DNA of 59,302 nt from Methanobrevibacter sp. (lineage in GTDB: Archaea > Methanobacteriota > Methanobacteria > Methanobacteriales > Methanobacteriaceae), in assembly GCA_022775905.1 (NCBI GenBank), contig JALFJX010000008.1, positions 1 to 59,302 on the forward strand. The letters run 5' to 3'. The first letter of the stretch is position 1. Each line of letters opens with the position of its first letter. Both the position numbers and the translations under genes were made by a program. The notes below the pieces were generated by a model. That model was not told the DNA's origin. It did not search any database and saw only the letters and a list, made by a program, of their open reading frames with translations. Of the stretch, positions 1-59,302 are shown in pieces.

Positions 1-55
1 TTCCGCCGACATTTATTATCACGTTATCACTTACTATATCTGGTGACATTAACAT
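1..55 (-). other. Possible 5' end of a gene leaving the left edge
   Basis: On the minus strand an open frame starts with ATG at 55 (or 49) and runs off the window, reading roughly MLMSPDIVSDNVIINVGG. A stop lies in frame two codons upstream, so this would be a true gene start. No convincing ribosome-binding site is visible. The peptide resembles fragments of Ig-like repeats in adhesin-like proteins, but it is too short to assign. It could equally be chance. Confidence 0.2.
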
Positions 56-155
56 TTCTTATTTGTGTTTTGACCAGCATCATACACCAACTCTGATAAA
101 CAATAACTGTTCAAGACAACATTTTTAATTCTATACATTCACCAATATTTTTATT

Positions 156-494
156 TTATATCTGAATATATGTTAAAATTCTACGATTTGAACGAATTTC
201 CAAAACTTTAATTACTGAAGAAAATAAAATTATTATTCGTAGTGAGAGAAAAGTAGTAGATAATTTCGTGACTATTTGCATAACAATAATTACTATAGGA
301 ACAATACATTTTATCATATTTCCCATATCCATACCACCTAATTTATTATTTAAATTACTATTATTATCTAAAACTGAATCTGAAGGATGATTAGATTTTT
401 GTTTATTTCCGTGTTTAATTGGAGTACCACAATTAGTGCAAAAATCAGAACCTTCTTCTAATTTAGAACCACAATTTGAACAATAATTTGCCAT
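156..494 (-). CDS. Zinc-ribbon protein with hydrophobic segment
   Basis: The first 30 residues hold a clear double-CxxC zinc ribbon (CSNCG at about 5-9, CTNCG at about 19-23). An Asn/Ser-rich linker follows, then a hydrophobic stretch from about residue 60 that could cross the membrane. Such N-terminal zinc_ribbon_2 modules on membrane proteins are common in Methanobrevibacter. The ATG at 494 is preceded by GGGGGTAATC, a good ribosome-binding site. The tail after about residue 75 (repeated Ile/Leu, then RSNRR) does not look like a folded domain, so the gene may be a shortened copy of a longer zinc-ribbon protein. Function unknown. Confidence 0.65.
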   Translation of the reverse strand: MANYCSNCGSKLEEGSDFCTNCGTPIKHGNKQKSNHPSDSVLDNNSNLNNKLGGMDMGNMIKCIVPIVIIVMQIVTKLSTTFLSLRIIILFSSVIKVLEIRSNRRILTYIQI

Positions 495-663
495 GAGATT
501 ACCCCCATTATTTAGATTTTATATTAAAGACAACATAAATATATTACTATTATGTGTTCTTGTTGATCATGGATTGCCAAAATGGTGAGCTGTTTTTTCA
601 TGTAAAAATCATAACTGACCTATTTTAATACTACTTTTTACATATATTTATGATAGGTGTTTT

Positions 664-2073
664 ATGTTTTTACAAAATATTTCTAAATTTATATCAAACT
701 ATCGCTATGAACAAGCAACTGTGGAATCACTAACTACTGTAAAAGCTGCTTTTTTAGATTTTTTTGGAGTAACATATAGAGGAATGGGTGAAGAAGCACC
801 AAATATTGCTTTAAATACTGTTGGAGAAATATTTCAAGCAAAATTTGACTCAAAACTAACTGCATCAATAATTGGCCAAAATATAAAAACAGACATTTTA
901 AGCGCTGCATTCGTTAACGGTATCGCAGCACATGTTTTGGAATTGGACGATGGTCACAGAGGTGCTCAGCTTCACTTGGGTGCTGTAATATTCCCAACAG
1001 CTCTTGCAATCTCAGAAGCTTATGACTTGACAGGTAAAGAATTTCTGGAAGGAGTTATTGTAGGTTATGAAGTTGGAATATTACTTGGACAACTTGTAAA
1101 TCCAGATCATAGAAACAAGGGATTCCATACAACTGGAACAATTGGAACATTCATTGCAGGTGTAGTCGCTTCTAAATTGTTAAAACTTGATGAAAATCAA
1201 ACATTGAATGCGTTAGGTTTATGTGGAACTCAGGCAGCAGGTCTCTTGGAATCTGACCACAGTGGATCCATGGGTAAAGTTTTGCATGTTGGAAAAGCAG
1301 CATATAATGGTATTTTATCTGCATTCCTTGCAAGAAACGGTTTTACTGGTAGTGGAACTATCTTTGAAGGTGATGAAGGATTCCTAAAAACAATGGTTCT
1401 TGACAATACTGATTATGATATGGGTGAGTTCTCTTTTGAAAATGCACTAAAAAACATTGGAAAGGTAAGAGTTCGAGATATTTACTTTAAAAAATATCCA
1501 TTCTGTAGACACTTACACTCTTCAATCGATACTGCATTAAAACTTAAAGCAAGTATTGGGGATGAATATAATCATATTCAAAATGTGGCTGTTAAGACAT
1601 ATAAAGTAGCAGCAGAACATAATAATTTCCATCCTAAAAACTTGGAAGAATTAAAACAGAGCCTTCCTTATGCAGTTGCTATTTCACTTGTTGTTGGTGA
1701 AGCTAGTGTTGACAAAATTAACCAACTAATCGAATTTGGTCTTTTGGAGAATTATTCAACAGTTGATGATGTGAATGCCATTAAAAATATAGTGAATGGA
1801 ATGATTGTATTATCAGACGATAAATTAAATGAACTGTACCCTGCTAAAAGACCTTCAAATGTTATTATTAAATTAGATGATGTTTTCAGAAATGGAATAT
1901 TTCAGAATATCACATTCCTTCCAAAAGGAGATTTTGAAAATCCTATTCAGTTAAGAGAGTTAATAGACAAATTTAAAGGTTTAAATCCTCATTATAACAT
2001 TAAAAACTTAACAGTCATTGATTCTCTTGAAGATTATACAATGAAGTATGTTGTTCGCAAATTAAATGAGTAG
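664..2073 (+). CDS. MmgE/PrpD family protein (2-methylcitrate dehydratase-like)
   Basis: At 469 residues this is full length for the MmgE/PrpD family, whose members dehydrate 2-methylcitrate, decarboxylate cis-aconitate or epimerise iminodisuccinate without a metal cluster. Family landmarks are present: HVLELDDGHR at about 90-99, GFHTTGTIGTF at about 153-163, and a KYPFCRHLHSSID segment near 276-289. The ATG at 664 follows GGTG by about five bases, and TATA-like ACATATATTTATG lies just upstream. The next gene starts six bases after this stop. The downstream neighbours (fumarase-type hydratase, citrate-synthase-type lyase) suggest a tricarboxylate or related hydroxy-acid substrate. The exact substrate cannot be read from sequence. 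Confidence 0.88.
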   Translation: MFLQNISKFISNYRYEQATVESLTTVKAAFLDFFGVTYRGMGEEAPNIALNTVGEIFQAKFDSKLTASIIGQNIKTDILSAAFVNGIAAHVLELDDGHRGAQLHLGAVIFPTALAISEAYDLTGKEFLEGVIVGYEVGILLGQLVNPDHRNKGFHTTGTIGTFIAGVVASKLLKLDENQTLNALGLCGTQAAGLLESDHSGSMGKVLHVGKAAYNGILSAFLARNGFTGSGTIFEGDEGFLKTMVLDNTDYDMGEFSFENALKNIGKVRVRDIYFKKYPFCRHLHSSIDTALKLKASIGDEYNHIQNVAVKTYKVAAEHNNFHPKNLEELKQSLPYAVAISLVVGEASVDKINQLIEFGLLENYSTVDDVNAIKNIVNGMIVLSDDKLNELYPAKRPSNVIIKLDDVFRNGIFQNITFLPKGDFENPIQLRELIDKFKGLNPHYNIKNLTVIDSLEDYTMKYVVRKLNE

Positions 2074-2078
2074 ATATT

Positions 2079-2981
2079 ATGGATGATACAAAAAAATTCC
2101 TTAAGAAAATAGGTATTAATGAAGTTTCAGATGGTTTCAAATCAGATAAAAGGTTTGGTGATGGTGGACAGTACCGTTTTGAAGTTCCAGGGATACAATC
2201 TCCAAAAACAATGGAAGCTTTACTAAAAGAATCAATCAAACAGGATATTTTTATTCACAGGGTAACTCAAACCAAAGGAATAATGATGTTGACTGATGGT
2301 GAAATCAAAAGAATGGCTGATTTGGCTATTGACTATGGATGTGAATTGTTTTTGGCGGTAGGTCCAAGAGCAACATATGATACTTCTGCAACAGTCCATA
2401 CAAAAGAAGGAAGCAGAATTGGATATCGTCTTAGAGGTTATGATAATCTTGTTTATGCAATTGAAGATGTAAAAAGGGCTTGCAGACTCGGAGTTCGTGG
2501 AATATTATTATATGATGAAGGATTGCTTTGGGTATTAAATCAAATGAGAGAAGATGGTGAAATCCCAGGTAATGTTCATTTTAAATTGTCAGCTCATGCA
2601 GGTCATTCTAATCCAGCATCTGCAAAATTACTTGAATCACAGGGACTCAATTCACTTAATCCTGTAAGGGATTTGCAAATTCCAATGCTTGCAGCTATTA
2701 GGGATGCATGCGATATTGCAATTGATTTGCATACTGAAAATCCAAAGTCAACCGGTGGATTCATAAGACATTATGAAGTTCCTAAATTCATTAAAGTTGC
2801 ATCTCCAGTCTATTTAAAAACTGGTGGATCAGTTGCAGCAAATCATAATTGGGATACAACAGAAAAAGAGGCAATAGCACGTATAAAACAGGTTTCACTT
2901 GTAAAAAGGATAATTGATGAATACTGTCCTGATGCAATTGTATCTCCTGCAAAATCTGATGATTTATCCACTCCAGAGTGA
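2079..2981 (+). CDS. U32-peptidase-like TIM-barrel protein
   Basis: This 300-residue protein has the look of a (beta/alpha)8 barrel related to the family labelled peptidase U32. Strand motifs include CELFLAVGPRATYD near 90-103, VRGILLYDEGL near 143-153, VHFKLSAHAGHSN near 166-178 and CDIAIDLHTENP near 211-222. The conserved acidic and His residues sit at strand ends, as in barrel enzymes rather than proteases. Many proteins named U32 are in fact hydroxylation or unknown enzymes, so peptidase activity should not be assumed. It lies six bases after the PrpD-like gene and its stop is only four bases before the next start, so it is clearly in that operon. Its role there is unknown. Confidence 0.7.
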   Translation: MDDTKKFLKKIGINEVSDGFKSDKRFGDGGQYRFEVPGIQSPKTMEALLKESIKQDIFIHRVTQTKGIMMLTDGEIKRMADLAIDYGCELFLAVGPRATYDTSATVHTKEGSRIGYRLRGYDNLVYAIEDVKRACRLGVRGILLYDEGLLWVLNQMREDGEIPGNVHFKLSAHAGHSNPASAKLLESQGLNSLNPVRDLQIPMLAAIRDACDIAIDLHTENPKSTGGFIRHYEVPKFIKVASPVYLKTGGSVAANHNWDTTEKEAIARIKQVSLVKRIIDEYCPDAIVSPAKSDDLSTPE

Positions 2982-2985
2982 TTAC

Positions 2986-3858
2986 ATGGATATTTTAGAT
3001 AGTATTTCAAAAACAATCATAGATGCATCAACAACTCTTTCTCAAGACAAATTCAATGCATTAAAAAAATCTATTCAAACAGAAGATAATGAAAATGCCA
3101 AATGGGCATTGGAACAGATTTTAGAAAACTATAAAGTCGCTCAGAATATTAAATTTCCATTATGTGATGATACTGGAATTCCTCATGTTATAATTGAGAT
3201 GGGGGAAGATAGGGAAATTTCAGGAACTCTGTTAAATCAAATCCATAATGGAATAGAATTGGGGTTAAACAATCTTCCGGCAAGACCAATGGCAGTAATT
3301 GGTGATGAAATCCAGAGAATTGAGCAAAGTGAAGGACTATTTGAAAAACCTGGAATGCTTCGTCCTGCATCAATATTGATTGACAATGCCAATGATGAGT
3401 CAACATATAAACGGAATATTGAACCTGATACACTTAATATTCATTTTTTACTTGAAGGGGGAGGCCCTGAAATCAGAGCCAAGACTTTAAGAGTATATCA
3501 TAAAAGATCTTTTGATAATGTAATCAACACTGCATGTGAATGGCTTGAGGAATCTTTAAAAATGTTGGGATGTACACCATCAATTCCATCAATAGGTATA
3601 GGTAGAACACACTTTGAAGCGACATCTCTTCTTTTAAAATCCATTGCATATGGAAATCTTGACAATCAAAGTGAAACAGAAATGCAGATAACTCAAAGAT
3701 TGAATGAAACTGGTATTGGTCCTATGGGTTTTGGTGGAAAAACTACAGTTTTAGGCACTTACTTGAATATTGGAAATCAAAGGGCAAGTGGTGTTAGGAT
3801 AGTGTCAATCAGACCATCCTGCTTTGTTGAACCAAGAGTTGCAACATTAAAATTGTAA
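2986..3858 (+). CDS. Fumarate/tartrate hydratase-type alpha subunit (Fe-S lyase)
   Basis: The 290-residue product matches the N-terminal (alpha) domain of class I fumarases and the TtdA subunit of tartrate dehydratase. Three Cys expected to bind the [4Fe-4S] cluster are present: Cys60 in LCDDTG, Cys196 in LGCTPS and Cys279 near the C-terminus. GPMGFGGKTT near 245-254 is also typical. The usual GIGG after the second Cys reads GIGR here. I chose ATG 2986, preceded by GAGTGATT, over an upstream in-frame ATG at 2914 that would overlap the previous gene. No beta subunit gene is in the cluster, so a partner must be elsewhere or the enzyme differs from normal fumarase. Confidence 0.8.
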   Translation: MDILDSISKTIIDASTTLSQDKFNALKKSIQTEDNENAKWALEQILENYKVAQNIKFPLCDDTGIPHVIIEMGEDREISGTLLNQIHNGIELGLNNLPARPMAVIGDEIQRIEQSEGLFEKPGMLRPASILIDNANDESTYKRNIEPDTLNIHFLLEGGGPEIRAKTLRVYHKRSFDNVINTACEWLEESLKMLGCTPSIPSIGIGRTHFEATSLLLKSIAYGNLDNQSETEMQITQRLNETGIGPMGFGGKTTVLGTYLNIGNQRASGVRIVSIRPSCFVEPRVATLKL

Positions 3859-3861
3859 ATC

Positions 3862-3871
3862 TTTATATATT
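3862..3871 (+). promoter_or_regulatory. Probable TATA box for the citryl-CoA lyase-like gene
   Basis: The sequence TTTATATATT lies in the 57-base gap after the hydratase gene and about 50 bases before the ATG at 3916. Transcription would start near 3893. It suggests that the last genes of the cluster can be transcribed independently of the first three. Confidence 0.45.
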
Positions 3872-3915
3872 ATTTTTAACTTAATTTAATTAATTGATAA
3901 AATAGGTAGCGTAAA

Positions 3916-4716
3916 ATGCAAGAAAATAATTTTAAAATTGATAGGCATTCTTTAAAAACAGCGATTTCACGTGTCGAAACAGATAAAATCGTTACAAGAG
4001 GTTATAATCAAAGAGATTTAATTGAAAAAATCAGATATGCTGATATGGTATTTTTACTTCTAAAAGGGAGGTTACCAACTGTTGGTGAGTCAAAAATCTT
4101 TAACCATGTTCTTGTTTCATTTTGTGACCATGGTGTAACTCCGCCAAGTACTCAGGCAGCACGTATTGTTGCTTCTTCAGGTTCTCCAATGAATTCTGCA
4201 ATAGCAGGGGCATTATTGTCTTTTGGGCATAAACATGCAGGGGCTATTGAGAAAACAATGGAATTATACCAGTCAAAAATCAATTCATTGTATATAACTG
4301 ATGATTCTGAAATCGACAATAAGCAGATTGCTAGTTTAGCTATTGAAATTTATCAAGATTATATCCTTAAAGACAAAAAGGTGCCTGGATTTGGTCATAG
4401 GTATCATAATGTCGATCCAAGAGCTGATAAACTGATGGAACTTGCAATTAAAGAAGGTTTCATTGGACCTCACATTAAATTGGCATTGGCTCTTGAAGAC
4501 TTAATATATCAGAAAAAGCAAATTCGCTTAAACGTGGATGGTGCAAATGCAGCTATTTTATCTGATTTAGGTTTTACTCCAGACTTAGGATTAGGAGTAT
4601 TTATAATAGGCAGGATTCCGGGAATCATTGCACATATTCATGAAGAACAAATGGATGAAGACGAATTTAGAAGATTTTGCGATCTTGATGATGTAATATA
4701 TCAACAAAAAAGGTAG
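3916..4716 (+). CDS. Citrate synthase-superfamily protein (citryl-CoA lyase-like)
   Basis: With 266 residues this is a short member of the citrate synthase superfamily, the size of stand-alone citryl-CoA lyase (full citrate synthases are about 370-430). The three catalytic positions are visible: His107 in HKHAGA, His161 in PGFGHR followed by VDPRAD, and Asp208 in LNVDGAN. It could cleave citryl-CoA or a related 3-hydroxy-acyl-CoA into acyl-CoA and a 2-oxo acid, or run in reverse. AGGTAG precedes the ATG. No ATP-dependent citryl-CoA synthetase gene is nearby, so how a CoA thioester would be made is unclear. The next gene starts six bases after this stop. Confidence 0.82.
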   Translation: MQENNFKIDRHSLKTAISRVETDKIVTRGYNQRDLIEKIRYADMVFLLLKGRLPTVGESKIFNHVLVSFCDHGVTPPSTQAARIVASSGSPMNSAIAGALLSFGHKHAGAIEKTMELYQSKINSLYITDDSEIDNKQIASLAIEIYQDYILKDKKVPGFGHRYHNVDPRADKLMELAIKEGFIGPHIKLALALEDLIYQKKQIRLNVDGANAAILSDLGFTPDLGLGVFIIGRIPGIIAHIHEEQMDEDEFRRFCDLDDVIYQQKR

Positions 4717-4721
4717 ATAAC

Positions 4722-5231
4722 ATGGAATTTATAGACGTAATTAACGAAAGATACAGTGTAAGAGGATATTTAGACAAAGAAGTAGAACAAGAAAAACTTG
4801 AATATGTCTTAAAAGCAGCAACCATTGCTCCAACTGGAGTCAACAAACAACCGTTCAAGGTTTATGTAATTGATGCTAAAAAATATAAAGAGGAATTATC
4901 CAAAATCTACAAAGCATCATGGTTTGTTGAAGCACCATATGTCTTAGCTGTTGTAGCTTTAAGAAATGAAGCTTGGGTAAGACCATGGGATTCTAAAAAC
5001 ATCGCAGATATTGATGCAACCATTGTAATGGATCACATGATTCTTGCAGCTACTGATGTAGGACTTGGAACCTGTTATATTGGTGCATTCAAGAAAAACT
5101 ATGCACATCAATTCTTGGAATTGGATGAAACTGAAGAAGCTGTATTGTTCACACCTCTCGGTTATCCTAATGCGGAACCTCGTGAAACTCCAAGAAAAGA
5201 ATTAGATGAATTTGTAGTATACAAAGATTAA
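4722..5231 (+). CDS. Nitroreductase-family flavoprotein
   Basis: A 169-residue compact nitroreductase fold. The N-terminal RYSVRGYLD motif (about 10-18) contributes FMN-phosphate binding, APTGVNKQPFKV near 36-47 is the family's second motif, and DVGLGTCYIG near 109-118 is the third. Members use FMN and NAD(P)H or other donors to reduce nitro compounds, quinones or enoate-like substrates. It begins six bases after the citryl-CoA lyase-like gene and probably shares its transcript. This may mean a redox step belongs to the cluster, or only convenient co-transcription. Confidence 0.85.
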   Translation: MEFIDVINERYSVRGYLDKEVEQEKLEYVLKAATIAPTGVNKQPFKVYVIDAKKYKEELSKIYKASWFVEAPYVLAVVALRNEAWVRPWDSKNIADIDATIVMDHMILAATDVGLGTCYIGAFKKNYAHQFLELDETEEAVLFTPLGYPNAEPRETPRKELDEFVVYKD

Positions 5232-5233
5232 AA

Positions 5234-5572
5234 ATGAAGTTATTTATTTTGCCTGCAGATAATTCAGAGGAGATGACCAAAATCTCTGAAGATTTATCTT
5301 TAAAAAAATTTAAGATTACTCAAACAGAAAGTAATTTTATTTTAATGCGTAGAAAAAGATATGGTAATATTTTAATTCATGTAATATGTTTAATTGTTGC
5401 CTTAGGGTATATTGGACCCGTTTTAATAATTAATGTTGCTTATTTTACCTATTCATATCTATGGGCTTCTCCAAATGTATTAATTACTACTGAGAAGTTA
5501 GATGATGAGGGTAATCCTTTGGAATTTAGTAATATGGATGAAATATTAAAGAAAGCTACTGCTATTCTATAA
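5234..5572 (+). CDS. Small membrane protein of unknown function
   Basis: The 112-residue product has a soluble N-terminal part of about 40 residues, then one long hydrophobic region (about 50-82) that can form two membrane spans, and a charged C-terminal tail. The ATG lies two bases after the nitroreductase stop, implying co-transcription. No recognisable domain. Its 3' end overlaps by 11 bases the end of the convergent gene at 5562-5891. Confidence 0.6.
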   Translation: MKLFILPADNSEEMTKISEDLSLKKFKITQTESNFILMRRKRYGNILIHVICLIVALGYIGPVLIINVAYFTYSYLWASPNVLITTEKLDDEGNPLEFSNMDEILKKATAIL

Positions 5573-5891
5573 TCTCATCTACACTATATTCTTCTATTTT
5601 TCTTATAACCAGTGGATTTTTAGCATTCACATATTCTGATTCTTCACCAATTTTTGCATCAATGAACACTTTATCGGCACCAGGTTCGCTGAATAATGAA
5701 ATAATGTCTGAAATAAAATCATCGTAATCTTTTTGAATATTTGCATCGCTAAAGCCTAATCTTGGAAGTTCTGATGTCCAGAGATCATTTCCAGGTGAGA
5801 ACTTTTTATCAACTACTTTTTCATCCTTGATTTCACTATCTAATGTAAGTGAAAAGTTACTGTTTAAAATTATCCAAACTGCACGTTCCAT
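5562..5891 (-). CDS. Hypothetical protein, 109 residues
   Basis: An acidic soluble protein without membrane segments, signal peptide or a domain I recognise. The N-terminus (RAVWIILNSNFSLTLDSEI) could be a beta-strand pair. It is convergent with the small membrane gene, overlapping it by 11 bases, and divergent from the membrane protein at 5954. The coding frame is clean and the amino acid composition normal for this genome, which supports a real gene. Confidence 0.55.
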   Translation of the reverse strand: MERAVWIILNSNFSLTLDSEIKDEKVVDKKFSPGNDLWTSELPRLGFSDANIQKDYDDFISDIISLFSEPGADKVFIDAKIGEESEYVNAKNPLVIRKIEEYSVDEIIE

Positions 5892-5953
5892 GTATATTAG
5901 TTTATATGAAATGATATAAATATTATGAAACTAAAATTAAAAATAGTGTTATT

Positions 5954-6304
5954 ATGGCAAATATTAAAATGTTTAAACTATTAGGAGTATTAGTGGCTCT
6001 ATTGTTAATAATATGGGCAGTTCTTCCATTCTTAAGACATCAACCGATTACTACTGATGTCATTGCTACTGCAATTATATTAATAATGATTGCTATTGCT
6101 TATATGATTATTATGTTCAACCCAAGCTGGACAAAAGCAGTATTCTTCTTTGAAGGTATTGTCATTGCAGTTGCAGGATATATGTTACTTGAGTTTCCAT
6201 ACAACTTAGAGCTTGCTGTAGTTGGTATCATTATTATTGCAATCGCTATTCTTGCATATTTGCAGAAATTACCTCCTAAGATGTTAAGATGGTTTTATAG
6301 ATAA
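5954..6304 (+). CDS. Small integral membrane protein, four predicted spans
   Basis: The 116-residue protein is almost entirely hydrophobic, with likely spans at about 7-26, 37-54, 62-79 and 85-104, and ends in a basic tail (PPKMLRWFYR) that should face the cytoplasm. No family recognised. It stands alone, 164 bases before the ATP synthase operon on the same strand. A T-rich run after its stop suggests its own terminator. Confidence 0.6.
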   Translation: MANIKMFKLLGVLVALLLIIWAVLPFLRHQPITTDVIATAIILIMIAIAYMIIMFNPSWTKAVFFFEGIVIAVAGYMLLEFPYNLELAVVGIIIIAIAILAYLQKLPPKMLRWFYR

Positions 6305-6420
6305 TTTATTATCTTTTATTCTTTTTTTTTATTAGTTTTTTATATGGGATTTTATCCTTTTGAATACTTTTTTTCTTTTATTTTCAATTTTAATTATTTT
6401 TTTAAATATTATATAGTAAA

Positions 6421-6463
6421 AGATATATATATTGCACAACAAAAATAAGTTCACCATGGTGAT
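6421..6463 (+). promoter_or_regulatory. ATP synthase operon promoter and start region
   Basis: AGATATATATAT at 6421-6432 is a good archaeal TATA box, giving a transcription start near 6453 and a leader of about 16 bases. GGTGAT at 6458-6463, five bases before the ATG of subunit H, is the ribosome-binding site. It lies inside the perfect palindrome TCACCATGGTGA (6451-6462). Confidence 0.6.
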
Positions 6464-6468
6464 TAATT

Positions 6469-6783
6469 ATGGCAGAGATATCAGACGCAATCGCAATGAT
6501 AAAAAAAGCAGAATCAGATGCTGAACAACTTATTGCGGATTCACAAGCGCAATCAAAAGATATGATTGCTGAAGCTAACTTAAAAGCTGAAGAGTCCGTC
6601 TCTGAAGTTAAAATTGCAGCAGAAGAGGAAGCTCAAAAAACTGTTTTTGATGCAGAAGATAAAGCTAAAAAAGAAGCACAATCTATCTCAGAACAGTCCC
6701 AAATTGATGTCAAATCTTTAAAAGACAAAGCAATGGGAAATGTTGATGAAGCTGCTTCTATTATTGTCAAAAATATATTGTAG
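6469..6783 (+). CDS. atpH: A-type ATP synthase subunit H
   Basis: A 104-residue, Ala/Glu/Lys-rich, heptad-patterned protein with no hydrophobic segment, typical of the coiled-coil subunit H that pairs with E to form the peripheral stalk of the archaeal A1Ao ATP synthase. The start is fixed by GGTGAT five bases upstream. It is the first gene of the operon; subunit I begins 11 bases after its stop. The identity rests on composition, length and operon position, because this subunit is poorly conserved in sequence. Confidence 0.88.
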   Translation: MAEISDAIAMIKKAESDAEQLIADSQAQSKDMIAEANLKAEESVSEVKIAAEEEAQKTVFDAEDKAKKEAQSISEQSQIDVKSLKDKAMGNVDEAASIIVKNIL

Positions 6784-6794
6784 TGTGAGTTTAT

Positions 6795-8795
6795 ATGTTC
6801 AAGACAGCTAGAATGCGTAAAATTAGAATTGTTACACTTGATAAGTATGTAGCACCTACAGTGGATGCTCTCCACGAATCCGGTCTCATACAAGTCAGTG
6901 ATATTTCTGAAAGCGTTCAGCAAGATCCTGAATTAGCAGAATTAGTAACTCCTTCAAAAGCTACACATTATACTGGTAAGTTATCTTCACTTCTTATGAA
7001 AACAAACGGTATATCTGAACTATTAGGAAATTCTATATCAGAAGGCCATGGGTTAAAAGACACATTGATGTCTTTTATTAGTCCTGATATGCCAGTTCAA
7101 AAAGAAGTAGAGAGATTAGATACTCCTGCTTTCATTGAAAAAGCTGAAGAAACTTTAGCTAAGGTGGAAAGTAAAACTAGCGTTATTGAAGGCAAACTTG
7201 CTGCACTCGACTCAGAAACAAGTGAACTAAAGTCTAATAAAAGTTTGGCTAATCGTTTAATTAATTTTGACAGTGATTTGGCGCTTTTAAAAGATTCAAA
7301 GTACACTTCTACTACTGTTGGAAGGATTAATGCTGAATCTACTTCAGAAATCAAAAATGAATTAAGTAACTTGACTGATGAATTAGAAATATTTACTGTT
7401 CCTATGACTGGCGATGATGGTTTAATCGTCATTGTAGTGACATTAAAAGAATTTAGTGATGATGTTTATTCAACACTTCGTAAATTCGACTTTGAGAAAA
7501 TTGAAGTAGGCGATGTTGAAGGTACTCCTCAACATGTTATTTCAAGTGCTGATTCTCGTTTATTAACCATTGAATCAGAACGTGCTGCTGTTAAAAATGA
7601 ATTAAGAGCAGTCGCTGAACAATGGGACGATGAAATCTTAGCTCTCAAAGAACAATTAGAAAATGAAAAAGATAAGAACGAAATTCTTTCATCCTTTGTT
7701 CAAACTAAAGATGCTTACATTCTTGAAGCATGGGTACCTGTAAAAGATACTGAAGAAGTTGAACAATTAGTTGAAAAAAGTTCTGAGGGACATTGTGCCT
7801 TTGAAACTATTGAAATTGAAGGTACTGATGATGAAGATGTTCCTATTTTACAACAAAATGGATGGTATGCAAAACCTTTCGAATTCCTCGTAGACATGTA
7901 CTCTCCAGTACGTTACAACGAGATTGATCCAACAATATTTGTTGCAATCACATTCCCATTCTTCTTCGGTTTCTGTTTAACCGATGCAGTTTATGGATTA
8001 GTTGTATCCGCAATTGGTGTAGTAATGATTAAAGGAATCGGTAAAGTTAAAGAATCTATGAAATCCTTCGGTTGGATTTTAGTTTGGTCCGGTCTATGGG
8101 CTGTAATACTAGGTTTGATAACTAACGGTTTCATTGGGGACTTCCCAGAAAGAATTGCTGGATTCCGTTTACCAACCGTATTTGCTCCAGTTGAAGCATT
8201 CAAACACCCAGATACTATTTTATTAATAGCTATCGCAGTTGGTCTTATTTACACCAACATCGGTTTCATTATTGGTGCTATTGACAACTTAAGATACGGT
8301 AATGTAAAAGAGGCTATCGGATCTCAAATCTGTTGGTTTGTTTTCGAAGCTGGTATTATTCTCTTCGCTTTAGGTTACATGATGCCTGCAGTTGGTATGG
8401 CTGGTATGGCTTTAGGAGGAATTTTAATTATTGCAACTATTGGAATGTTAGTATGGGCTAATGGTGCATACGGTGTAATGGATATTTTCGGTTACATGGG
8501 AGATATTTTATCCTACGCACGTCTTTTAGCATTATGTTTAGCTACTGGTGGTATTGCTATGACAGTAAACATCTTAGCACAAATGTTAAACAACATGATT
8601 CCATATGCAGGTATTGTACTTGCTATTGTAGTGTTCATTGGTGGACACATTGCAAACTTCGCTTTCCAAGTATTAGGTGCATTTATTAACGCTTTACGTC
8701 TTAACTATGTAGAGTTCTTCTCACAATTCTTCATGAGTGGTAAAGGAAAATTCGAAGCTTTCAAAGCAAATAGAACATTTACAAAACTTAAATAA
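6795..8795 (+). CDS. atpI: A-type ATP synthase subunit I (a-like stator subunit)
   Basis: At 666 residues this is full length for the archaeal subunit I, the membrane stator carrying the ion half-channels. The first 350 or so residues are soluble with coiled-coil stretches (for example near 265-300) that contact the peripheral stalks. The rest holds seven or eight membrane spans, starting with the PFFFGFCLTDAVYG segment near 395-408. GDILSYARLLALCLATGG near 569-586 includes the conserved Arg expected to face the rotor ring. Codon use becomes strongly optimised in the membrane half. A 69-base AT-rich gap follows before subunit K. Confidence 0.95.
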   Translation: MFKTARMRKIRIVTLDKYVAPTVDALHESGLIQVSDISESVQQDPELAELVTPSKATHYTGKLSSLLMKTNGISELLGNSISEGHGLKDTLMSFISPDMPVQKEVERLDTPAFIEKAEETLAKVESKTSVIEGKLAALDSETSELKSNKSLANRLINFDSDLALLKDSKYTSTTVGRINAESTSEIKNELSNLTDELEIFTVPMTGDDGLIVIVVTLKEFSDDVYSTLRKFDFEKIEVGDVEGTPQHVISSADSRLLTIESERAAVKNELRAVAEQWDDEILALKEQLENEKDKNEILSSFVQTKDAYILEAWVPVKDTEEVEQLVEKSSEGHCAFETIEIEGTDDEDVPILQQNGWYAKPFEFLVDMYSPVRYNEIDPTIFVAITFPFFFGFCLTDAVYGLVVSAIGVVMIKGIGKVKESMKSFGWILVWSGLWAVILGLITNGFIGDFPERIAGFRLPTVFAPVEAFKHPDTILLIAIAVGLIYTNIGFIIGAIDNLRYGNVKEAIGSQICWFVFEAGIILFALGYMMPAVGMAGMALGGILIIATIGMLVWANGAYGVMDIFGYMGDILSYARLLALCLATGGIAMTVNILAQMLNNMIPYAGIVLAIVVFIGGHIANFAFQVLGAFINALRLNYVEFFSQFFMSGKGKFEAFKANRTFTKLK

Positions 8796-8864
8796 ATTAA
8801 AAATTTTTCATTTATATTTAAATTAAAATTATAAAATCAATATTATTTCAAAGGTGAATTAAAT

Positions 8865-9350
8865 ATGGTAGAAATTGCTTTAGGTACTGCTTTAGCAGCT
8901 ATTGGTGCTGGAGTAGCAATTGGATTTGCCGGTTTAGGTTCCGGTTTAGGGCAAGGTATGGCAGCTGCTGGTTCTGTAGGAGCAGTAGCAGAAGACAATG
9001 ACATGTTTGCAAGAGGTATTATTTTCTCTGCATTACCAGAAACTCAGGCTATTTACGGGTTCTTGGTTGCAATCTTATTATTAGTATTCTCAGGATTATT
9101 AGGTGGAGGACAAGGTTTACCTACCGAAGCAGGTATCGTAGCTATCGGTGTAGGTGCATCCATCGGTTTCGCTGGTTTAGGTTCCGGTATGGGACAAGGT
9201 ATGGCAGCAGCATCCTCTGTAGGTGCTATCGTAGAAGACAATGATATGTTTGCTCGTGGTATTATTTTCTCAGCATTACCAGAGACACAAGCTATTTACG
9301 GTTTCTTGATTGCTATTTTACTTATGGTATTCGGTGGAATCTTAGGTTAA
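8865..9350 (+). CDS. atpK: A-type ATP synthase subunit K, duplicated rotor proteolipid
   Basis: The 161-residue protein is two nearly identical two-helix hairpins, so four membrane spans instead of the two seen in bacterial c subunits. Each hairpin keeps an ion-binding Glu in the motif LPETQAIYG (Glu59 and Glu140) and a Gln in the first helix (Gln30, Gln111). The Glu-Thr pair plus Gln is the pattern linked to Na+ binding, and the enzyme of Methanobrevibacter ruminantium has been reported to use Na+. AGGTGAATTAA lies before the ATG. The 69-base upstream gap is the longest in the operon and may help set higher expression of this multi-copy subunit. Confidence 0.96.
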   Translation: MVEIALGTALAAIGAGVAIGFAGLGSGLGQGMAAAGSVGAVAEDNDMFARGIIFSALPETQAIYGFLVAILLLVFSGLLGGGQGLPTEAGIVAIGVGASIGFAGLGSGMGQGMAAASSVGAIVEDNDMFARGIIFSALPETQAIYGFLIAILLMVFGGILG

Positions 9351-9363
9351 GGAGGCATTTTAT

Positions 9364-9972
9364 ATGTCAGGCACAGATAAAATTGTTTCAAGCATTATGT
9401 CTGAAGCCCAAGAGAAAGCTGATGTAATCATTCAAGAGGTTACTGCAGAAGTTTCAGCTATTCAAGCAAAAGCTGATAAAACTGCTGAAGTTGAAAAAAC
9501 AAGAATCTTAGAAAATGGTAAAAAACAATCTGATATGAGATATCAGCAAATTATCTCTGAAGCTAAGATGAATGCTCGTAGAGCAAAATTAGGCGCAAAA
9601 GAGGAAGTAATTGAAGCTGCTTTCAGTCAAGCTGTTGGCGAATTAAAAGAAAAAGCTTCTTCCAGAAGTGCAGATTACGAAGATTCATTAATTAAAATGA
9701 TTAAAGAAGCTGCTGATGAAATTGGTACTGACGATTTAATTATTCAATTAAATGAAGCTGACACAAATCAATTTAAAAGTGAAATATCTCCAGGTAATAC
9801 TTTTGAAGTTGAAGGAATCAAATTCGAATTAGGAGAACCTATCAATGCTATTGGTGGAGCAATCTTAAAAACCAGTAATGGAGATATTGAAGTAAATAAC
9901 ACTATTGAAGCAAGATTAGAAAGATTTAAAAGTATCTTACGTAGTGAAGTTGCTAATGTATTATTTAAATAA
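9364..9972 (+). CDS. atpE: A-type ATP synthase subunit E (peripheral stalk)
   Basis: A 202-residue protein whose first 110 residues are a charged coiled-coil helix and whose remainder is a globular alpha/beta domain, as in the E subunit of A/V-type ATPases that binds the top of the A3B3 head. AGGAGG at about 9351-9356 precedes the ATG. It sits between K and C, the usual archaeal order. Confidence 0.93.
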   Translation: MSGTDKIVSSIMSEAQEKADVIIQEVTAEVSAIQAKADKTAEVEKTRILENGKKQSDMRYQQIISEAKMNARRAKLGAKEEVIEAAFSQAVGELKEKASSRSADYEDSLIKMIKEAADEIGTDDLIIQLNEADTNQFKSEISPGNTFEVEGIKFELGEPINAIGGAILKTSNGDIEVNNTIEARLERFKSILRSEVANVLFK

Positions 9973-9988
9973 ATTAGGAGGATAAATT

Positions 9989-11143
9989 ATGGCAGATCAA
10001 ATTGCTACTTTAATAAGTTCTGCAGGACTTACACAAGAAACATTCTTAGTATTCTGTGTAATCTCATTACTTGTTGTTGGTGCAGTAGTAGTAATCATTA
10101 CATCTAGACCAATTTTGGACATTTATCCTTATCTTAATCCAAGTGCAAGAGTAAGAGCTAGAAAAGGAAGATTATTTGACGAAAAACAAATTTCTGAAAT
10201 TGTTGAAACCAACAATGTTGAAGAAGTTGAAAATTACCTCAAAGGTGTTCCTGAATATGCTGATGTTTTAGATGAATATCCACTTGACAAAGCATTAGAC
10301 GTTGAACGTGCTAATACTTATGACCTTGTTGCAAGATTAGTTCCTAAAGATATCAAAGCTCCTTTCGCAGTAATGTCTAAAAAAGCAGATATTGATAATA
10401 TCAAAAGCCTTTTAACTGCAAAAGAAGTTGGCTATGACGCTGATGAAACCAAAGAATTATTAATTCCTTGCGGTGCATTATACAGTGACTTAGAATCTTT
10501 AGCTGATGCTGAAAACGTAACTGATGTTATTACAAGTTTAGATAACACTGAATATGCTGCAGTTTTAGAAGATGCTCTTCCACAATATGAAGATACTAAA
10601 ATGATTCTTCCATTAGAATCTGCTTTAGATAAATATTACTTGGGCAAATTATTACGTTCTACTGATGTTCCTTCCGATGAAAATAAACAAATATTATACG
10701 CATATGTAGGAACTCAAGTGGATGTAGCTAATCTTAAACTAATTATAAGGGCTAAAGAAGATGGCCTTGATTATGATGCAATCTCTCCTTATATATTAGA
10801 TGAAGGATACCAATTACGTGAATGGAAACTTAAAGATTTAATGGAATCTCCTGATGTTACAAATGTAGTATCTGGATTAGAAGGTACCAAATACTCTAGT
10901 GCATTAACTGATGTAATGCCAGTTTACAACGAAACTGGATCAGTTGCAGTATTCGAAAAAGCATTAGATGTTTACGCTTCTGAATATTCAAAATCTTTAG
11001 CATCTAAAAAACCATTAGGTATTGGTCCAATTATTGGTTATTTAAGTCAAAAAGAAAACGAAATTAAAAATTTAAAAATTATTGCAAGAGCAAAAAGAGA
11101 AGCAGACTTCCCTAATGCTAAAATCATGGAGATGTTAATATGA
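9989..11143 (+). CDS. atpC: A-type ATP synthase subunit C (central stalk socket)
   Basis: The 384-residue protein matches the archaeal C/V-type d subunit, the funnel that couples the D/F central stalk to the K ring. An N-terminal hydrophobic segment (about 20-40) is present in addition to the soluble helical repeats, a feature seen in Methanobacteriales. TTAGGAGG precedes the ATG. Its stop overlaps the ATG of subunit F (ATGA), indicating translational coupling. Confidence 0.93.
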   Translation: MADQIATLISSAGLTQETFLVFCVISLLVVGAVVVIITSRPILDIYPYLNPSARVRARKGRLFDEKQISEIVETNNVEEVENYLKGVPEYADVLDEYPLDKALDVERANTYDLVARLVPKDIKAPFAVMSKKADIDNIKSLLTAKEVGYDADETKELLIPCGALYSDLESLADAENVTDVITSLDNTEYAAVLEDALPQYEDTKMILPLESALDKYYLGKLLRSTDVPSDENKQILYAYVGTQVDVANLKLIIRAKEDGLDYDAISPYILDEGYQLREWKLKDLMESPDVTNVVSGLEGTKYSSALTDVMPVYNETGSVAVFEKALDVYASEYSKSLASKKPLGIGPIIGYLSQKENEIKNLKIIARAKREADFPNAKIMEMLI

Positions 11144-11457
11144 GTTCAGTAGCAGTTATTGGTGATATTGACACCGTTTCTGGTTTTAGACTTGGTGGTG
11201 TCAAACAAGCAGTTGTTGTTAAAACTGCTGAAGAAGCTATTGCAGCTTTTGATAAATTTTTAGAAGACGAAATTTCAATTATTATCATTACTCAATTAAT
11301 GGCAAATGAAATAAGAGAACATATTAATAGAAAAATTGGTTCAAGTGTTTTACCAATGATAATTGAAATACCTGATAAAGATGGGTCCTCTGAAGGATCA
11401 TCTGATCAAATAAATGACCTTATTAGAAGAGTTATCGGGGTAGAGATGGTTAAATGA
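11140..11457 (+). CDS. atpF: A-type ATP synthase subunit F
   Basis: The 105-residue Rossmann-like protein begins [19 protein letters not shown], the signature of subunit F, which joins D in the rotating central stalk. [10 protein letters not shown] near 43-52 is the second conserved strand. It overlaps subunit C by four bases at its start and subunit A by four bases at its end, so the three genes are translationally coupled. Confidence 0.95.
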
Positions 11458-13196
11458 TTATTGAAGGAAATATTATTAAGATTGCTGGGCCTGTTATTGT
11501 CGCAGATGGTATGAGAGGGGCTCAGATGCTTGAGATGGTTAGGGTCGGTAACGAAAAGCTTATTGGAGAAATCATTGAGCTTGAAGGTGACACCGCAACT
11601 ATCCAAGTATATGAAGAAACAGCAGGTATCCAACCTGGTGAAGTAGTTGAATGTACTGGTGGAGCATTATCCGTAGAACTCGGTCCTGGTGTAATGAGTT
11701 CCATTTTCGATGGTATCCAAAGACCTTTAAGAATCATCAGAGAAGCTTCTGGTGATTTCATTGCTAGAGGTATTGATGTAGATTCCATTAACAAAGAGAA
11801 AAAATGGGAATTCAAACCTGTTGCTAAAGTTGGAGATGTTTTAAAAGCTGGAGATGTACTTGGTGAAGTACAAGAAACCTCTGCAGTATTACACAAAATT
11901 ATGGTTCCTCCTGCACTTGAAGGTGAAGTTACTGAAATTGCAGCTGAAGGAGAATACACCATTTTAGAAGATATTGCTGAAGTTGGCGGTCAAAAAGTAC
12001 AAATGCTCCAAAAATGGCCTGTTAAAAAAAGCCGTCCTTATGTAAGGAAATTAGATCCAGATGTACCTTTAGTAACTGGTCAAAGAGCACAAGATACTTT
12101 CTTCTCCGTAGCTAAAGGAGGAGCAGCAGCTATCCCTGGTCCTTTCGGATCTGGTAAAACTGTTACCCAACAACAATTAGCTAAATGGGCAGATGCAGAT
12201 ATCGTTGTATACATCGGATGTGGAGAACGTGGTAACGAAATGACTGAAGTACTTACCGAATTCCCATACCTCGAAGACCCTAAAACTGGTAACCCATTAA
12301 TGGACAGAACTGTTCTTATCGCAAACACTTCAAACATGCCGGTAGCAGCTCGTGAAGCATGTGTATATACTGGTATTACTATTGCTGAATACTACCGTGA
12401 CCAAGGTTACGATGTAGCACTTATGGCTGATTCAACCTCAAGATGGGCTGAAGCTATGAGGGAGATTTCTGGAAGATTAGAAGAAATGCCTGGGGAAGAA
12501 GGTTACCCTGCATACTTAGCATCCAGATTAGCTCAATTCTACGAAAGAGCAGGAAGAGTAGAAACTATCGGTTCAGAACCTCATGTAGCATCTATTTCCG
12601 TAGTTGGTGCAGTATCCCCTCCTGGTGGGGACTTATCCGAACCTGTTACTCAAAACACCTTACGTATCTGTAAAGTGTTCTGGGCATTAGACGCATCTCT
12701 CGCAGATAAACGTCACTTCCCTTCAATTGACTGGTTACAAAGTTATTCTTTATACGTAGACAGTATTGAAGGTTGGTGGGCTGAAAACGTAGCTGCAGAC
12801 TGGAGAGCAACTCGTGACCAAGCTATGAGCTTATTACAAAAAGAATCTGAGTTACAAGAAATTGTACAATTAGTTGGTCCTGATGCTTTACCTGAAACTG
12901 ACCAAGCTACTTTAGAAACTACCCGTATGTTAAGAGAAGACTTCTTACAACAAAACGCATTTGACGAAGTGGACACCTACTGTGCTCCTACTAAACAATA
13001 CCAAATGTTAAAAACCATTCTCTTATTCTACAAAGAATCTCTTGCAGCTGTTAACAGAGGAGCTCCAATTTCAACAATTGCTTCCTTACCTGTTAAAGAA
13101 GAAATCGGTAAAATGAAATACATCCCACAAGATGAATTTGATGCAAAAATTGCAGATATTCAAGCTGCAGTTGTAAAACAATGCAGTGAGGCTTAA
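11454..13196 (+). CDS. atpA: A-type ATP synthase catalytic subunit A
   Basis: The 580-residue catalytic subunit. The P-loop GPFGSGKT is at about 229-236, followed by the GERGNEM segment and [20 protein letters not shown], all standard for A/V-type catalytic subunits. The non-homologous insertion typical of A/V subunits lies before the P-loop. No intein interrupts the P-loop, unlike in some archaea. The ATG overlaps the stop of subunit F; subunit B starts two bases after the TAA. Confidence 0.98.
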
Positions 13197-13198
13197 AC

Positions 13199-14590
<1,392 letters not shown>

Positions 14591-14618
14591 TCTCATTACA
14601 TTTAATGTAGGTGATTAA

Positions 14619-15302
14619 ATGGCACAAGATATTATAGATGGAATTAATCCAACTCGTATGGAATTGTTATCTCTTAAAAACAGGACTAAACTTGCTGTTA
14701 AAGGGCACGGTTTACTCAAAGAAAAAAGAGATGCTTTAATTAAAGAGTTTTTTGATATCTTGGATCGTGTCAAAGGTATTCGTGAAAATGCAGAAAAAAG
14801 TCTTAAAGAAGCAAATGATGCTTTACTTGAAGCTCAAATTGCTATGGGTGACTTAGCTGTTAGAAAAGCAGCATTATCCGTTAAAGAATCTATTGATGTA
14901 GAAATTTCATCAAGAAGTGTTATGGGTGTTGCTGTACCTGTAACTGATGTTAAAATGGAAGAAAGATCCATTATTGACAGAGGTTATGGTTTTGCTGACA
15001 CTACTATCCAATTAGACGAAGCTGCTAAAAAATTCGAGGAATCATTAAAGTATTTAATCGAACTTGGTGAAGTAGAAAAAACTATTTTCTTACTTGCTGA
15101 AGAAATCGAAGCTACTAAACGTAGAGTAAATGCTTTAGAACACATTATGATTCCTAGATTCCAAAATACTGAAAAGTATATTGATATGAGACTCCAAGAA
15201 ATGGAAAGGGAAAACTTCGTAAGATTGAAAATGATTAGATCTACTATTGAGAAAAATGAAAAAGCTGCTGCTGAAGCGGCTGCCGCAGAAAATGCAGAAT
15301 AA
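14619..15302 (+). CDS. atpD: A-type ATP synthase subunit D (central stalk)
   Basis: The 227-residue protein starts with the family motif [15 protein letters not shown] and is mostly two long helices forming the coiled-coil axle that turns inside A3B3. [11 protein letters not shown] near 166-176 is also diagnostic. GGTGATTAA precedes the ATG, with a short inverted repeat (TACAT/ATGTA, 14597-14609) just before it. The C-terminus is an Ala/Glu tail. Confidence 0.97.
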
Positions 15303-15350
15303 TTTTTCTTATTCTTTTCATTTTCTTCTATTTTTTATTATTTTTTTAAT
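15303..15350 (+). terminator. T-rich terminator after the ATP synthase subunit D gene
   Basis: Several runs of five to seven T follow the atpD stop in a C/T-only tract. Archaeal RNA polymerases terminate at such T-rich tracts without a hairpin. The following small gene has its own start signals, so termination here may be partial. Confidence 0.45.
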
Positions 15351-15438
15351 TAAAGTTCAAATTATTGTTTATTTTTAAAATAAGTTATTTTAAGTTAGTT
15401 ACTGTAAGAAATATTTTTTTCTAGAAAATGGTGTAAAT

Positions 15439-15588
15439 ATGAAAAGAAATCCAATTGACCAATTTATGAAAGACCCAGACAATAAGGCAAAAGTATTTAT
15501 CTGGATTACTCGTGCAATGATTATAACTACTTTTATGATAACAATTGGAGTTATATTATTTATTCTATATCTAGTTGGCATAATTTAG
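15439..15588 (+). CDS. Small single-span membrane protein behind atpD
   Basis: A 49-residue open frame: a hydrophilic N-terminus (MKRNPIDQFMKDPDNKAKVF) followed by one membrane span of about 24 residues. GGTG lies six bases before the ATG, an ordinary ribosome-binding site here. Some archaeal ATP synthase operons end with an extra small gene (ahaG in Methanosarcina), but I see no proof of homology. It overlaps by 29 bases the end of the convergent ATP-grasp gene. It may assist the ATP synthase or be unrelated. Confidence 0.6.
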   Translation: MKRNPIDQFMKDPDNKAKVFIWITRAMIITTFMITIGVILFILYLVGII

Positions 15589-16744
15589 CTTTGCTATTAA
15601 CTTTTTTACTAGATAATTCTACTTTTTCATATAATTTTTTGAAATCTTCATCACTGTCGATGATTGTAAGCAATGGTTCTGATTTTTCAGTTATTGATCC
15701 GATATGTGGCAAGTCATAGATATTGTCCAAATCTATTTTTTCATATTTCATTCTTGTTGGTGAATAGACAATTTTTTTATACGAATAACATTTTGGTTCA
15801 GGAACATCAATGATTTCACCCTGGCAGGATTTGATGTGTGCATCAAGCATATTTATTCCAAGAGTTCTTTCAACACATTCAAATGTCCCTTGAAGTCTTG
15901 CATTAAGTTCAATGATATATAATCCATTTTCATTAAGGATATAGTCAACACCATTTGAACCAATTAAATTGAATTTATTAGCCAATTTCTCTGAAGTTTC
16001 ATTCATTTCATTATTGATATTGGTCATGTCATTAACATCTGCCATTATTGATTCATTTGTTAAGGGTAGGATGTTACCGACATATATGAAACTGTTACTT
16101 TTTCCAAAATCGTCTTCAGTTAATAATCTTGAGTTGGTTATTGTCTTTGCTTCACTTCCAGTTGATAAAATTGATGAACTTACATTAATTCCTGTAACAT
16201 ATTCTTGCAAGATGAATTCACTATCATCAAATTGCAAATCTTTTGCATTATCTAAAAGATTTATATTATATCCACCACTTCCTTGAATGGGTTTTAAAAT
16301 AAATTGATTGTCTGGATGACTTTTACTAATTTCAAATGCTTCATCTATATCAGACAACCTAAAAGTCATAGGAGTTAAAAATTCATTTTTAATTTTTTTG
16401 AAGAATTTGAATTTGTTTTCAATGTCTCCAACTTCTGTTGTCCCTAAAATTTTTCTTTTATGTTCCTTGGAAAAATCACTAGGTGACACACCGGAAATTG
16501 GAATGATGTAGTCAACTTCATCGAGATATTCTTTTGAAAATTCTAAAATATCTATATTGTTGAATTGATCTTCGAATTCACCGCAGCTTTCACCATTTTT
16601 CTCGTTTAAGATGATTTTCTGGTTTTTGATGGTTTGGGTATCTGAAGTTGAAAAATAACTAGTAGAAAATAATTCAAAATCAAGCTGGAGTGCACTATTA
16701 ATCATTGCTCTTGTATCAATTCCAATAAGTAATAGTTTTTCCAT
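15560..16744 (-). CDS. ATP-grasp family ligase
   Basis: The 394-residue protein has an N-terminal nucleotide-fold-like domain (KLLLIGIDTRAMINSA) and a central ATP-grasp fold: FILKPIQGSGGYNI near 149-162 is the lysine plus glycine loop, EFILQEYVTG near 176-185 the hinge strand, and YIIELNARLQGTFE near 271-284 the Mg-binding Glu/Asn. Such enzymes join a carboxylate to an amine or thiol through an acyl phosphate. The partner substrate cannot be inferred. No ribosome-binding site precedes the ATG, and a TATA box lies about 25 bases upstream, so the message is probably leaderless. Confidence 0.85.
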   Translation of the reverse strand: MEKLLLIGIDTRAMINSALQLDFELFSTSYFSTSDTQTIKNQKIILNEKNGESCGEFEDQFNNIDILEFSKEYLDEVDYIIPISGVSPSDFSKEHKRKILGTTEVGDIENKFKFFKKIKNEFLTPMTFRLSDIDEAFEISKSHPDNQFILKPIQGSGGYNINLLDNAKDLQFDDSEFILQEYVTGINVSSSILSTGSEAKTITNSRLLTEDDFGKSNSFIYVGNILPLTNESIMADVNDMTNINNEMNETSEKLANKFNLIGSNGVDYILNENGLYIIELNARLQGTFECVERTLGINMLDAHIKSCQGEIIDVPEPKCYSYKKIVYSPTRMKYEKIDLDNIYDLPHIGSITEKSEPLLTIIDSDEDFKKLYEKVELSSKKVNSKAKLCQLDIE

Positions 16745-16763
16745 AAAATATCAAGTAAAAAAA

Positions 16764-16773
16764 GTTTATAAAA
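16764..16773 (-). promoter_or_regulatory. TATA box for leaderless ATP-grasp gene
   Basis: Read on the minus strand, TTTTATAAAC is centred about 25 bases before the ATP-grasp ATG at 16744, placing the transcription start almost on the A of ATG. The same short gap carries the T-rich 3' flank of tRNA-Gln, so terminator and promoter overlap. Confidence 0.45.
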
Positions 16774-16777
16774 GTAA

Positions 16778-16849
16778 TAGTCCCGAGCGGAGTCGAACCG
16801 CCGTCTCCGGGTCCAAAGCCTAGAAGGATTACCACTACCCTACGGGACT
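16778..16849 (-). tRNA. tRNA-Gln (anticodon TTG)
   Basis: The minus strand folds into a cloverleaf: acceptor stem AGTCCCG/CGGGACT, D arm GGGT/ATCC, anticodon loop CTTTGGA giving TTG, T arm GGCGG-TTCGACT-CCGCT and discriminator A. The CCA end is not encoded. The anticodon stem CTAGG/CCCGG contains an A-C mismatch at the third pair (29-41). TATA-like sequence lies near 16885 upstream, and an inverted repeat ATGTTGT/ACAACAT (16854-16860, 16868-16874) sits in the 5' leader. Confidence 0.93.
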
Positions 16850-16985
16850 ATACATGTTGTAACACATACAACATTTAATATATATTTATTATGTACTATT
16901 TATAGTTATCGGTTATTTGTTACTTTTTGATAAAATAAATGTTTTATAGGTTTTCAATATTTTTTCTATTTTCATAATAATATTA

Positions 16986-17372
16986 TTACTCAAGTTTTTG
17001 ATAAAACAAACATTCTTCATGCCACACACATTTGGAACAAACTTTTGATATACTTTCTTTTGTATTGAAAATTGTATCAATTTTTTCAAATAATTCAACT
17101 GAATTATATTCTCGTTTTTCCAGGTGATTCAATACTTCATTGTCCATACTTATGATTCTTTCGTTTTGATCTTCATTTTCACATATGTTATTCTTTAGAT
17201 TTGGACATGATTTACAGATATCATCCGATGAATTTGTTAGTTTAACGGTAGTTTCCTTTAATTTCCTTTTATCATTAACAGAGATCATATTTTTTGTAAA
17301 TTCTTCGCTATATCCATAGCCCTGAAAACCCTTAAGACACAACAAATGGTGTCCTCTTAAAATAAGTGTCAT
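16986..17372 (-). CDS. DUF1284 family protein, Cys-rich
   Basis: The 128-residue protein opens with LILRGHHLLCLKGFQGYGYS, the hallmark of DUF1284. Further Cys form CKSCPNLKNNIC near 55-66 and CSKCVWHEEC near 110-119, a pattern suited to an Fe-S cluster or zinc. The biochemical function of the family is not known to me. It lies 51 bases downstream of bioY on the same strand. No ribosome-binding site is seen before the ATG. Confidence 0.8.
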   Translation of the reverse strand: MTLILRGHHLLCLKGFQGYGYSEEFTKNMISVNDKRKLKETTVKLTNSSDDICKSCPNLKNNICENEDQNERIISMDNEVLNHLEKREYNSVELFEKIDTIFNTKESISKVCSKCVWHEECLFYQKLE

Positions 17373-17423
17373 AAAAAATCAATTAATTAAAATAAATAAA
17401 AAAAGAAAGGTTGTGAAACCTTT

Positions 17424-18035
17424 TTAGTCTTTTGGTAAACATACTTTGGAAACAGATGCTGCACCTAAGATTTTTACAATATCTCCAGCGATAAATGGTA
17501 CAAGACCCATCATTAAAAGGTCAACAATCCCAACGGTTGCACCTTGGGTTAAGCTTAACCATAATGCAAGACCTAAAAGTCCTGGAATGTAGATTAATGC
17601 AAAGTTTGCAACACCGATCACGGTTGCCATTCTAGTAAAGTTACGTGCATGAGCATATTTTTCAGTTATTGCTCCAACAAAGTATGATGCAATAACAAAT
17701 CCAACAAGGAATCCTCCTGTGGATCCAAGTAATGTTTCAACTCCACCAGTCATTCCTCCGAACCATGGGATGAATGCTACACCTAAAACAACGTATAAAA
17801 CTTGACTTAAACATCCATATTTTTTACCTAAAAATAATCCTGAGCATAATACTGCAAAGGTTTGTGCAGTAACTGGAACTGGGGTCCATGGAAGTGGAAT
17901 AATAATTTGCGCCATTATACCAGTAAAACATGCCATCATTAATGACATAAGCACTTTGGTTGCAGTATTAGCATCTTGTACTCTTTCAAAAACGTTTTTT
18001 CTAGTACTGTAGTAATTTTCAATATTAATATTCAA
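17424..18035 (-). CDS. bioY: BioY biotin transporter (ECF S component)
   Basis: The 203-residue, six-span membrane protein matches BioY, the substrate-binding component of the biotin ECF transporter. PLPWTPVPVTAQTFAVLCSGLFLG near 48-71 and GGMTGGVETLLGSTGGFLVGF near 92-112 are the conserved blocks. The start is TTG at 18035, supported by a strong GGAGG eight bases upstream; no ATG is available near it. No energy-coupling ATPase genes are adjacent, so it must share a module encoded elsewhere or work alone. Confidence 0.92.
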   Translation of the reverse strand: MNINIENYYSTRKNVFERVQDANTATKVLMSLMMACFTGIMAQIIIPLPWTPVPVTAQTFAVLCSGLFLGKKYGCLSQVLYVVLGVAFIPWFGGMTGGVETLLGSTGGFLVGFVIASYFVGAITEKYAHARNFTRMATVIGVANFALIYIPGLLGLALWLSLTQGATVGIVDLLMMGLVPFIAGDIVKILGAASVSKVCLPKD

Positions 18036-18090
18036 TTATATTCCTCCAAATACGAAAATAGAAATAAATGAGAATTGGTTAATTCTCAAG

Positions 18091-19356
18091 TTAGTTAATA
18101 GTTATAATTTTAACGTTATGTGGTTTTTTAACTATATTAACGGATTTAAATGCGACTAATTTTTCAATGCCTTTTTCTGAAGCTGCATCAACTAATCTTT
18201 GGCTGATTACACCATCGAATATTACAGCATCAGCAGTTCCTTCTATGTTTTTAATTTCTTCATAGATGTTTTCTACTTCAACTTCTTTAGTCATATTTAA
18301 TGCTTCGTCTAAAATAGCTCCAATACCAGTGCCTTCGAATTCTCTAAGCATGTCTTTCATTAAGCTTACTTCGTCATCTTCCATAACTGGTTCTTCGACA
18401 CGTGGTTCTTCACGATGGTGGTTGTTGTATTTTTGTTTTTTGTCATGTCTGTTGTCGTGTTTTCTTTCGTGTCTGTTGTTACGGTTTTTTCCGTGTTCTT
18501 TTTTAGGATTGTCATTTAAGATGTTTGTTGTAGCGAGGAATTGTGCAGTAGGGACTTTGTCTCTGAGTGCAACTAAAACTTCGTCTTTTTCTAAATCTTC
18601 AACTTCTTTTCCTTTTGGAGCACGGGTAATGAAGTCAACTTCACCAATTTGTAATAATTCTTTTAAGATGAGTTCTCCACCTCTGTCTCCGTCAACAAAT
18701 GCGGTGGTAGTTCTTTTTTTACTTAACTCACCAATAGAACGAGGTACACTTACACCTTCAACAGCTACGGTGTTTTTGATACCATATTTGAGTAAGTTTA
18801 AAACATCGCTACGTCCTTCTACTACGATAATTGCATCGGATGAGTGGATAGTAGGACCAGCAGGTAAACGATCTTCACCATATTCAGAGATTTCGTGAAC
18901 TCTCATTGCTTCTCTGACTTCTTCAATCATTTTAATGCTGGTAGGACCAACGCTTTCAACCATGTTTTTGTAAATTTCTTTAGCACGGTTAACAACTTGT
19001 TCCCTTTTGACAGCTCTTACATCTTCAACTTTTGTAGTTTGAATTTCTGCTTCACAAGGACCTACACGATTAATAGTTTCAAGAGATGCTGCGAGGATAG
19101 CAGTTTCAACTCTGTCTAAACTGGATGGAATTACAATTTCTCCTTTTGCTCTTCCGCTGTTAGAACGAATGTTAACTTGAATTCTTCCGATTCTTCCAGT
19201 TCTTTGGAGTTCTCTTAAATCTAAGTCATTACTAAGTAAACCTTCAGTTTGCCCAAATACAGCTCCAACGACATCAGGTTTTTCTACAATACCGTTAGCA
19301 GTAATTTGAGCGTGAATTAAATATTTTGTAGTTGTTAATTCTTCTCCTTTTCCCAT
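18091..19356 (-). CDS. dnaG: Archaeal DnaG-like protein (TOPRIM)
   Basis: The 421-residue product is the archaeal DnaG homologue. The TOPRIM domain is plain: AIIVVEGRSDVLNLL near 174-188 (Glu) and TTAFVDGDRGGELI near 218-231 (Asp-x-Asp). In archaea this protein is linked to the RNA exosome, and primase activity has also been reported. A low-complexity linker rich in His, Asn, Arg and Lys (about 286-325) precedes an acidic segment and a small C-terminal domain. GGAGG eight bases before the ATG supports the start. Confidence 0.95.
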   Translation of the reverse strand: MGKGEELTTTKYLIHAQITANGIVEKPDVVGAVFGQTEGLLSNDLDLRELQRTGRIGRIQVNIRSNSGRAKGEIVIPSSLDRVETAILAASLETINRVGPCEAEIQTTKVEDVRAVKREQVVNRAKEIYKNMVESVGPTSIKMIEEVREAMRVHEISEYGEDRLPAGPTIHSSDAIIVVEGRSDVLNLLKYGIKNTVAVEGVSVPRSIGELSKKRTTTAFVDGDRGGELILKELLQIGEVDFITRAPKGKEVEDLEKDEVLVALRDKVPTAQFLATTNILNDNPKKEHGKNRNNRHERKHDNRHDKKQKYNNHHREEPRVEEPVMEDDEVSLMKDMLREFEGTGIGAILDEALNMTKEVEVENIYEEIKNIEGTADAVIFDGVISQRLVDAASEKGIEKLVAFKSVNIVKKPHNVKIITIN

Positions 19357-19756
19357 TCTTAAGCCTCCTAAGCTTATTAATCGGGATAATTTATGTAACT
19401 ATTAAAAAGTTATTTGATAAATTTGCATAAATTATACGATAATCATATATATTCTTCAGTCTTATAGACCTATTATACACTAAAAAAGAGTTTTACATTT
19501 GCAGTGAGTCCACTATTAAGGTTTTACTATCAATATCTCTGATTGTTTTTAGTTAAAAGTTATATTTCCTTAATAATCGTAGTTTTCTCCTGTCTTTGAA
19601 TAAATTAATAATGAATTTAATAATAATGATATGTAAATTAACTCTATTGAGTATATAATAATGTTAAGTATTTCCTTAAAAATACTACAATTATTATTTA
19701 TTAGTAAAACTAATATATAAATTGTATTATAATTGAAGTGAAGAATTGGTGAGGTT
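19357..19756. other. Intergenic region between dnaG and the RraA-like gene
   Basis: About 400 bases without a credible gene. The divergent promoters can be placed: TATA-like GAATATATATG on the minus strand near 19445 for dnaG, and CTAATATATAAATTG near 19709-19723 for the RraA-like gene. I see no stable RNA fold or repeat in the middle. Confidence 0.4.
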
Positions 19757-20500
19757 ATGTCAATTAGTCCAAAGGATTTATTAAATAAAAATAAAAATTT
19801 GAACAAAAGAGTAGAAATTAGTGAAATTTGTTTAGAAAATGTTACAATTGATGATTTAAAATTTGATGGAAATAACTATAATGAGTATATAAATTTATAT
19901 TCTCTTTTGGAAAGTGTGTCTTCATGTCAAGTTTCAGATGCATTTAATGGAATTTCCAGACGTTCAGGTGTCATTCAAAAAATAAAACCAATCAATAATC
20001 AGAAAGTATTTGGTAGAATTTTCACTGCTGAAACTGATAGTGATGATTGGGGAACTTCTGCAATGGCAATTGATGCTGCAGAAGATGGAGATATTTTATT
20101 TTTTAAAGTGAACAATGATGATAAGGCAATTTGGGGTGAACTTGCGTCAACTTGTGCTCGTGACAATGGAATAAAAGCAACTGTAATTTATGGATCAGCA
20201 CGTGATCTTGATGCTTTATTGTATATGGATTATCCTGTATTTGCAACAAACTATTGTCCTAATGCCGGGTCTGCTTTGGGTTTAGGAAGTTTAAATGAAC
20301 CATTGGATATTGATGGATTTATAGTAAATCCTGGTGATTTCTTCATTGGAGATGAATGTGGTATTGTTGTTATTCCACAAGAATTATTTTCACAAACTAT
20401 GGTTGCTGCTTTAGGTGTTAAAATTAAGGAATCAATGATTATAGATAAAATTTCACAGGGAGTTACCTTGTCTGAAATTGTTGGTCTTGGAAAAAAATAG
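19757..20500 (+). CDS. RraA-like family protein
   Basis: The 247-residue protein has an N-terminal extension of about 50 residues and then the RraA fold, marked by WGELASTCARDNGIKATVIYGSARD near 123-147 with its conserved Gly and Arg-Asp. Proteins of this fold include RNase E inhibitors, 4-hydroxy-4-methyl-2-oxoglutarate aldolases and a domain fused to hexulose-6-phosphate synthase in some archaea. The Arg-Asp pair suggests a metal-dependent aldolase or decarboxylase-type site, but the substrate is unknown. GGTGAGGTT lies directly before the ATG. Confidence 0.82.
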   Translation: MSISPKDLLNKNKNLNKRVEISEICLENVTIDDLKFDGNNYNEYINLYSLLESVSSCQVSDAFNGISRRSGVIQKIKPINNQKVFGRIFTAETDSDDWGTSAMAIDAAEDGDILFFKVNNDDKAIWGELASTCARDNGIKATVIYGSARDLDALLYMDYPVFATNYCPNAGSALGLGSLNEPLDIDGFIVNPGDFFIGDECGIVVIPQELFSQTMVAALGVKIKESMIIDKISQGVTLSEIVGLGKK

Positions 20501-20597
20501 CAAAACATTTAATATGTTACCTATGTTTATATATAAATATATCGATACCTTTATATACTACTTCCTCATTATATATAACTGATACAGATTTGATTTT

Positions 20598-20900
20598 ATG
20601 AAATTATTAGGAAAAAGTTTGCATATAGCAAATTCAGGAAAATTAATAGCTCGAACAACCAAGACATCGTCACCGGGAGCTATAGTATTTGATAGTAACA
20701 AGAAGAAGATTGGTAAAGTAGGATATGTTTTTGGACCTACTGCCCGTCCCTATGTCTCAATTAGATTATTTAGACAAGCAAATAGGGATGAAATTGCGAA
20801 AAACTGTGGTGAAAAATTATTTGTATCAAAACCAAAATCCAAAAAGACTAGAAAAAGGAGGATGAAATCACGCCAAAACAAACCCCACAACCGAAAGTAG
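20598..20900 (+). CDS. gar1: H/ACA RNA-protein component Gar1
   Basis: The 100-residue beta-barrel protein with a basic tail matches archaeal Gar1, which binds Cbf5 in box H/ACA particles and aids pseudouridine formation in r[22 protein letters not shown] near 38-56 is typical. The tail is strongly basic ([14 protein letters not shown]). The 3' end overlaps the reading frame that leads into TFB, and a strong AGGAGG inside gar1 probably serves TFB. Confidence 0.88.
20856..20861 (+). promoter_or_regulatory. Ribosome-binding site AGGAGG inside gar1, pointing to TFB
   Basis: AGGAGG ends five bases before the codon ATC at 20867, which is in the TFB frame. No ATG or GTG exists in that frame between the in-frame stop at 20849 and TTG at 20942. 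The ATG at 20862 belongs to the gar1 frame and is too close to serve. Confidence 0.5.
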
Positions 20901-20941
20901 ATGAAATTCCAAGAAGAGGAAGACGTGGAAGAAGAGCACAA

Positions 20942-21877
20942 TTGGCTAAAGCACAAGAAGAAGGACCAAAAGAACCAACAGTCTGTCCTGAATGTGGATC
21001 AACCGAATTAATTGGTGACTACGAAAGAGCAGAAGTTGTATGTTCTCGTTGTGGATTAGTTATTGATGAAAATCTTGTGGACATGGGTCCTGAATGGAGA
21101 GCATTCGACCATGAACAAAGAGACAAACGTACCAGAGTAGGTGCTCCAATTACTTACACTATTCACGATAAGGGTTTAAGTACCATGATTGATTGGAGAA
21201 ACAAGGATATCTATGGTCGTGACATCCCTGCAAGAAACAGAGCACAATGGTACAGATTAAGAAAATGGCAAAGGAAAATCAGAATTTCCGGTGCTACTGA
21301 AAGAAACTTAGCATTCGCATTAAGTGAACTTGACCGTGACTCCTCAAGATTAGGACTTCCAAGAAGTGTTAGGGAAGCTGCAAGTGTAGTATACAGAAGT
21401 GCGGTTGACAACAAATTGATCAGAGGAAGAAGTATTGAAGGAGTAGTAGCAGCATCATTATACGCTGCATGTAGACGTTGTAACGTTCCACGTACTTTAG
21501 ATGAAATTGCTGAAGTATCTAGAGTAACTAAAAAAGAAGTAGGTCGTACATACAGATTCTTAACCCGTGAGTTAAACATCAAATTACCGCCAACTTCTCC
21601 AGTAGATTACGTTCCTAGATTTGCATCAGAACTCGGGCTTTCCGGTGAAGCACAATCCAAAGCTATTAAAATCATTGAAAAAGCAATGGAAAAAGGATTA
21701 ACTTCAGGAAGAGGACCAACTGGTGTAGCAGCTGCAGCATTATATATTGCATCAGTTTTACTTGGGGACAGAAAAACCCAAAGAGATGTAGCTGAAATTG
21801 CTGGTGTTACTGAAGTAACTATCAGAAACAGGTACAAAGAACTTACAGAACAATTAGAAATGGGTGTTACTTTATAA
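20942..21877 (+). CDS. tfb: Transcription initiation factor IIB (TFB)
   Basis: The factor that bridges TBP and RNA polymerase at archaeal promoters. It has the N-terminal zinc ribbon (CPECGS near 17-22, CSRCGL near 37-42), the B-reader/linker, and two cyclin-like repeats, the second ending in a helix-turn-helix that reads the BRE ([21 protein letters not shown]). The listed start is TTG, giving 311 residues. The frame is open upstream for 30 more codons, encodes a basic RRGRRGRR stretch, and has AGGAGG at its head, so translation may begin near 20867 on a non-AUG codon and add 25 residues. Confidence 0.95.
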
Positions 21878-22041
21878 ACACCTTTTTTACTTTCTTTTTT
21901 TTAAATTTTAAAGATTAATAATCTTTCATAAAATTTAGTACTTTATATTTTTATTTCAATATTGATTTAATTTTTAAATAGTGATTATATAACTGTGTTT
22001 GAAAAATAGTGTAAATTAAGTTGGGATAATGAAGAAAAAGT

Positions 22042-22302
22042 TTAGTCTAGCTTTTCAACTACTTCTTCTCCAACAGCAGTCAATCTATAAAGACGTCTTT
22101 TTCTTGCTTCTTCATTGATGCATTCTACCATTCCATTTTCTTTTAACTCACGAAGGACTTTTGAAATATGGTTTGGTAATATTCCTGCTTCTTCTGCAAT
22201 TTTAGTTGGTGTTTTAACATCATCTTTTAATGCTTTCATTGTTTTAACACGGTATGTACTAATGTTTACATAAGCATATTTTTTTAGTGTTTCATCATCC
22301 AT
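22042..22302 (-). CDS. Winged-helix transcriptional regulator
   Basis: The 86-residue single-domain protein has an ArsR/MarR-like helix-turn-helix (KTPTKIAEEAGILPNHISKVLRELKENGMVE) with a basic wing (EEARKRRLYRLT). AGGAGGG lies about seven bases before the ATG. No ligand-binding residues are visible, so the signal it senses is unknown. It is monocistronic and lies beside an adhesin gene. Confidence 0.82.
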   Translation of the reverse strand: MDDETLKKYAYVNISTYRVKTMKALKDDVKTPTKIAEEAGILPNHISKVLRELKENGMVECINEEARKRRLYRLTAVGEEVVEKLD

Positions 22303-22458
22303 TGGTTTTCCCTCCTGGAATTAGTAGTTATTTCTTAATAACTTTTACTTACTATATAAAACTAATGTAACTTAATGGGTATTATAATGTATGTATTATG
22401 ATATTTAAAATTATCTGAAAAAATTTTAAAAAAAAGAAAAAATGTAGATGTTAATCAT

Positions 22459-24057
22459 CTACTTAACAGTAATTATAGCTTTTTTAGTTGCAGCATTGTA
22501 ATAGCTACTTCCACTATATCTGATTGTTGCAGTGAATTTACATTTATAGAATAATTTGGTGATCTTAAATGTTGCAACACCATAAGCATTGGTCTTTGCA
22601 TAGTAGTATCTACCATTAACTTTTAAGGTAACTTTTTTGTATTTCATTACTTTTCCTGCTTGGTTTTTTAATGTAATGCTGTATTTTTTTGTTTTTGTTG
22701 ATTTTTTAAATGTTTTTGCAGCGGAGGTTATTTTTGGAATTCCTTTTTTGACAGTAATTTTGATTGTTTTTGAGGAATCTTTGTAGTTGTCATCTCCTGC
22801 AAATTTTGTTTTTATAGTATATGTTTTAATACCAAAGTATGATGAAGATATTTTTATCTGACCGTTTTTATCGGTAATTTTGGTAGCTATTTGTTTACCG
22901 TTTGCATAAAATGTTACTTTAACTCCGCTGATCGCTTTTTTGGAACTGTCTTTTAAAGTTATTACAAAATTACTACCATAACGGATAGCAGTTGATGGGG
23001 ATATTGTAAGTGTTGTTACTTTTTTACCATTAATTGTGCAATCCTTTGTGTTTTGTCCGGATTTTGCAGTGTTGTCCTTAAATGTACATGAGTAACTGGT
23101 ACTTTTATACATTGCTCCACCGTAATTAACTGCGTAATTTCCGGTAAAAGTGCATGATTTTGCAATTCCTTCAATCATTGCTCCACCATTTTTCTTTGCG
23201 GAGTTTTCATTAAATGTACAGGATTTTGCGGTTCCAATATACATTGCACCTCCGTTGGATTTTGCATAATTACTGATGAAACTGCTGCTTGTAACATCTG
23301 TTGAATAGGTTGCTCCACCATATTCTGCTGAGTTATTAATAAACTTACAATTATTAGCGGTTCCTTCAGCGATTGCTCCACCTAATGATCTAGCATAGTT
23401 TTGGGTAAATGTACAGTGGTTAGCGGTAACTTTATAGATTGCTCCACCATAATCTGCGGAATTTTTAACAAAATTACAATAGTTGGCAGTACCGTTATAG
23501 ATTGCTCCACCAAAACCATCTTCACAGTTTAGAGCATAGTTGTTGGTAAATGTACAGTGGTTAGCAGTACCTCCATATATTGCTCCTCCTGCTTGTTTTG
23601 CAGAATTGGTTGTAAAATTGCAGTAGTTTGCTTCATAATTTCCATAAATTGCTCCACCCATTGATTCATCTTCTTGGGAACAACCATGGATAAAGTTTAT
23701 ATTGTTGAATATAACTTTACAACCTTCAGTTATCTTGAAAATACGAGCATGTTTGTCCCCATCAAGTGTGTGTCCGTTACCATTAATAGTTACGTCACGG
23801 CTTATGGTAATTCCAGTTTTAAAGTCATAATCAGTATTACTGTTGTATGTATAATCATCACTCAATTCAATGGTTGAATCAGAATTATCATTAATTAATT
23901 TATTTAAATCAGTAAATGTGTTCGGAGTGGTGGCAATTGCATTATTTGTCGAATCCATTGCAAGTGTGTCATTTGTTGTGTTATCTGATGCACTTACTGC
24001 AGATATTGCAAGCAAACTTATCAATACTGTTAATATTATGAATTTCTTGTTTAGCAA
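22459..24057 (-). CDS. Adhesin-like surface protein, beta-helix plus Ig-like domains
   Basis: The 532-residue protein has a signal peptide (residues 1 to about 23, ending AVSAS). Residues 40-330 are a right-handed beta-helix of the polymorphic-repeat type, with a dozen turns bearing GGAIY or GGAMY and CTF. From about 345 to the end there are two Ig-like domains (KVTFYANGKQIATK; KVTLKVNGRYYYAKT). No C-terminal membrane anchor is seen, so it is secreted or bound through its Ig domains, as for many Methanobrevibacter adhesin-like proteins. Likely role: contact with host material or partner microbes. Confidence 0.88.
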   Translation of the reverse strand: MLNKKFIILTVLISLLAISAVSASDNTTNDTLAMDSTNNAIATTPNTFTDLNKLINDNSDSTIELSDDYTYNSNTDYDFKTGITISRDVTINGNGHTLDGDKHARIFKITEGCKVIFNNINFIHGCSQEDESMGGAIYGNYEANYCNFTTNSAKQAGGAIYGGTANHCTFTNNYALNCEDGFGGAIYNGTANYCNFVKNSADYGGAIYKVTANHCTFTQNYARSLGGAIAEGTANNCKFINNSAEYGGATYSTDVTSSSFISNYAKSNGGAMYIGTAKSCTFNENSAKKNGGAMIEGIAKSCTFTGNYAVNYGGAMYKSTSYSCTFKDNTAKSGQNTKDCTINGKKVTTLTISPSTAIRYGSNFVITLKDSSKKAISGVKVTFYANGKQIATKITDKNGQIKISSSYFGIKTYTIKTKFAGDDNYKDSSKTIKITVKKGIPKITSAAKTFKKSTKTKKYSITLKNQAGKVMKYKKVTLKVNGRYYYAKTNAYGVATFKITKLFYKCKFTATIRYSGSSYYNAATKKAIITVK

Positions 24058-24261
24058 AATTTCCCTCCATAATTAATTTAGATATATTTTTGGTTAATAT
24101 ATGATATAATTATTTAGGATTTTATTCAGATTTTATCTCATATGGATTTAATTCAATCTTTTGTGTATCTGGAATTCATCAATATCTTATTAATATTTAT
24201 CATTGTAATATTTTTCATTGAAATAACTGGTTGTACTGCAATCGGGTAATGTGTTATTTTT

Positions 24262-24390
24262 TTACTCCCAAAATTCATCATCATCGTAGTTCATGCCCCA
24301 GTCTGGGCTGTCAGATAGGTCGGATCCGCAATTTTCACATACTAAATTTCCAAGGTCATTTAAATGTCCACAAACATCACATGTTATCAT
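24262..24390 (-). CDS. Tiny zinc-ribbon protein, 42 residues
   Basis: Translation of the minus strand gives MITCDVCGHLNDLGNLVCEN and continues CGSDL, ending in an acidic tail DDDEFWE. Two CxxC pairs form one zinc ribbon. A strong AGGAGG lies five to six bases before the ATG, so this is a real gene. It sits between the adhesin and glycosyltransferase genes on the same strand. An inverted repeat TCTCTA/TAGAGA (24429-24443) lies just upstream, after the glycosyltransferase stop. Function unknown; small zinc ribbons of this kind may bind proteins or RNA. Confidence 0.65.
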   Translation of the reverse strand: MITCDVCGHLNDLGNLVCENCGSDLSDSPDWGMNYDDDEFWE

Positions 24391-24453
24391 GTTTAATCCT
24401 CCTAATGTGAGTGCCATAATTGTATAGGTCTCTAAAATAGAGAATCCATAAAC

Positions 24454-26343
24454 TTAATCTTTTGAGTATTTTTCGATTCTATATTTCAATTCACGTACAA
24501 TTCCATCATTGTTATGATTTTTAACTTTTTCAAGTTTTTCCTGATATTTGGGAAGTCTTGACAAGAATTTTTTAACTTTAGAAGCATTCATGGTTTCATG
24601 ATATTCTCCGTAACCTAATTTTTCAACATAAAATCCGTTTAGTGTTTGTTCAAAGTTTCCAATAGCTGGAACTGAATAAATAGGTTTTTTAAGATGTATT
24701 GCTTCAGAAATGAATGTGAATCCTCCGTTACATATAACTGCTTTGGATGATGCTAAATCATCGTAGAAAACATCTTCATTAAATTCTTTGTATGTTAAAT
24801 TGCCGTCAACTTCGTTTTTATTAAATCCATAAACAATGAATTTTTCATTATTGAGTGACTTTAACTTACGGACCAATTGTACACTTTCTTTGCTTGTTTG
24901 GTATACAATTACATGTTTTCCTTCTTTAGGTTCTAGTTTTAAGATATCTTCACGTATGATTGGAGGGTATATTACTGCATTTTTTCCTGATCTTACTTTG
25001 GGATAGAAGAAACTTGTTAAAATATGAACTTTTGGTTTAACAACATATGTTTTGATTACACCTTTTGCCTTGACCATTTCAACATATTTGTCTTTCGGAT
25101 AATCAAATTTGGTTTGGGTAATCATATGAATGTTATCTAAGCTGATTAAAGGAATATTCAATAGTTTGGATACCATTGTTGCATAAATCTCAAAATCAGT
25201 TACAATAACATCTGGTCTGAGATCTCTTGCTTTTTTATATAATGTTTCATATCCTTCTTTTAGGTTTGCTGGATTTCTTTTTAGTGCACTTGCAAGAGTT
25301 TTTAAGTTATTTACTTTATTGTTGATGTAGACTGTGTTGAATCCTCCAATTTTATAAACATTGTCAAATTTGGATTTCAGGTACTCATAAGCCCTGTCAC
25401 TTGAGAATAAATAGACATCATAGTCTTCTTTGATTTTGCCGACAATTACTCCAGTCCTTATTGCATGACCCATTCCTTCACCACAGACACAGTAAAAGAC
25501 TATTCTTTTATCTCTTTCAGGTTTGGCATTTATCTGGGATCTTGCATTGATGATTTTTTCTTTTGACTCGTCATAGGTTCCTTTTATATCATTAACTTTT
25601 TCAAGGCCTTTTTCAAGTCTTGACATATCTGATTCGGATATTTTTTCGTGGCCAAAATTATAGTTCAGTTCACTTGCATCAGTTCTTTTTCCTAAGAAAT
25701 CATTAACTGTACTTTCACCGTATTGTCTGATGAGTGTTGCAAGTCCTTCCTCTTCAAGTCTTCTGGTTGAAACACCAATTCTAGCATTTCTTAAAACTCT
25801 GAAACGTTCCTTTTTAGCCAATCTTTCAATATAATCAGTATCTTCTCCAAATGTCAAGTCTTCATCAAATCCATTGCATTCTTCATGTAATTTTCTCTTT
25901 GCGATGATTCCATAGCATCCCGCACCATGGGGCTTAATTTTTTCAACACCTATCATAAAGTAATTTGCAAATTCGTGGAATAATTTATCTTCGACTTTAT
26001 TTGAAAGGGGTTTCATACGAGTGATTGCAATTCCAAGCCTTTCCATTTGAAACTCATAAATAACGTCTCTTAGGTAATCTTCTGTTAACTTCAAATCTGA
26101 ATCTAAAAAGATTAAAATATCTCCCTTTGCAACTTTAGCACCATTATTTCTACCTACTGCCGGCATGCCTCCATCTACTAGGATACAACCGTATTCCTGA
26201 GCTATTTCTCTTGTTCTGTCAGTTGAATTTGCATCAGCTACAATAACTTCATAATCATCAAAATCTTGTTCTTTAATACTGTCTAGAAGAATTGGGAGAT
26301 AATCTTCTTCATTGTAAGTAGGTATAATAATGCTTAAAATCAT
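24454..26343 (-). CDS. Double glycosyltransferase: GT2 fused to MJ1255-like domain
   Basis: The 629-residue protein has two catalytic modules. Residues 1 to about 230 are a GT-A family 2 transferase (ILSIIIPTYNEEDYL at the N-terminus, FLDSDLKL near 74-81 as the metal-binding DxD region). From about 275 there is a GT-B module like MJ1255/MurG, starting RIVFYCVCGEGMGHAIRT and ending with CNGGFTFISEAIHLKKPIYSVP near 564-585, the donor-binding face. No membrane spans, so it acts on the cytoplasmic side. It probably adds two sugars in sequence to a lipid or surface glycan. Confidence 0.83.
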   Translation of the reverse strand: MILSIIIPTYNEEDYLPILLDSIKEQDFDDYEVIVADANSTDRTREIAQEYGCILVDGGMPAVGRNNGAKVAKGDILIFLDSDLKLTEDYLRDVIYEFQMERLGIAITRMKPLSNKVEDKLFHEFANYFMIGVEKIKPHGAGCYGIIAKRKLHEECNGFDEDLTFGEDTDYIERLAKKERFRVLRNARIGVSTRRLEEEGLATLIRQYGESTVNDFLGKRTDASELNYNFGHEKISESDMSRLEKGLEKVNDIKGTYDESKEKIINARSQINAKPERDKRIVFYCVCGEGMGHAIRTGVIVGKIKEDYDVYLFSSDRAYEYLKSKFDNVYKIGGFNTVYINNKVNNLKTLASALKRNPANLKEGYETLYKKARDLRPDVIVTDFEIYATMVSKLLNIPLISLDNIHMITQTKFDYPKDKYVEMVKAKGVIKTYVVKPKVHILTSFFYPKVRSGKNAVIYPPIIREDILKLEPKEGKHVIVYQTSKESVQLVRKLKSLNNEKFIVYGFNKNEVDGNLTYKEFNEDVFYDDLASSKAVICNGGFTFISEAIHLKKPIYSVPAIGNFEQTLNGFYVEKLGYGEYHETMNASKVKKFLSRLPKYQEKLEKVKNHNNDGIVRELKYRIEKYSKD

Positions 26344-26447
26344 ATGTTAAGGTTTATTTTTTGTTGTATTAAATATTTGTGAAAAAAGGGTTTTTCAGTT
26401 TTAAGTAGTAACGTAATTAAAACTCCAATCATTGAACGTTAATTCTC

Positions 26448-26465
26448 CTTTGAAAATTTTCAAAG
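26448..26465. repeat. Perfect 18-base palindrome
   Basis: CTTTGAAAATTTTCAAAG is a perfect palindrome in the gap between the glycosyltransferase and the 25-codon open frame. It could be a protein-binding site or form a short hairpin. Its AT-rich core lowers its significance. Confidence 0.4.
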
Positions 26466-26489
26466 TTCTTAAAGGCTCCCTAAAAAAGA

Positions 26490-26567
26490 TTATTTTATCC
26501 TTTTTAATTTCAACCATTTAATTGTGGCTTGCAATATAACTGTCAGTGCCACAAGTACATTGACCAT
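26490..26567 (-). CDS. Candidate 25-residue hydrophobic peptide
   Basis: A very short open frame reads MVNVLVALTVILQATIKWLK followed by LKRIK. GGAGGAA lies with its GGAGG five bases before the ATG, which is ideal spacing. The peptide is a single membrane-spanning helix ending in a cluster of Lys/Arg, the general build of small membrane toxins or regulators, but there is no direct evidence for either. It stands alone in a 645-base region. It could be a chance open frame. Confidence 0.4.
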   Translation of the reverse strand: MVNVLVALTVILQATIKWLKLKRIK

Positions 26568-26887
26568 TTTTTCCTCCATTATGTTCATAATTATCTGTTT
26601 TATTTTAGTTTTATTTCATTTCAAACTTATAATTTGAACTTATTATATTTAAAAATTACTTTTAATGGGTTTAAATTTTAAATAATAAGTATAAAATTGT
26701 TTTATTAAAATAATATTGATTTTTAATAGTTATTGGAATTAATATTGTGTTGATATGTATGTTGACTGTTTAATGGTTATTTTTTTTAAAAAATAGTTTT
26801 TATGAATGTTATTTTCATTAATGAGTTATCTAATTCTTTATATTTTAATTATAGACTATTTTTAATCATATTAGTCACTTAGATACA
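26568..26887. other. AT-rich intergenic stretch
   Basis: About 320 bases with almost no G or C. I find no open frame, hairpin or repeat worth naming. It probably contains the promoter of the short minus-strand peptide gene near its left end. Confidence 0.4.
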
Positions 26888-26918
26888 TTTATATATTATT
26901 TTTATCAGATTATAATTC

Positions 26919-26991
26919 AACATCTTAAAGATGTGCTTCATTATTCGGAGTAATTATTTGTTTTAGGGGAAAGTTTATTCTTTCCCTTTTT
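26919..26991 (+). ncRNA. Candidate small RNA with two hairpins and T-run end
   Basis: TTTATATATT at 26888-26897 would start transcription near 26919. Just after comes hairpin ACATC-TTAAA-GATGT (26920-26934), and near the end a 7-base-pair hairpin GGGAAAG-TTTATT-CTTTCCC (26967-26986) followed by five T. The order promoter, hairpin, terminator-like hairpin fits a short stand-alone RNA of about 70 bases. There is no coding gene on this strand to which the terminator could belong. It ends just after the stop of the convergent transporter gene. Evidence is only structural. Confidence 0.35.
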
Positions 26992-27877
26992 AATTAACTT
27001 TTTCTTTTCTACTTAACATCATCATTGCAATTATTGTTAATATGAATCCGCAAGACATCAAAAGTGTTGGAACCTCGGAGTAGAATATTAACCCGAAAAT
27101 AAGTGCTGCAAACGGTTCTGCACCTGATAATAATATTGAAGCTATTCCTGAATCAACGTGTTCCAAACTCACTGTTGAGAATATATATGGAAGAGCAAAT
27201 GAGAATGTGGAATGCATAAGCAGGAATATTACAACTAAAACGGGATTAATTGAAATGAAATTGGAAATGTCTGCGAAATTTGTAAATGGTATTAATCCTA
27301 TTGAAATGAATGTAATTGTGTAAATGAGGATTGTAAATGTGTGTTTTCCATTTTCAATTGATTTTTTAGAAGTCATCAAGTAGACTGCCCAGAATAATCC
27401 TGCCCCGATACCAGCAACAATACCATAAACCGGAAGGTCACTTAAGCTAGTTTCTAAAACGCCGGTCATTAAGATACAACCGAGAATAGCTAATGTCATA
27501 CAAATTAATTTTTTGTTTGTAATTTTTTCTCCAAATGCGAAATATGCAATTACAAGAACATAAATTGGTGCAAGTGACAGTAAAACTGCTGCCAGTGAAA
27601 GTGGAATGCTTCCCATAGATTCATTGTAGCATAAGTTAAGTCCTACAATGCTTATTCCACAAACTAAAAATAATGGCATGTCTTTTAAATCTATTTTCAA
27701 CAAGTTTTTGTCAGTTATGAAAATAGCTATCATTATTGGGATAATTGCTATTGAAAACCTTAAAAAAAGAAGTGTTGTTGAATCAATTCCGTTTGCTATC
27801 AATGTTCTAACGAATACTCCTCCAGATCCAAACATTATTCCGGCTAGAATTGGTAAAATTAAATAGATTTTTTTCAT
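26990..27877 (-). CDS. EamA/DMT-family transporter
   Basis: The 295-residue protein has ten hydrophobic spans arranged as two five-helix EamA repeats (first repeat to about residue 138, second from about 150). FGSGGVFVRTLIANGIDSTTLLFLRF near 17-42 and SGAEPFAALIFGLIFYSE near 253-270 are typical of the drug/metabolite transporter family. It likely exports or imports a small metabolite; the substrate cannot be inferred. Monocistronic. Confidence 0.88.
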   Translation of the reverse strand: MKKIYLILPILAGIMFGSGGVFVRTLIANGIDSTTLLFLRFSIAIIPIMIAIFITDKNLLKIDLKDMPLFLVCGISIVGLNLCYNESMGSIPLSLAAVLLSLAPIYVLVIAYFAFGEKITNKKLICMTLAILGCILMTGVLETSLSDLPVYGIVAGIGAGLFWAVYLMTSKKSIENGKHTFTILIYTITFISIGLIPFTNFADISNFISINPVLVVIFLLMHSTFSFALPYIFSTVSLEHVDSGIASILLSGAEPFAALIFGLIFYSEVPTLLMSCGFILTIIAMMMLSRKEKVN

Positions 27878-27915
27878 AAATCTTAATTGGTGTTATTGAT
27901 ATAAAATTTTATCTA

Positions 27916-28974
27916 TTATAAATAAGAATAGATATTCCATGAAACTGTGTAATACTTGCATGAATTGTTTAATGGCACTTTTAAATCATTGATTAATTCC
28001 ATTTCATTGTAATTTGAATCTACACGGTAGGTTTCATTGCTTATTTTTTCTATTGGAATGTCTCCAAAATCAACATTATCAGTAATGTCTGATATTTCTA
28101 CAGTATAGTAGTCAGGTTCTGCACCTGCAAATGCCACAGTAAATCTTAAAGCAACAACAATTAGTATTATTAAAATAGGTAAGGAACGATTAAAAAGATA
28201 TCTGGCTTCGCTTAAGCCAATATTCCTGTATGTCGGTTGGATTTCTTCATTTTTCTGCAATAATTTTTTATCTCTTAAAACTGTTCCAATAATCAAGTTG
28301 AGATAGTATCCATTTCTATAGACAAGCCATATTCCTAAAATACCTACGATTGATGGTGTTGCCCAAAGACCTCCATCAAATGATCCAATAAGAAGACAGC
28401 TTGAGAAGAATGCAAGAAGAAAATTTGTAAACCATGCTCTTTTCTGATTTGCTAAAACTAAAGTTACAAACAATACTGGAAGCAATAAAATCACTAAAAA
28501 ACCAATTGTTGGAACATATGAGTATAGGCCAACTCCTGTGTTGATGTTGCTTTGAACAAAAGGTCCAATAATCTGAGTTATGACTTCACCTAAAATGGAT
28601 TTTAACAGATGAGTGTGTAAAATGCTTGTAGAACTCATTGTGTTGGACATAGCACAGAATATGGTATTAAGTTTGATTCCCATTTGGAGTCTGAAAACGA
28701 CTTCCAAAAGGTTTCCTAAAATAAGTAAAACTGCTCCAATAACTATTGATATTTTTAAATATTTAGTAACATCAATTTCTTTAGGGATTGTCTGGGATAA
28801 AATTAACAGCAATCCTAAAAGGCCAAAAAACATGATGTCTTTTCCTTTTGATGATCCCATTAAAAATAAATGAGTTATTGGTCTTATGATGGGATTTAGT
28901 AAGTCAGTTGCAAAGATTACTCCTCCAAGCAATATGAATATAAATCCAACTAAGATAGTTTTATTAAGTTTCAT
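27916..28974 (-). CDS. Multi-span membrane protein of unknown function
   Basis: About 352 residues. It has an N-terminal hydrophobic segment, four or five further spans up to about residue 230, another span near 270-290, and an extracytoplasmic C-terminal domain of about 65 residues. I do not recognise a family. I chose ATG 28974 rather than the upstream TTG at 28980. It lies 38 bases upstream of the DMT transporter on the same strand and is divergent from the TSUP permease gene. Confidence 0.6.
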   Translation of the reverse strand: MKLNKTILVGFIFILLGGVIFATDLLNPIIRPITHLFLMGSSKGKDIMFFGLLGLLLILSQTIPKEIDVTKYLKISIVIGAVLLILGNLLEVVFRLQMGIKLNTIFCAMSNTMSSTSILHTHLLKSILGEVITQIIGPFVQSNINTGVGLYSYVPTIGFLVILLLPVLFVTLVLANQKRAWFTNFLLAFFSSCLLIGSFDGGLWATPSIVGILGIWLVYRNGYYLNLIIGTVLRDKKLLQKNEEIQPTYRNIGLSEARYLFNRSLPILIILIVVALRFTVAFAGAEPDYYTVEISDITDNVDFGDIPIEKISNETYRVDSNYNEMELINDLKVPLNNSCKYYTVSWNIYSYL

Positions 28975-29014
28975 TAACAATAATTTAATATTTATGATTT
29001 AAATAAGTGATGTT

Positions 29015-29824
29015 ATGTTTACAATCGAATATTTCGCAGGTTTAATTTTAATTGGTATATGTGCAGGTTTTGCATCAGGGCTTTTAGGAGTTGGTGGTGG
29101 ATTTTTAATAGCTCCTCTTCAATACTTCTTATTGGAATATATTGGTGTTGCACCTGATCTTGCTATTTTAATTTCATTTGGAACAAGCCTAGCAATCATT
29201 ATTCCAACATCAATCAGTGGTGCTTATAGGCATACAAGAACAATGGACAACATTTTAAAACCGGGAATTCGTTTAGGTATTTTTGGTGTAATTGGAGGTT
29301 TTGTTGGTGGTTTTGTTGCATCAATGATTCCTTCAGATACATTAAAATTCATTTTTGGTCTTTTATTATTGTTCATTACTTTTAACAATATTGTCAATAT
29401 TAATAAAGAAAGAGAAAAAGCTAGACTTCCATTTAATTGGATAACTATTGGAATTATTGGTTTGGCAGTTGGATTTTCATCAGGACTTTTAGGAGTTGGT
29501 GGTGGTGTATTTTTAATTGCAATTTTAACTGCACTTCTTGGATTCTCAATGATTGAAGCAATAGGAACTTCTTCAATATTTATTAGTCTAACAGCTATTG
29601 GTGGTTTCCTGTCTTATATGATTTCAGGTTGGGGAGTAAGTACATTCCCATACTCTATAGGTTATGTAAGTATTCTCAACTTAGTGTTAATTGCATGTTT
29701 CTCAGTGCCAATGGCTTCCTATGGAGCAAAAATGGCACACAGAGTTCCCCAAAAAAAGTTAAAAATAATATTCTCAGTAGTAATTCTATACATGGCTTTA
29801 AAAATGTTAGGAATTTTACCGTAG
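29015..29824 (+). CDS. TSUP (TauE/SafE) family permease
   Basis: The 269-residue protein has eight spans in two repeats, each carrying the motif SGLLGVGGG (about 21-29 and 155-163), the signature of sulfite exporter TauE/SafE proteins. The family moves sulfite, sulfonates or other small anions. Given the coenzyme M metabolism of methanogens a sulfonate or sulfite substrate is plausible, but this is only inference. GTGAT lies a few bases before the ATG. A TPR-protein gene follows nine bases later. Confidence 0.9.
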   Translation: MFTIEYFAGLILIGICAGFASGLLGVGGGFLIAPLQYFLLEYIGVAPDLAILISFGTSLAIIIPTSISGAYRHTRTMDNILKPGIRLGIFGVIGGFVGGFVASMIPSDTLKFIFGLLLLFITFNNIVNINKEREKARLPFNWITIGIIGLAVGFSSGLLGVGGGVFLIAILTALLGFSMIEAIGTSSIFISLTAIGGFLSYMISGWGVSTFPYSIGYVSILNLVLIACFSVPMASYGAKMAHRVPQKKLKIIFSVVILYMALKMLGILP

Positions 29825-29833
29825 GGTGATCTT

Positions 29834-30193
29834 ATGAGTGGAGATAGAAAAGTTGGAGAAAACTTTGATGTAGATATGGCTGAAAGTATTTTTGATAAAT
29901 TAAAGAATGTAAAAGGAAAAACAAAATCAGAGGGAGATAGTAAATTTAAAAATATTTCTTATCTCATGAATGAAGCTCAATATTTGGAAAACAAAGGCAA
30001 GTTCAGTGAAGCTATTGATTTATACAATCAAGTTCTTTTTACATTACCAGATTCAATAAAGGCTTATGAAGCTATAATCAATATATATCAAAAGCAAGGT
30101 AATGTTGAAGCTGAAAAAGAAGTTTTGAGAAAAGCTATCAGTAACTGCAAGAAAAATGATGAATTTAAAAAAAGATTAAATGAAATTAATTAA
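29834..30193 (+). CDS. Small tetratricopeptide-repeat protein
   Basis: The 119-residue protein has a charged N-terminus and then two TPR-like helical pairs (AQYLENKGKFSEAIDLYNQVLFTLPDS near 53-79; AYEAIINIYQKQGNVEAEKEVL near 82-103). Such proteins act as docking surfaces. GGTGAT precedes the ATG, nine bases after the permease stop, so the two genes are probably co-transcribed. Confidence 0.78.
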   Translation: MSGDRKVGENFDVDMAESIFDKLKNVKGKTKSEGDSKFKNISYLMNEAQYLENKGKFSEAIDLYNQVLFTLPDSIKAYEAIINIYQKQGNVEAEKEVLRKAISNCKKNDEFKKRLNEIN

Positions 30194-30220
30194 AATTTCA
30201 TTTAACTAACTATTTTTTTA

Positions 30221-30424
30221 CTAGAATCCAACCATTAAGTATCTGACGATTAATGTTACAACGAAGATTAAAATTGAGAAATAAATAATTAATCTACCTT
30301 GTTTACGGTATGTTGGGTTCTCTTTTTTAAGGAAAAACAAAATTGCTCCATATACTAATCCAACGATAGGGATTAATAATGCTACTATGTATCCGATAAT
30401 TGATACTATCATTTCTTTATCCAT
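30221..30424 (-). CDS. Small two-span membrane protein
   Basis: The 67-residue protein has spans at about 7-31 and 45-63 with a basic loop between them (KKENPTYRKQGR). AAAGGTG lies six bases before the ATG. It is the last gene of the minus-strand series starting at pyrH. The architecture resembles small PMP3-like or DUF-type membrane proteins, but no specific family can be named. Confidence 0.6.
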   Translation of the reverse strand: MDKEMIVSIIGYIVALLIPIVGLVYGAILFFLKKENPTYRKQGRLIIYFSILIFVVTLIVRYLMVGF

Positions 30425-30435
30425 TTTTTCACCTT

Positions 30436-31284
30436 TTATTTAATGTATACTCCCATTCCCATTGCACTTATATGATAGCTGTCACCACCAAGTCCAATTA
30501 AACTGTATTGGATGTCTAGATCAATAACAGCGTTTCCTCCAGCAGCTTTTATCTTGTCAGTCAAACCAATTAGACATTTGTCTTTACCTGATTTCAAGAT
30601 AGTCAATGTATGATTTTCTCTTTCCTGAGGATTTAAATCAAACAATTCAGGTTCCTTTTCTAAAATCACTGTTGATTGGAACTGACCTAAATTGATGACG
30701 TGTTTGTCAGGAACATCTGTACTGGTCATGAACATAACTCCTAAGTTATTAATCTCCTGATTGTTTCTTATTTCATCATAGAATTCAATAACTTTAGGTT
30801 TAACTTCAAATGGCTTTTTGAGAATGTATTTATATATTGCTTTTTTTATGTTAATGTAGAATTTTGTAAATGTTCTTTTGATGAATCTTAAAACATAAAA
30901 AAAAGCACCAATTACAACTACAAGTAGTATGTAATTGATTAATGTTGGAAAAGCTGCTTGTAAAATTACTGCGGTTGCTCCGAATGTAAGAAAATTCGCA
31001 CCAAGTGTAGGATTTACTAAAATAAAACTATAAAATGTTGTTCCTGCAAAAAGAAGGAATGCACTTATAGCACCAGTATCAGTACCAATCATTCTTTCTG
31101 CAAGCATTGTTTCTGCATATCCTGCAAGCAATGGTGCAAAAATTAATCCTAAATTCCAGCCGAAGATTGCAATATTCAAATATAAGAACACTGCATAAAC
31201 TGCAGTACCGACAACAGTACCAAAAGCAATGCATATGATTCTTTTCTGTAAATCTTCAGGTCTTTCTAGCAATTTAAATTTCAT
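30436..31284 (-). CDS. Membrane protein with C-terminal YbjQ-like domain
   Basis: About 282 residues. The first 140 form four to five membrane spans (VGTAVYAVFLYLNIAIFGW and following). A basic amphipathic segment (RFIKRTFTKFYINIKKAIYK) follows, and the last 100 residues resemble the UPF0145/YbjQ fold (MFMTSTDVPDKHV; KAAGGNAVIDLDIQYS). I chose ATG 31284, preceded by GTGA, over GTG 31293. The next gene upstream encodes a stand-alone YbjQ protein, so the pair probably acts together, for example by forming a soluble ring bound to a membrane partner. Confidence 0.68.
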   Translation of the reverse strand: MKFKLLERPEDLQKRIICIAFGTVVGTAVYAVFLYLNIAIFGWNLGLIFAPLLAGYAETMLAERMIGTDTGAISAFLLFAGTTFYSFILVNPTLGANFLTFGATAVILQAAFPTLINYILLVVVIGAFFYVLRFIKRTFTKFYINIKKAIYKYILKKPFEVKPKVIEFYDEIRNNQEINNLGVMFMTSTDVPDKHVINLGQFQSTVILEKEPELFDLNPQERENHTLTILKSGKDKCLIGLTDKIKAAGGNAVIDLDIQYSLIGLGGDSYHISAMGMGVYIK

Positions 31285-31285
31285 T

Positions 31286-31609
31286 TTATTCACATTTTAC
31301 AGCAGTACCATAAGCGGTTACGAGAATTGTATTTCCCATAGTACCACCAAGGTTATCATAAGATATTTTAAGTCCAATTATAGCATTTGCACCTAAATTT
31401 TCAGCTTTTTCTTCCATACTTTTAAAAGCAATGTCTCTTGCTTTTTTTAATTCTTCTTCATATTTGGATGTTCTTCCACCTACAACATCACGTACACCTG
31501 AAAATAAGTCTTTGTAGATATTTGCACCGATGAGGGACTCACCAGTAACTAAACCTTTATATTCGACTATTTGTTTGGTAACGAGTGTATTTGAAGATGT
31601 TAAAATCAT
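31286..31609 (-). CDS. YbjQ (UPF0145) family protein
   Basis: The 107-residue protein matches the YbjQ/UPF0145 family: [21 protein letters not shown] at the N-terminus, a helix with [29 protein letters not shown] near 68-96, and the closing strand [10 protein letters not shown]. Crystal structures of homologues show a pentameric ring sometimes labelled heavy-metal binding; the role is unknown. AGGGAT lies before the ATG. It lies between DUF2116 and the membrane YbjQ gene. Confidence 0.85.
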
Positions 31610-31617
31610 TTATATCC

Positions 31618-31809
31618 CTATTTCATGAAGGTCATAATTGCCCATATTACTAAGAATATTGCAATTACTACATATAATATAACTCTTGTTCTTCTAGTTT
31701 GTGCTAATCTTGCATCCCAGACTTTTTGACAATCTGGTGAGCATACAAGTTCGTTTAATGGAATTGGGGTTCCACATATTGGACAATGTTTGTGTGGTTC
31801 TACTGCCAT
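31618..31809 (-). CDS. DUF2116 zinc-ribbon membrane protein
   Basis: The 63-residue protein starts with a zinc ribbon (CPICG at about 9-13, CSPDC at about 23-27) and ends in one membrane span (about 43-61), which is the DUF2116 architecture found in archaea. GGAGATGAAAAG precedes the ATG. It follows tatD by 12 bases in the same operon. Function unknown. Confidence 0.8.
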   Translation of the reverse strand: MAVEPHKHCPICGTPIPLNELVCSPDCQKVWDARLAQTRRTRVILYVVIAIFLVIWAIMTFMK

Positions 31810-31821
31810 CTTTTCATCTCC

Positions 31822-32610
31822 TTATATTTTAAAAAATTCTTTAGTATTTTTACTAACTTGTTTACCAAGTTCTTCTGCATCCATTCCCATGCAAAGTGCA
31901 ATTGTTTCGAGGATATGAGGTAAATATTTCGGTTCGTTTCTATTTTTTTTAGGTTTAAAGTCAAAGTTTTTTGGTATTAAAAACGGAGCATCTGTTTCAA
32001 TCATTAATTTTTCTGGAGGAATCGCGCTTACTGCTTCCTGAAGGTTTCTTCCTCTTTTCATATCACAGATCCATCCGGTCACTCCGATGTAACAACCTAA
32101 GTCAATGTAATTTTGTGCTTCTTGTTTTGTTCCAGTAAAACAGTGCACCACGGATCTTTCAATAACGCTGTCATGTCTTTTTAAAATGTTGTACAAATCT
32201 TCATGTGCTTCTCGCTCATGTAAAAACAATGGCATGTCTGTTCTTTCAGCTACTTCAATTTGAGCTTCAAACCATTTTCTCTGCAAGTCTTGCGGGGAGA
32301 AGTTTCTGTTGTAATCAAGACCACATTCTCCAATTGCTACAACACAATCGTTTTTAGCTATTTTTTCAAGTTCAAACATTGTGTGTCCGTTACATGTTTT
32401 AGCGTCATGTGGATGGACACCTGAAGTTGAAAATAAAGTTCCAGGATATTTTGAAGCATATTCAGCAGCCATCTGACTTGAATTCACATTTGTTCCTGTG
32501 ATAATGAATTGGTTAACTCCTACTTTTTTTGCTTCTTCTATAATTTCAATTCTGTCTTTTTTAAATGAAGAATGCATTAAGTTTAAGCCAATATCAACAA
32601 GATTATCCAC
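31822..32610 (-). CDS. tatD: TatD-family metal-dependent hydrolase
   Basis: The 262-residue TIM-barrel hydrolase shows TatD metal ligands: GVHPHDAK near 81-88, AIGECGLDYNR near 112-122 (Glu), LFLHEREAHE near 153-162, VVHCFTG near 179-185 and IETDAPFL near 249-256 region (Asp). Homologues are Mg-dependent DNases or related phosphoesterases. The start codon is GTG at 32610, with AGGTGAT upstream. It follows pyrH by eight bases. Confidence 0.88.
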   Translation of the reverse strand: MDNLVDIGLNLMHSSFKKDRIEIIEEAKKVGVNQFIITGTNVNSSQMAAEYASKYPGTLFSTSGVHPHDAKTCNGHTMFELEKIAKNDCVVAIGECGLDYNRNFSPQDLQRKWFEAQIEVAERTDMPLFLHEREAHEDLYNILKRHDSVIERSVVHCFTGTKQEAQNYIDLGCYIGVTGWICDMKRGRNLQEAVSAIPPEKLMIETDAPFLIPKNFDFKPKKNRNEPKYLPHILETIALCMGMDAEELGKQVSKNTKEFFKI

Positions 32611-32618
32611 GACATCAC

Positions 32619-33296
32619 CTATTCGTTAATGACTCTTGTTCCTACATTTTCTCCGTTAACTGCTTTGATTAAGTTTTCAGGTTCAAAACCGTTGGTAATT
32701 ACGGTTTCTAAATCAGACCTTTTAATCATTTGAACAGCAGTTGTGTCGAAGAATTCGTAAGTTCCAGCTTTAACATCTTTACCGCTTAAAAAGTCAAGCA
32801 AATCGGATGCTGTAATTTCAGGGACGAGTTCCGCATCATCGAATTTATTTGGGTCTTTAGTGTACATTCCATCAACAGAAGTCAAGTTAATGAGTTTGTC
32901 TGCTTGAATGTATTCAGCTAAAATTGCAGATACTGCATCAGTACTGTGTGCAGGTTCAGTTCCACCCATAACAATGATTTTTTCAGTAGCTGAGAATTCT
33001 AAAGCTTCCTGGAAGTTATGTGGTACTCTTTGGTATGCTGCATCACCGAGAGCAGATAACATTAATTTAGCGTTAATTCTTGTTACTTCAATTCCAATAT
33101 CGTCACATTGTGCTTCACCAGCGCCTAAGTCACGAACAACACTAATATATTCTCTAGCTGGTTTTCCACCACCTACAACAACGAATAATTCGTGTTCAGC
33201 AGCTAAATCTTTTAAAATAGCACTGTATTCTTGGAATTTTTTACAGTCATATTCTTTAAGTAAAATGGATCCTCCAATTGCGATTACAATTTTCAT
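32619..33296 (-). CDS. pyrH: Uridylate kinase
   Basis: The 225-residue protein is a UMP kinase of the archaeal PyrH type (amino acid kinase fold), turning UMP plus ATP into [18 protein letters not shown] at the N-terminus holds the catalytic Lys and Gly loop, [13 protein letters not shown] near 38-50 the phosphate-binding strand, and [16 protein letters not shown] near 137-152 the nucleotide site. It heads the minus-strand operon and is divergent from a nitroreductase gene. Confidence 0.94.
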
Positions 33297-33372
33297 ATAT
33301 TCACCTTATATATAGTGTATCTTTTAGATATTATTTAAATTTTAATAAGGAGTAGGTAAATAACTATTGACA

Positions 33373-34065
33373 ATGAATTTAGAAGAACAAATTTACCTTA
33401 GAAAATCCTGCCGTAAATACTCAGATGAACCTGTTTGCATGAATATGATTCATGAGTTTATGGCAGATGTAAAACCATTAAATCCTGATATTGGTTATCA
33501 TTATGAAATCTTAACAAAGGATGAGGTTAAAGTCCGCAACCGTTGGTCTGCTCCTTATTATCTTGCATTATATTCAGAGAAAAAAGATAATTATCAGGAA
33601 AATATTGGTTTTGTTTTCCAACAACTTTCATTATATCTTCAAAGTATTGGTATAGGAACCTGCTGGGTTGGAATGGATGTCCCAAAGAATAAAAATTCTG
33701 AATTTGTAATTGCAATATCTTTCGGTAAATCTGAAGCAATGACAAGGGAACTGTCCAAATTCAGAAGACATGGCTTATCTGAAATTAGTGATTTTGAAGA
33801 TGAAAGATTGATTCCTGCAAGGCTTGCTCCATCAGCTATTAACTCACAGCCATGGTATTTTAAACATACTGATGATGGATTTGATGTTTATCAGGTAAAA
33901 CAGAATATTATTAAACGTCAAGTTCTTAAAAAATGGAATCCTGTTGATATGGGAATTGCTTTGGCCCATATGTATGTAGCTAATGAAAATACATTTGAAT
34001 TTGAAATTAAAAATAGTTTTGAGGATCTTAAGGGATATGCTTATATTGGAAGTATTAAAATTTAA
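33373..34065 (+). CDS. Nitroreductase-family protein
   Basis: About 230 residues, longer than the nitroreductase at 4722. It begins LEEQIYLRKSCRKYSDEPV, the FMN-binding RxSxRxY motif in variant form (RKSCRKY). SIGIGTCWVGMD near 95-106 is the third family motif, while ARLAPSAINSQPWYF near 155-169 carries a second SxxNxQPW motif normally found near the N-terminus, so the fold looks circularly rearranged or duplicated as in the TM1586-type nitroreductases. I chose ATG 33373 over TTG 33367. Confidence 0.8.
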   Translation: MNLEEQIYLRKSCRKYSDEPVCMNMIHEFMADVKPLNPDIGYHYEILTKDEVKVRNRWSAPYYLALYSEKKDNYQENIGFVFQQLSLYLQSIGIGTCWVGMDVPKNKNSEFVIAISFGKSEAMTRELSKFRRHGLSEISDFEDERLIPARLAPSAINSQPWYFKHTDDGFDVYQVKQNIIKRQVLKKWNPVDMGIALAHMYVANENTFEFEIKNSFEDLKGYAYIGSIKI

Positions 34066-34086
34066 AAAAAGAAAAAATTAGAGGAT

Positions 34087-34770
34087 TTATGTATCCTCTG
34101 ATGTTAAACCTTTGAATAAGGTACCTGCAATTATTGCACCAACAATCGGAGCTAAAATAAATACCCATACTTGTTCAAGTGCTTGTCCTCCAAGGAACAA
34201 TGCAGGTGCTATACTACGTGCAGGGTTAACTGAAGTTCCAGTTAATGGAATTCCCATAATATGTACAAATGCAAGGGTTAAACCAATTACAATACCTGCA
34301 ACCGCACCATTTTCTGTTTTTTTAGTAACGCCAAGGACGGTAAATACAAATACAAATGTTAAAATGATTTCAACGAGTATTGCACCAACAACATCTAAAC
34401 CTACGCTTGATGCAGATCCAAACCCGTTTTGACCGAGTCCTGTAGCAGCATATCCTCCAAGGCTTGGAGCGGAATTAATAATAAATACTAAAAGAGCAAT
34501 ACCAATAATAGCACCAATACATTGGAATACGATGTACATTACTAAATCTTTTGTTTCTAATCTTCCATCAATCCACATACCTATTGAAACAGCAGGATTG
34601 ATGTGACATCCGGAGATGTCACCAATAACATAAGCCATAGCAACAATTGATAAACCGAATGCCAATGCAATACCAACTGTTCCTAACATGGAGCCTGCAA
34701 TTGCAGCGCTTCCACAACCGAATAATACAAGAACCATTGTTCCGAGTAATTCTGAGATATATCTTTTCAT
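34087..34770 (-). CDS. aqpM: Aquaporin (MIP family)
   Basis: The 227-residue, six-span channel carries both NPA boxes (HINPAVSIG near 56-64, and SVNPARS near 180-186), the defining feature of MIP channels. The selectivity positions cannot be fixed without alignment. The Methanobacteriales homologue AqpM has been characterised as a water channel with glycerol leakage. GAGGG lies eight bases before the ATG. Confidence 0.94.
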   Translation of the reverse strand: MKRYISELLGTMVLVLFGCGSAAIAGSMLGTVGIALAFGLSIVAMAYVIGDISGCHINPAVSIGMWIDGRLETKDLVMYIVFQCIGAIIGIALLVFIINSAPSLGGYAATGLGQNGFGSASSVGLDVVGAILVEIILTFVFVFTVLGVTKKTENGAVAGIVIGLTLAFVHIMGIPLTGTSVNPARSIAPALFLGGQALEQVWVFILAPIVGAIIAGTLFKGLTSEDT

Positions 34771-34785
34771 AAGTTTTCCCTCTAA

Positions 34786-35928
34786 TTATATAAATCTTCT
34801 AAATCTTTTCATAAGTATATATGCAAGGAATAAAACGAATAATATTAAAACAAATGGTAATATGTGTAATAATATTGAATCATTAACTTTGTCGAAGTGA
34901 TATTCACTTTCAAAGCCCATGTGGCTTGCATCAGTATGATTTTGAACTATTTTTGCAAAGTTGTATGTTAAATCATAATAACTGATATGCGCGCCTTCAT
35001 ATTCAATTGAATCTGGGGCTCTTCCATTTGCATCCATGTATTCTTTAACAATTCCTCCCATTTTGAAATAATCGTAAATGCTGTATGTGTCTTTGGTTAA
35101 AAATGAAATTCCTAATGGGTTTTCTGGTTCACCGTAGTCTTTAGGAATGTCAATTCCATCACCATCAAGATAAGCACTGGTTTGATAAAGCAATTGTGGG
35201 GTTGAGTAGGATCCATATGGTCCTTTCATTTCTTTATCTCCACTTGTAACAAGCATTTTACTTGCATCAGCCATTCCTTTAGGTGATAATTTATTTGTAA
35301 CAATTAATTTATCACTTAATTCTTTTGTTGTGGAATTATCGTAACTGTTAATCATATTGACGATTTTTTGCGCAATATCTTTATTCATATTGTCGTCATA
35401 TTTCTCTAATGTACCGTCGCTATTGACATTGTCAGGATATTCTTTTGCAATTTGAATATATTGTATTCCAGCATTTGCAAGTAATGTTCCTGGGTCACGA
35501 ACTCCTGCAAGAGATTCATTAGAATAGTTGTCATCCCAAGCTCTTCTGAGGAAGCTGGAATGATTGTCTAAATCGAAACCGCCGGTATTTACGAAGATAA
35601 TCTGTTTATCACCAGTTGCAGTTGCGGACGCAAGTTGTATATAATTTCCAGCATCGGATGCAGCTATGTTTATGCTCACATCACTTGTTACTTCTATTGA
35701 TCGCCAACCTTCCCCCGGACCTGGGGCTTCATTATCGACGATTACTTGAATTTCTCCATTACTTAACTCTTCTACGTAATTTTTAATTGAGTTGAGCATG
35801 TTTGTATCAGTTTCTTTGTCTATTAAGTTATCTGATGTGATAAATGCAGTTTTTGATGCACTTACACCTTGCACAATCGGTGCAGCTATTAATAGAATCA
35901 TTAGTATAATTGCTATTTGTTTTTTCAT
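34786..35928 (-). CDS. Secreted, membrane-anchored protein with possible pseudomurein-binding repeat
   Basis: The 380-residue protein has a signal peptide (to about 24, GVSAS), a large extracytoplasmic part and a C-terminal span followed by RFRRFI, so it is held on the outer face of the membrane. Near 295-330 the segment YMDANGRAPDSIEYEG and following residues resemble the pseudomurein-binding repeat found in Methanobacteriales cell-wall enzymes. The middle (AGIQYIQIAKEYP; DDNMNKDIAQKIVNMINSYD) does not match a known catalytic domain. Probably a cell-wall-associated protein. Confidence 0.65.
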   Translation of the reverse strand: MKKQIAIILMILLIAAPIVQGVSASKTAFITSDNLIDKETDTNMLNSIKNYVEELSNGEIQVIVDNEAPGPGEGWRSIEVTSDVSINIAASDAGNYIQLASATATGDKQIIFVNTGGFDLDNHSSFLRRAWDDNYSNESLAGVRDPGTLLANAGIQYIQIAKEYPDNVNSDGTLEKYDDNMNKDIAQKIVNMINSYDNSTTKELSDKLIVTNKLSPKGMADASKMLVTSGDKEMKGPYGSYSTPQLLYQTSAYLDGDGIDIPKDYGEPENPLGISFLTKDTYSIYDYFKMGGIVKEYMDANGRAPDSIEYEGAHISYYDLTYNFAKIVQNHTDASHMGFESEYHFDKVNDSILLHILPFVLILFVLFLAYILMKRFRRFI

Positions 35929-36389
35929 TATTCCAATCCCTATGTTAACTCATATTTATTTATCAACTTTATCAATAAAATATTTTTTTAAGGTGAGTTT
36001 ATTCAATTTCTTTTTAAATCCAATATTTTTTGATTATATTAATTTTAAAATGTTATTGGCAATAAATTTAAATAAACTGGTGTTTAATAGATTTTTTGAG
36101 GATTTAAAGAGATTATCTTTTATTTTCAGTTAAATTTTGAACTGATTTAAAAAAGTATATTTCTTCATATCAAATTGGGAAGTAATCTTTTATTTTGGCA
36201 TTAAATTTAAGTAAAAATTTTTTGTGGAAGGTGACTAATTTATAGTTCACTTTTAAATTGAGGTTATTTTTTTAAAATTTGGTGATTTGATTTGTTCTTT
36301 TTAAAGAAGGACTTAAAATAAAAAGTTTAATTGCTAATTGATAGCTTTTGTTAATTGATAGTAGTATTGTTCTCGTTAGAGGTTATTAA
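35929..36389. other. Long upstream region of the DUF11 adhesin
   Basis: About 460 AT-rich bases between two divergent surface-protein genes. The only pattern I see is a direct repeat TAATTGATAG at 36335-36344 and 36352-36361, 17 bases apart and about 30 bases before the ATG. GAGGTTATTAA directly before the ATG is the ribosome-binding site. No small gene is credible here. Confidence 0.4.
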
Positions 36390-39300
36390 ATGTTAAACAA
36401 AATTCAAAAGACAGTTGTTAGCAAACCTTTTCTTATTTCATTAATCATTGTCTGTCTGATGTTCGCTTCTCTTGGAGTTAATGTGGAACATGCATATGCT
36501 GCTGATGTCAATGATACTGATGAAATGGAATTGGATGTAAATGTTGAAGATAAACTGGAAAATTCTCATGAAACTAAATTGATGTTGGAAAATACGCAGG
36601 AAAATCCAACATTGCAGGCAAAAACTTATTCAGTAACTGGAGGTACTTTTAGTGATATTCAAAATGCAATAGATAAGGCAACTGATGGGGATACAATAAA
36701 ATTAAGCGGTAAATTTACATCAAAAGGTGATGATACACTTTTGCTAAAAAAGAAATTGACAATTACGTCATCATCACAGGCAACATTGGACGGTAAAAAC
36801 AATGGAGTAATTCTAAGAATATTTAAGGGAGCAGCAAACTCACAATTATCAAATTTAAAATTTATAAATGGATATTCTGATAGTAAGGGTGGAGCAATTC
36901 TCATTACTGCTCAAAATGTCGCATTCAATAAATGTGTTTTTGAAAATAACTCTGCTGAGTTGAGTTCCGGAGCAATACATACTCAATATAATGCAGTATC
37001 TGCACAGGGTATGAGAATTAAGAACTGTAACTTCACGGGGAATCATGCTGGAATTGCTGCTGGTGCTTTAGGTATTTTCGCTCATGACTTTTTAATTGAA
37101 AACTGTGTTTTTAATTCCAATTATGTCAAAGGTGACGGTGAATGCTATGGTGGGGCAGTTCAGTTAGGTTTGGATACTGAACCGTCTTATGGTAATGTTA
37201 AAAATTGTTTATTTGTAAACAACAAGGCAATATCCAGTGTTGGATTAGGTCATGCAGGTGCTGGATGTGTTAGAAATGGATCATCTTATTACAACTGTGT
37301 ATTTATTGGAAATACTGCAGATTGGGGTTCTGCTTTGACATACCATGCATCAGGTAATCTGGATAACTGTACTTTAATTAATAACACTGCAACTAAATAT
37401 GGTGGTGCAGTGGCTATTATGTTGAATTATTTGGATTATATGGATTTAAACATTACAAATAGTGTTTTTAAAGGAAATAAAGCTCCTTTAGGAGGTGCTG
37501 TTAAATTAGATGGATTAAATATAAAAATTGAAAACTCATTATTTGAGGATAATTATGCTTCTGAATATGGTGGTGCTGTTAATATCAATGCGACTAATGT
37601 TAAAGTCATAAACTCTGAATTTAACAGGAACATTGCAAATATTGATGGAGGTGCATTATTCATCACAGGTAAGGATACTGTAGTTAGAAATTCAAAATTC
37701 ACATCAAATGAAGCAATACCTGATGCAAGTAAATTAAATGATGGATTGGGTGGAGCTATTTATGTAAACAGTACAATGGTTTTAGCTCAAAATAATGAAT
37801 TTAAATTGAATACTGCAAGAAATGGCAGTGCAATTTATTTTGATAAGGATGGTGTTGAATTTAAATTGGCAAATAATACATTATATCAAAACCAAGCTTG
37901 GGTTTACAAGTTGCCGATTTCTGCTCATGATATCTACTATGGGGATGTAGAAAACATAAAATCAGTAATTTATGGGGGAAACAACATTGCTGACTTTGAC
38001 AATATAAATGTATCTAATGCAATCTATAATGCAGCAGGCAATGATAAAATTCAAATTGATGGTGAAAATCCTGTTCTGGGTGCTGTTGATACTGGTGAAC
38101 TTTATCAGGATGACCGTGAATACAATATGAATGTTTTAATGACTGTACAGAATGAAGATGGGACTGTAGTCTACAATAAATCTTCAAATACTAACTATTT
38201 AGGTGAAGTGTCTGATAGTCTGGAAGACTTAAAGCCGGGAAAATATTATGTAACTGCAAAACATTATGAAGACAATTACTATAAGTCAATTACTAATGAA
38301 ACAGTATTTAATGTGCTTCCAAAAACTGATAATAAGATTTTAAAAGCAAGCAACAATGATTCAATTGCTTATGAAGATACTGTTGTTTGGACATTAAACA
38401 TCACTAACAATGGACCAAATGATGCTACTGGTGTCATTGTAACTGATGTGCTTCCGGAAGGTTTGATTTGGATATGTGATGACAGTAATGGAGCATATGA
38501 TCCTAAAACAGGTATTTTGACAATCGGTTCATTAAAAGTTGGTGAAACATTAATTGTTAACATCATAACTAAAGTCAACAAGACTGGTGAAATCAAAAAT
38601 GAAGCAAATGTCACTGGTAATGAATACGATATTGATTTGGACAATAATCATGATGAACAGGAAATCACTGTCCCACCTACAGTTGATGTATCCGTAATTA
38701 AGGATGTTAATGTCTCTAATCCTAATTATGGTGATTTGATTGAGTGGATAATAACTGTTTCTAATTTTGGTCCTGATGTGGCTCATGATGTTAATGTTAC
38801 AGATTTGCTTCCTGTTTCATTGGAGTTTGTTAGTTCTGATGGTGATTATGATGTTAGTACTGGAGTTTGGAATGTTGGTGATTTGGAAGTCAATAACTCA
38901 GTTAAATTGAGTTTGGTATGTAGAGTTGCATCTACTGGTGTTATAAATAATAAAGTTGATGTTACTTCCCGTGAAATTGACCGTAATATGTCAAATAATC
39001 ATTATGAAAAACAAATTAGCACTCCTGAAACTGTTGATTTGGAAGTGATTAAGGATGTTAACATATCAAACCCTAAATTTGGCGATTTGGTTGAATGGAC
39101 AGTAACTGTTTCTAATTTTGGTCCTGATGTGGCTCATGATGTTAATGTTACAGATTTGCTTCCTGTTTCATTGGAATTTGTTAGTTCTGATGGTGATTAT
39201 GATGTAAGTACTGGAGTTTGGAATGTTGGTGATTTGAAAGTTAATGGAACAACCAAATTAACAATTGTTTCAAAAGTTATTGCAACAGGAAACATTGTTA

Positions 39301-41342
39301 ATAATGCAGAGGTCATATCTCGTGAAGTTGACTGCAACTTATCAAACAATCATGATGAAGAGGAAATTGATGTTCCTCCAGCAGTTGACCTTGAAGTTGG
39401 AAAATTAGTCAATGAAACTAATCCTAATTTCAAAAATCAAGTTAAATGGACAATAATTGTTAAAAACAATGGTCCTGATGATGCACATGGTGTGAAAGTC
39501 ACTGATCTATTTTCAAATGCATTGATTTGGATTAGTGATGATTCTCTTGGAAGATATGATTCAAAAACAGGAATATGGGATATTGGAACTTTAAACAAAG
39601 GTGAGACAATTGAACTTAACATCATATCACAGGTGAATCAAACTGGAAATATTACAAATAATGTCTCAGTAAACTCCCTAGAAGATGATATTGATTTAAC
39701 AAACAATGAAGCTAATAAGACAATTCTTGTTAATAAATCTGGTGATTTGGCTATTGTAAAAACTGTTAATGTAACTGAGGCCAATTATGGTGAACTAATT
39801 AAATGGACATTAACAGCATCAAACAATGGTCCTGATAAAGTAACTGGTGTCACTGTTCAGGATATTCTTCCAGAAGGTTTTGTGCTTGTTAATTACACTG
39901 CAAGTAAAGGATTTTATGATGAAGGTGTATGGGCAGTGTGCTGTCTTGAAAAAGGAGAAATTGAAACTTTGGAGTTAGTCTGTAAAGTTATTAGGACTGG
40001 AAACATTACAAACATCGCAGAAATTTCAGGAATTGAACATGATCCTAATTTGGACAATAATATGGATAATGAATCTATTGAAGTGCCTCCTGCATCAGAT
40101 ATTTCAGTTATAAAACAAGTAACTGAAGATAATCCATACTTTGGAGATATTGTTACATGGATTATTAAAGTCACAAACAATGGTCCTGACAGAGCAAATA
40201 ATGTCAAAGTAACTGATGTGTTGCCTTATGGATTGGTCTTTAACAGTTATTCTTCAACTTGTGGGGTCTATGAAAATGGTGTATGGGTAATAGATTATCT
40301 AAATGTAGGTCAAAGTGAATGTTTGAACATTAGTTGTCATGTTAATGAGTTGGGAGTTATTGTGAACAACGTATCAGTAATGGCTGATGAATATGATGTT
40401 GATATGTCAAATAATCATGATGATGAATTGATTGATGTATTGCCGGTTTCAGACCTTTCAATTGAAAAATTTGCTAATGTCTCTACTGCTAACTATAATG
40501 ACTTGGTTAAATGGACAGTAATAGTTTCAAACAATGGTCCAAACTGTGCAACAGGTGTGTTTATTCAGGATATATTACCTAATTCATTAAAATTAATTAG
40601 TGCAAATGGTAATTATGAAAATGGCATTTGGTATGTTGGTGATTTGGATGTTGGTGAATCTAAAGCATTGGAAATTATCACAAAAATCATTAAAACAGGA
40701 AATATTACTAATGTGGCTAAAGCAAATGGTAATGAGAAAGATCCAAATCCTAATAATAATGAGGATAATGGGACAATTTATGTGAAACCTGCAGCTGATT
40801 TATCAATTACTAAAACAGTTTCAAAATACACATATAATGTTGGTGAGATCGTTGCTTACAGCATTAAAGTAAATAACAATGGTCCTGCAGATGCAGTTAA
40901 TGTTAGAGTTAGTGAAAAGTTTCCTAAATCATTAACCTTAAAATCAGTTGAACAATCCACAGGTGAATTCGATACATCAAATAATGTTTGGTCAATTGAG
41001 AAACTTGCTGCAGGGGGCGAAGAAAAATTACTTGTGAAATTTGAAGCTACAAGTGAAGGAATATTTGAAAATGTTGCTTCTGTTGTGAGTGATACTCCGG
41101 ATGATAACTTGGAAAATAATAATGATTCTGCAACAGTTGAAATCATTAATAATACTTCAAATGATATTGTAAGTAATATTACTGGTAACTTCAGTGAAAA
41201 TAATGTTGCTCATGCAGAAAACATTAAACAACCAGTTTATGGTCTTTCAAAAAATCCTACCTCAAATCTAATATCTCTGCTAGCTATTTCAGCAATTATA
41301 TCAATTATTTTTGGAAGTAATGATATTTTTAGAAAAAGATAA
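36390..41342 (+). CDS. Giant adhesin-like protein: beta-helix plus eight DUF11 domains
   Basis: The 1650-residue protein has an N-terminal signal (cleavage near AYAAD, residue 38), a right-handed beta-helix from about 85 to 560 with pectate-lyase-type turns (GGAVKL, GGALFI), a small Ig-like domain near 580-640, then eight DUF11 domains of about 117 residues each, marked by NNGPD/NFGPD and DVLP/DLLP. The C-terminus (LISLLAISAIISIIFG, then FRKR) is a membrane anchor. Fits a Methanobrevibacter adhesin-like protein projecting through the pseudomurein wall. DUF11 domains 2 and 3 are almost identical in DNA. Confidence 0.93.
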   Translation: MLNKIQKTVVSKPFLISLIIVCLMFASLGVNVEHAYAADVNDTDEMELDVNVEDKLENSHETKLMLENTQENPTLQAKTYSVTGGTFSDIQNAIDKATDGDTIKLSGKFTSKGDDTLLLKKKLTITSSSQATLDGKNNGVILRIFKGAANSQLSNLKFINGYSDSKGGAILITAQNVAFNKCVFENNSAELSSGAIHTQYNAVSAQGMRIKNCNFTGNHAGIAAGALGIFAHDFLIENCVFNSNYVKGDGECYGGAVQLGLDTEPSYGNVKNCLFVNNKAISSVGLGHAGAGCVRNGSSYYNCVFIGNTADWGSALTYHASGNLDNCTLINNTATKYGGAVAIMLNYLDYMDLNITNSVFKGNKAPLGGAVKLDGLNIKIENSLFEDNYASEYGGAVNINATNVKVINSEFNRNIANIDGGALFITGKDTVVRNSKFTSNEAIPDASKLNDGLGGAIYVNSTMVLAQNNEFKLNTARNGSAIYFDKDGVEFKLANNTLYQNQAWVYKLPISAHDIYYGDVENIKSVIYGGNNIADFDNINVSNAIYNAAGNDKIQIDGENPVLGAVDTGELYQDDREYNMNVLMTVQNEDGTVVYNKSSNTNYLGEVSDSLEDLKPGKYYVTAKHYEDNYYKSITNETVFNVLPKTDNKILKASNNDSIAYEDTVVWTLNITNNGPNDATGVIVTDVLPEGLIWICDDSNGAYDPKTGILTIGSLKVGETLIVNIITKVNKTGEIKNEANVTGNEYDIDLDNNHDEQEITVPPTVDVSVIKDVNVSNPNYGDLIEWIITVSNFGPDVAHDVNVTDLLPVSLEFVSSDGDYDVSTGVWNVGDLEVNNSVKLSLVCRVASTGVINNKVDVTSREIDRNMSNNHYEKQISTPETVDLEVIKDVNISNPKFGDLVEWTVTVSNFGPDVAHDVNVTDLLPVSLEFVSSDGDYDVSTGVWNVGDLKVNGTTKLTIVSKVIATGNIVNNAEVISREVDCNLSNNHDEEEIDVPPAVDLEVGKLVNETNPNFKNQVKWTIIVKNNGPDDAHGVKVTDLFSNALIWISDDSLGRYDSKTGIWDIGTLNKGETIELNIISQVNQTGNITNNVSVNSLEDDIDLTNNEANKTILVNKSGDLAIVKTVNVTEANYGELIKWTLTASNNGPDKVTGVTVQDILPEGFVLVNYTASKGFYDEGVWAVCCLEKGEIETLELVCKVIRTGNITNIAEISGIEHDPNLDNNMDNESIEVPPASDISVIKQVTEDNPYFGDIVTWIIKVTNNGPDRANNVKVTDVLPYGLVFNSYSSTCGVYENGVWVIDYLNVGQSECLNISCHVNELGVIVNNVSVMADEYDVDMSNNHDDELIDVLPVSDLSIEKFANVSTANYNDLVKWTVIVSNNGPNCATGVFIQDILPNSLKLISANGNYENGIWYVGDLDVGESKALEIITKIIKTGNITNVAKANGNEKDPNPNNNEDNGTIYVKPAADLSITKTVSKYTYNVGEIVAYSIKVNNNGPADAVNVRVSEKFPKSLTLKSVEQSTGEFDTSNNVWSIEKLAAGGEEKLLVKFEATSEGIFENVASVVSDTPDDNLENNNDSATVEIINNTSNDIVSNITGNFSENNVAHAENIKQPVYGLSKNPTSNLISLLAISAIISIIFGSNDIFRKR
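38752..38885 (+). repeat. Near-identical DUF11 DNA repeat, copy 1
   Basis: These 134 bases match 39103-39236 with two differences I can see. The offset is 351 bases, exactly 117 codons, so the repeat keeps frame. The other DUF11 copies in the gene are far more diverged. Confidence 0.85.
39103..39236 (+). repeat. Near-identical DUF11 DNA repeat, copy 2
   Basis: Second copy of the 134-base repeat in DUF11 domain 3. Both differences from copy 1 are single bases. The close match points to recent duplication or gene conversion within the adhesin gene. Confidence 0.85.
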
Positions 41343-41610
41343 AATTAAAGTAGCTTTGATGCTACTTTTTATTATTTTTTTTAAACGATTTTTCAAATTC
41401 ATGCAACTATCAAAATTATTACTTTTTCGATTAATTATTTTATATTTTGAATATATAACTACTTAAATACTGTTTCATTTCTTTAATTTAAGCAAAACCT
41501 TTAAATAAAACTTGTGATAAATATAATATTACATATTGATAAAATGTTATTTTTTTTAAAAAATCATTTGGATAGTCAATATTATGAAAAAAACACAAAG
41601 AGGTGTAATT

Positions 41611-42045
41611 ATGTCTGAAGAAGAAATTATGGAACAAACTTCCGAAGAATTCCCTGAAGAAGATGAAGAAAAATTACCTTTCGCTAAAGCTGAGGTAGTT
41701 CGTTTAATGAAAGAAAATCTTGATGATGACAAAATGATCAGGGAAAGAGTAAAAGTCGAAATGAACAAATTCTTAGGCGAAGTTTTAAAAAATGTATGTA
41801 AACAATTAAACGATTATCCTTATACTACTATTGAATACGAAATGCTTAAAGAATCTACTTATCCTTACACTAACATCGAAAGGATCAATCAAGAAAAAGA
41901 AAGAATTTTATTACATTTAGAAGCTATTAAAGCAGATTGTAACGCATTAGCTATGGATGTACAAAAAACATTAAAATTAAAAGATGTAGTAGAAGAAGAT
42001 ACTTTCAGCTTCTCTGCACCTGTTGAAGAAGATAAAGAAGAATAA
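41611..42045 (+). CDS. Histone-fold-like protein with long helical tail
   Basis: About 144 residues. I chose ATG 41611, with GAGGTG upstream, over the earlier ATG 41584. After an acidic N-terminus, [15 protein letters not shown] near 22-36 resembles the first strand and helix of archaeal histones, a long central helix ([23 protein letters not shown]) follows, then IEYEMLKES. Beyond this fold-like part is a second long helix (about 88-125) likely to form a coiled coil, and an acidic end. Archaeal histone variants with coiled-coil extensions have been predicted, so this may be one. The usual DNA-contact motif with Arg-Lys-Thr is missing, so the call is tentative. Confidence 0.5.
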
Positions 42046-42056
42046 TTCTTCTTTAC

Positions 42057-42635
42057 TTATTCTTCTATATGACTAAAACCTGTTTTTAACTTGTGTAATT
42101 CCTCTTCAGGAATTTCAGAAATCTCAACACTATCACTTACAACATTACTTTGACCGAATGGATCTAAAATAATTAAAGTTGCAGTTCCGTTTCCTTTTTT
42201 AAGCTCTTGAAGATGACTTAAAGTTTTCTTACCATTTTCCTGTGATGCATCATCATCAAATAAGTTCAAAGCTTTTTTTACTGCATCTTCAAAACGGGTG
42301 AGGATTCCTTCGACATTTGTCACGTATCCTTCTGATTTTGGACCCGGTTCTACTTTAACTCCAACTTCAGGAATTGAAACGGTTGCAGATTGTGATCTGA
42401 CAACTCTTACAGATAAATTGTTTTTGTTGATTTTGATAACGTATTTAGCAGGATCATTTTGTTCTAAAGCTATGATGTCACTGTGTTTGAATCCGCATTC
42501 TGGACATTGGATTGTTGTTTCTAAAACTTTTCCAAAGTGAGGTATTTCAATTTCTTTCATTATTGATTTAGCAACACCCTCAACATGGCAAACAGGACAT
42601 TTTATGACCATTTCATTAATTTCCATTTCATTCAT
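42057..42635 (-). CDS. ZPR1-type zinc finger protein
   Basis: The 192-residue protein is an archaeal single-module ZPR1: a zinc finger (CPVCH near 14-18, CPECGFKHSDI near 44-54) followed by the ZPR1 beta domain (VSIPEVGVKVEPGPKSEGYVTNVEGIL near 91-117). In eukaryotes ZPR1 assists folding of elongation factor eEF1A; archaeal members may do likewise for aEF1A, which is inference. It is convergent with the histone-like gene with an 11-base gap. Confidence 0.9.
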   Translation of the reverse strand: MNEMEINEMVIKCPVCHVEGVAKSIMKEIEIPHFGKVLETTIQCPECGFKHSDIIALEQNDPAKYVIKINKNNLSVRVVRSQSATVSIPEVGVKVEPGPKSEGYVTNVEGILTRFEDAVKKALNLFDDDASQENGKKTLSHLQELKKGNGTATLIILDPFGQSNVVSDSVEISEIPEEELHKLKTGFSHIEE

Positions 42636-42860
42636 TTATAACATATCCTTTATTGTATTTGCGATAATAATGATAATTTTTAATATTATTAATTTTTATT
42701 TATCTTAATTTATTAATTAATTTTTCCGTAAAACATTTACATTTATTAATATGAAAAATTATAATTATTAATATAACATTCTTTTTGAAATTATTTTTGA
42801 AAAATCTTAGGATAATAAATTTACGGTTGTTATAAATTATAAGTTATAGGGGTGAAATTT

Positions 42861-43913
42861 TTGTATTCAATAAAATCAGTAAAAGAAATTCAAGATTTAA
42901 ATCCATTCATAGTTGTAGGTTGTGGTGGTGGAGGTGAAAAATTCTCCAATCTTGAAGGTGTTGAAGCAGTCGGATTCATCGATGACAGTGTTAAAAAACA
43001 AGGAAAAGAATTCTGTGGTCATATTGTAGCAAGTGGCTTAGATGAATGTCTTAAAGATGCAAAAGATGCAAAATCTTTAGTAATCATGCTTCCAATCGGA
43101 GCAGAAGGTGCAGCTTTAAAATATGCAGTTCAAGCTATTGATGCAGGATTAAATGTCATTACTTCATTTAGATCTTTAGCTATTGCAGAAAACACATCTT
43201 TAAAGAAATTTGCTGATGCAAAAGGTGTTGTAATCAAAGATATCGGTCCTAGATTAGATGTTGTTAAAACAATCGCAGGTATTGCTCCTGAAAAATCCTG
43301 TGAAGTATTACCAAAAATTTCATACGAACCAAAAGCTCCAGTAATCTTTGTTGGAGGAACTTCCCAGGAATGTGGTAAAAGAACAACTACTAAAACACTA
43401 GGTATTGCAAGTATGAAAAGAGGATTAACTCCTGCAATTATTTCCACTGATGAAATGGGATTGGAAGAACCTACTGACTTTAACTTCAGAGCTGGAAGTT
43501 TATCTGCAATGGATGTTCCAGCAGCAGTATTGTCTGCAATTAAATATGCTGAAGAAACAAAACAACCAGATATTATTTTTATTGAAGGTCAATCCAGTTT
43601 AACTGAAAAAGGAAACCCTCACCCTAGAGGATTATCTGCAGCTATATTAATTGGTGCTGCTCCTGATGCTGTTATTGTTGGACACAGACCAAATCACCCA
43701 TATAGAGAACCTAGAGGTATTGAAGAAGAAATCAGAGCTATCGAAGCAGTTGAACCTACAAAAGTTGTTGGTTTATCAATCAACCTTAAAAATGCTGACT
43801 TAGACTTATGTCCTGAATTCTTTGAATCCAAATACAATTTACCTGCTGAGGATGTTTATAATAATGGTGCTGATAAATTATTAGATGCTATATTTGAATA
43901 TTTAGAGGAGTAA
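42861..43913 (+). CDS. DUF1611 family P-loop protein
   Basis: About 350 residues with an N-terminal Rossmann-like domain ([18 protein letters not shown]) and a C-terminal P-loop domain ([14 protein letters not shown], Walker A variant; [11 protein letters not shown], Walker B region), the DUF1611 layout. Some bacterial relatives (DgcN type) act in D-amino acid metabolism; the archaeal role is unknown. The start is best placed at TTG 42861, because GGGGTGAA immediately upstream is the ribosome-binding site and includes the earlier GTG. It lies five bases upstream of sepF, probably co-transcribed. Confidence 0.83.
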
Positions 43914-43918
43914 TTTAA

Positions 43919-44458
43919 ATGAGCTTTATGGACGATTTAAAAAGAAGTTTGGGCTATGAAGAAACAGAAGACAGTGAAAAGAAAGAAAGTACTGGTTTCA
44001 ATTTTTCAGGTATTATAAATGATATCACTACTTCTGTTAAAAATACAAGAGAGCAACATAAACAACAACCAACTCAACAACAGGACACTAAACCATATGA
44101 ATACAGGCCTGCTCCTAAGCCACAAGAAGCTCCTAGAACTGTTCCAGTATATGATGATTTTGATGATGACTTTGTGATTACTCCAGAACAATCATTCTAT
44201 GAAATTGTTTTGATTAGGCCAAAAACTCTTGATGACATCAACTATATGGTTGATCAAATCCTTGAAGAGCAAAATCCGATCATTGTTGATTTATCTTTCC
44301 TAGAAAGAGAAAGTGAAGCTAACTTTAAATTAGCTGGAGATAAAATCAGACAAATCAGAACAAATTATGGTGCACAAGCATTATTACTCGCACGTTCTGA
44401 AGATAAAAATTTAATTATTCTCTCACCTAAAAAAGTAAAGTTAGTCAATAAAGGATAA
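43919..44458 (+). CDS. sepF: Cell division protein SepF
   Basis: The 179-residue protein has the standard archaeal SepF build: an N-terminal amphipathic membrane-binding helix (MSFMDDLKRSLGY), a Gln/Pro-rich linker (about 55-85) and a C-terminal beta-alpha domain (YEIVLIRPKTLDDINYMVDQI near 97-117; NPIIVDLSFLER near 122-133). It anchors FtsZ filaments to the membrane at the division site, as shown for Methanobrevibacter smithii SepF. GAGGAG precedes the ATG. Confidence 0.94.
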   Translation: MSFMDDLKRSLGYEETEDSEKKESTGFNFSGIINDITTSVKNTREQHKQQPTQQQDTKPYEYRPAPKPQEAPRTVPVYDDFDDDFVITPEQSFYEIVLIRPKTLDDINYMVDQILEEQNPIIVDLSFLERESEANFKLAGDKIRQIRTNYGAQALLLARSEDKNLIILSPKKVKLVNKG

Positions 44459-44639
44459 GTAGAAATCAATTTCTACTTTTTTACTATTTTTTTAATAATT
44501 TAATAACTTCTTTAATATATTTGTTGACTTTTTAGTTTTGTTTTAATTTTTTTCAATTTAACAACATGTTTGTAAAATTAAATCATTCTCTTTTTATATT
44601 ATTAAAACAAAATATTATTGTATAAGTGGGGGATTTTTT

Positions 44640-46481
44640 ATGTTGCTTAATTTTGAGGAGAATGGGAATAACTTTTTTGTTTATAATATGGGTGATCTTG
44701 AAGCTCATATTGATTCTAAAGTTTATAATGTTCCTGAATTCACCAATAATTTCATTAAAAATAATGAAAAAATCAAGATTTGCGTAATGTATCCTGTTGA
44801 AAATGGGCAGAAGTTCGCTTTTCAATATATTAGTCCGTTTTTAGCAACTAATTATTTTAAAAGTTCACATGAAAAATTTCTTGGAAAATGCTGGGAAGAT
44901 GTTTTTCCATCTTGGGAGGAATTCATTAATCCTATTTTTAAAAAGGTCTATGCAACTCATGAAGAAGAAATTGCATATTGTCATTATTGTGATGGAGAAA
45001 TATTGATTTTTTCTCTTAAAATGACTATCAGCTATAATGATGATGGCACTTTAACAGTTTTGGATGAGGATTATATTGCTCAAGGCCAATTGGAAGAATT
45101 CAGTAATTTTAAAAAATCAGTAGCTCTTTTAGAAAAAAGAAATAAAACTGCATTCTACACATTATTTGATAATGGCAGATACTTTTGGAGTGAAGGTACT
45201 TATGAAATTCTTGAAAGGGAAGCAGAAATCGAAGATTCCAAACGTAATATTATTTTAGAGACAGTAATCCCCGAAGATCAATATAAAATTAAAAAAATAA
45301 AAGATAAATTGGAGGACTCCTCTGTAACTAAATATATGGAATCATTTAGGATTTTGGTTAATGGTAAAGTTAAAACATTGGGTTTTAGCATTACAAAAGA
45401 TTTTGATGAAAACCATTTTAAACATTTTTGTGATATAAAAGATATAACTGAAAAAACACTTAGAAATCAACAATTAGATATTCTTTTAGCTGTTGTAAAT
45501 GATATACAGAAATCCACATCTTTAGCGATTCAATATATGGATGCAGATGGCAAATTTCATTGGTCTGAAGAGACTTATGAACTAATTGACCGTGAACCTA
45601 GATGTGGTGATGAGGATATTAATATTTTTGATGAATATATTTATCCTGGGGATTTTGAAAAATTTAAGGATAAACTTGATAATTTAGATGATGATGAAGT
45701 TATAATTGATGAGTTTAGAATAATGACTGAATCTGGTGAAACTAAATATTTAAGAGGTGTTGTACATAAAATTTGTGATGATGAGGGTAATTTCCTTCGT
45801 TTAAGTATGTTTGCTCAAGATATTACAAAAGAAAAGGATTTTACTAATTATTTGATTAAAATAGACCGTGAAAAAACTGTTTTACTTCAAGAGGTTCATC
45901 ATCGTGTTAAAAACAATCTTCAAATAATCATGAGTTTCATCAACCTTGAAAAAAGATTTCACCGTGGAAATTATGAAAAAATCCTTGATATAACTGAAAG
46001 ACGTATTGAGTCACTTGCTTTAATCCATGAAAGGATTTATAAAGATGAAAACATGAATAATATGAATGTTCCAACATTCTTGGCGGATTTGGATAAACAA
46101 CTTCATCGTCGTTCAGAGGATGATGGAATTACTTTCATTCGTGAAGTTGATGAGAATTTAACATTTTCAATCAATATTGTGACTCCTTTGGCTTTAATTA
46201 TCAACGAATTGACTGTTAATACGTTTAAATATGCATTTGATAAAAATTCTAAAAATAAAACTATTTACAAATCTTTGGATCTGTTTGAAAAAGATGGACA
46301 AACTTTTTGTCAATTCAAATACCTTGATAATGGAATTGGTTTTCCTGAAGATTTTGATTTTGGAACTTTTGATGGATTAGGGTGGAAAATAATTGTTTCA
46401 CTTGCAGGTCAACTGGATGCGGAATATGAAATAATTAATGATGATGAAGTGGGAATTGTTTTAACATTTCCAGTCAATTAA
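44640..46481 (+). CDS. Soluble sensor histidine kinase (PAS, HisKA_2)
   Basis: The 613-residue protein has no membrane span, so it senses a cytoplasmic signal. There appear to be two or three PAS-like modules (for example RYFWSEGTYEILEREAE near 180-196, KFHWSEETYELIDREPR near 304-320). The phospho-acceptor is in LQEVHHRVKNNLQIIMSFINL near 417-437, the HisKA_2 type, and the ATPase domain follows (LIINELTVNTFKYAF N box; YLDNGIGFPEDF G box). GTGGGGGA precedes the ATG. No response-regulator gene is adjacent. Confidence 0.9.
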   Translation: MLLNFEENGNNFFVYNMGDLEAHIDSKVYNVPEFTNNFIKNNEKIKICVMYPVENGQKFAFQYISPFLATNYFKSSHEKFLGKCWEDVFPSWEEFINPIFKKVYATHEEEIAYCHYCDGEILIFSLKMTISYNDDGTLTVLDEDYIAQGQLEEFSNFKKSVALLEKRNKTAFYTLFDNGRYFWSEGTYEILEREAEIEDSKRNIILETVIPEDQYKIKKIKDKLEDSSVTKYMESFRILVNGKVKTLGFSITKDFDENHFKHFCDIKDITEKTLRNQQLDILLAVVNDIQKSTSLAIQYMDADGKFHWSEETYELIDREPRCGDEDINIFDEYIYPGDFEKFKDKLDNLDDDEVIIDEFRIMTESGETKYLRGVVHKICDDEGNFLRLSMFAQDITKEKDFTNYLIKIDREKTVLLQEVHHRVKNNLQIIMSFINLEKRFHRGNYEKILDITERRIESLALIHERIYKDENMNNMNVPTFLADLDKQLHRRSEDDGITFIREVDENLTFSINIVTPLALIINELTVNTFKYAFDKNSKNKTIYKSLDLFEKDGQTFCQFKYLDNGIGFPEDFDFGTFDGLGWKIIVSLAGQLDAEYEIINDDEVGIVLTFPVN

Positions 46482-46489
46482 TTCTTTTT

Positions 46490-47392
46490 TTAGTTAATTT
46501 TTAAGTATTCATAATACTCAAATAAAACATAAAATACTACAATTACTGCTATTAATGTCTCAATTGTTTGAATTGAAGATAATAATGTATTTGAACCTAC
46601 TATTTTTACAACACTTTTTGTTGCAAGGGCACTTATTACAAATGGAAATGTAAAAGCTGTAAAACTTGGATAAAACTCTAAAGTTCTATATTCAACTAGC
46701 TTATAGAATGCAAACATGTAAAATATGCATGCAAGGCAGTACAAAGCAATTAAAAATTCATTGAAAATTGCTGGTGCAGATGTTGTATATCCAACAATTA
46801 ATATGCTGAATAATGCTGTATAAATGCAAGTTGTTGGTTTATTCATATTAGGAATTTCTGGATACTTTACATATCTGTATAACATTAATGGTAATGTTAC
46901 AATCATGGAAATAAATCCTATAATCATACATATGAATCCAATTTCTTGAAGTCCATGTGCTGGTGCAGTAATGGCTCCCATTGTTATTCCAACATACACA
47001 ATCCAGTAGGTAGGGTAGACTGTCGAAATATCGAAATTACGTATGATAAAATAATAAGTAAAGTAAATTATTAGTAAAATATGTAAGATAATTCCAATTA
47101 TCCATAGGATATGTGAAATGTTTGGTATGAATCCTATAGTATATGTAGATAGAAGCATCAAACTCATTGAAAAAGTACCTGAACTACTTGCAATTACAAT
47201 ATTTTTAAAATCATTTCTAACATCTTCTTGGTATAAAATGACTTTAAGAATTAATAAAATAATAATTATTGCACCCATTGCTCCAAATAAATATCTGACA
47301 TTGGGATTCATATCCTGCAATAAATTGCCTAATGACAATAAAGCGAGAGCTAGGCCTGAAATTGGTATGGGTAACTTTTTAATGAGATTCAT
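46490..47392 (-). CDS. TDT-family transporter (tellurite-resistance/dicarboxylate type)
   Basis: The 300-residue protein has about ten spans and matches the TDT/SLAC1 superfamily (start KLPIPISGLALALLSLGNLL; VIASSSGTFSMSLMLL near 65-80). Relatives move dicarboxylates, small anions or export tellurite-linked substrates. No motif visible here tells the substrate. It lies directly after the TatD-like gene on the same strand. Confidence 0.82.
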   Translation of the reverse strand: MNLIKKLPIPISGLALALLSLGNLLQDMNPNVRYLFGAMGAIIIILLILKVILYQEDVRNDFKNIVIASSSGTFSMSLMLLSTYTIGFIPNISHILWIIGIILHILLIIYFTYYFIIRNFDISTVYPTYWIVYVGITMGAITAPAHGLQEIGFICMIIGFISMIVTLPLMLYRYVKYPEIPNMNKPTTCIYTALFSILIVGYTTSAPAIFNEFLIALYCLACIFYMFAFYKLVEYRTLEFYPSFTAFTFPFVISALATKSVVKIVGSNTLLSSIQTIETLIAVIVVFYVLFEYYEYLKIN

Positions 47393-47398
47393 ATTTAT

Positions 47399-48154
47399 CT
47401 AAATTTTAAAATAGTTTTGAGCATTCTTATGGGAGATTTTTTCAATGTCTCCTTTTTTAAATCCAAGTCTAGTTAATTCCCTAACTGTTTTTGCAACAGA
47501 CAAATGATCTGAAGGTTTGTTACTCATATCACTGTTTAAAAGAAAGTTATCAAATCCGTAATTATCTAAAATATCAATGGCACCATTGACATCAAGTTTC
47601 TGTGGCTGAACTGTTAATCCAAGCATATAATCATTATCAATAACTTCTCCGATGACATCTGAATTAATATGATCGATAACTGCCTGTGATTCATCTAAAT
47701 GTTGTGGTACAATATCTAAAATTACTTTTAGAACTTCTAATTTGTTTTTTCTGGGTGTGTGGATGATGACTTTTGAGTTTGTCTCCTCTGCAATGTCCAA
47801 TTGTTTTTTGAATATTTCTATTTCTAAATCTGTCAAATCTTCAAGACCGATTTCTCCAATAGCTACAATCTGTTTGTTTTCAATCCATTTGTACATTTCA
47901 TCAAAAATCATTTGTGGGTTTTCAATGCAGTTTGTTGGATGAATTCCTAAAGCCACTTTTAAATCTAACCCATATTGTGATGCTCTTTTTGTATCATATT
48001 CTAAAATTCTGTTCAAATGGTTTAATAAAATGTTTTCAGCATCAATTTTATACGGATAATAACTACATGTTATTGCACTATCAATTCCTGATAAGTACAT
48101 TTCTTTAAAATCTTCACCACTTCTTGCATCAGCATGGATATGTGTATCAATCAT
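47399..48154 (-). CDS. TatD-related metal-dependent hydrolase
   Basis: About 251 residues. The TatD-type amidohydrolase shows MIDTHIHADAR at the N-terminus (His-x-His), ALGIHPTNC near 75-83, AIGEIGLEDL near 103-112 with the metal Glu, KVIIHTPRKN near 129-138 and a late NSDMS near 215-219. The start is ATG 48154, preceded by AGTGAT, not the TTG at 48169. It is more distant from classical TatD than the gene at 31822. Likely a phosphoesterase or amidohydrolase; substrate unknown. Confidence 0.8.
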   Translation of the reverse strand: MIDTHIHADARSGEDFKEMYLSGIDSAITCSYYPYKIDAENILLNHLNRILEYDTKRASQYGLDLKVALGIHPTNCIENPQMIFDEMYKWIENKQIVAIGEIGLEDLTDLEIEIFKKQLDIAEETNSKVIIHTPRKNKLEVLKVILDIVPQHLDESQAVIDHINSDVIGEVIDNDYMLGLTVQPQKLDVNGAIDILDNYGFDNFLLNSDMSNKPSDHLSVAKTVRELTRLGFKKGDIEKISHKNAQNYFKI

Positions 48155-48214
48155 ATAAATCACTTCCAATATTAATTTTATTTTTTTTATTTAAAAAATA
48201 ACTGTATTCTGATT

Positions 48215-48673
48215 TTAATCCCAAAATTCTTTTACTTTTGGATATTCTTTGATAATATTCTCCTTTTCAATTATTTCAAAGCCATCATAACTGAATCTTG
48301 GAACGGTTATACATGTTAAAAAACAGCCGTCTGATGCATTTTCTGTGAGTCTTGATGCAAAAATTTCGCCTTTTTTGAATAGAACTGTCGGTTCTGCATT
48401 TTTTCCAATACCGCAATATTTTATGTTTAATTTACCTTCAAGGTTAATTACCCAAAGTTCTATTGTTGATCCAGCATTGTAACTCCAGTATTCATCACAA
48501 TCAATTTTATGGAATTCTGTTTTCTCACCTGGGGATACATAGTAATAGATAAATCCTGAAGGGTGTCTTTTATCTTCATTTATATCATCATTGCATTCTA
48601 TAAACATTCCATTTTCTTCGTGTTTTTGCATTTCGTATTTTTTAACTAGTTCCTTTGCTGTGACTTGTTTCAT
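48215..48673 (-). CDS. Cupin-family (DUF985) protein
   Basis: The 152-residue protein matches the DUF985 cupin family: GFIYYYVSPGEKTEFHKIDCDEYWSYNAGSTIELWVI near 40-76 gives the metal-site His and Glu, with a second motif near 107-115. Cupins of this type may bind sugar phosphates or act as isomerases, but no role is proven to me. It is divergent from the regulator at 48855, with an inverted repeat between them. Confidence 0.85.
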   Translation of the reverse strand: MKQVTAKELVKKYEMQKHEENGMFIECNDDINEDKRHPSGFIYYYVSPGEKTEFHKIDCDEYWSYNAGSTIELWVINLEGKLNIKYCGIGKNAEPTVLFKKGEIFASRLTENASDGCFLTCITVPRFSYDGFEIIEKENIIKEYPKVKEFWD

Positions 48674-48757
48674 AAGAGTATATTTTTTTCTAATTTTATT
48701 TTAAATTTCTTTTATTTTGTAAAAATAACAATGTATTCTGTTTTTATTTAAATTTTT

Positions 48758-48791
48758 TTGAAGTGTTACTTTTCACATTTTCTCACTTCAA
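48758..48791. promoter_or_regulatory. Inverted repeat before regulator and cupin genes
   Basis: TTGAAGTG at 48758-48765 pairs with CACTTCAA at 48784-48791. It lies directly upstream of a TATA-like TTTATATTTTTT (48796-48807) that would drive the regulator gene. The location between two divergent genes, one encoding a DNA-binding protein, is that of an operator. Confidence 0.45.
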
Positions 48792-48854
48792 GAGATTTTA
48801 TATTTTTTAGTATTAAGAATTAATGGTATAAGTAATACTCGATTGGTGATTATT

Positions 48855-49631
48855 TTGGAAAAAAATGAAAACTATTTAGAAAGTTATGATTCTGTTTCAG
48901 AAGAAGTAAAATATCTCTCTAATTCAATAATTAGATTAAAGATATTGGCAACATTATACAAGTGTCCATTAAATATGAAAGACATAAATACCATCACATC
49001 ATTAAGTTACAGTTCAATATCCAGTAATTTACATAATTTGGAGCTAAAAGGACATGTATACAGAGAGCACAATAAGTATTTTTTATCAAATTCCACTAAA
49101 CTTGAAATTGAACAAGTCTTGAAATTAAGCAATCTATTGGATTTATTGGATGAATTCTTTAATATTTTGGATAAGCATCTTGTTGGTATGATTCCAAATC
49201 AGTCAGTTGCCGAGTTATATTTGCTTGGCAATGCTCGTCTCATTGAATCAGATGGAGTTGATGTATATAGAATTTATAAATTCATTGAAGAATCATTGGA
49301 TTCTGCAGAAGAGGTTAAATGTATTCTACCGTTTTTTTATGAAAATTTCAATGATAAATTAAATGATTTAGTGAAAAACAATAAACCTGTTGATGTAATG
49401 GTTCCTTTAAGTCTTTTTGAAGTTTTTGATGAAAAATCTAAAATTGAAAACTTATCTTTTTTTAATGGTGAGAAGACATTTTTACTAATCATCACAAACG
49501 AGTTGATGATTTTGGGGTTATTTAAGGAAGATGGTTATTTTGATCAGAATAGATTATTGACTTCTAAAAATAGTGATTCAATAAAATGGGCTAATAATCT
49601 ATTTGAAAATTTTAAAATTGAAAATAAATGA
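48855..49631 (+). CDS. FilR1/DUF1724-type transcriptional regulator
   Basis: About 258 residues. The N-terminal winged helix (SNSIIRLKILATLYKCPLNMKDINTITSLSYSSISSNLHNLELKG) is followed by a larger domain of the methanogen DUF1724/FilR1 type (EEVKCILPFFYENFND; KPVDVMVPLSLFEVFDEK; FLLIITNELMILGLF). The start is TTG 48855, four bases after GGTGAT; the earlier TTG at 48843 overlaps that site. Its ligand is unknown. The divergent cupin gene is a likely target. Confidence 0.82.
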   Translation: MEKNENYLESYDSVSEEVKYLSNSIIRLKILATLYKCPLNMKDINTITSLSYSSISSNLHNLELKGHVYREHNKYFLSNSTKLEIEQVLKLSNLLDLLDEFFNILDKHLVGMIPNQSVAELYLLGNARLIESDGVDVYRIYKFIEESLDSAEEVKCILPFFYENFNDKLNDLVKNNKPVDVMVPLSLFEVFDEKSKIENLSFFNGEKTFLLIITNELMILGLFKEDGYFDQNRLLTSKNSDSIKWANNLFENFKIENK

Positions 49632-49640
49632 GTTTTAAAC

Positions 49641-51335
49641 TCATTTATAATATTTTTCTACGTAATCGGCTAATTCATCTATTGGAATTCTTTCTTGAGC
49701 TTCTGTATCTCTGTCTCTGACGGTTACTTGGTTATCTTCTAAGGTATCAAAGTCAACAGTAACAGCAAGAGGGATACCAATTTCATCAGCTCTAGCATAT
49801 CTTTTACCAATAGTTCCTGTAGCATCGTATTCTACTTTAAATCCGTTCATTCTGAACTGTTCAGTTAATTCCTGAGCAATTTCACGTGGTCCTTCTTTGT
49901 TAACAAGAGGGAAAATTCCAAGTTGGACAGGAGCTACAGTTTTATTGAATTTGAAGTAGTCTTTTCCTTCAGTTTCAGTAAAGGAATGTAATAAAACGGA
50001 GTAGGTAATACGATCAATACCAAATGATGGTTCAATAACATGTGGAATGATTTTCTCACCGGTTATTTCTTCCTCAACATCTTCAAAGATAAGTAAATCT
50101 TCCGGTACTTCATATACTTTGTCCAATTCTACTGTAAATTTACCGTCAGATTCAATTGCAGCTTTGATATCTTCAACATCTGCTGCTTCAATAGCTTGTT
50201 TTACTTTAGGTGAATCTCCTTTGAATATTGGTCCGAATTTAGATAAGTTAGGTTTAACAACAGTTTTTTGAACTTTTTTAGGTTCATCATATTCTATGAA
50301 TACGTTTAATTCATCATTACTGTATTTTGAGTGGGAAGTTAAATCGTATGCTCCTCTATCTGCAATTCCGATGATTTCAACCCAACCGTATTTATCGGTT
50401 TTAACTTCAACATCCCAGCAGTCAAGTGCATAGTGAGCCATTTCTCCTGCTAAGTGTTGTCTGAATCTTAAAACATCTTCAGGAATACCGATTTCGGTTA
50501 AGAATTTACGAGCTAAGTATAATTGGTATATTAACATTTCGTTAGCTACGATTCCTTTGTCAAGTGCTTCACGTGCAGTAATTTCCAAAGGTTCTAAATC
50601 TTTTTCCTGAACTTCTTGTGAGTTTAAGCGTAATACCACATCTTCAATTTGGGAGAATTTTGGATGTGTTTTTTCTTGCGGGTTTAAAAAGATTTCTGCT
50701 TCTGCTTGTGTGAACTCTCTAAGTCTGATAACTCCTTGTCTTGGTGAAATTTCATTTCTGTATGCTTTACCAAGTTGTACTGCTCCAAATGGGAGTTTTC
50801 CTCTGAAAAATCTTTCTAAACGTTTGAATAAAATGAAGATTCCTTGTGCAGTTTCAGGCCTCATGTAACCTACTTTATCCCCTTTAGCACCGATTTCGGT
50901 TTTAAACATTAAGTTGTAGTTCCAGATGTTTGATAACTTACCGCCACATTCTGGACATGTAATGTTATTGTCAATAACGATTTGGTCAAGTTCTTCGTTT
51001 TCAAGGCTTTCTACGTCTTTGCCAATTGCATCTTCAATGATGTGATCTGCTCTGAAAACTTCTCCACAACTTTCACATTTACACATTGGATCGGTAAAGT
51101 TGTCAACGTGTCCGGATGCTTTTAAAACTTCTTTAGGCATTACGGTTGGTCCTTCGATTTCGTAAAATCCTTCACCGGAAACGTATTGTTTTCTCCATTT
51201 TTGCATAATGTTATTTTTTAGGCTTGCTCCAAGAGGTCCGTAATCGGTAAATCCGGATACTCCGGAGTAAATTTCAAAAGATGGCCATAAAAATCCTCTT
51301 TTTGCACTAATATTTGACATTTTATCATGATTCAT
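49641..51335 (-). CDS. glyS: Glycyl-tRNA synthetase (archaeal type)
   Basis: About 564 residues, matching the archaeal/eukaryal homodimeric class II enzyme. KRGFLWPSFEIYSGVSGFTDYGPLG near the N-terminus is motif 1, FRNEISPRQGVIRLREFTQAE-type residues near 197-216 are motif 2, and IEPSFGIDRITYSVL near 437-451 is motif 3. A zinc-binding insertion (CKCESCGEVF, CPECGG) is present. The anticodon-binding domain is C-terminal. The start is ATG 51335, seven bases after GGAGAT. It is the last gene of the tfrB operon. Confidence 0.96.
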   Translation of the reverse strand: MNHDKMSNISAKRGFLWPSFEIYSGVSGFTDYGPLGASLKNNIMQKWRKQYVSGEGFYEIEGPTVMPKEVLKASGHVDNFTDPMCKCESCGEVFRADHIIEDAIGKDVESLENEELDQIVIDNNITCPECGGKLSNIWNYNLMFKTEIGAKGDKVGYMRPETAQGIFILFKRLERFFRGKLPFGAVQLGKAYRNEISPRQGVIRLREFTQAEAEIFLNPQEKTHPKFSQIEDVVLRLNSQEVQEKDLEPLEITAREALDKGIVANEMLIYQLYLARKFLTEIGIPEDVLRFRQHLAGEMAHYALDCWDVEVKTDKYGWVEIIGIADRGAYDLTSHSKYSNDELNVFIEYDEPKKVQKTVVKPNLSKFGPIFKGDSPKVKQAIEAADVEDIKAAIESDGKFTVELDKVYEVPEDLLIFEDVEEEITGEKIIPHVIEPSFGIDRITYSVLLHSFTETEGKDYFKFNKTVAPVQLGIFPLVNKEGPREIAQELTEQFRMNGFKVEYDATGTIGKRYARADEIGIPLAVTVDFDTLEDNQVTVRDRDTEAQERIPIDELADYVEKYYK

Positions 51336-51351
51336 AAATATTATCTCCAAT

Positions 51352-51936
51352 TTATTTTTTTAATTCGTAGTCTAATTTGACTCTACTACTTTCAGGACTG
51401 GTTTGTCCCATATATTTACTTTGTCTGTCAGGGTGTCCGTAAGGAACTTCTGATGGGGTGGTCATGGTTTCGAATACGATTTGACATACTCTTTGACCAG
51501 GGTATAATGCTACTGGCATTGCACCGATATTGGATATTTCTAAGGTGATTTTTCCTTCAAAACCAGGATCAATGAAACCTGCGGTAACGTGCATTGTAAC
51601 ACCAAGTCTTCCCATACTTGAACGACCTTCTACTCTTGCAACTAAATCATCAGGTACTTTAACATACTCTAATGTAGTAGCGAGTGCAAATTCATTAGGG
51701 TGAATGATAAATGCTTCGCCTTCTTCGACAGTAGTTGATTCCATGTAGGATGCAATGTCTTCTTCATCTTTGGGATCAATGTATGGTTTTCTAATAACTT
51801 TAAATACTTTAAATTCATCCCCTAATCTCATATCAACAGAAGATGGTTGTATTTGTTTTTCATCTAAAAGAGGTTCAATACTAATTTTACCTTCTTTTAA
51901 ACATTTTTTTATGTCTTCATCGCTTAAAATTGCCAT
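51352..51936 (-). CDS. dcd: dCTP deaminase (possibly bifunctional dUTPase)
   Basis: About 194 residues. The dUTPase-fold trimer protein shows QPSSVDMRLGDEFKVF near 30-45, VEGRSSMGRLGVTMHVTAGFIDPGFEGKITLEI near 103-135 (with the catalytic Glu) and GQRVCQIVFE. It deaminates dCTP for dTMP supply; the Methanocaldococcus homologue does deamination and dUTP hydrolysis. The start is ATG 51936, with GTGA just upstream, not the GTG at 51945. Confidence 0.93.
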   Translation of the reverse strand: MAILSDEDIKKCLKEGKISIEPLLDEKQIQPSSVDMRLGDEFKVFKVIRKPYIDPKDEEDIASYMESTTVEEGEAFIIHPNEFALATTLEYVKVPDDLVARVEGRSSMGRLGVTMHVTAGFIDPGFEGKITLEISNIGAMPVALYPGQRVCQIVFETMTTPSEVPYGHPDRQSKYMGQTSPESSRVKLDYELKK

Positions 51937-51957
51937 TTTATTCACACAAACAAGTTT

Positions 51958-52788
51958 TTATAAATCTTTTATTTTGATTAAATCATCAATTCTATTAACT
52001 ATATTATCAATAGTTTTTGCAGTATAATCTATTGAAATAGCATCAAATTTACAAGTATTAACACAAAGGCCACAACCTCTGCATATATTATTGTCAATAG
52101 TAATTTTATTATTCTCTAAACTTATTGCTTGATACATACAGATTTCATCTAAACATTTCATACAGAGTTTACAGTTGTCTTCATGAAGTTTTACCTCAAC
52201 ACCATCAAGCTTTTCTAGTTTATCGCTAATATCGTCATCTAAATTTGGATAAACTTTCCATAAACAACAACAAGGACAGCAATGACAGATTGTTAGAAGT
52301 CCTTTTCCAGGGCGTATGTTCATCCATACGGTATCAATTTTATTTCTTCCAATAATATGGGTTAATCCAGCTGCATCAGCCCTGTCTATCTGTGCTAATG
52401 CTTCTTCAACTGTAGCTTTCTTACCAATATGTTCTGGAATTTTCATAGCAGTTGGGCCAAGGAAAATGCATCCTATGTCATGAGGATAATCCTCACAGCC
52501 GTTTGATTCCCTACAAAGACATGTGTTCATAATGACGATGTCTTTGTTACGTTTAACAACTTCTTTAATAATTTCAGTTGGTAAAAATTCAGAACCCTCT
52601 GATTCTATCTTTTTATTAATGTTAATTGTATTTGGCACAACTACGATTTCATCTTCGTCAAAAAGGAATTTATCAATTGCTTTTTTGTAGATTTCGGATT
52701 TTTTTGTAATCTCTGCTATCCAAAATCTCCAGTTGAAAATGTATTTGAGAGTAAATCTACTAATGTCTACAAATCTAGGACGTCTCAT
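51958..52788 (-). CDS. Cys-rich Fe-S protein with two ferredoxin motifs
   Basis: The 276-residue protein is very rich in Cys. After an N-terminal helical part it has CLCRESNGCEDYPHDIGC near 91-108, then the unusual run CHCCPCCC near 175-182, and finally two ferredoxin-like motifs (CKLCMKCLDEIC near 212-223; CRGCGLCVNTC near 238-248). The last two should bind [4Fe-4S] clusters; the middle clusters may bind a further Fe-S site. It starts at an ATG that overlaps the TrmJ stop and lies in the tfrB operon, suggesting electron transfer. Confidence 0.82.
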   Translation of the reverse strand: MRRPRFVDISRFTLKYIFNWRFWIAEITKKSEIYKKAIDKFLFDEDEIVVVPNTININKKIESEGSEFLPTEIIKEVVKRNKDIVIMNTCLCRESNGCEDYPHDIGCIFLGPTAMKIPEHIGKKATVEEALAQIDRADAAGLTHIIGRNKIDTVWMNIRPGKGLLTICHCCPCCCLWKVYPNLDDDISDKLEKLDGVEVKLHEDNCKLCMKCLDEICMYQAISLENNKITIDNNICRGCGLCVNTCKFDAISIDYTAKTIDNIVNRIDDLIKIKDL

Positions 52789-53693
52789 TGTTCACCAAGT
52801 TTATTTTTCAATCGTCTTAATATGCCTTTAAAGGTGTGTACTTCTCTGGAAGTAATGAATGCTCTAGAAATGATGTTATTGAAAGTTTTAAGACCATTTC
52901 TTTTCTTATGGTCGGGAATATCCAAACTATTGATTATCTCACGCATGTCATTTAATAAGTATTCTTTTTCTAAATCGGTACTTTCATCAAGTCCTTCAGC
53001 ACCATATTCATGTTTGTTTTTAAACAATTCATAAAATATGATTGCCGCTGCATGTGAGATATTTAATATTGGGTAAGTGGGATCAGTTGGAATTGAAACA
53101 CAAATGTCGCAATCAGCGATTTCATTATTTGTAAGTCCATTTCCTTCTCTTCCAAATAATATTGCAATTTTATTTGAAACATTCATTGAACTACCAAGTT
53201 CCTCAGGTCTGATTGGGATTCTTGATAGGTTGTAACTTCCACCGGCCATTCCGGTTGAAGCAACTTTAAAATCAATTCTATGAGTTTGATAGAAATCATC
53301 CAATGTAGGGAATATCATTGCATTTTCAACAATGTATTTTCCGTGTGTAGCTTGATAATATGCTTCTTCGGTTAATGTAGGTGGATTGATTAATACTAAA
53401 TTTTTCAATCCAAAGTTTGCCATGGTTCTTGCAAGAAAACCAATATTTCCAGGAGTTTCACATTCAACAAAAACAATGTAAATGTTTTCTTTAAAAAGAG
53501 TGACTTCTCTTTCTTCTTGCTCTTTAATTAATTTTGCTCTTGCAGTTCCTCGGGATTGACCAGTTGATTTAGCTTTTTTTGTGGAAGTTGATTTTTTCTC
53601 ACTTTTGGATTCTTCCTTTTCTTCAGGTGAATTCAAAGAAGTATTTTCAACTACTTTTTCTTCACTGACTGCAGTATCTCCTATCTTAATCAA
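52785..53693 (-). CDS. trmJ: TrmJ/SpoU-type RNA 2'-O-methyltransferase
   Basis: The 302-residue SPOUT methyltransferase shows VFVECETPGNIGFLARTMANFGLKNLVLINPP near 74-105, ILFGREGNGLTNNEIADCDI near 176-195 and the knot motif SIPTDPTYPILNISHAAAIIFYEL near 198-221. It likely methylates the ribose at tRNA position 32, as archaeal TrmJ does. It has a Lys/Ser-rich N-terminal extension of about 60 residues. The start is uncertain: the only early candidate is TTG 53693, which directly abuts GGAG. Confidence 0.87.
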   Translation of the reverse strand: MIKIGDTAVSEEKVVENTSLNSPEEKEESKSEKKSTSTKKAKSTGQSRGTARAKLIKEQEEREVTLFKENIYIVFVECETPGNIGFLARTMANFGLKNLVLINPPTLTEEAYYQATHGKYIVENAMIFPTLDDFYQTHRIDFKVASTGMAGGSYNLSRIPIRPEELGSSMNVSNKIAILFGREGNGLTNNEIADCDICVSIPTDPTYPILNISHAAAIIFYELFKNKHEYGAEGLDESTDLEKEYLLNDMREIINSLDIPDHKKRNGLKTFNNIISRAFITSREVHTFKGILRRLKNKLGEQ

Positions 53694-53701
53694 CTCCTAA
53701 T

Positions 53702-55183
53702 TCAGTATTCATAAGCTCTATTTAATAATTCTAAAATGTGAATACATTCGATGTCATCACATCCAATTTCACTTAATCCATCTTGGATATTTAATTCACA
53801 AAACGGACAGATTGTAACTACTGCATCAGCACCAGTATCTTTAATCATTTCTGCTTTGGATTTAGATAATTCCATTGCAATTTCAGGTTTTCCGGATTTT
53901 ATTCCTCCACCCGCACCGCAGCATTGGCAAGGGTATAACATTTCCTTAAATTCAACACCAGGTATTTTTTTAATTATATCTCTTGGTGCATCTTTGATTC
54001 CTTGTCCTCTACCTAAATGACATGGGTCATGGTATGTAACTGTCATATTAACTTCTTTGAGTTTACTTTCATCAAGTTTATCTACTAAAAACTCGCTGAT
54101 GTCCATTACATTTAATTTTGAACCAAAATCAGGGTGGTTATTTTTTAAAGTAGATCCGCATCCTGAACAAACTGTAATTACAGTATCATAATCTTTAAAG
54201 ATTTTTTTGTTTTTATCGACGAGGTCTTGTACAATTTCAGTTTGTCCTGTTCTTAAAAGTGGGGAACCACAGCATACTTGGCCTTCTGGAACATCAATGT
54301 CAATTCCATTTTCTTTTAATATTTTAACTAATTTGTGACCAATTTCGGGGAATTTGTAGTCAACCATACATCCAGTAAAGAAAGCTATTTTTGAACCAGT
54401 TTTATTTTTTGCTTCTTCAATAAATGATGGTTTGTCTGTCTTTACAGATCTTCCACTTTCTAAAATATTTTCTTTAAATGCAACATGTTCTGGGAGTGGT
54501 CCTGAACCATTTGCAACTGCAATAGCTCTCATTTTTTCTATTGCATCACCAAATGTATTGATATTTTTAGGACAAACAGATAAACATTTACCACAACTGG
54601 TACAATTGTATAAACCTTCATCCAATGCTTCTTTAAGCCTGTCAAAGTTATCTCTTGGATCAGTATCGAATTTGTTGATGTATCTCATTAAATATGGTCC
54701 GCCAAACTCTTCTGTTGCAATATTGACAACTGGACAAGTTGAATAGCAGGAGTAACATTCAATACAGCTTCTTACTTTTTTAGTATCTGCAGTTTCTGCT
54801 TTGGTAATGCTGGAATCTAATTCACTGCATTTGTGGTCACATTGAAGGGATAATTCCAAATCTTTTACTTTAGCTTCAATACTTGATTTATCAACAATTA
54901 AATCTTTAATGACTGGGAATTTAAGCGGTTCAATAATCGCTCCGTCTTTAATTTCTTTTTGACAGGCAAGAGCTCCGTTTCCTTTAAATAAAATTCCACA
55001 GGAACCGCATTGTCCTGCTCTACAGGAGCTTCTAAAACTAATATCTGCATCATATTTTTCATTAATAGCCTGAAGTGCGTCAAGAACCATCATATTAGGT
55101 TTTTCTTCTATTTCATAACATTCTAAATGTGGTTCTGTATCAGTTTCACTATTAAATCTTGAAACATAAACTTTAATCATCAT
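53702..55183 (-). CDS. tfrB: Thiol:fumarate reductase subunit B (Fe-S subunit)
   Basis: The 493-residue protein has a [2Fe-2S] domain (SCRAGQCGSCG near 53-63, later C74), two [4Fe-4S] motifs (CIECYSCYSTCP near 139-150; CTSCGKCLSVCP near 195-206) and two C-terminal CCG domains (QVCCGSP; YPCQCCGAGGG), the last resembling heterodisulfide reductase HdrB. This is the TfrB layout: fumarate is reduced at TfrA with CoM-SH and CoB-SH as donors at TfrB. The tfrA gene is not in this window. GGGAG precedes the ATG. It heads a five-gene operon. Confidence 0.95.
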   Translation of the reverse strand: MMIKVYVSRFNSETDTEPHLECYEIEEKPNMMVLDALQAINEKYDADISFRSSCRAGQCGSCGILFKGNGALACQKEIKDGAIIEPLKFPVIKDLIVDKSSIEAKVKDLELSLQCDHKCSELDSSITKAETADTKKVRSCIECYSCYSTCPVVNIATEEFGGPYLMRYINKFDTDPRDNFDRLKEALDEGLYNCTSCGKCLSVCPKNINTFGDAIEKMRAIAVANGSGPLPEHVAFKENILESGRSVKTDKPSFIEEAKNKTGSKIAFFTGCMVDYKFPEIGHKLVKILKENGIDIDVPEGQVCCGSPLLRTGQTEIVQDLVDKNKKIFKDYDTVITVCSGCGSTLKNNHPDFGSKLNVMDISEFLVDKLDESKLKEVNMTVTYHDPCHLGRGQGIKDAPRDIIKKIPGVEFKEMLYPCQCCGAGGGIKSGKPEIAMELSKSKAEMIKDTGADAVVTICPFCELNIQDGLSEIGCDDIECIHILELLNRAYEY

Positions 55184-55308
55184 TTCTCTCCCAAATTATT
55201 AAGAACTTATAAATTATTCTAATATAATATTTGTATCCTAACAAATATATTATATTTACTATTATTGATATGTTCTAATTTTCATTAAAAAAATTTTAAA
55301 ATTAATTG

Positions 55309-55345
55309 TGTACATTTAAGTTCATTTATTTAAATGGAATGTACA
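55309..55345. promoter_or_regulatory. Nested inverted repeat upstream of tfrB
   Basis: TGTACATT at 55309-55316 pairs with AATGTACA at 55338-55345. Inside it CATTTA (55323-55328) pairs with TAAATG (55331-55336). It lies in the 258-base gap between the divergent tfrB and metallo-hydrolase genes, about 125 bases before the tfrB start. It could be an operator or an RNA hairpin of the divergent leader. Confidence 0.4.
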
Positions 55346-55441
55346 GTTAGTATACATTTCTGAAATAGTTTAAATACTATATTTTATAATTATTAATTAA
55401 AGTCTTACCAATATTTTTTGGATTAAATTTTTCGTGATACT

Positions 55442-56220
55442 ATGATAATTAAAGCTGTAAAACTATTTGAATGGGTTCATGTCCCAACCTTTTGCATTTG
55501 GTGGTGAAGAAGATGCAGAAAACTTTGATGCATCAATTAAATATGGATCTAGTCTTCAAAATTTCGTAATTGATACTGGAGATGAAGTTATTCTTGTGGA
55601 TACAGGAATGCCTGCTGAACTTCCAGTTCAACCTCGTGATGATAATGCTCCAATTTGGATGGGAGATAAAGTTAAGGATTATGTTCCTGCATTAAAAGAA
55701 GCAGGATACGATATTGAGGATATTTCAAAAATTCTTGTCACCCACAAACATGCAGACCATACTGGTGAATTAAAACAGTTCCCTAATGCTGAAATATTCA
55801 TGTCAAAAACAGAAGCGGATGAAGTTGAATTGGAAACCGATAATATTGTTCCTGTCGAATTTGATGATGGGGAATACTATAATTTTAAAAATTCACAAAA
55901 AAATAGCAGATGGTGTTTACTTTATTGAAGCAAAAGGCTATACTTTAGGAAATAGTATTGTTGTTGTGGAAGATGGGGATTTATTCTACATGTTGCATGG
56001 TGATGTGACATATACGGACGAGGCATTATACGAAAATAAACTGTCAGTTGTTTTTGAAGACAATGGTGCTGCAAGAGAGACTCTTGACAATGTTCGTGAG
56101 TTTATTGAAAATAATAAAACTGTATACCTTTCAACTCATACTCCCTTAGGTTATGAGAACCTTGAGAATAAGAAAATAATTGATTTGGAAAATCCGCCTG
56201 AGACAGTTTATCCAAATTAA
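55442..56220 (+). pseudogene. Metallo-beta-lactamase-fold hydrolase, two frameshifts
   Basis: Reading across three frames gives one full-length protein of about 258 residues. It begins with MIIKAVKLFE from ATG 55442. After an apparent extra base near 55472 it continues GFMSQPFAFGG in another frame, with the zinc motif THKHADHTGEL. After a run of seven A (55897-55903, one A too many) it resumes in a third frame as KIADGVYFIEAKGYTLGNS to the end. The protein halves are otherwise well preserved, so the damage is recent, or is a sequencing error. Relatives include AHL-lactonase-like and glyoxalase-type hydrolases. Confidence 0.8.
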
Positions 56221-56328
56221 ATTTTCTCTTTTTCTTATTTTTCACTTTTTTTTAATTTTTAGATAAATCTTATATAATTTTAAGTTAAAAATATAATATT
56301 GTATTAACGATTATTTGAGGAATATATA

Positions 56329-58215
56329 ATGAATTTAAAAGAATTAGTCACAGGGGGCGCAGGCGAAAAACAATTTTTGCTAGGTAATGAAGCTGCTGTA
56401 AGAGGTCTTATCGAAGCAGGTATTTCCATTGCAGCTACTTATCCGGGAACTCCTTCATCTGAAATTGGGAATGTATTGTCCGTATTGGCTAAGGATGCTA
56501 ATATTTATTTCGAGTTTTCTACTAATGAAAAAGTCGCAATGGAGGTTGCAGCAACTGCAGCTGCATCTGGTCTTAGGTCATTTACATTTATGAAACATGT
56601 AGGTATGAATGTTGCAGCTGATTCATTCATGACAACTGCATATTCTGGTGTCAACGGCGGAATGGTTATTTTATCTGCTGATGATCCATCACTTTTTTCA
56701 TCTCAAAATGAGCAAGATACTCGTAATTATGCAAGATTGGCAAACGTACCTATCTTAGAACCATCCAACTGTCAAGAAGTAAAAGACATGGTTAAATATG
56801 CATTTGATTTATCCGAACAATTCAATTTACCTGTTATTGTCAGAACAACCACTCGTGTATCTCATATGAGGGGTGTAGTTGAATTTGGTGATGTTAAAGA
56901 CAATTCATCAAATGGTGATGACCACTGGATGAGAGGTCACTTCAACAAAGACCCATCAAAATATGTTCCAGTACCTGCTTATGCAGGAGATATGCACGTA
57001 AGACTTTGGGATAAAATCCACAAAATTGAAGAAGTAACCAATAAAAGTGAATTCAACACTGAAATAGATTCTGGTAAAAAATACGGTTTAATTGCTTCAA
57101 GTAGTGCATTCAATTATGCGCATGATGTTGTAAAATTCAACGATTTAGATGTTAAAATCTTAAAATTAGGATTCTCATATCCTTTCCCACAGGATAAGGT
57201 TGCTGAATTCTTAAGTGATGTTGATGAAGTATTTGTTGTAGAAGAAGTTGATCCAATCATTGAAAGAGACACTTTAATTTGCATTGGTGCTAAAAACCTC
57301 AATGTCCAAGTTCACGGAAAATTGGATGGAACTTTCCCTCTTTATCATGAATTCAACTCAGATGTTGTGGCTGAAGGATTAAACAAAGTATTGGACTTCA
57401 AAGAAGACAAATCAGTTTCATTTACTCAAAGTTTAGAAAAATTAAGTGAAGATATTCCATCTCGTGCTCCGGTTTTATGTGCAGGATGTCCTCACAGGGC
57501 AATGTATTATGGAATCAATGTTGCAATCGATGAATTGGGATTAACTCCTGCGGACGTAGTATTTGCATCTGATATTGGTTGTTATACATTAGGTATCAAC
57601 CCACCTTACAACGCTGCTGATTACTTGTTATCCATGGGTTCCAGTGTAGGGGATGGATGCGGATTTTCAGTTTCAACAGACCAAAAGGTAGCAAGTTTCA
57701 TTGGAGATTCCACATTCTTCCACAGCGGTATCTCTCCATTGATAAATGCAGTACACAACAAACACAACTTTGTTTTAACAGTCCTTGATAACAGGATTAC
57801 TGCAATGACTGGTGGTCAGCCAAACCCAGGAATTCCGGTTGACGGTATGGGGGATGAAGCTCCTGAAGTATCTATCCGTAAATTAGCACTTGCATGTGGC
57901 TGCGATTATGTGCGTGTAATCAACCCATTCAACTTAGAGCAAGTTGTTAAAACATATAAGGAAGCATTTGAAAGAGATGATGCTGCAGTAATTATTTCAA
58001 AAGCTCCATGTACTTTAATTAAAGGTTTAACTAAAAAACCTCCTGTAAACTTCATTGAAGGCAACTGTAATAATTGTGATAAATGTGTAAAAGAATTAGC
58101 TTGTCCAGCTATTTCCAAAATCAACGGAAAAATTACAATCGACAAATCTCAATGTGATGGATGTACAGCATGTATTCAAGTATGTAAATATGGTGCATTA
58201 GAGGACGGTAGGTGA
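56329..58215 (+). CDS. iorA: Indolepyruvate ferredoxin oxidoreductase, alpha subunit
   Basis: The 628-residue subunit has the substrate-binding domain (GNEAAVRGLIEAGISIAATYPGTPSSEIG near 19-47), the TPP-binding domain (ASDIGCYTLGINPPYN near 418-433) and a C-terminal ferredoxin domain with two clusters (CNNCDKCVKELAC near 583-595; CDGCTACIQVC near 611-621). It oxidises indolepyruvate and other aryl pyruvates to aryl-acetyl-CoA, or runs in reverse to make aromatic amino acids from aryl acetates. TGAGG precedes the ATG. iorB follows after four bases. Confidence 0.97.
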   Translation: MNLKELVTGGAGEKQFLLGNEAAVRGLIEAGISIAATYPGTPSSEIGNVLSVLAKDANIYFEFSTNEKVAMEVAATAAASGLRSFTFMKHVGMNVAADSFMTTAYSGVNGGMVILSADDPSLFSSQNEQDTRNYARLANVPILEPSNCQEVKDMVKYAFDLSEQFNLPVIVRTTTRVSHMRGVVEFGDVKDNSSNGDDHWMRGHFNKDPSKYVPVPAYAGDMHVRLWDKIHKIEEVTNKSEFNTEIDSGKKYGLIASSSAFNYAHDVVKFNDLDVKILKLGFSYPFPQDKVAEFLSDVDEVFVVEEVDPIIERDTLICIGAKNLNVQVHGKLDGTFPLYHEFNSDVVAEGLNKVLDFKEDKSVSFTQSLEKLSEDIPSRAPVLCAGCPHRAMYYGINVAIDELGLTPADVVFASDIGCYTLGINPPYNAADYLLSMGSSVGDGCGFSVSTDQKVASFIGDSTFFHSGISPLINAVHNKHNFVLTVLDNRITAMTGGQPNPGIPVDGMGDEAPEVSIRKLALACGCDYVRVINPFNLEQVVKTYKEAFERDDAAVIISKAPCTLIKGLTKKPPVNFIEGNCNNCDKCVKELACPAISKINGKITIDKSQCDGCTACIQVCKYGALEDGR

Positions 58216-58219
58216 GAAA

Positions 58220-58804
58220 ATGGATAATCATTATAATATTTATATTTGTGGTGTTGGAGGTCAAGGAATCATTAAAACCTCAACAATTATTGGTGAAGCT
58301 GCAATGAACCAAGGTTTAGATGTGGTAATGAGTGAAATTCACGGTATGTCTCAAAGAGGAGGATCTGTTTCTACTGAATTGAAAATTGGTGGTTACAATT
58401 CATCTATTATTCCAAAACAAGGAGCAGACATGTTGCTTTCATTTGAACCAATTGAAACAATAAGAGGATTGGAAAAAGTAAACAGTGAAACAAAAATTGT
58501 TTACAATACTCATCCGATCATTCCATCTTCAACCGATAAAGTATATCCTAGTGTAGATAGTATTACTAAAACCTTAAAAGAAAATTTTAAATATGTTCTT
58601 CCAATCAATGGAACTCAATTGGCTATGGATGCTGGAAGTGTTTTAGCATTGAACATGGTTCTTTTAGGTGCAGTAACTGCGGATGACAAATTCCCACTTA
58701 CAAAAGAATCTGTCATTGAGGCTATGAAAAACAATTTAAAACCTAAATTCCATGAAATGAATTTAAAAGCTATTGAAAGTGGATACAAATCAATTAAAAG
58801 TTAA
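58220..58804 (+). CDS. iorB: Indolepyruvate ferredoxin oxidoreductase, beta subunit
   Basis: The 194-residue gamma/beta-type subunit shows GVGGQGIIKTSTIIGEAAM near 10-28 (CoA-binding side) and SEIHGMSQRGGSVSTELKIG near 37-56, as expected. It pairs with IorA. GGTGAGAAA precedes the ATG. Confidence 0.96.
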   Translation: MDNHYNIYICGVGGQGIIKTSTIIGEAAMNQGLDVVMSEIHGMSQRGGSVSTELKIGGYNSSIIPKQGADMLLSFEPIETIRGLEKVNSETKIVYNTHPIIPSSTDKVYPSVDSITKTLKENFKYVLPINGTQLAMDAGSVLALNMVLLGAVTADDKFPLTKESVIEAMKNNLKPKFHEMNLKAIESGYKSIKS

Positions 58805-58859
58805 AAATTTAAATACTATTTAAACTAAAAATTTAAACAGACATTGAACGTGTGGTATT

Positions 58860-59138
58860 ATGGCTTACAAGATTGACAACGCAATTATAAAAAAAGATAG
58901 GAATGGAAGGGTAACATTAATTGATCCAGAAAATGTTTTTGGTGATGAAGATGCATTTATCGCTGTTAAAAGTGATGATTTAATCACTATTCAACTTTTA
59001 ATCAATGCTATTATGAAAAATGATTTCAAAAGTTGGAAGGAATTAGGTTCTATTCCTGAAACTGAACCAATTAAAAGCCTATTTGTCCGTTTAGGTTATT
59101 CAAAAGAAGATATAGCTAACATGTTAAAAGAATTCTAG
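58860..59138 (+). CDS. Small conserved-looking protein, 92 residues
   Basis: A soluble, acidic alpha/beta protein without membrane segments. The C-terminal half (PIKSLFVRLGYSKEDIANMLKEF) could be a helical hairpin. GTGTGG precedes the ATG, and TATA-like AAATACTATTTAAAC lies near 58810. It follows iorB by 55 bases and may be transcribed with it. I recognise no family. Confidence 0.6.
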   Translation: MAYKIDNAIIKKDRNGRVTLIDPENVFGDEDAFIAVKSDDLITIQLLINAIMKNDFKSWKELGSIPETEPIKSLFVRLGYSKEDIANMLKEF

Positions 59139-59281
59139 TTATCTTTTTTTATTCTTTTTTTGGCTTTGTAGAAATCCTTATTTTTCTTGAATTTGTGTTG
59201 TTCTGTAAATGTTGTAAATTGTGTTTTTGAGTTTTGTTTCTTTATTGGATAGTTGTAGACTTCTGCTTCTATTGGTTCCAT
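59135..59281 (-). CDS. Short basic open frame at right edge
   Basis: The minus strand holds a 48-codon open frame starting MEPIEAEVYNYPIKKQNSKT and ending in KKRIKKDN. An in-frame stop lies at 59297-59299, so it is either a tiny basic protein or the remnant C-terminus of a larger gene. No ribosome-binding site is evident. Its stop overlaps the stop of the convergent gene. Confidence 0.3.
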   Translation of the reverse strand: MEPIEAEVYNYPIKKQNSKTQFTTFTEQHKFKKNKDFYKAKKRIKKDN

Positions 59282-59302
59282 TGAATATTCTTTTGATTAC
59301 AC

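Follow-up and report, generated by a model that had tools for sequence, protein, structure and literature searches.

A conserved four-gene operon of Methanobacteria and its possible role in building the side arm of methanofuran

The 2-methylcitrate cycle (PrpC, PrpD, an aconitase-type hydratase and PrpB) has four roles, judged by fold, in common with the operon described here. The cycle, however, has a full PrpC where the operon has a short citryl-CoA-lyase-like protein (CSL), an aconitase-type hydratase where the operon has a fumarase-type one (FumA2), and a barrel of the PrpB family where the operon has a U32-like one; the Prp equivalogs are distant from all four core proteins. Citryl-CoA lyase of the Hydrogenobacter type (PRK06224) resembles CSL in subfamily score, catalytic residues and structure, but CSL is located in a PrpD/FumA2 operon, with no adjacent citryl-CoA synthetase or reductive TCA partners. 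Class I fumarase and tartrate dehydratase share their alpha and beta families and three cluster cysteines with FumA2 and its putative partner FumB2. In contrast to the class I enzymes, FumA2 and FumB2 are encoded far apart, the substrate motifs are changed in both, and both coexist with a canonical FumA/FumB pair.

The fourth related system is methanofuran, which carries the first reduced carbon of CO2-dependent methanogenesis and whose structure was solved in the 1980s. The known enzymes, MfnA-F, make its furan-tyramine-glutamate core, whereas the operon is proposed here for an arm of the Methanobacteria coenzyme. This 4,5,7-tricarboxyheptanoyl arm corresponds to 1,3,4,6-hexanetetracarboxylic acid (HTCA), which also occurs free as a solute in Methanothermobacter. 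Isotope labelling of HTCA is said to have been carried out by R. White and colleagues. To our knowledge, no gene for the arm has been named, and we know of no other unusual polycarboxylate from Methanobacteria. One paper names this arm in the ligand bound by the enzyme from Methanothermobacter wolfeii (PMC13397495), and about seven methanofuran genes of Methanothermobacter were listed as unknown in 2011 (PMC3087415). Our literature search returned nothing useful on HTCA biosynthesis or methanofuran diversity, and nothing naming these loci; nor did it yield a methanofuran structure for Methanosphaera.

The window, the whole stretch of DNA analysed, comprises 59,302 nucleotides of a Methanobrevibacter sp. 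contig. All five open reading frames of positions 664-5231 were confirmed on the forward strand (Table 1), with intergenic gaps of 5, 4, 57 and 5 bases in gene order, in agreement with the five tightly spaced genes (gaps of 4 to 57 bases) placed there by an earlier, sequence-only reading. The small protein encoded next had no match in family profile searches; it is also found 3' of the nitroreductase gene in loci L038, L040, L041 and L044-L046.

Table 1. Features of the cluster and its 3' neighbour in the window
Feature	Position	Strand	Length (aa)	Place in cluster	Basis
PrpD-like (MmgE/PrpD family)	664..2073	+	469	core gene 1	PF03972, PF19305
U32-like TIM barrel	2079..2981	+	300	core gene 2	PF01136 (sub-cut-off), fold search
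FumA2, class I (Fe-S) fumarase alpha paralogue	2986..3858	+		core gene 3	PF05681; ATG 2986
CSL, short citrate-synthase-superfamily, citryl-CoA-lyase-like	3916..4716	+	266	core gene 4	NF004866
Nitroreductase-family flavoprotein	4722..5231	+	169	accessory, lineage-restricted	PF00881
Small membrane-like protein	5234..5572	+	112		no family match

Adjacency was counted among 101 related loci, with the testable loci for each gene as the denominator. The PrpD gene is adjacent in 80/87, FumA2 in 87/96 and CSL in 84/90, and about 90% of testable loci preserve the core gene order, an arrangement far above chance expectation. PrpD, barrel, FumA2 and CSL thus form a conserved four-gene core operon. The co-occurrence of these genes across Methanobacteria was what the sequence-only reading had staked its proposal on, and in this respect the proposal stands. 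Its inclusion of the nitroreductase as a full member does not: because this gene is adjacent in just 52/73 testable loci, we place it outside the core as an accessory. It is absent from Methanothermobacter, Methanobacterium-like and Methanothermus-like loci and confined to Methanobrevibacter-like clades. The core itself contains no transporter, CoA ligase, CoA transferase or reductase gene.

The first protein belongs to the MmgE/PrpD family, as the sequence-only reading had it, with 223.3 bits for the N-terminal (PF03972) and 77.1 bits for the C-terminal profile (PF19305) against a Pfam cut-off of 32.1 for each. Against the 2-methylcitrate dehydratase equivalogs it scores only 37, 30 and 23.5 bits, far below their cut-offs of 950, 575 and 458. 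The closest solved structures are IDS-epimerase and IRG1/cis-aconitate decarboxylase. Residues D96, H104, H155, K205, K276 and H285 are each at least 97% conserved (100 homologues), and the protein is probably a dehydratase. The barrel is the best conserved of the four core proteins (mean pairwise identity 0.68 in 20 representative genomes). Its score against Peptidase_U32 (PF01136), 16.2 bits, lies below the cut-off of 22.4, and 16 of 17 homologues give a weak match to this family (best E value 7.6e-05). A search of its sequence against the PDB gave no match. The AlphaFold model (pLDDT 87.7) is nearest to class II aldolases, the U32 protein Mk0906 and 2-methylisocitrate lyase PrpB, with moderate similarity (TM about 0.5). 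The barrel fold assigned earlier therefore holds, but the sub-cut-off score, the lack of a PDB sequence match and the aldolase-like folds speak against a bona fide U32 peptidase; judged from the model, the protein may be a C-C lyase or an aldolase-type enzyme.

CSL scores 149 bits against Citrate_synt and 414.8 bits against NF004866 (cut-off 245), which places it in the PRK06224 citryl-CoA lyase subfamily. The three catalytic residues noted earlier in this short citrate-synthase-superfamily enzyme, H107, H161 and D208 of the citrate-synthase type, are each at least 97% conserved (90 homologues), and the closest solved structure is citryl-CoA lyase 6hxp. By subfamily score and the His/His/Asp set, CSL is classed as citryl-CoA-lyase-like. 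The fifth protein is a flavoprotein of the nitroreductase family (PF00881, 92 bits), likewise as first described.

FumA2 is an Fe-S hydratase alpha subunit of class I, an assignment already made from the sequence and borne out by PF05681 (170 bits), by TIGR00722 (108.6 bits, cut-off 100.65) and by three Fe-S cysteines, located in PLCDDTG, LGCTP and RPxC and conserved throughout the cluster group. It is a second copy; the canonical FumA is encoded at G000:C26. FumA2 proteins are monophyletic and distant from canonical FumA, forming a separate clade (support 100/100). The score against the fumarase equivalog PRK06246, 121.5 bits, is below the cut-off of 276. The canonical motifs KGFGSEN, GVGIGG and THTAGLP are replaced, and the pocket motifs have gained several invariant arginines while the three cysteines are kept. 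These features identify FumA2, at the level of sequence, as a deep paralogue with a rewritten, arginine-rich substrate site rather than a fumarase equivalog. A second, divergent FumB (FumB2) is encoded far from the operon in 13/13 operon-bearing genomes examined and in 0/7 of the Methanosphaera-like genomes. As FumB2 tracks the operon in this way, FumA2 is unlikely to act without a beta subunit, and FumB2 is likely to be its missing partner, a pairing suggested by co-occurrence. Neither this partner nor a methanofuran link figured in the sequence-only reading.

The operon is present in almost all Methanobacteria. The barrel was found in 129 of 152 genomes (78 of the 91 of high quality) and is absent from an entire Methanosphaera-like genus, which includes a genome (G127) that we take to be M. 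stadtmanae. In all 20 genomes of this genus PrpD is absent. FumB2 is also regarded as absent from all 20, since its sole match is a beta subunit only 30-34% identical, found at the canonical-beta site wherever its location was examined. The citrate-synthase family and FumA2 are missing from the 7/7 examined, and these retain the canonical fumarase. Since the operon is also found in Methanothermobacter (G148, presumably M. thermautotrophicus) and in a 1.24-Mb genome (G151), it is not gut-specific. M. jannaschii and M. acetivorans, on our control list, have no MmgE/PrpD protein. The best 80 matches of a contig scan were all Methanobacteriaceae or broadly labelled archaeal records, but the scan missed complete genomes known to carry the gene; absence of the barrel outside Methanobacteria is therefore only weakly shown.

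FumB2 is encoded directly 3' of mfnA on the same strand in 7/13 genomes examined (the neighbours were identified as mfnA by TIGR03812, 537 and 572 bits), and in G151 the two genes overlap by 4 nt. This adjacency is part of a wider conserved block including trm56, cobS and ppsA, and it has been disrupted in the Methanobrevibacter-like group, whose fumB2 adjoins kor/sucC; for both reasons we do not regard it as proof. The operon itself has no mfn genes alongside. Methanosphaera keeps ppsA-mfnA with no fumB2 after mfnA. As MfnA and MfnB are both present, a lack of all methanofuran biosynthesis is ruled out in this genus, and the gene pattern is consistent with loss of the side arm alone. M. stadtmanae cannot use the formylmethanofuran dehydrogenase route because the cofactor of this enzyme cannot be made (PMC10658910). 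The absences in Methanosphaera go back to just one evolutionary loss, which counts against the HTCA assignment. The genus has also lost other functions (molybdopterin, acetyl-CoA synthesis), which likewise counts against it, as do a core lacking a reductase and the moderate fold match of the barrel.

Our preferred reading in its most far-reaching form, to which we assign a probability of about 0.45, is that an undescribed five-protein pathway leads to the HTCA arm, that in it the U32-like barrel has a new function and a fumarase has been reprogrammed, and that Methanosphaera dropped the arm and kept the core coenzyme. The HTCA assignment is based on the polycarboxylate chemistry of the families, on the taxonomic range and on the loss in Methanosphaera, which keeps the core methanofuran genes and cannot reduce CO2. 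That PrpD, the barrel, FumA2 (with FumB2) and CSL are dedicated to building HTCA we regard as an even chance; product, substrates and step order are deduced. The operon brings together families for condensation, dehydration, hydration and aldolase-like chemistry, an assembly akin to 2-methylcitrate enzymology. CSL would condense an acyl-CoA, through its alpha carbon, with 2-oxoglutarate at the keto carbon, and the product would be a substituted citrate-like intermediate; the acyl-CoA could be a C5 compound (glutaryl-CoA, for example) or else a C2 unit with later extension. PrpD would dehydrate this product, as with 2-methylcitrate. FumA2-FumB2, a predicted hydro-lyase with an arginine-rich pocket, would add water to or take it from a polycarboxylate, and the aldolase-like barrel would make or break one C-C bond. 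A separate reductase would saturate the double bond, and in Methanobrevibacter-like species this could be the nitroreductase.

The same logic of condensation, dehydration and hydration could serve a different polycarboxylate of Methanobacteria, a solute or another cofactor precursor, with the methanofuran link a coincidence. Families, conservation and co-loss would fit any dispensable polycarboxylate product, and some lineages have the 2-oxoglutarate oxidoreductase genes (kor) and sucC, instead of mfnA, as the neighbours of fumB2; given the mfnA adjacency in other genomes and HTCA being the only such compound known to us from the class, we think this rather unlikely. A variant citrate or 2-methylcitrate route in central metabolism, along the lines of the sequence-only reading, in which CSL cleaves or forms citryl- or methylcitryl-CoA and PrpD, fumarase and barrel interconvert and split the products to an acyl-CoA and a 2-oxo acid, appears improbable. 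It would account for the match to the roles of the cycle (condensing enzyme, PrpD, Fe-S hydratase, TIM-barrel lyase), for the nearness of CSL to citryl-CoA lyase and for PrpB among the fold neighbours of the barrel, but it sits poorly with the equivalog scores of PrpD, with a core devoid of transporter and CoA-activating genes, and with a Methanosphaera-like genus that lacks the whole set and keeps its canonical fumarase. The same genus, having no gene of the citrate-synthase family at all, argues against citrate cleavage and against a link to 2-oxoglutarate supply. The broader suggestion of the sequence-only reading, an undescribed polycarboxylate pathway, survives in part, in that the genes co-occur and no described pathway was found.

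The kinship of PrpD with IRG1/cis-aconitate decarboxylase and IDS-epimerase might point to gut methanogens catabolising or detoxifying a host- or diet-derived acid (itaconate, citramalate, citrate); with the operon also in Methanothermobacter and G151, and no uptake system linked to it, we give this very little credence. It is equally hard to believe that these are unrelated housekeeping genes sharing no pathway. A-type ATP synthase genes lie just downstream in 44/50 testable loci, so synteny alone could preserve the cluster. Yet the operon genes overlap or nearly touch even in G151 (locus L149), which has no ATP synthase genes next to them on the downstream side; moreover, the parts are jointly absent in Methanosphaera, and PrpD and FumA2 are retained at other genomic sites where the operon is dispersed.

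If the HTCA assignment is correct, a gap in methanofuran biosynthesis that dates from the structure itself would become testable, and a function would be gained for four proteins that nearly all of the main methanogens of gut and rumen possess. The labels that the core proteins now carry on the basis of sequence (fumarase, citryl-CoA lyase, peptidase) would then be misleading.

The window begins at the end of a contig (C8) of a 1.83-Mb genome. The sequence-only reading had tentatively assigned five genes here to an undescribed tri- or dicarboxylate pathway; its coordinates are correct, and its domain calls hold apart from the TIM barrel, which misses the Peptidase_U32 cut-off (16.2 versus 22.4 bits). 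The closest relatives in the search of Methanobacteria genomes are from the same genus (barrel identity up to 91%), and among the best 80 matches listed, the named records with near-identical loci are Methanobrevibacter. The order of the two small ORFs is kept in close relatives.

Features of the operon, its neighbourhood and related loci
Feature	Location	Strand	Remarks
Five-gene cluster	664-5231	+	gaps of 5, 4, 57 and 5 bases
Zinc-ribbon gene	5' of cluster		divergent orientation
Two small ORFs	5234-5572; 5562-5891	+; -	no family match; between nitroreductase and ATP synthase operon
A-type ATP synthase operon	from 6469		3' of cluster, beyond small ORFs
FumB2, window's own genome	G000:C9:62128-62619 (= L132:7629-8120)		another contig than the operon
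CSL loci, M. thermautotrophicus-like G148	L033:2468-3310; L144:5023-5961
nadC-like/barrel	L115:971-2720; L126:7075-8906; L127:5781-7526; L129:7044-8906		nadC-like named by eye from sequence
TPP enzyme/FumA2	L200:3639-6136; L202:1595-4522; L203:425-2997; L206:3371-6350		TPP enzyme named by eye
G107 genes with in-frame TAA	barrel G107:C282:31317-32186; FumA2 G107:C128:5375-6193

Counting testable junctions only in 101 related loci, PrpD–barrel is kept in 80 of 87, barrel–FumA2 (a fumarase alpha paralogue) in 87 of 96 and FumA2–CSL (a short citryl-CoA-lyase-like enzyme) in 84 of 90. The nitroreductase is next in order in 52 of 73 and is absent from the Methanothermobacter, Methanobacterium-like and Methanothermus-like loci compared. 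In a 1.24-Mb genome (G151, locus L149), the four core genes touch or overlap and the ATP synthase genes are not downstream. The operon is split up in Candidatus Methanovirga, M. filiformis and M. curvatus-type genomes, which retain PrpD and a second Fumerase copy on other contigs, the sole exception being G136/G153 (about 63% complete). Pairwise distances of the four core proteins co-vary (Spearman 0.72–0.79, 20 genomes), with the barrel the best conserved (mean identity 0.68). There is strong support for the core acting as one functional unit in polycarboxylate metabolism.

The barrel gene lies directly 3' of a nadC-like gene, which replaces PrpD, in Candidatus Methanovirga and one related genome; four Candidatus Methanovirga genomes have FumA2 immediately 3' of a gene for an acetolactate-synthase-like TPP enzyme. 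One assembly (G107, 8% contaminated) has one in-frame TAA each in barrel and FumA2.

No fumarase beta subunit adjoins FumA2. A divergent beta subunit, FumB2 (Fumerase_C 51–88 bits versus 139–165 for the canonical beta), has exactly the distribution of FumA2 in the genomes examined, and we therefore infer that the two are subunits of one hydro-lyase. FumA2 and canonical FumA form separate clades in the tree (support 100/100). FumA2 retains the three cluster cysteines (PLCDDTG, LGCTP and RPxCxxEP), but the invariant substrate motifs of canonical FumA (KGFGSEN, GVGIGG and THTAGLP) become GGGPEIRA, GIGRTHFEA and QRASGVRI, with a gain of invariant arginines. In FumB2, GPTTSxR and GGCAA of the canonical beta become PTTSNK and PPxAA. 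Judged by sequence, FumA2–FumB2 would be a hydratase retuned to another, probably more anionic, substrate. The FumB2 gene of the M. thermautotrophicus-like genome (L133:7510-7999) is apparently frameshifted, its C-terminal part lying in another frame; this is either a real lesion or a sequencing error.

In 7 of 13 genomes, with all four families represented, fumB2 is the next gene 3' of mfnA and runs in the same direction (the two share 4 nt in G151); trm56, cobS and ppsA are further conserved neighbours. The identity of MfnA is clear from TIGR03812 (537 and 572 bits, cut-off 299.4). Six Methanobrevibacter-like genomes instead have fumB2 near or beside the kor (2-oxoglutarate oxidoreductase) genes. 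As a link to methanofuran, the adjacency is suggestive but not proof.

The barrel is present in 129 of 152 Methanobacteria genomes (78 of the 91 high-quality ones) and absent from all 20 genomes of one genus, which we take to be Methanosphaera (one member, G127, presumably M. stadtmanae); the remaining three negative genomes are only 67–72% complete. PrpD is missing from the same 20 genomes, and the FumB2 query matches only one beta subunit there (30–34% identical), which, where genomes were compared, occupies the place of the canonical beta. Of 20 genomes counted, the 13 that carry the operon each encode two alpha and two beta subunits of fumarase; each of the 7 Methanosphaera-like genomes encodes a single alpha and a single beta subunit and lacks citrate-synthase-family genes altogether. 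This genus keeps both MfnA and MfnB, and in its locus L161 ppsA–mfnA is kept with no fumB2 behind.

Methanofuran of Methanobacteria bears 1,3,4,6-hexanetetracarboxylic acid (HTCA), hydroxylated in Methanobrevibacter smithii; the side chains of Methanosarcina and Methanococcales differ, and free HTCA is a solute in Methanothermobacter. Later work, after 2011, reportedly completed the methanofuran core in M. jannaschii. In 2011, the Methanothermobacter methanofuran genes other than mfnA were listed as unknown (PMC3087415); a review names a 4,5,7-tricarboxyheptanoyl arm for the M. wolfeii enzyme (PMC13397495).

The best single reading of the operon's product is HTCA, at a probability of about 0.5. 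Its skeleton can be drawn from 2-oxoglutarate and a C5 acyl unit, linked by a bond between the keto carbon of the former and the alpha carbon of the latter, by way of a citrate-synthase-type condensation, a 2-methylcitrate-type dehydration and lastly a reduction. For the condensation, CSL is a fitting candidate: all three of its catalytic residues are present, and its closest solved structure is citryl-CoA lyase 6hxp. PrpD likewise suits the dehydration. FumA2–FumB2 and the barrel are harder to place; by fold, the barrel comes closest to class II aldolases and methylisocitrate lyase. There is no reductase among the core genes. A weakness of the HTCA reading is that the co-loss of the parts in the Methanosphaera-like genus is a single event.

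A second CSL gene adjoins phosphate-transport genes near canonical fumA in four genomes (G148, G143, G138 and G002). The G148 copies share 99.87% identity over 747 bases, whereas protein identity between the copies is about 65% in G138 and G002; this suggests recent gene conversion in G148.

In Methanosphaera the arm would be dispensable, because formylmethanofuran dehydrogenase is unusable there, its cofactor being missing (PMC10658910).
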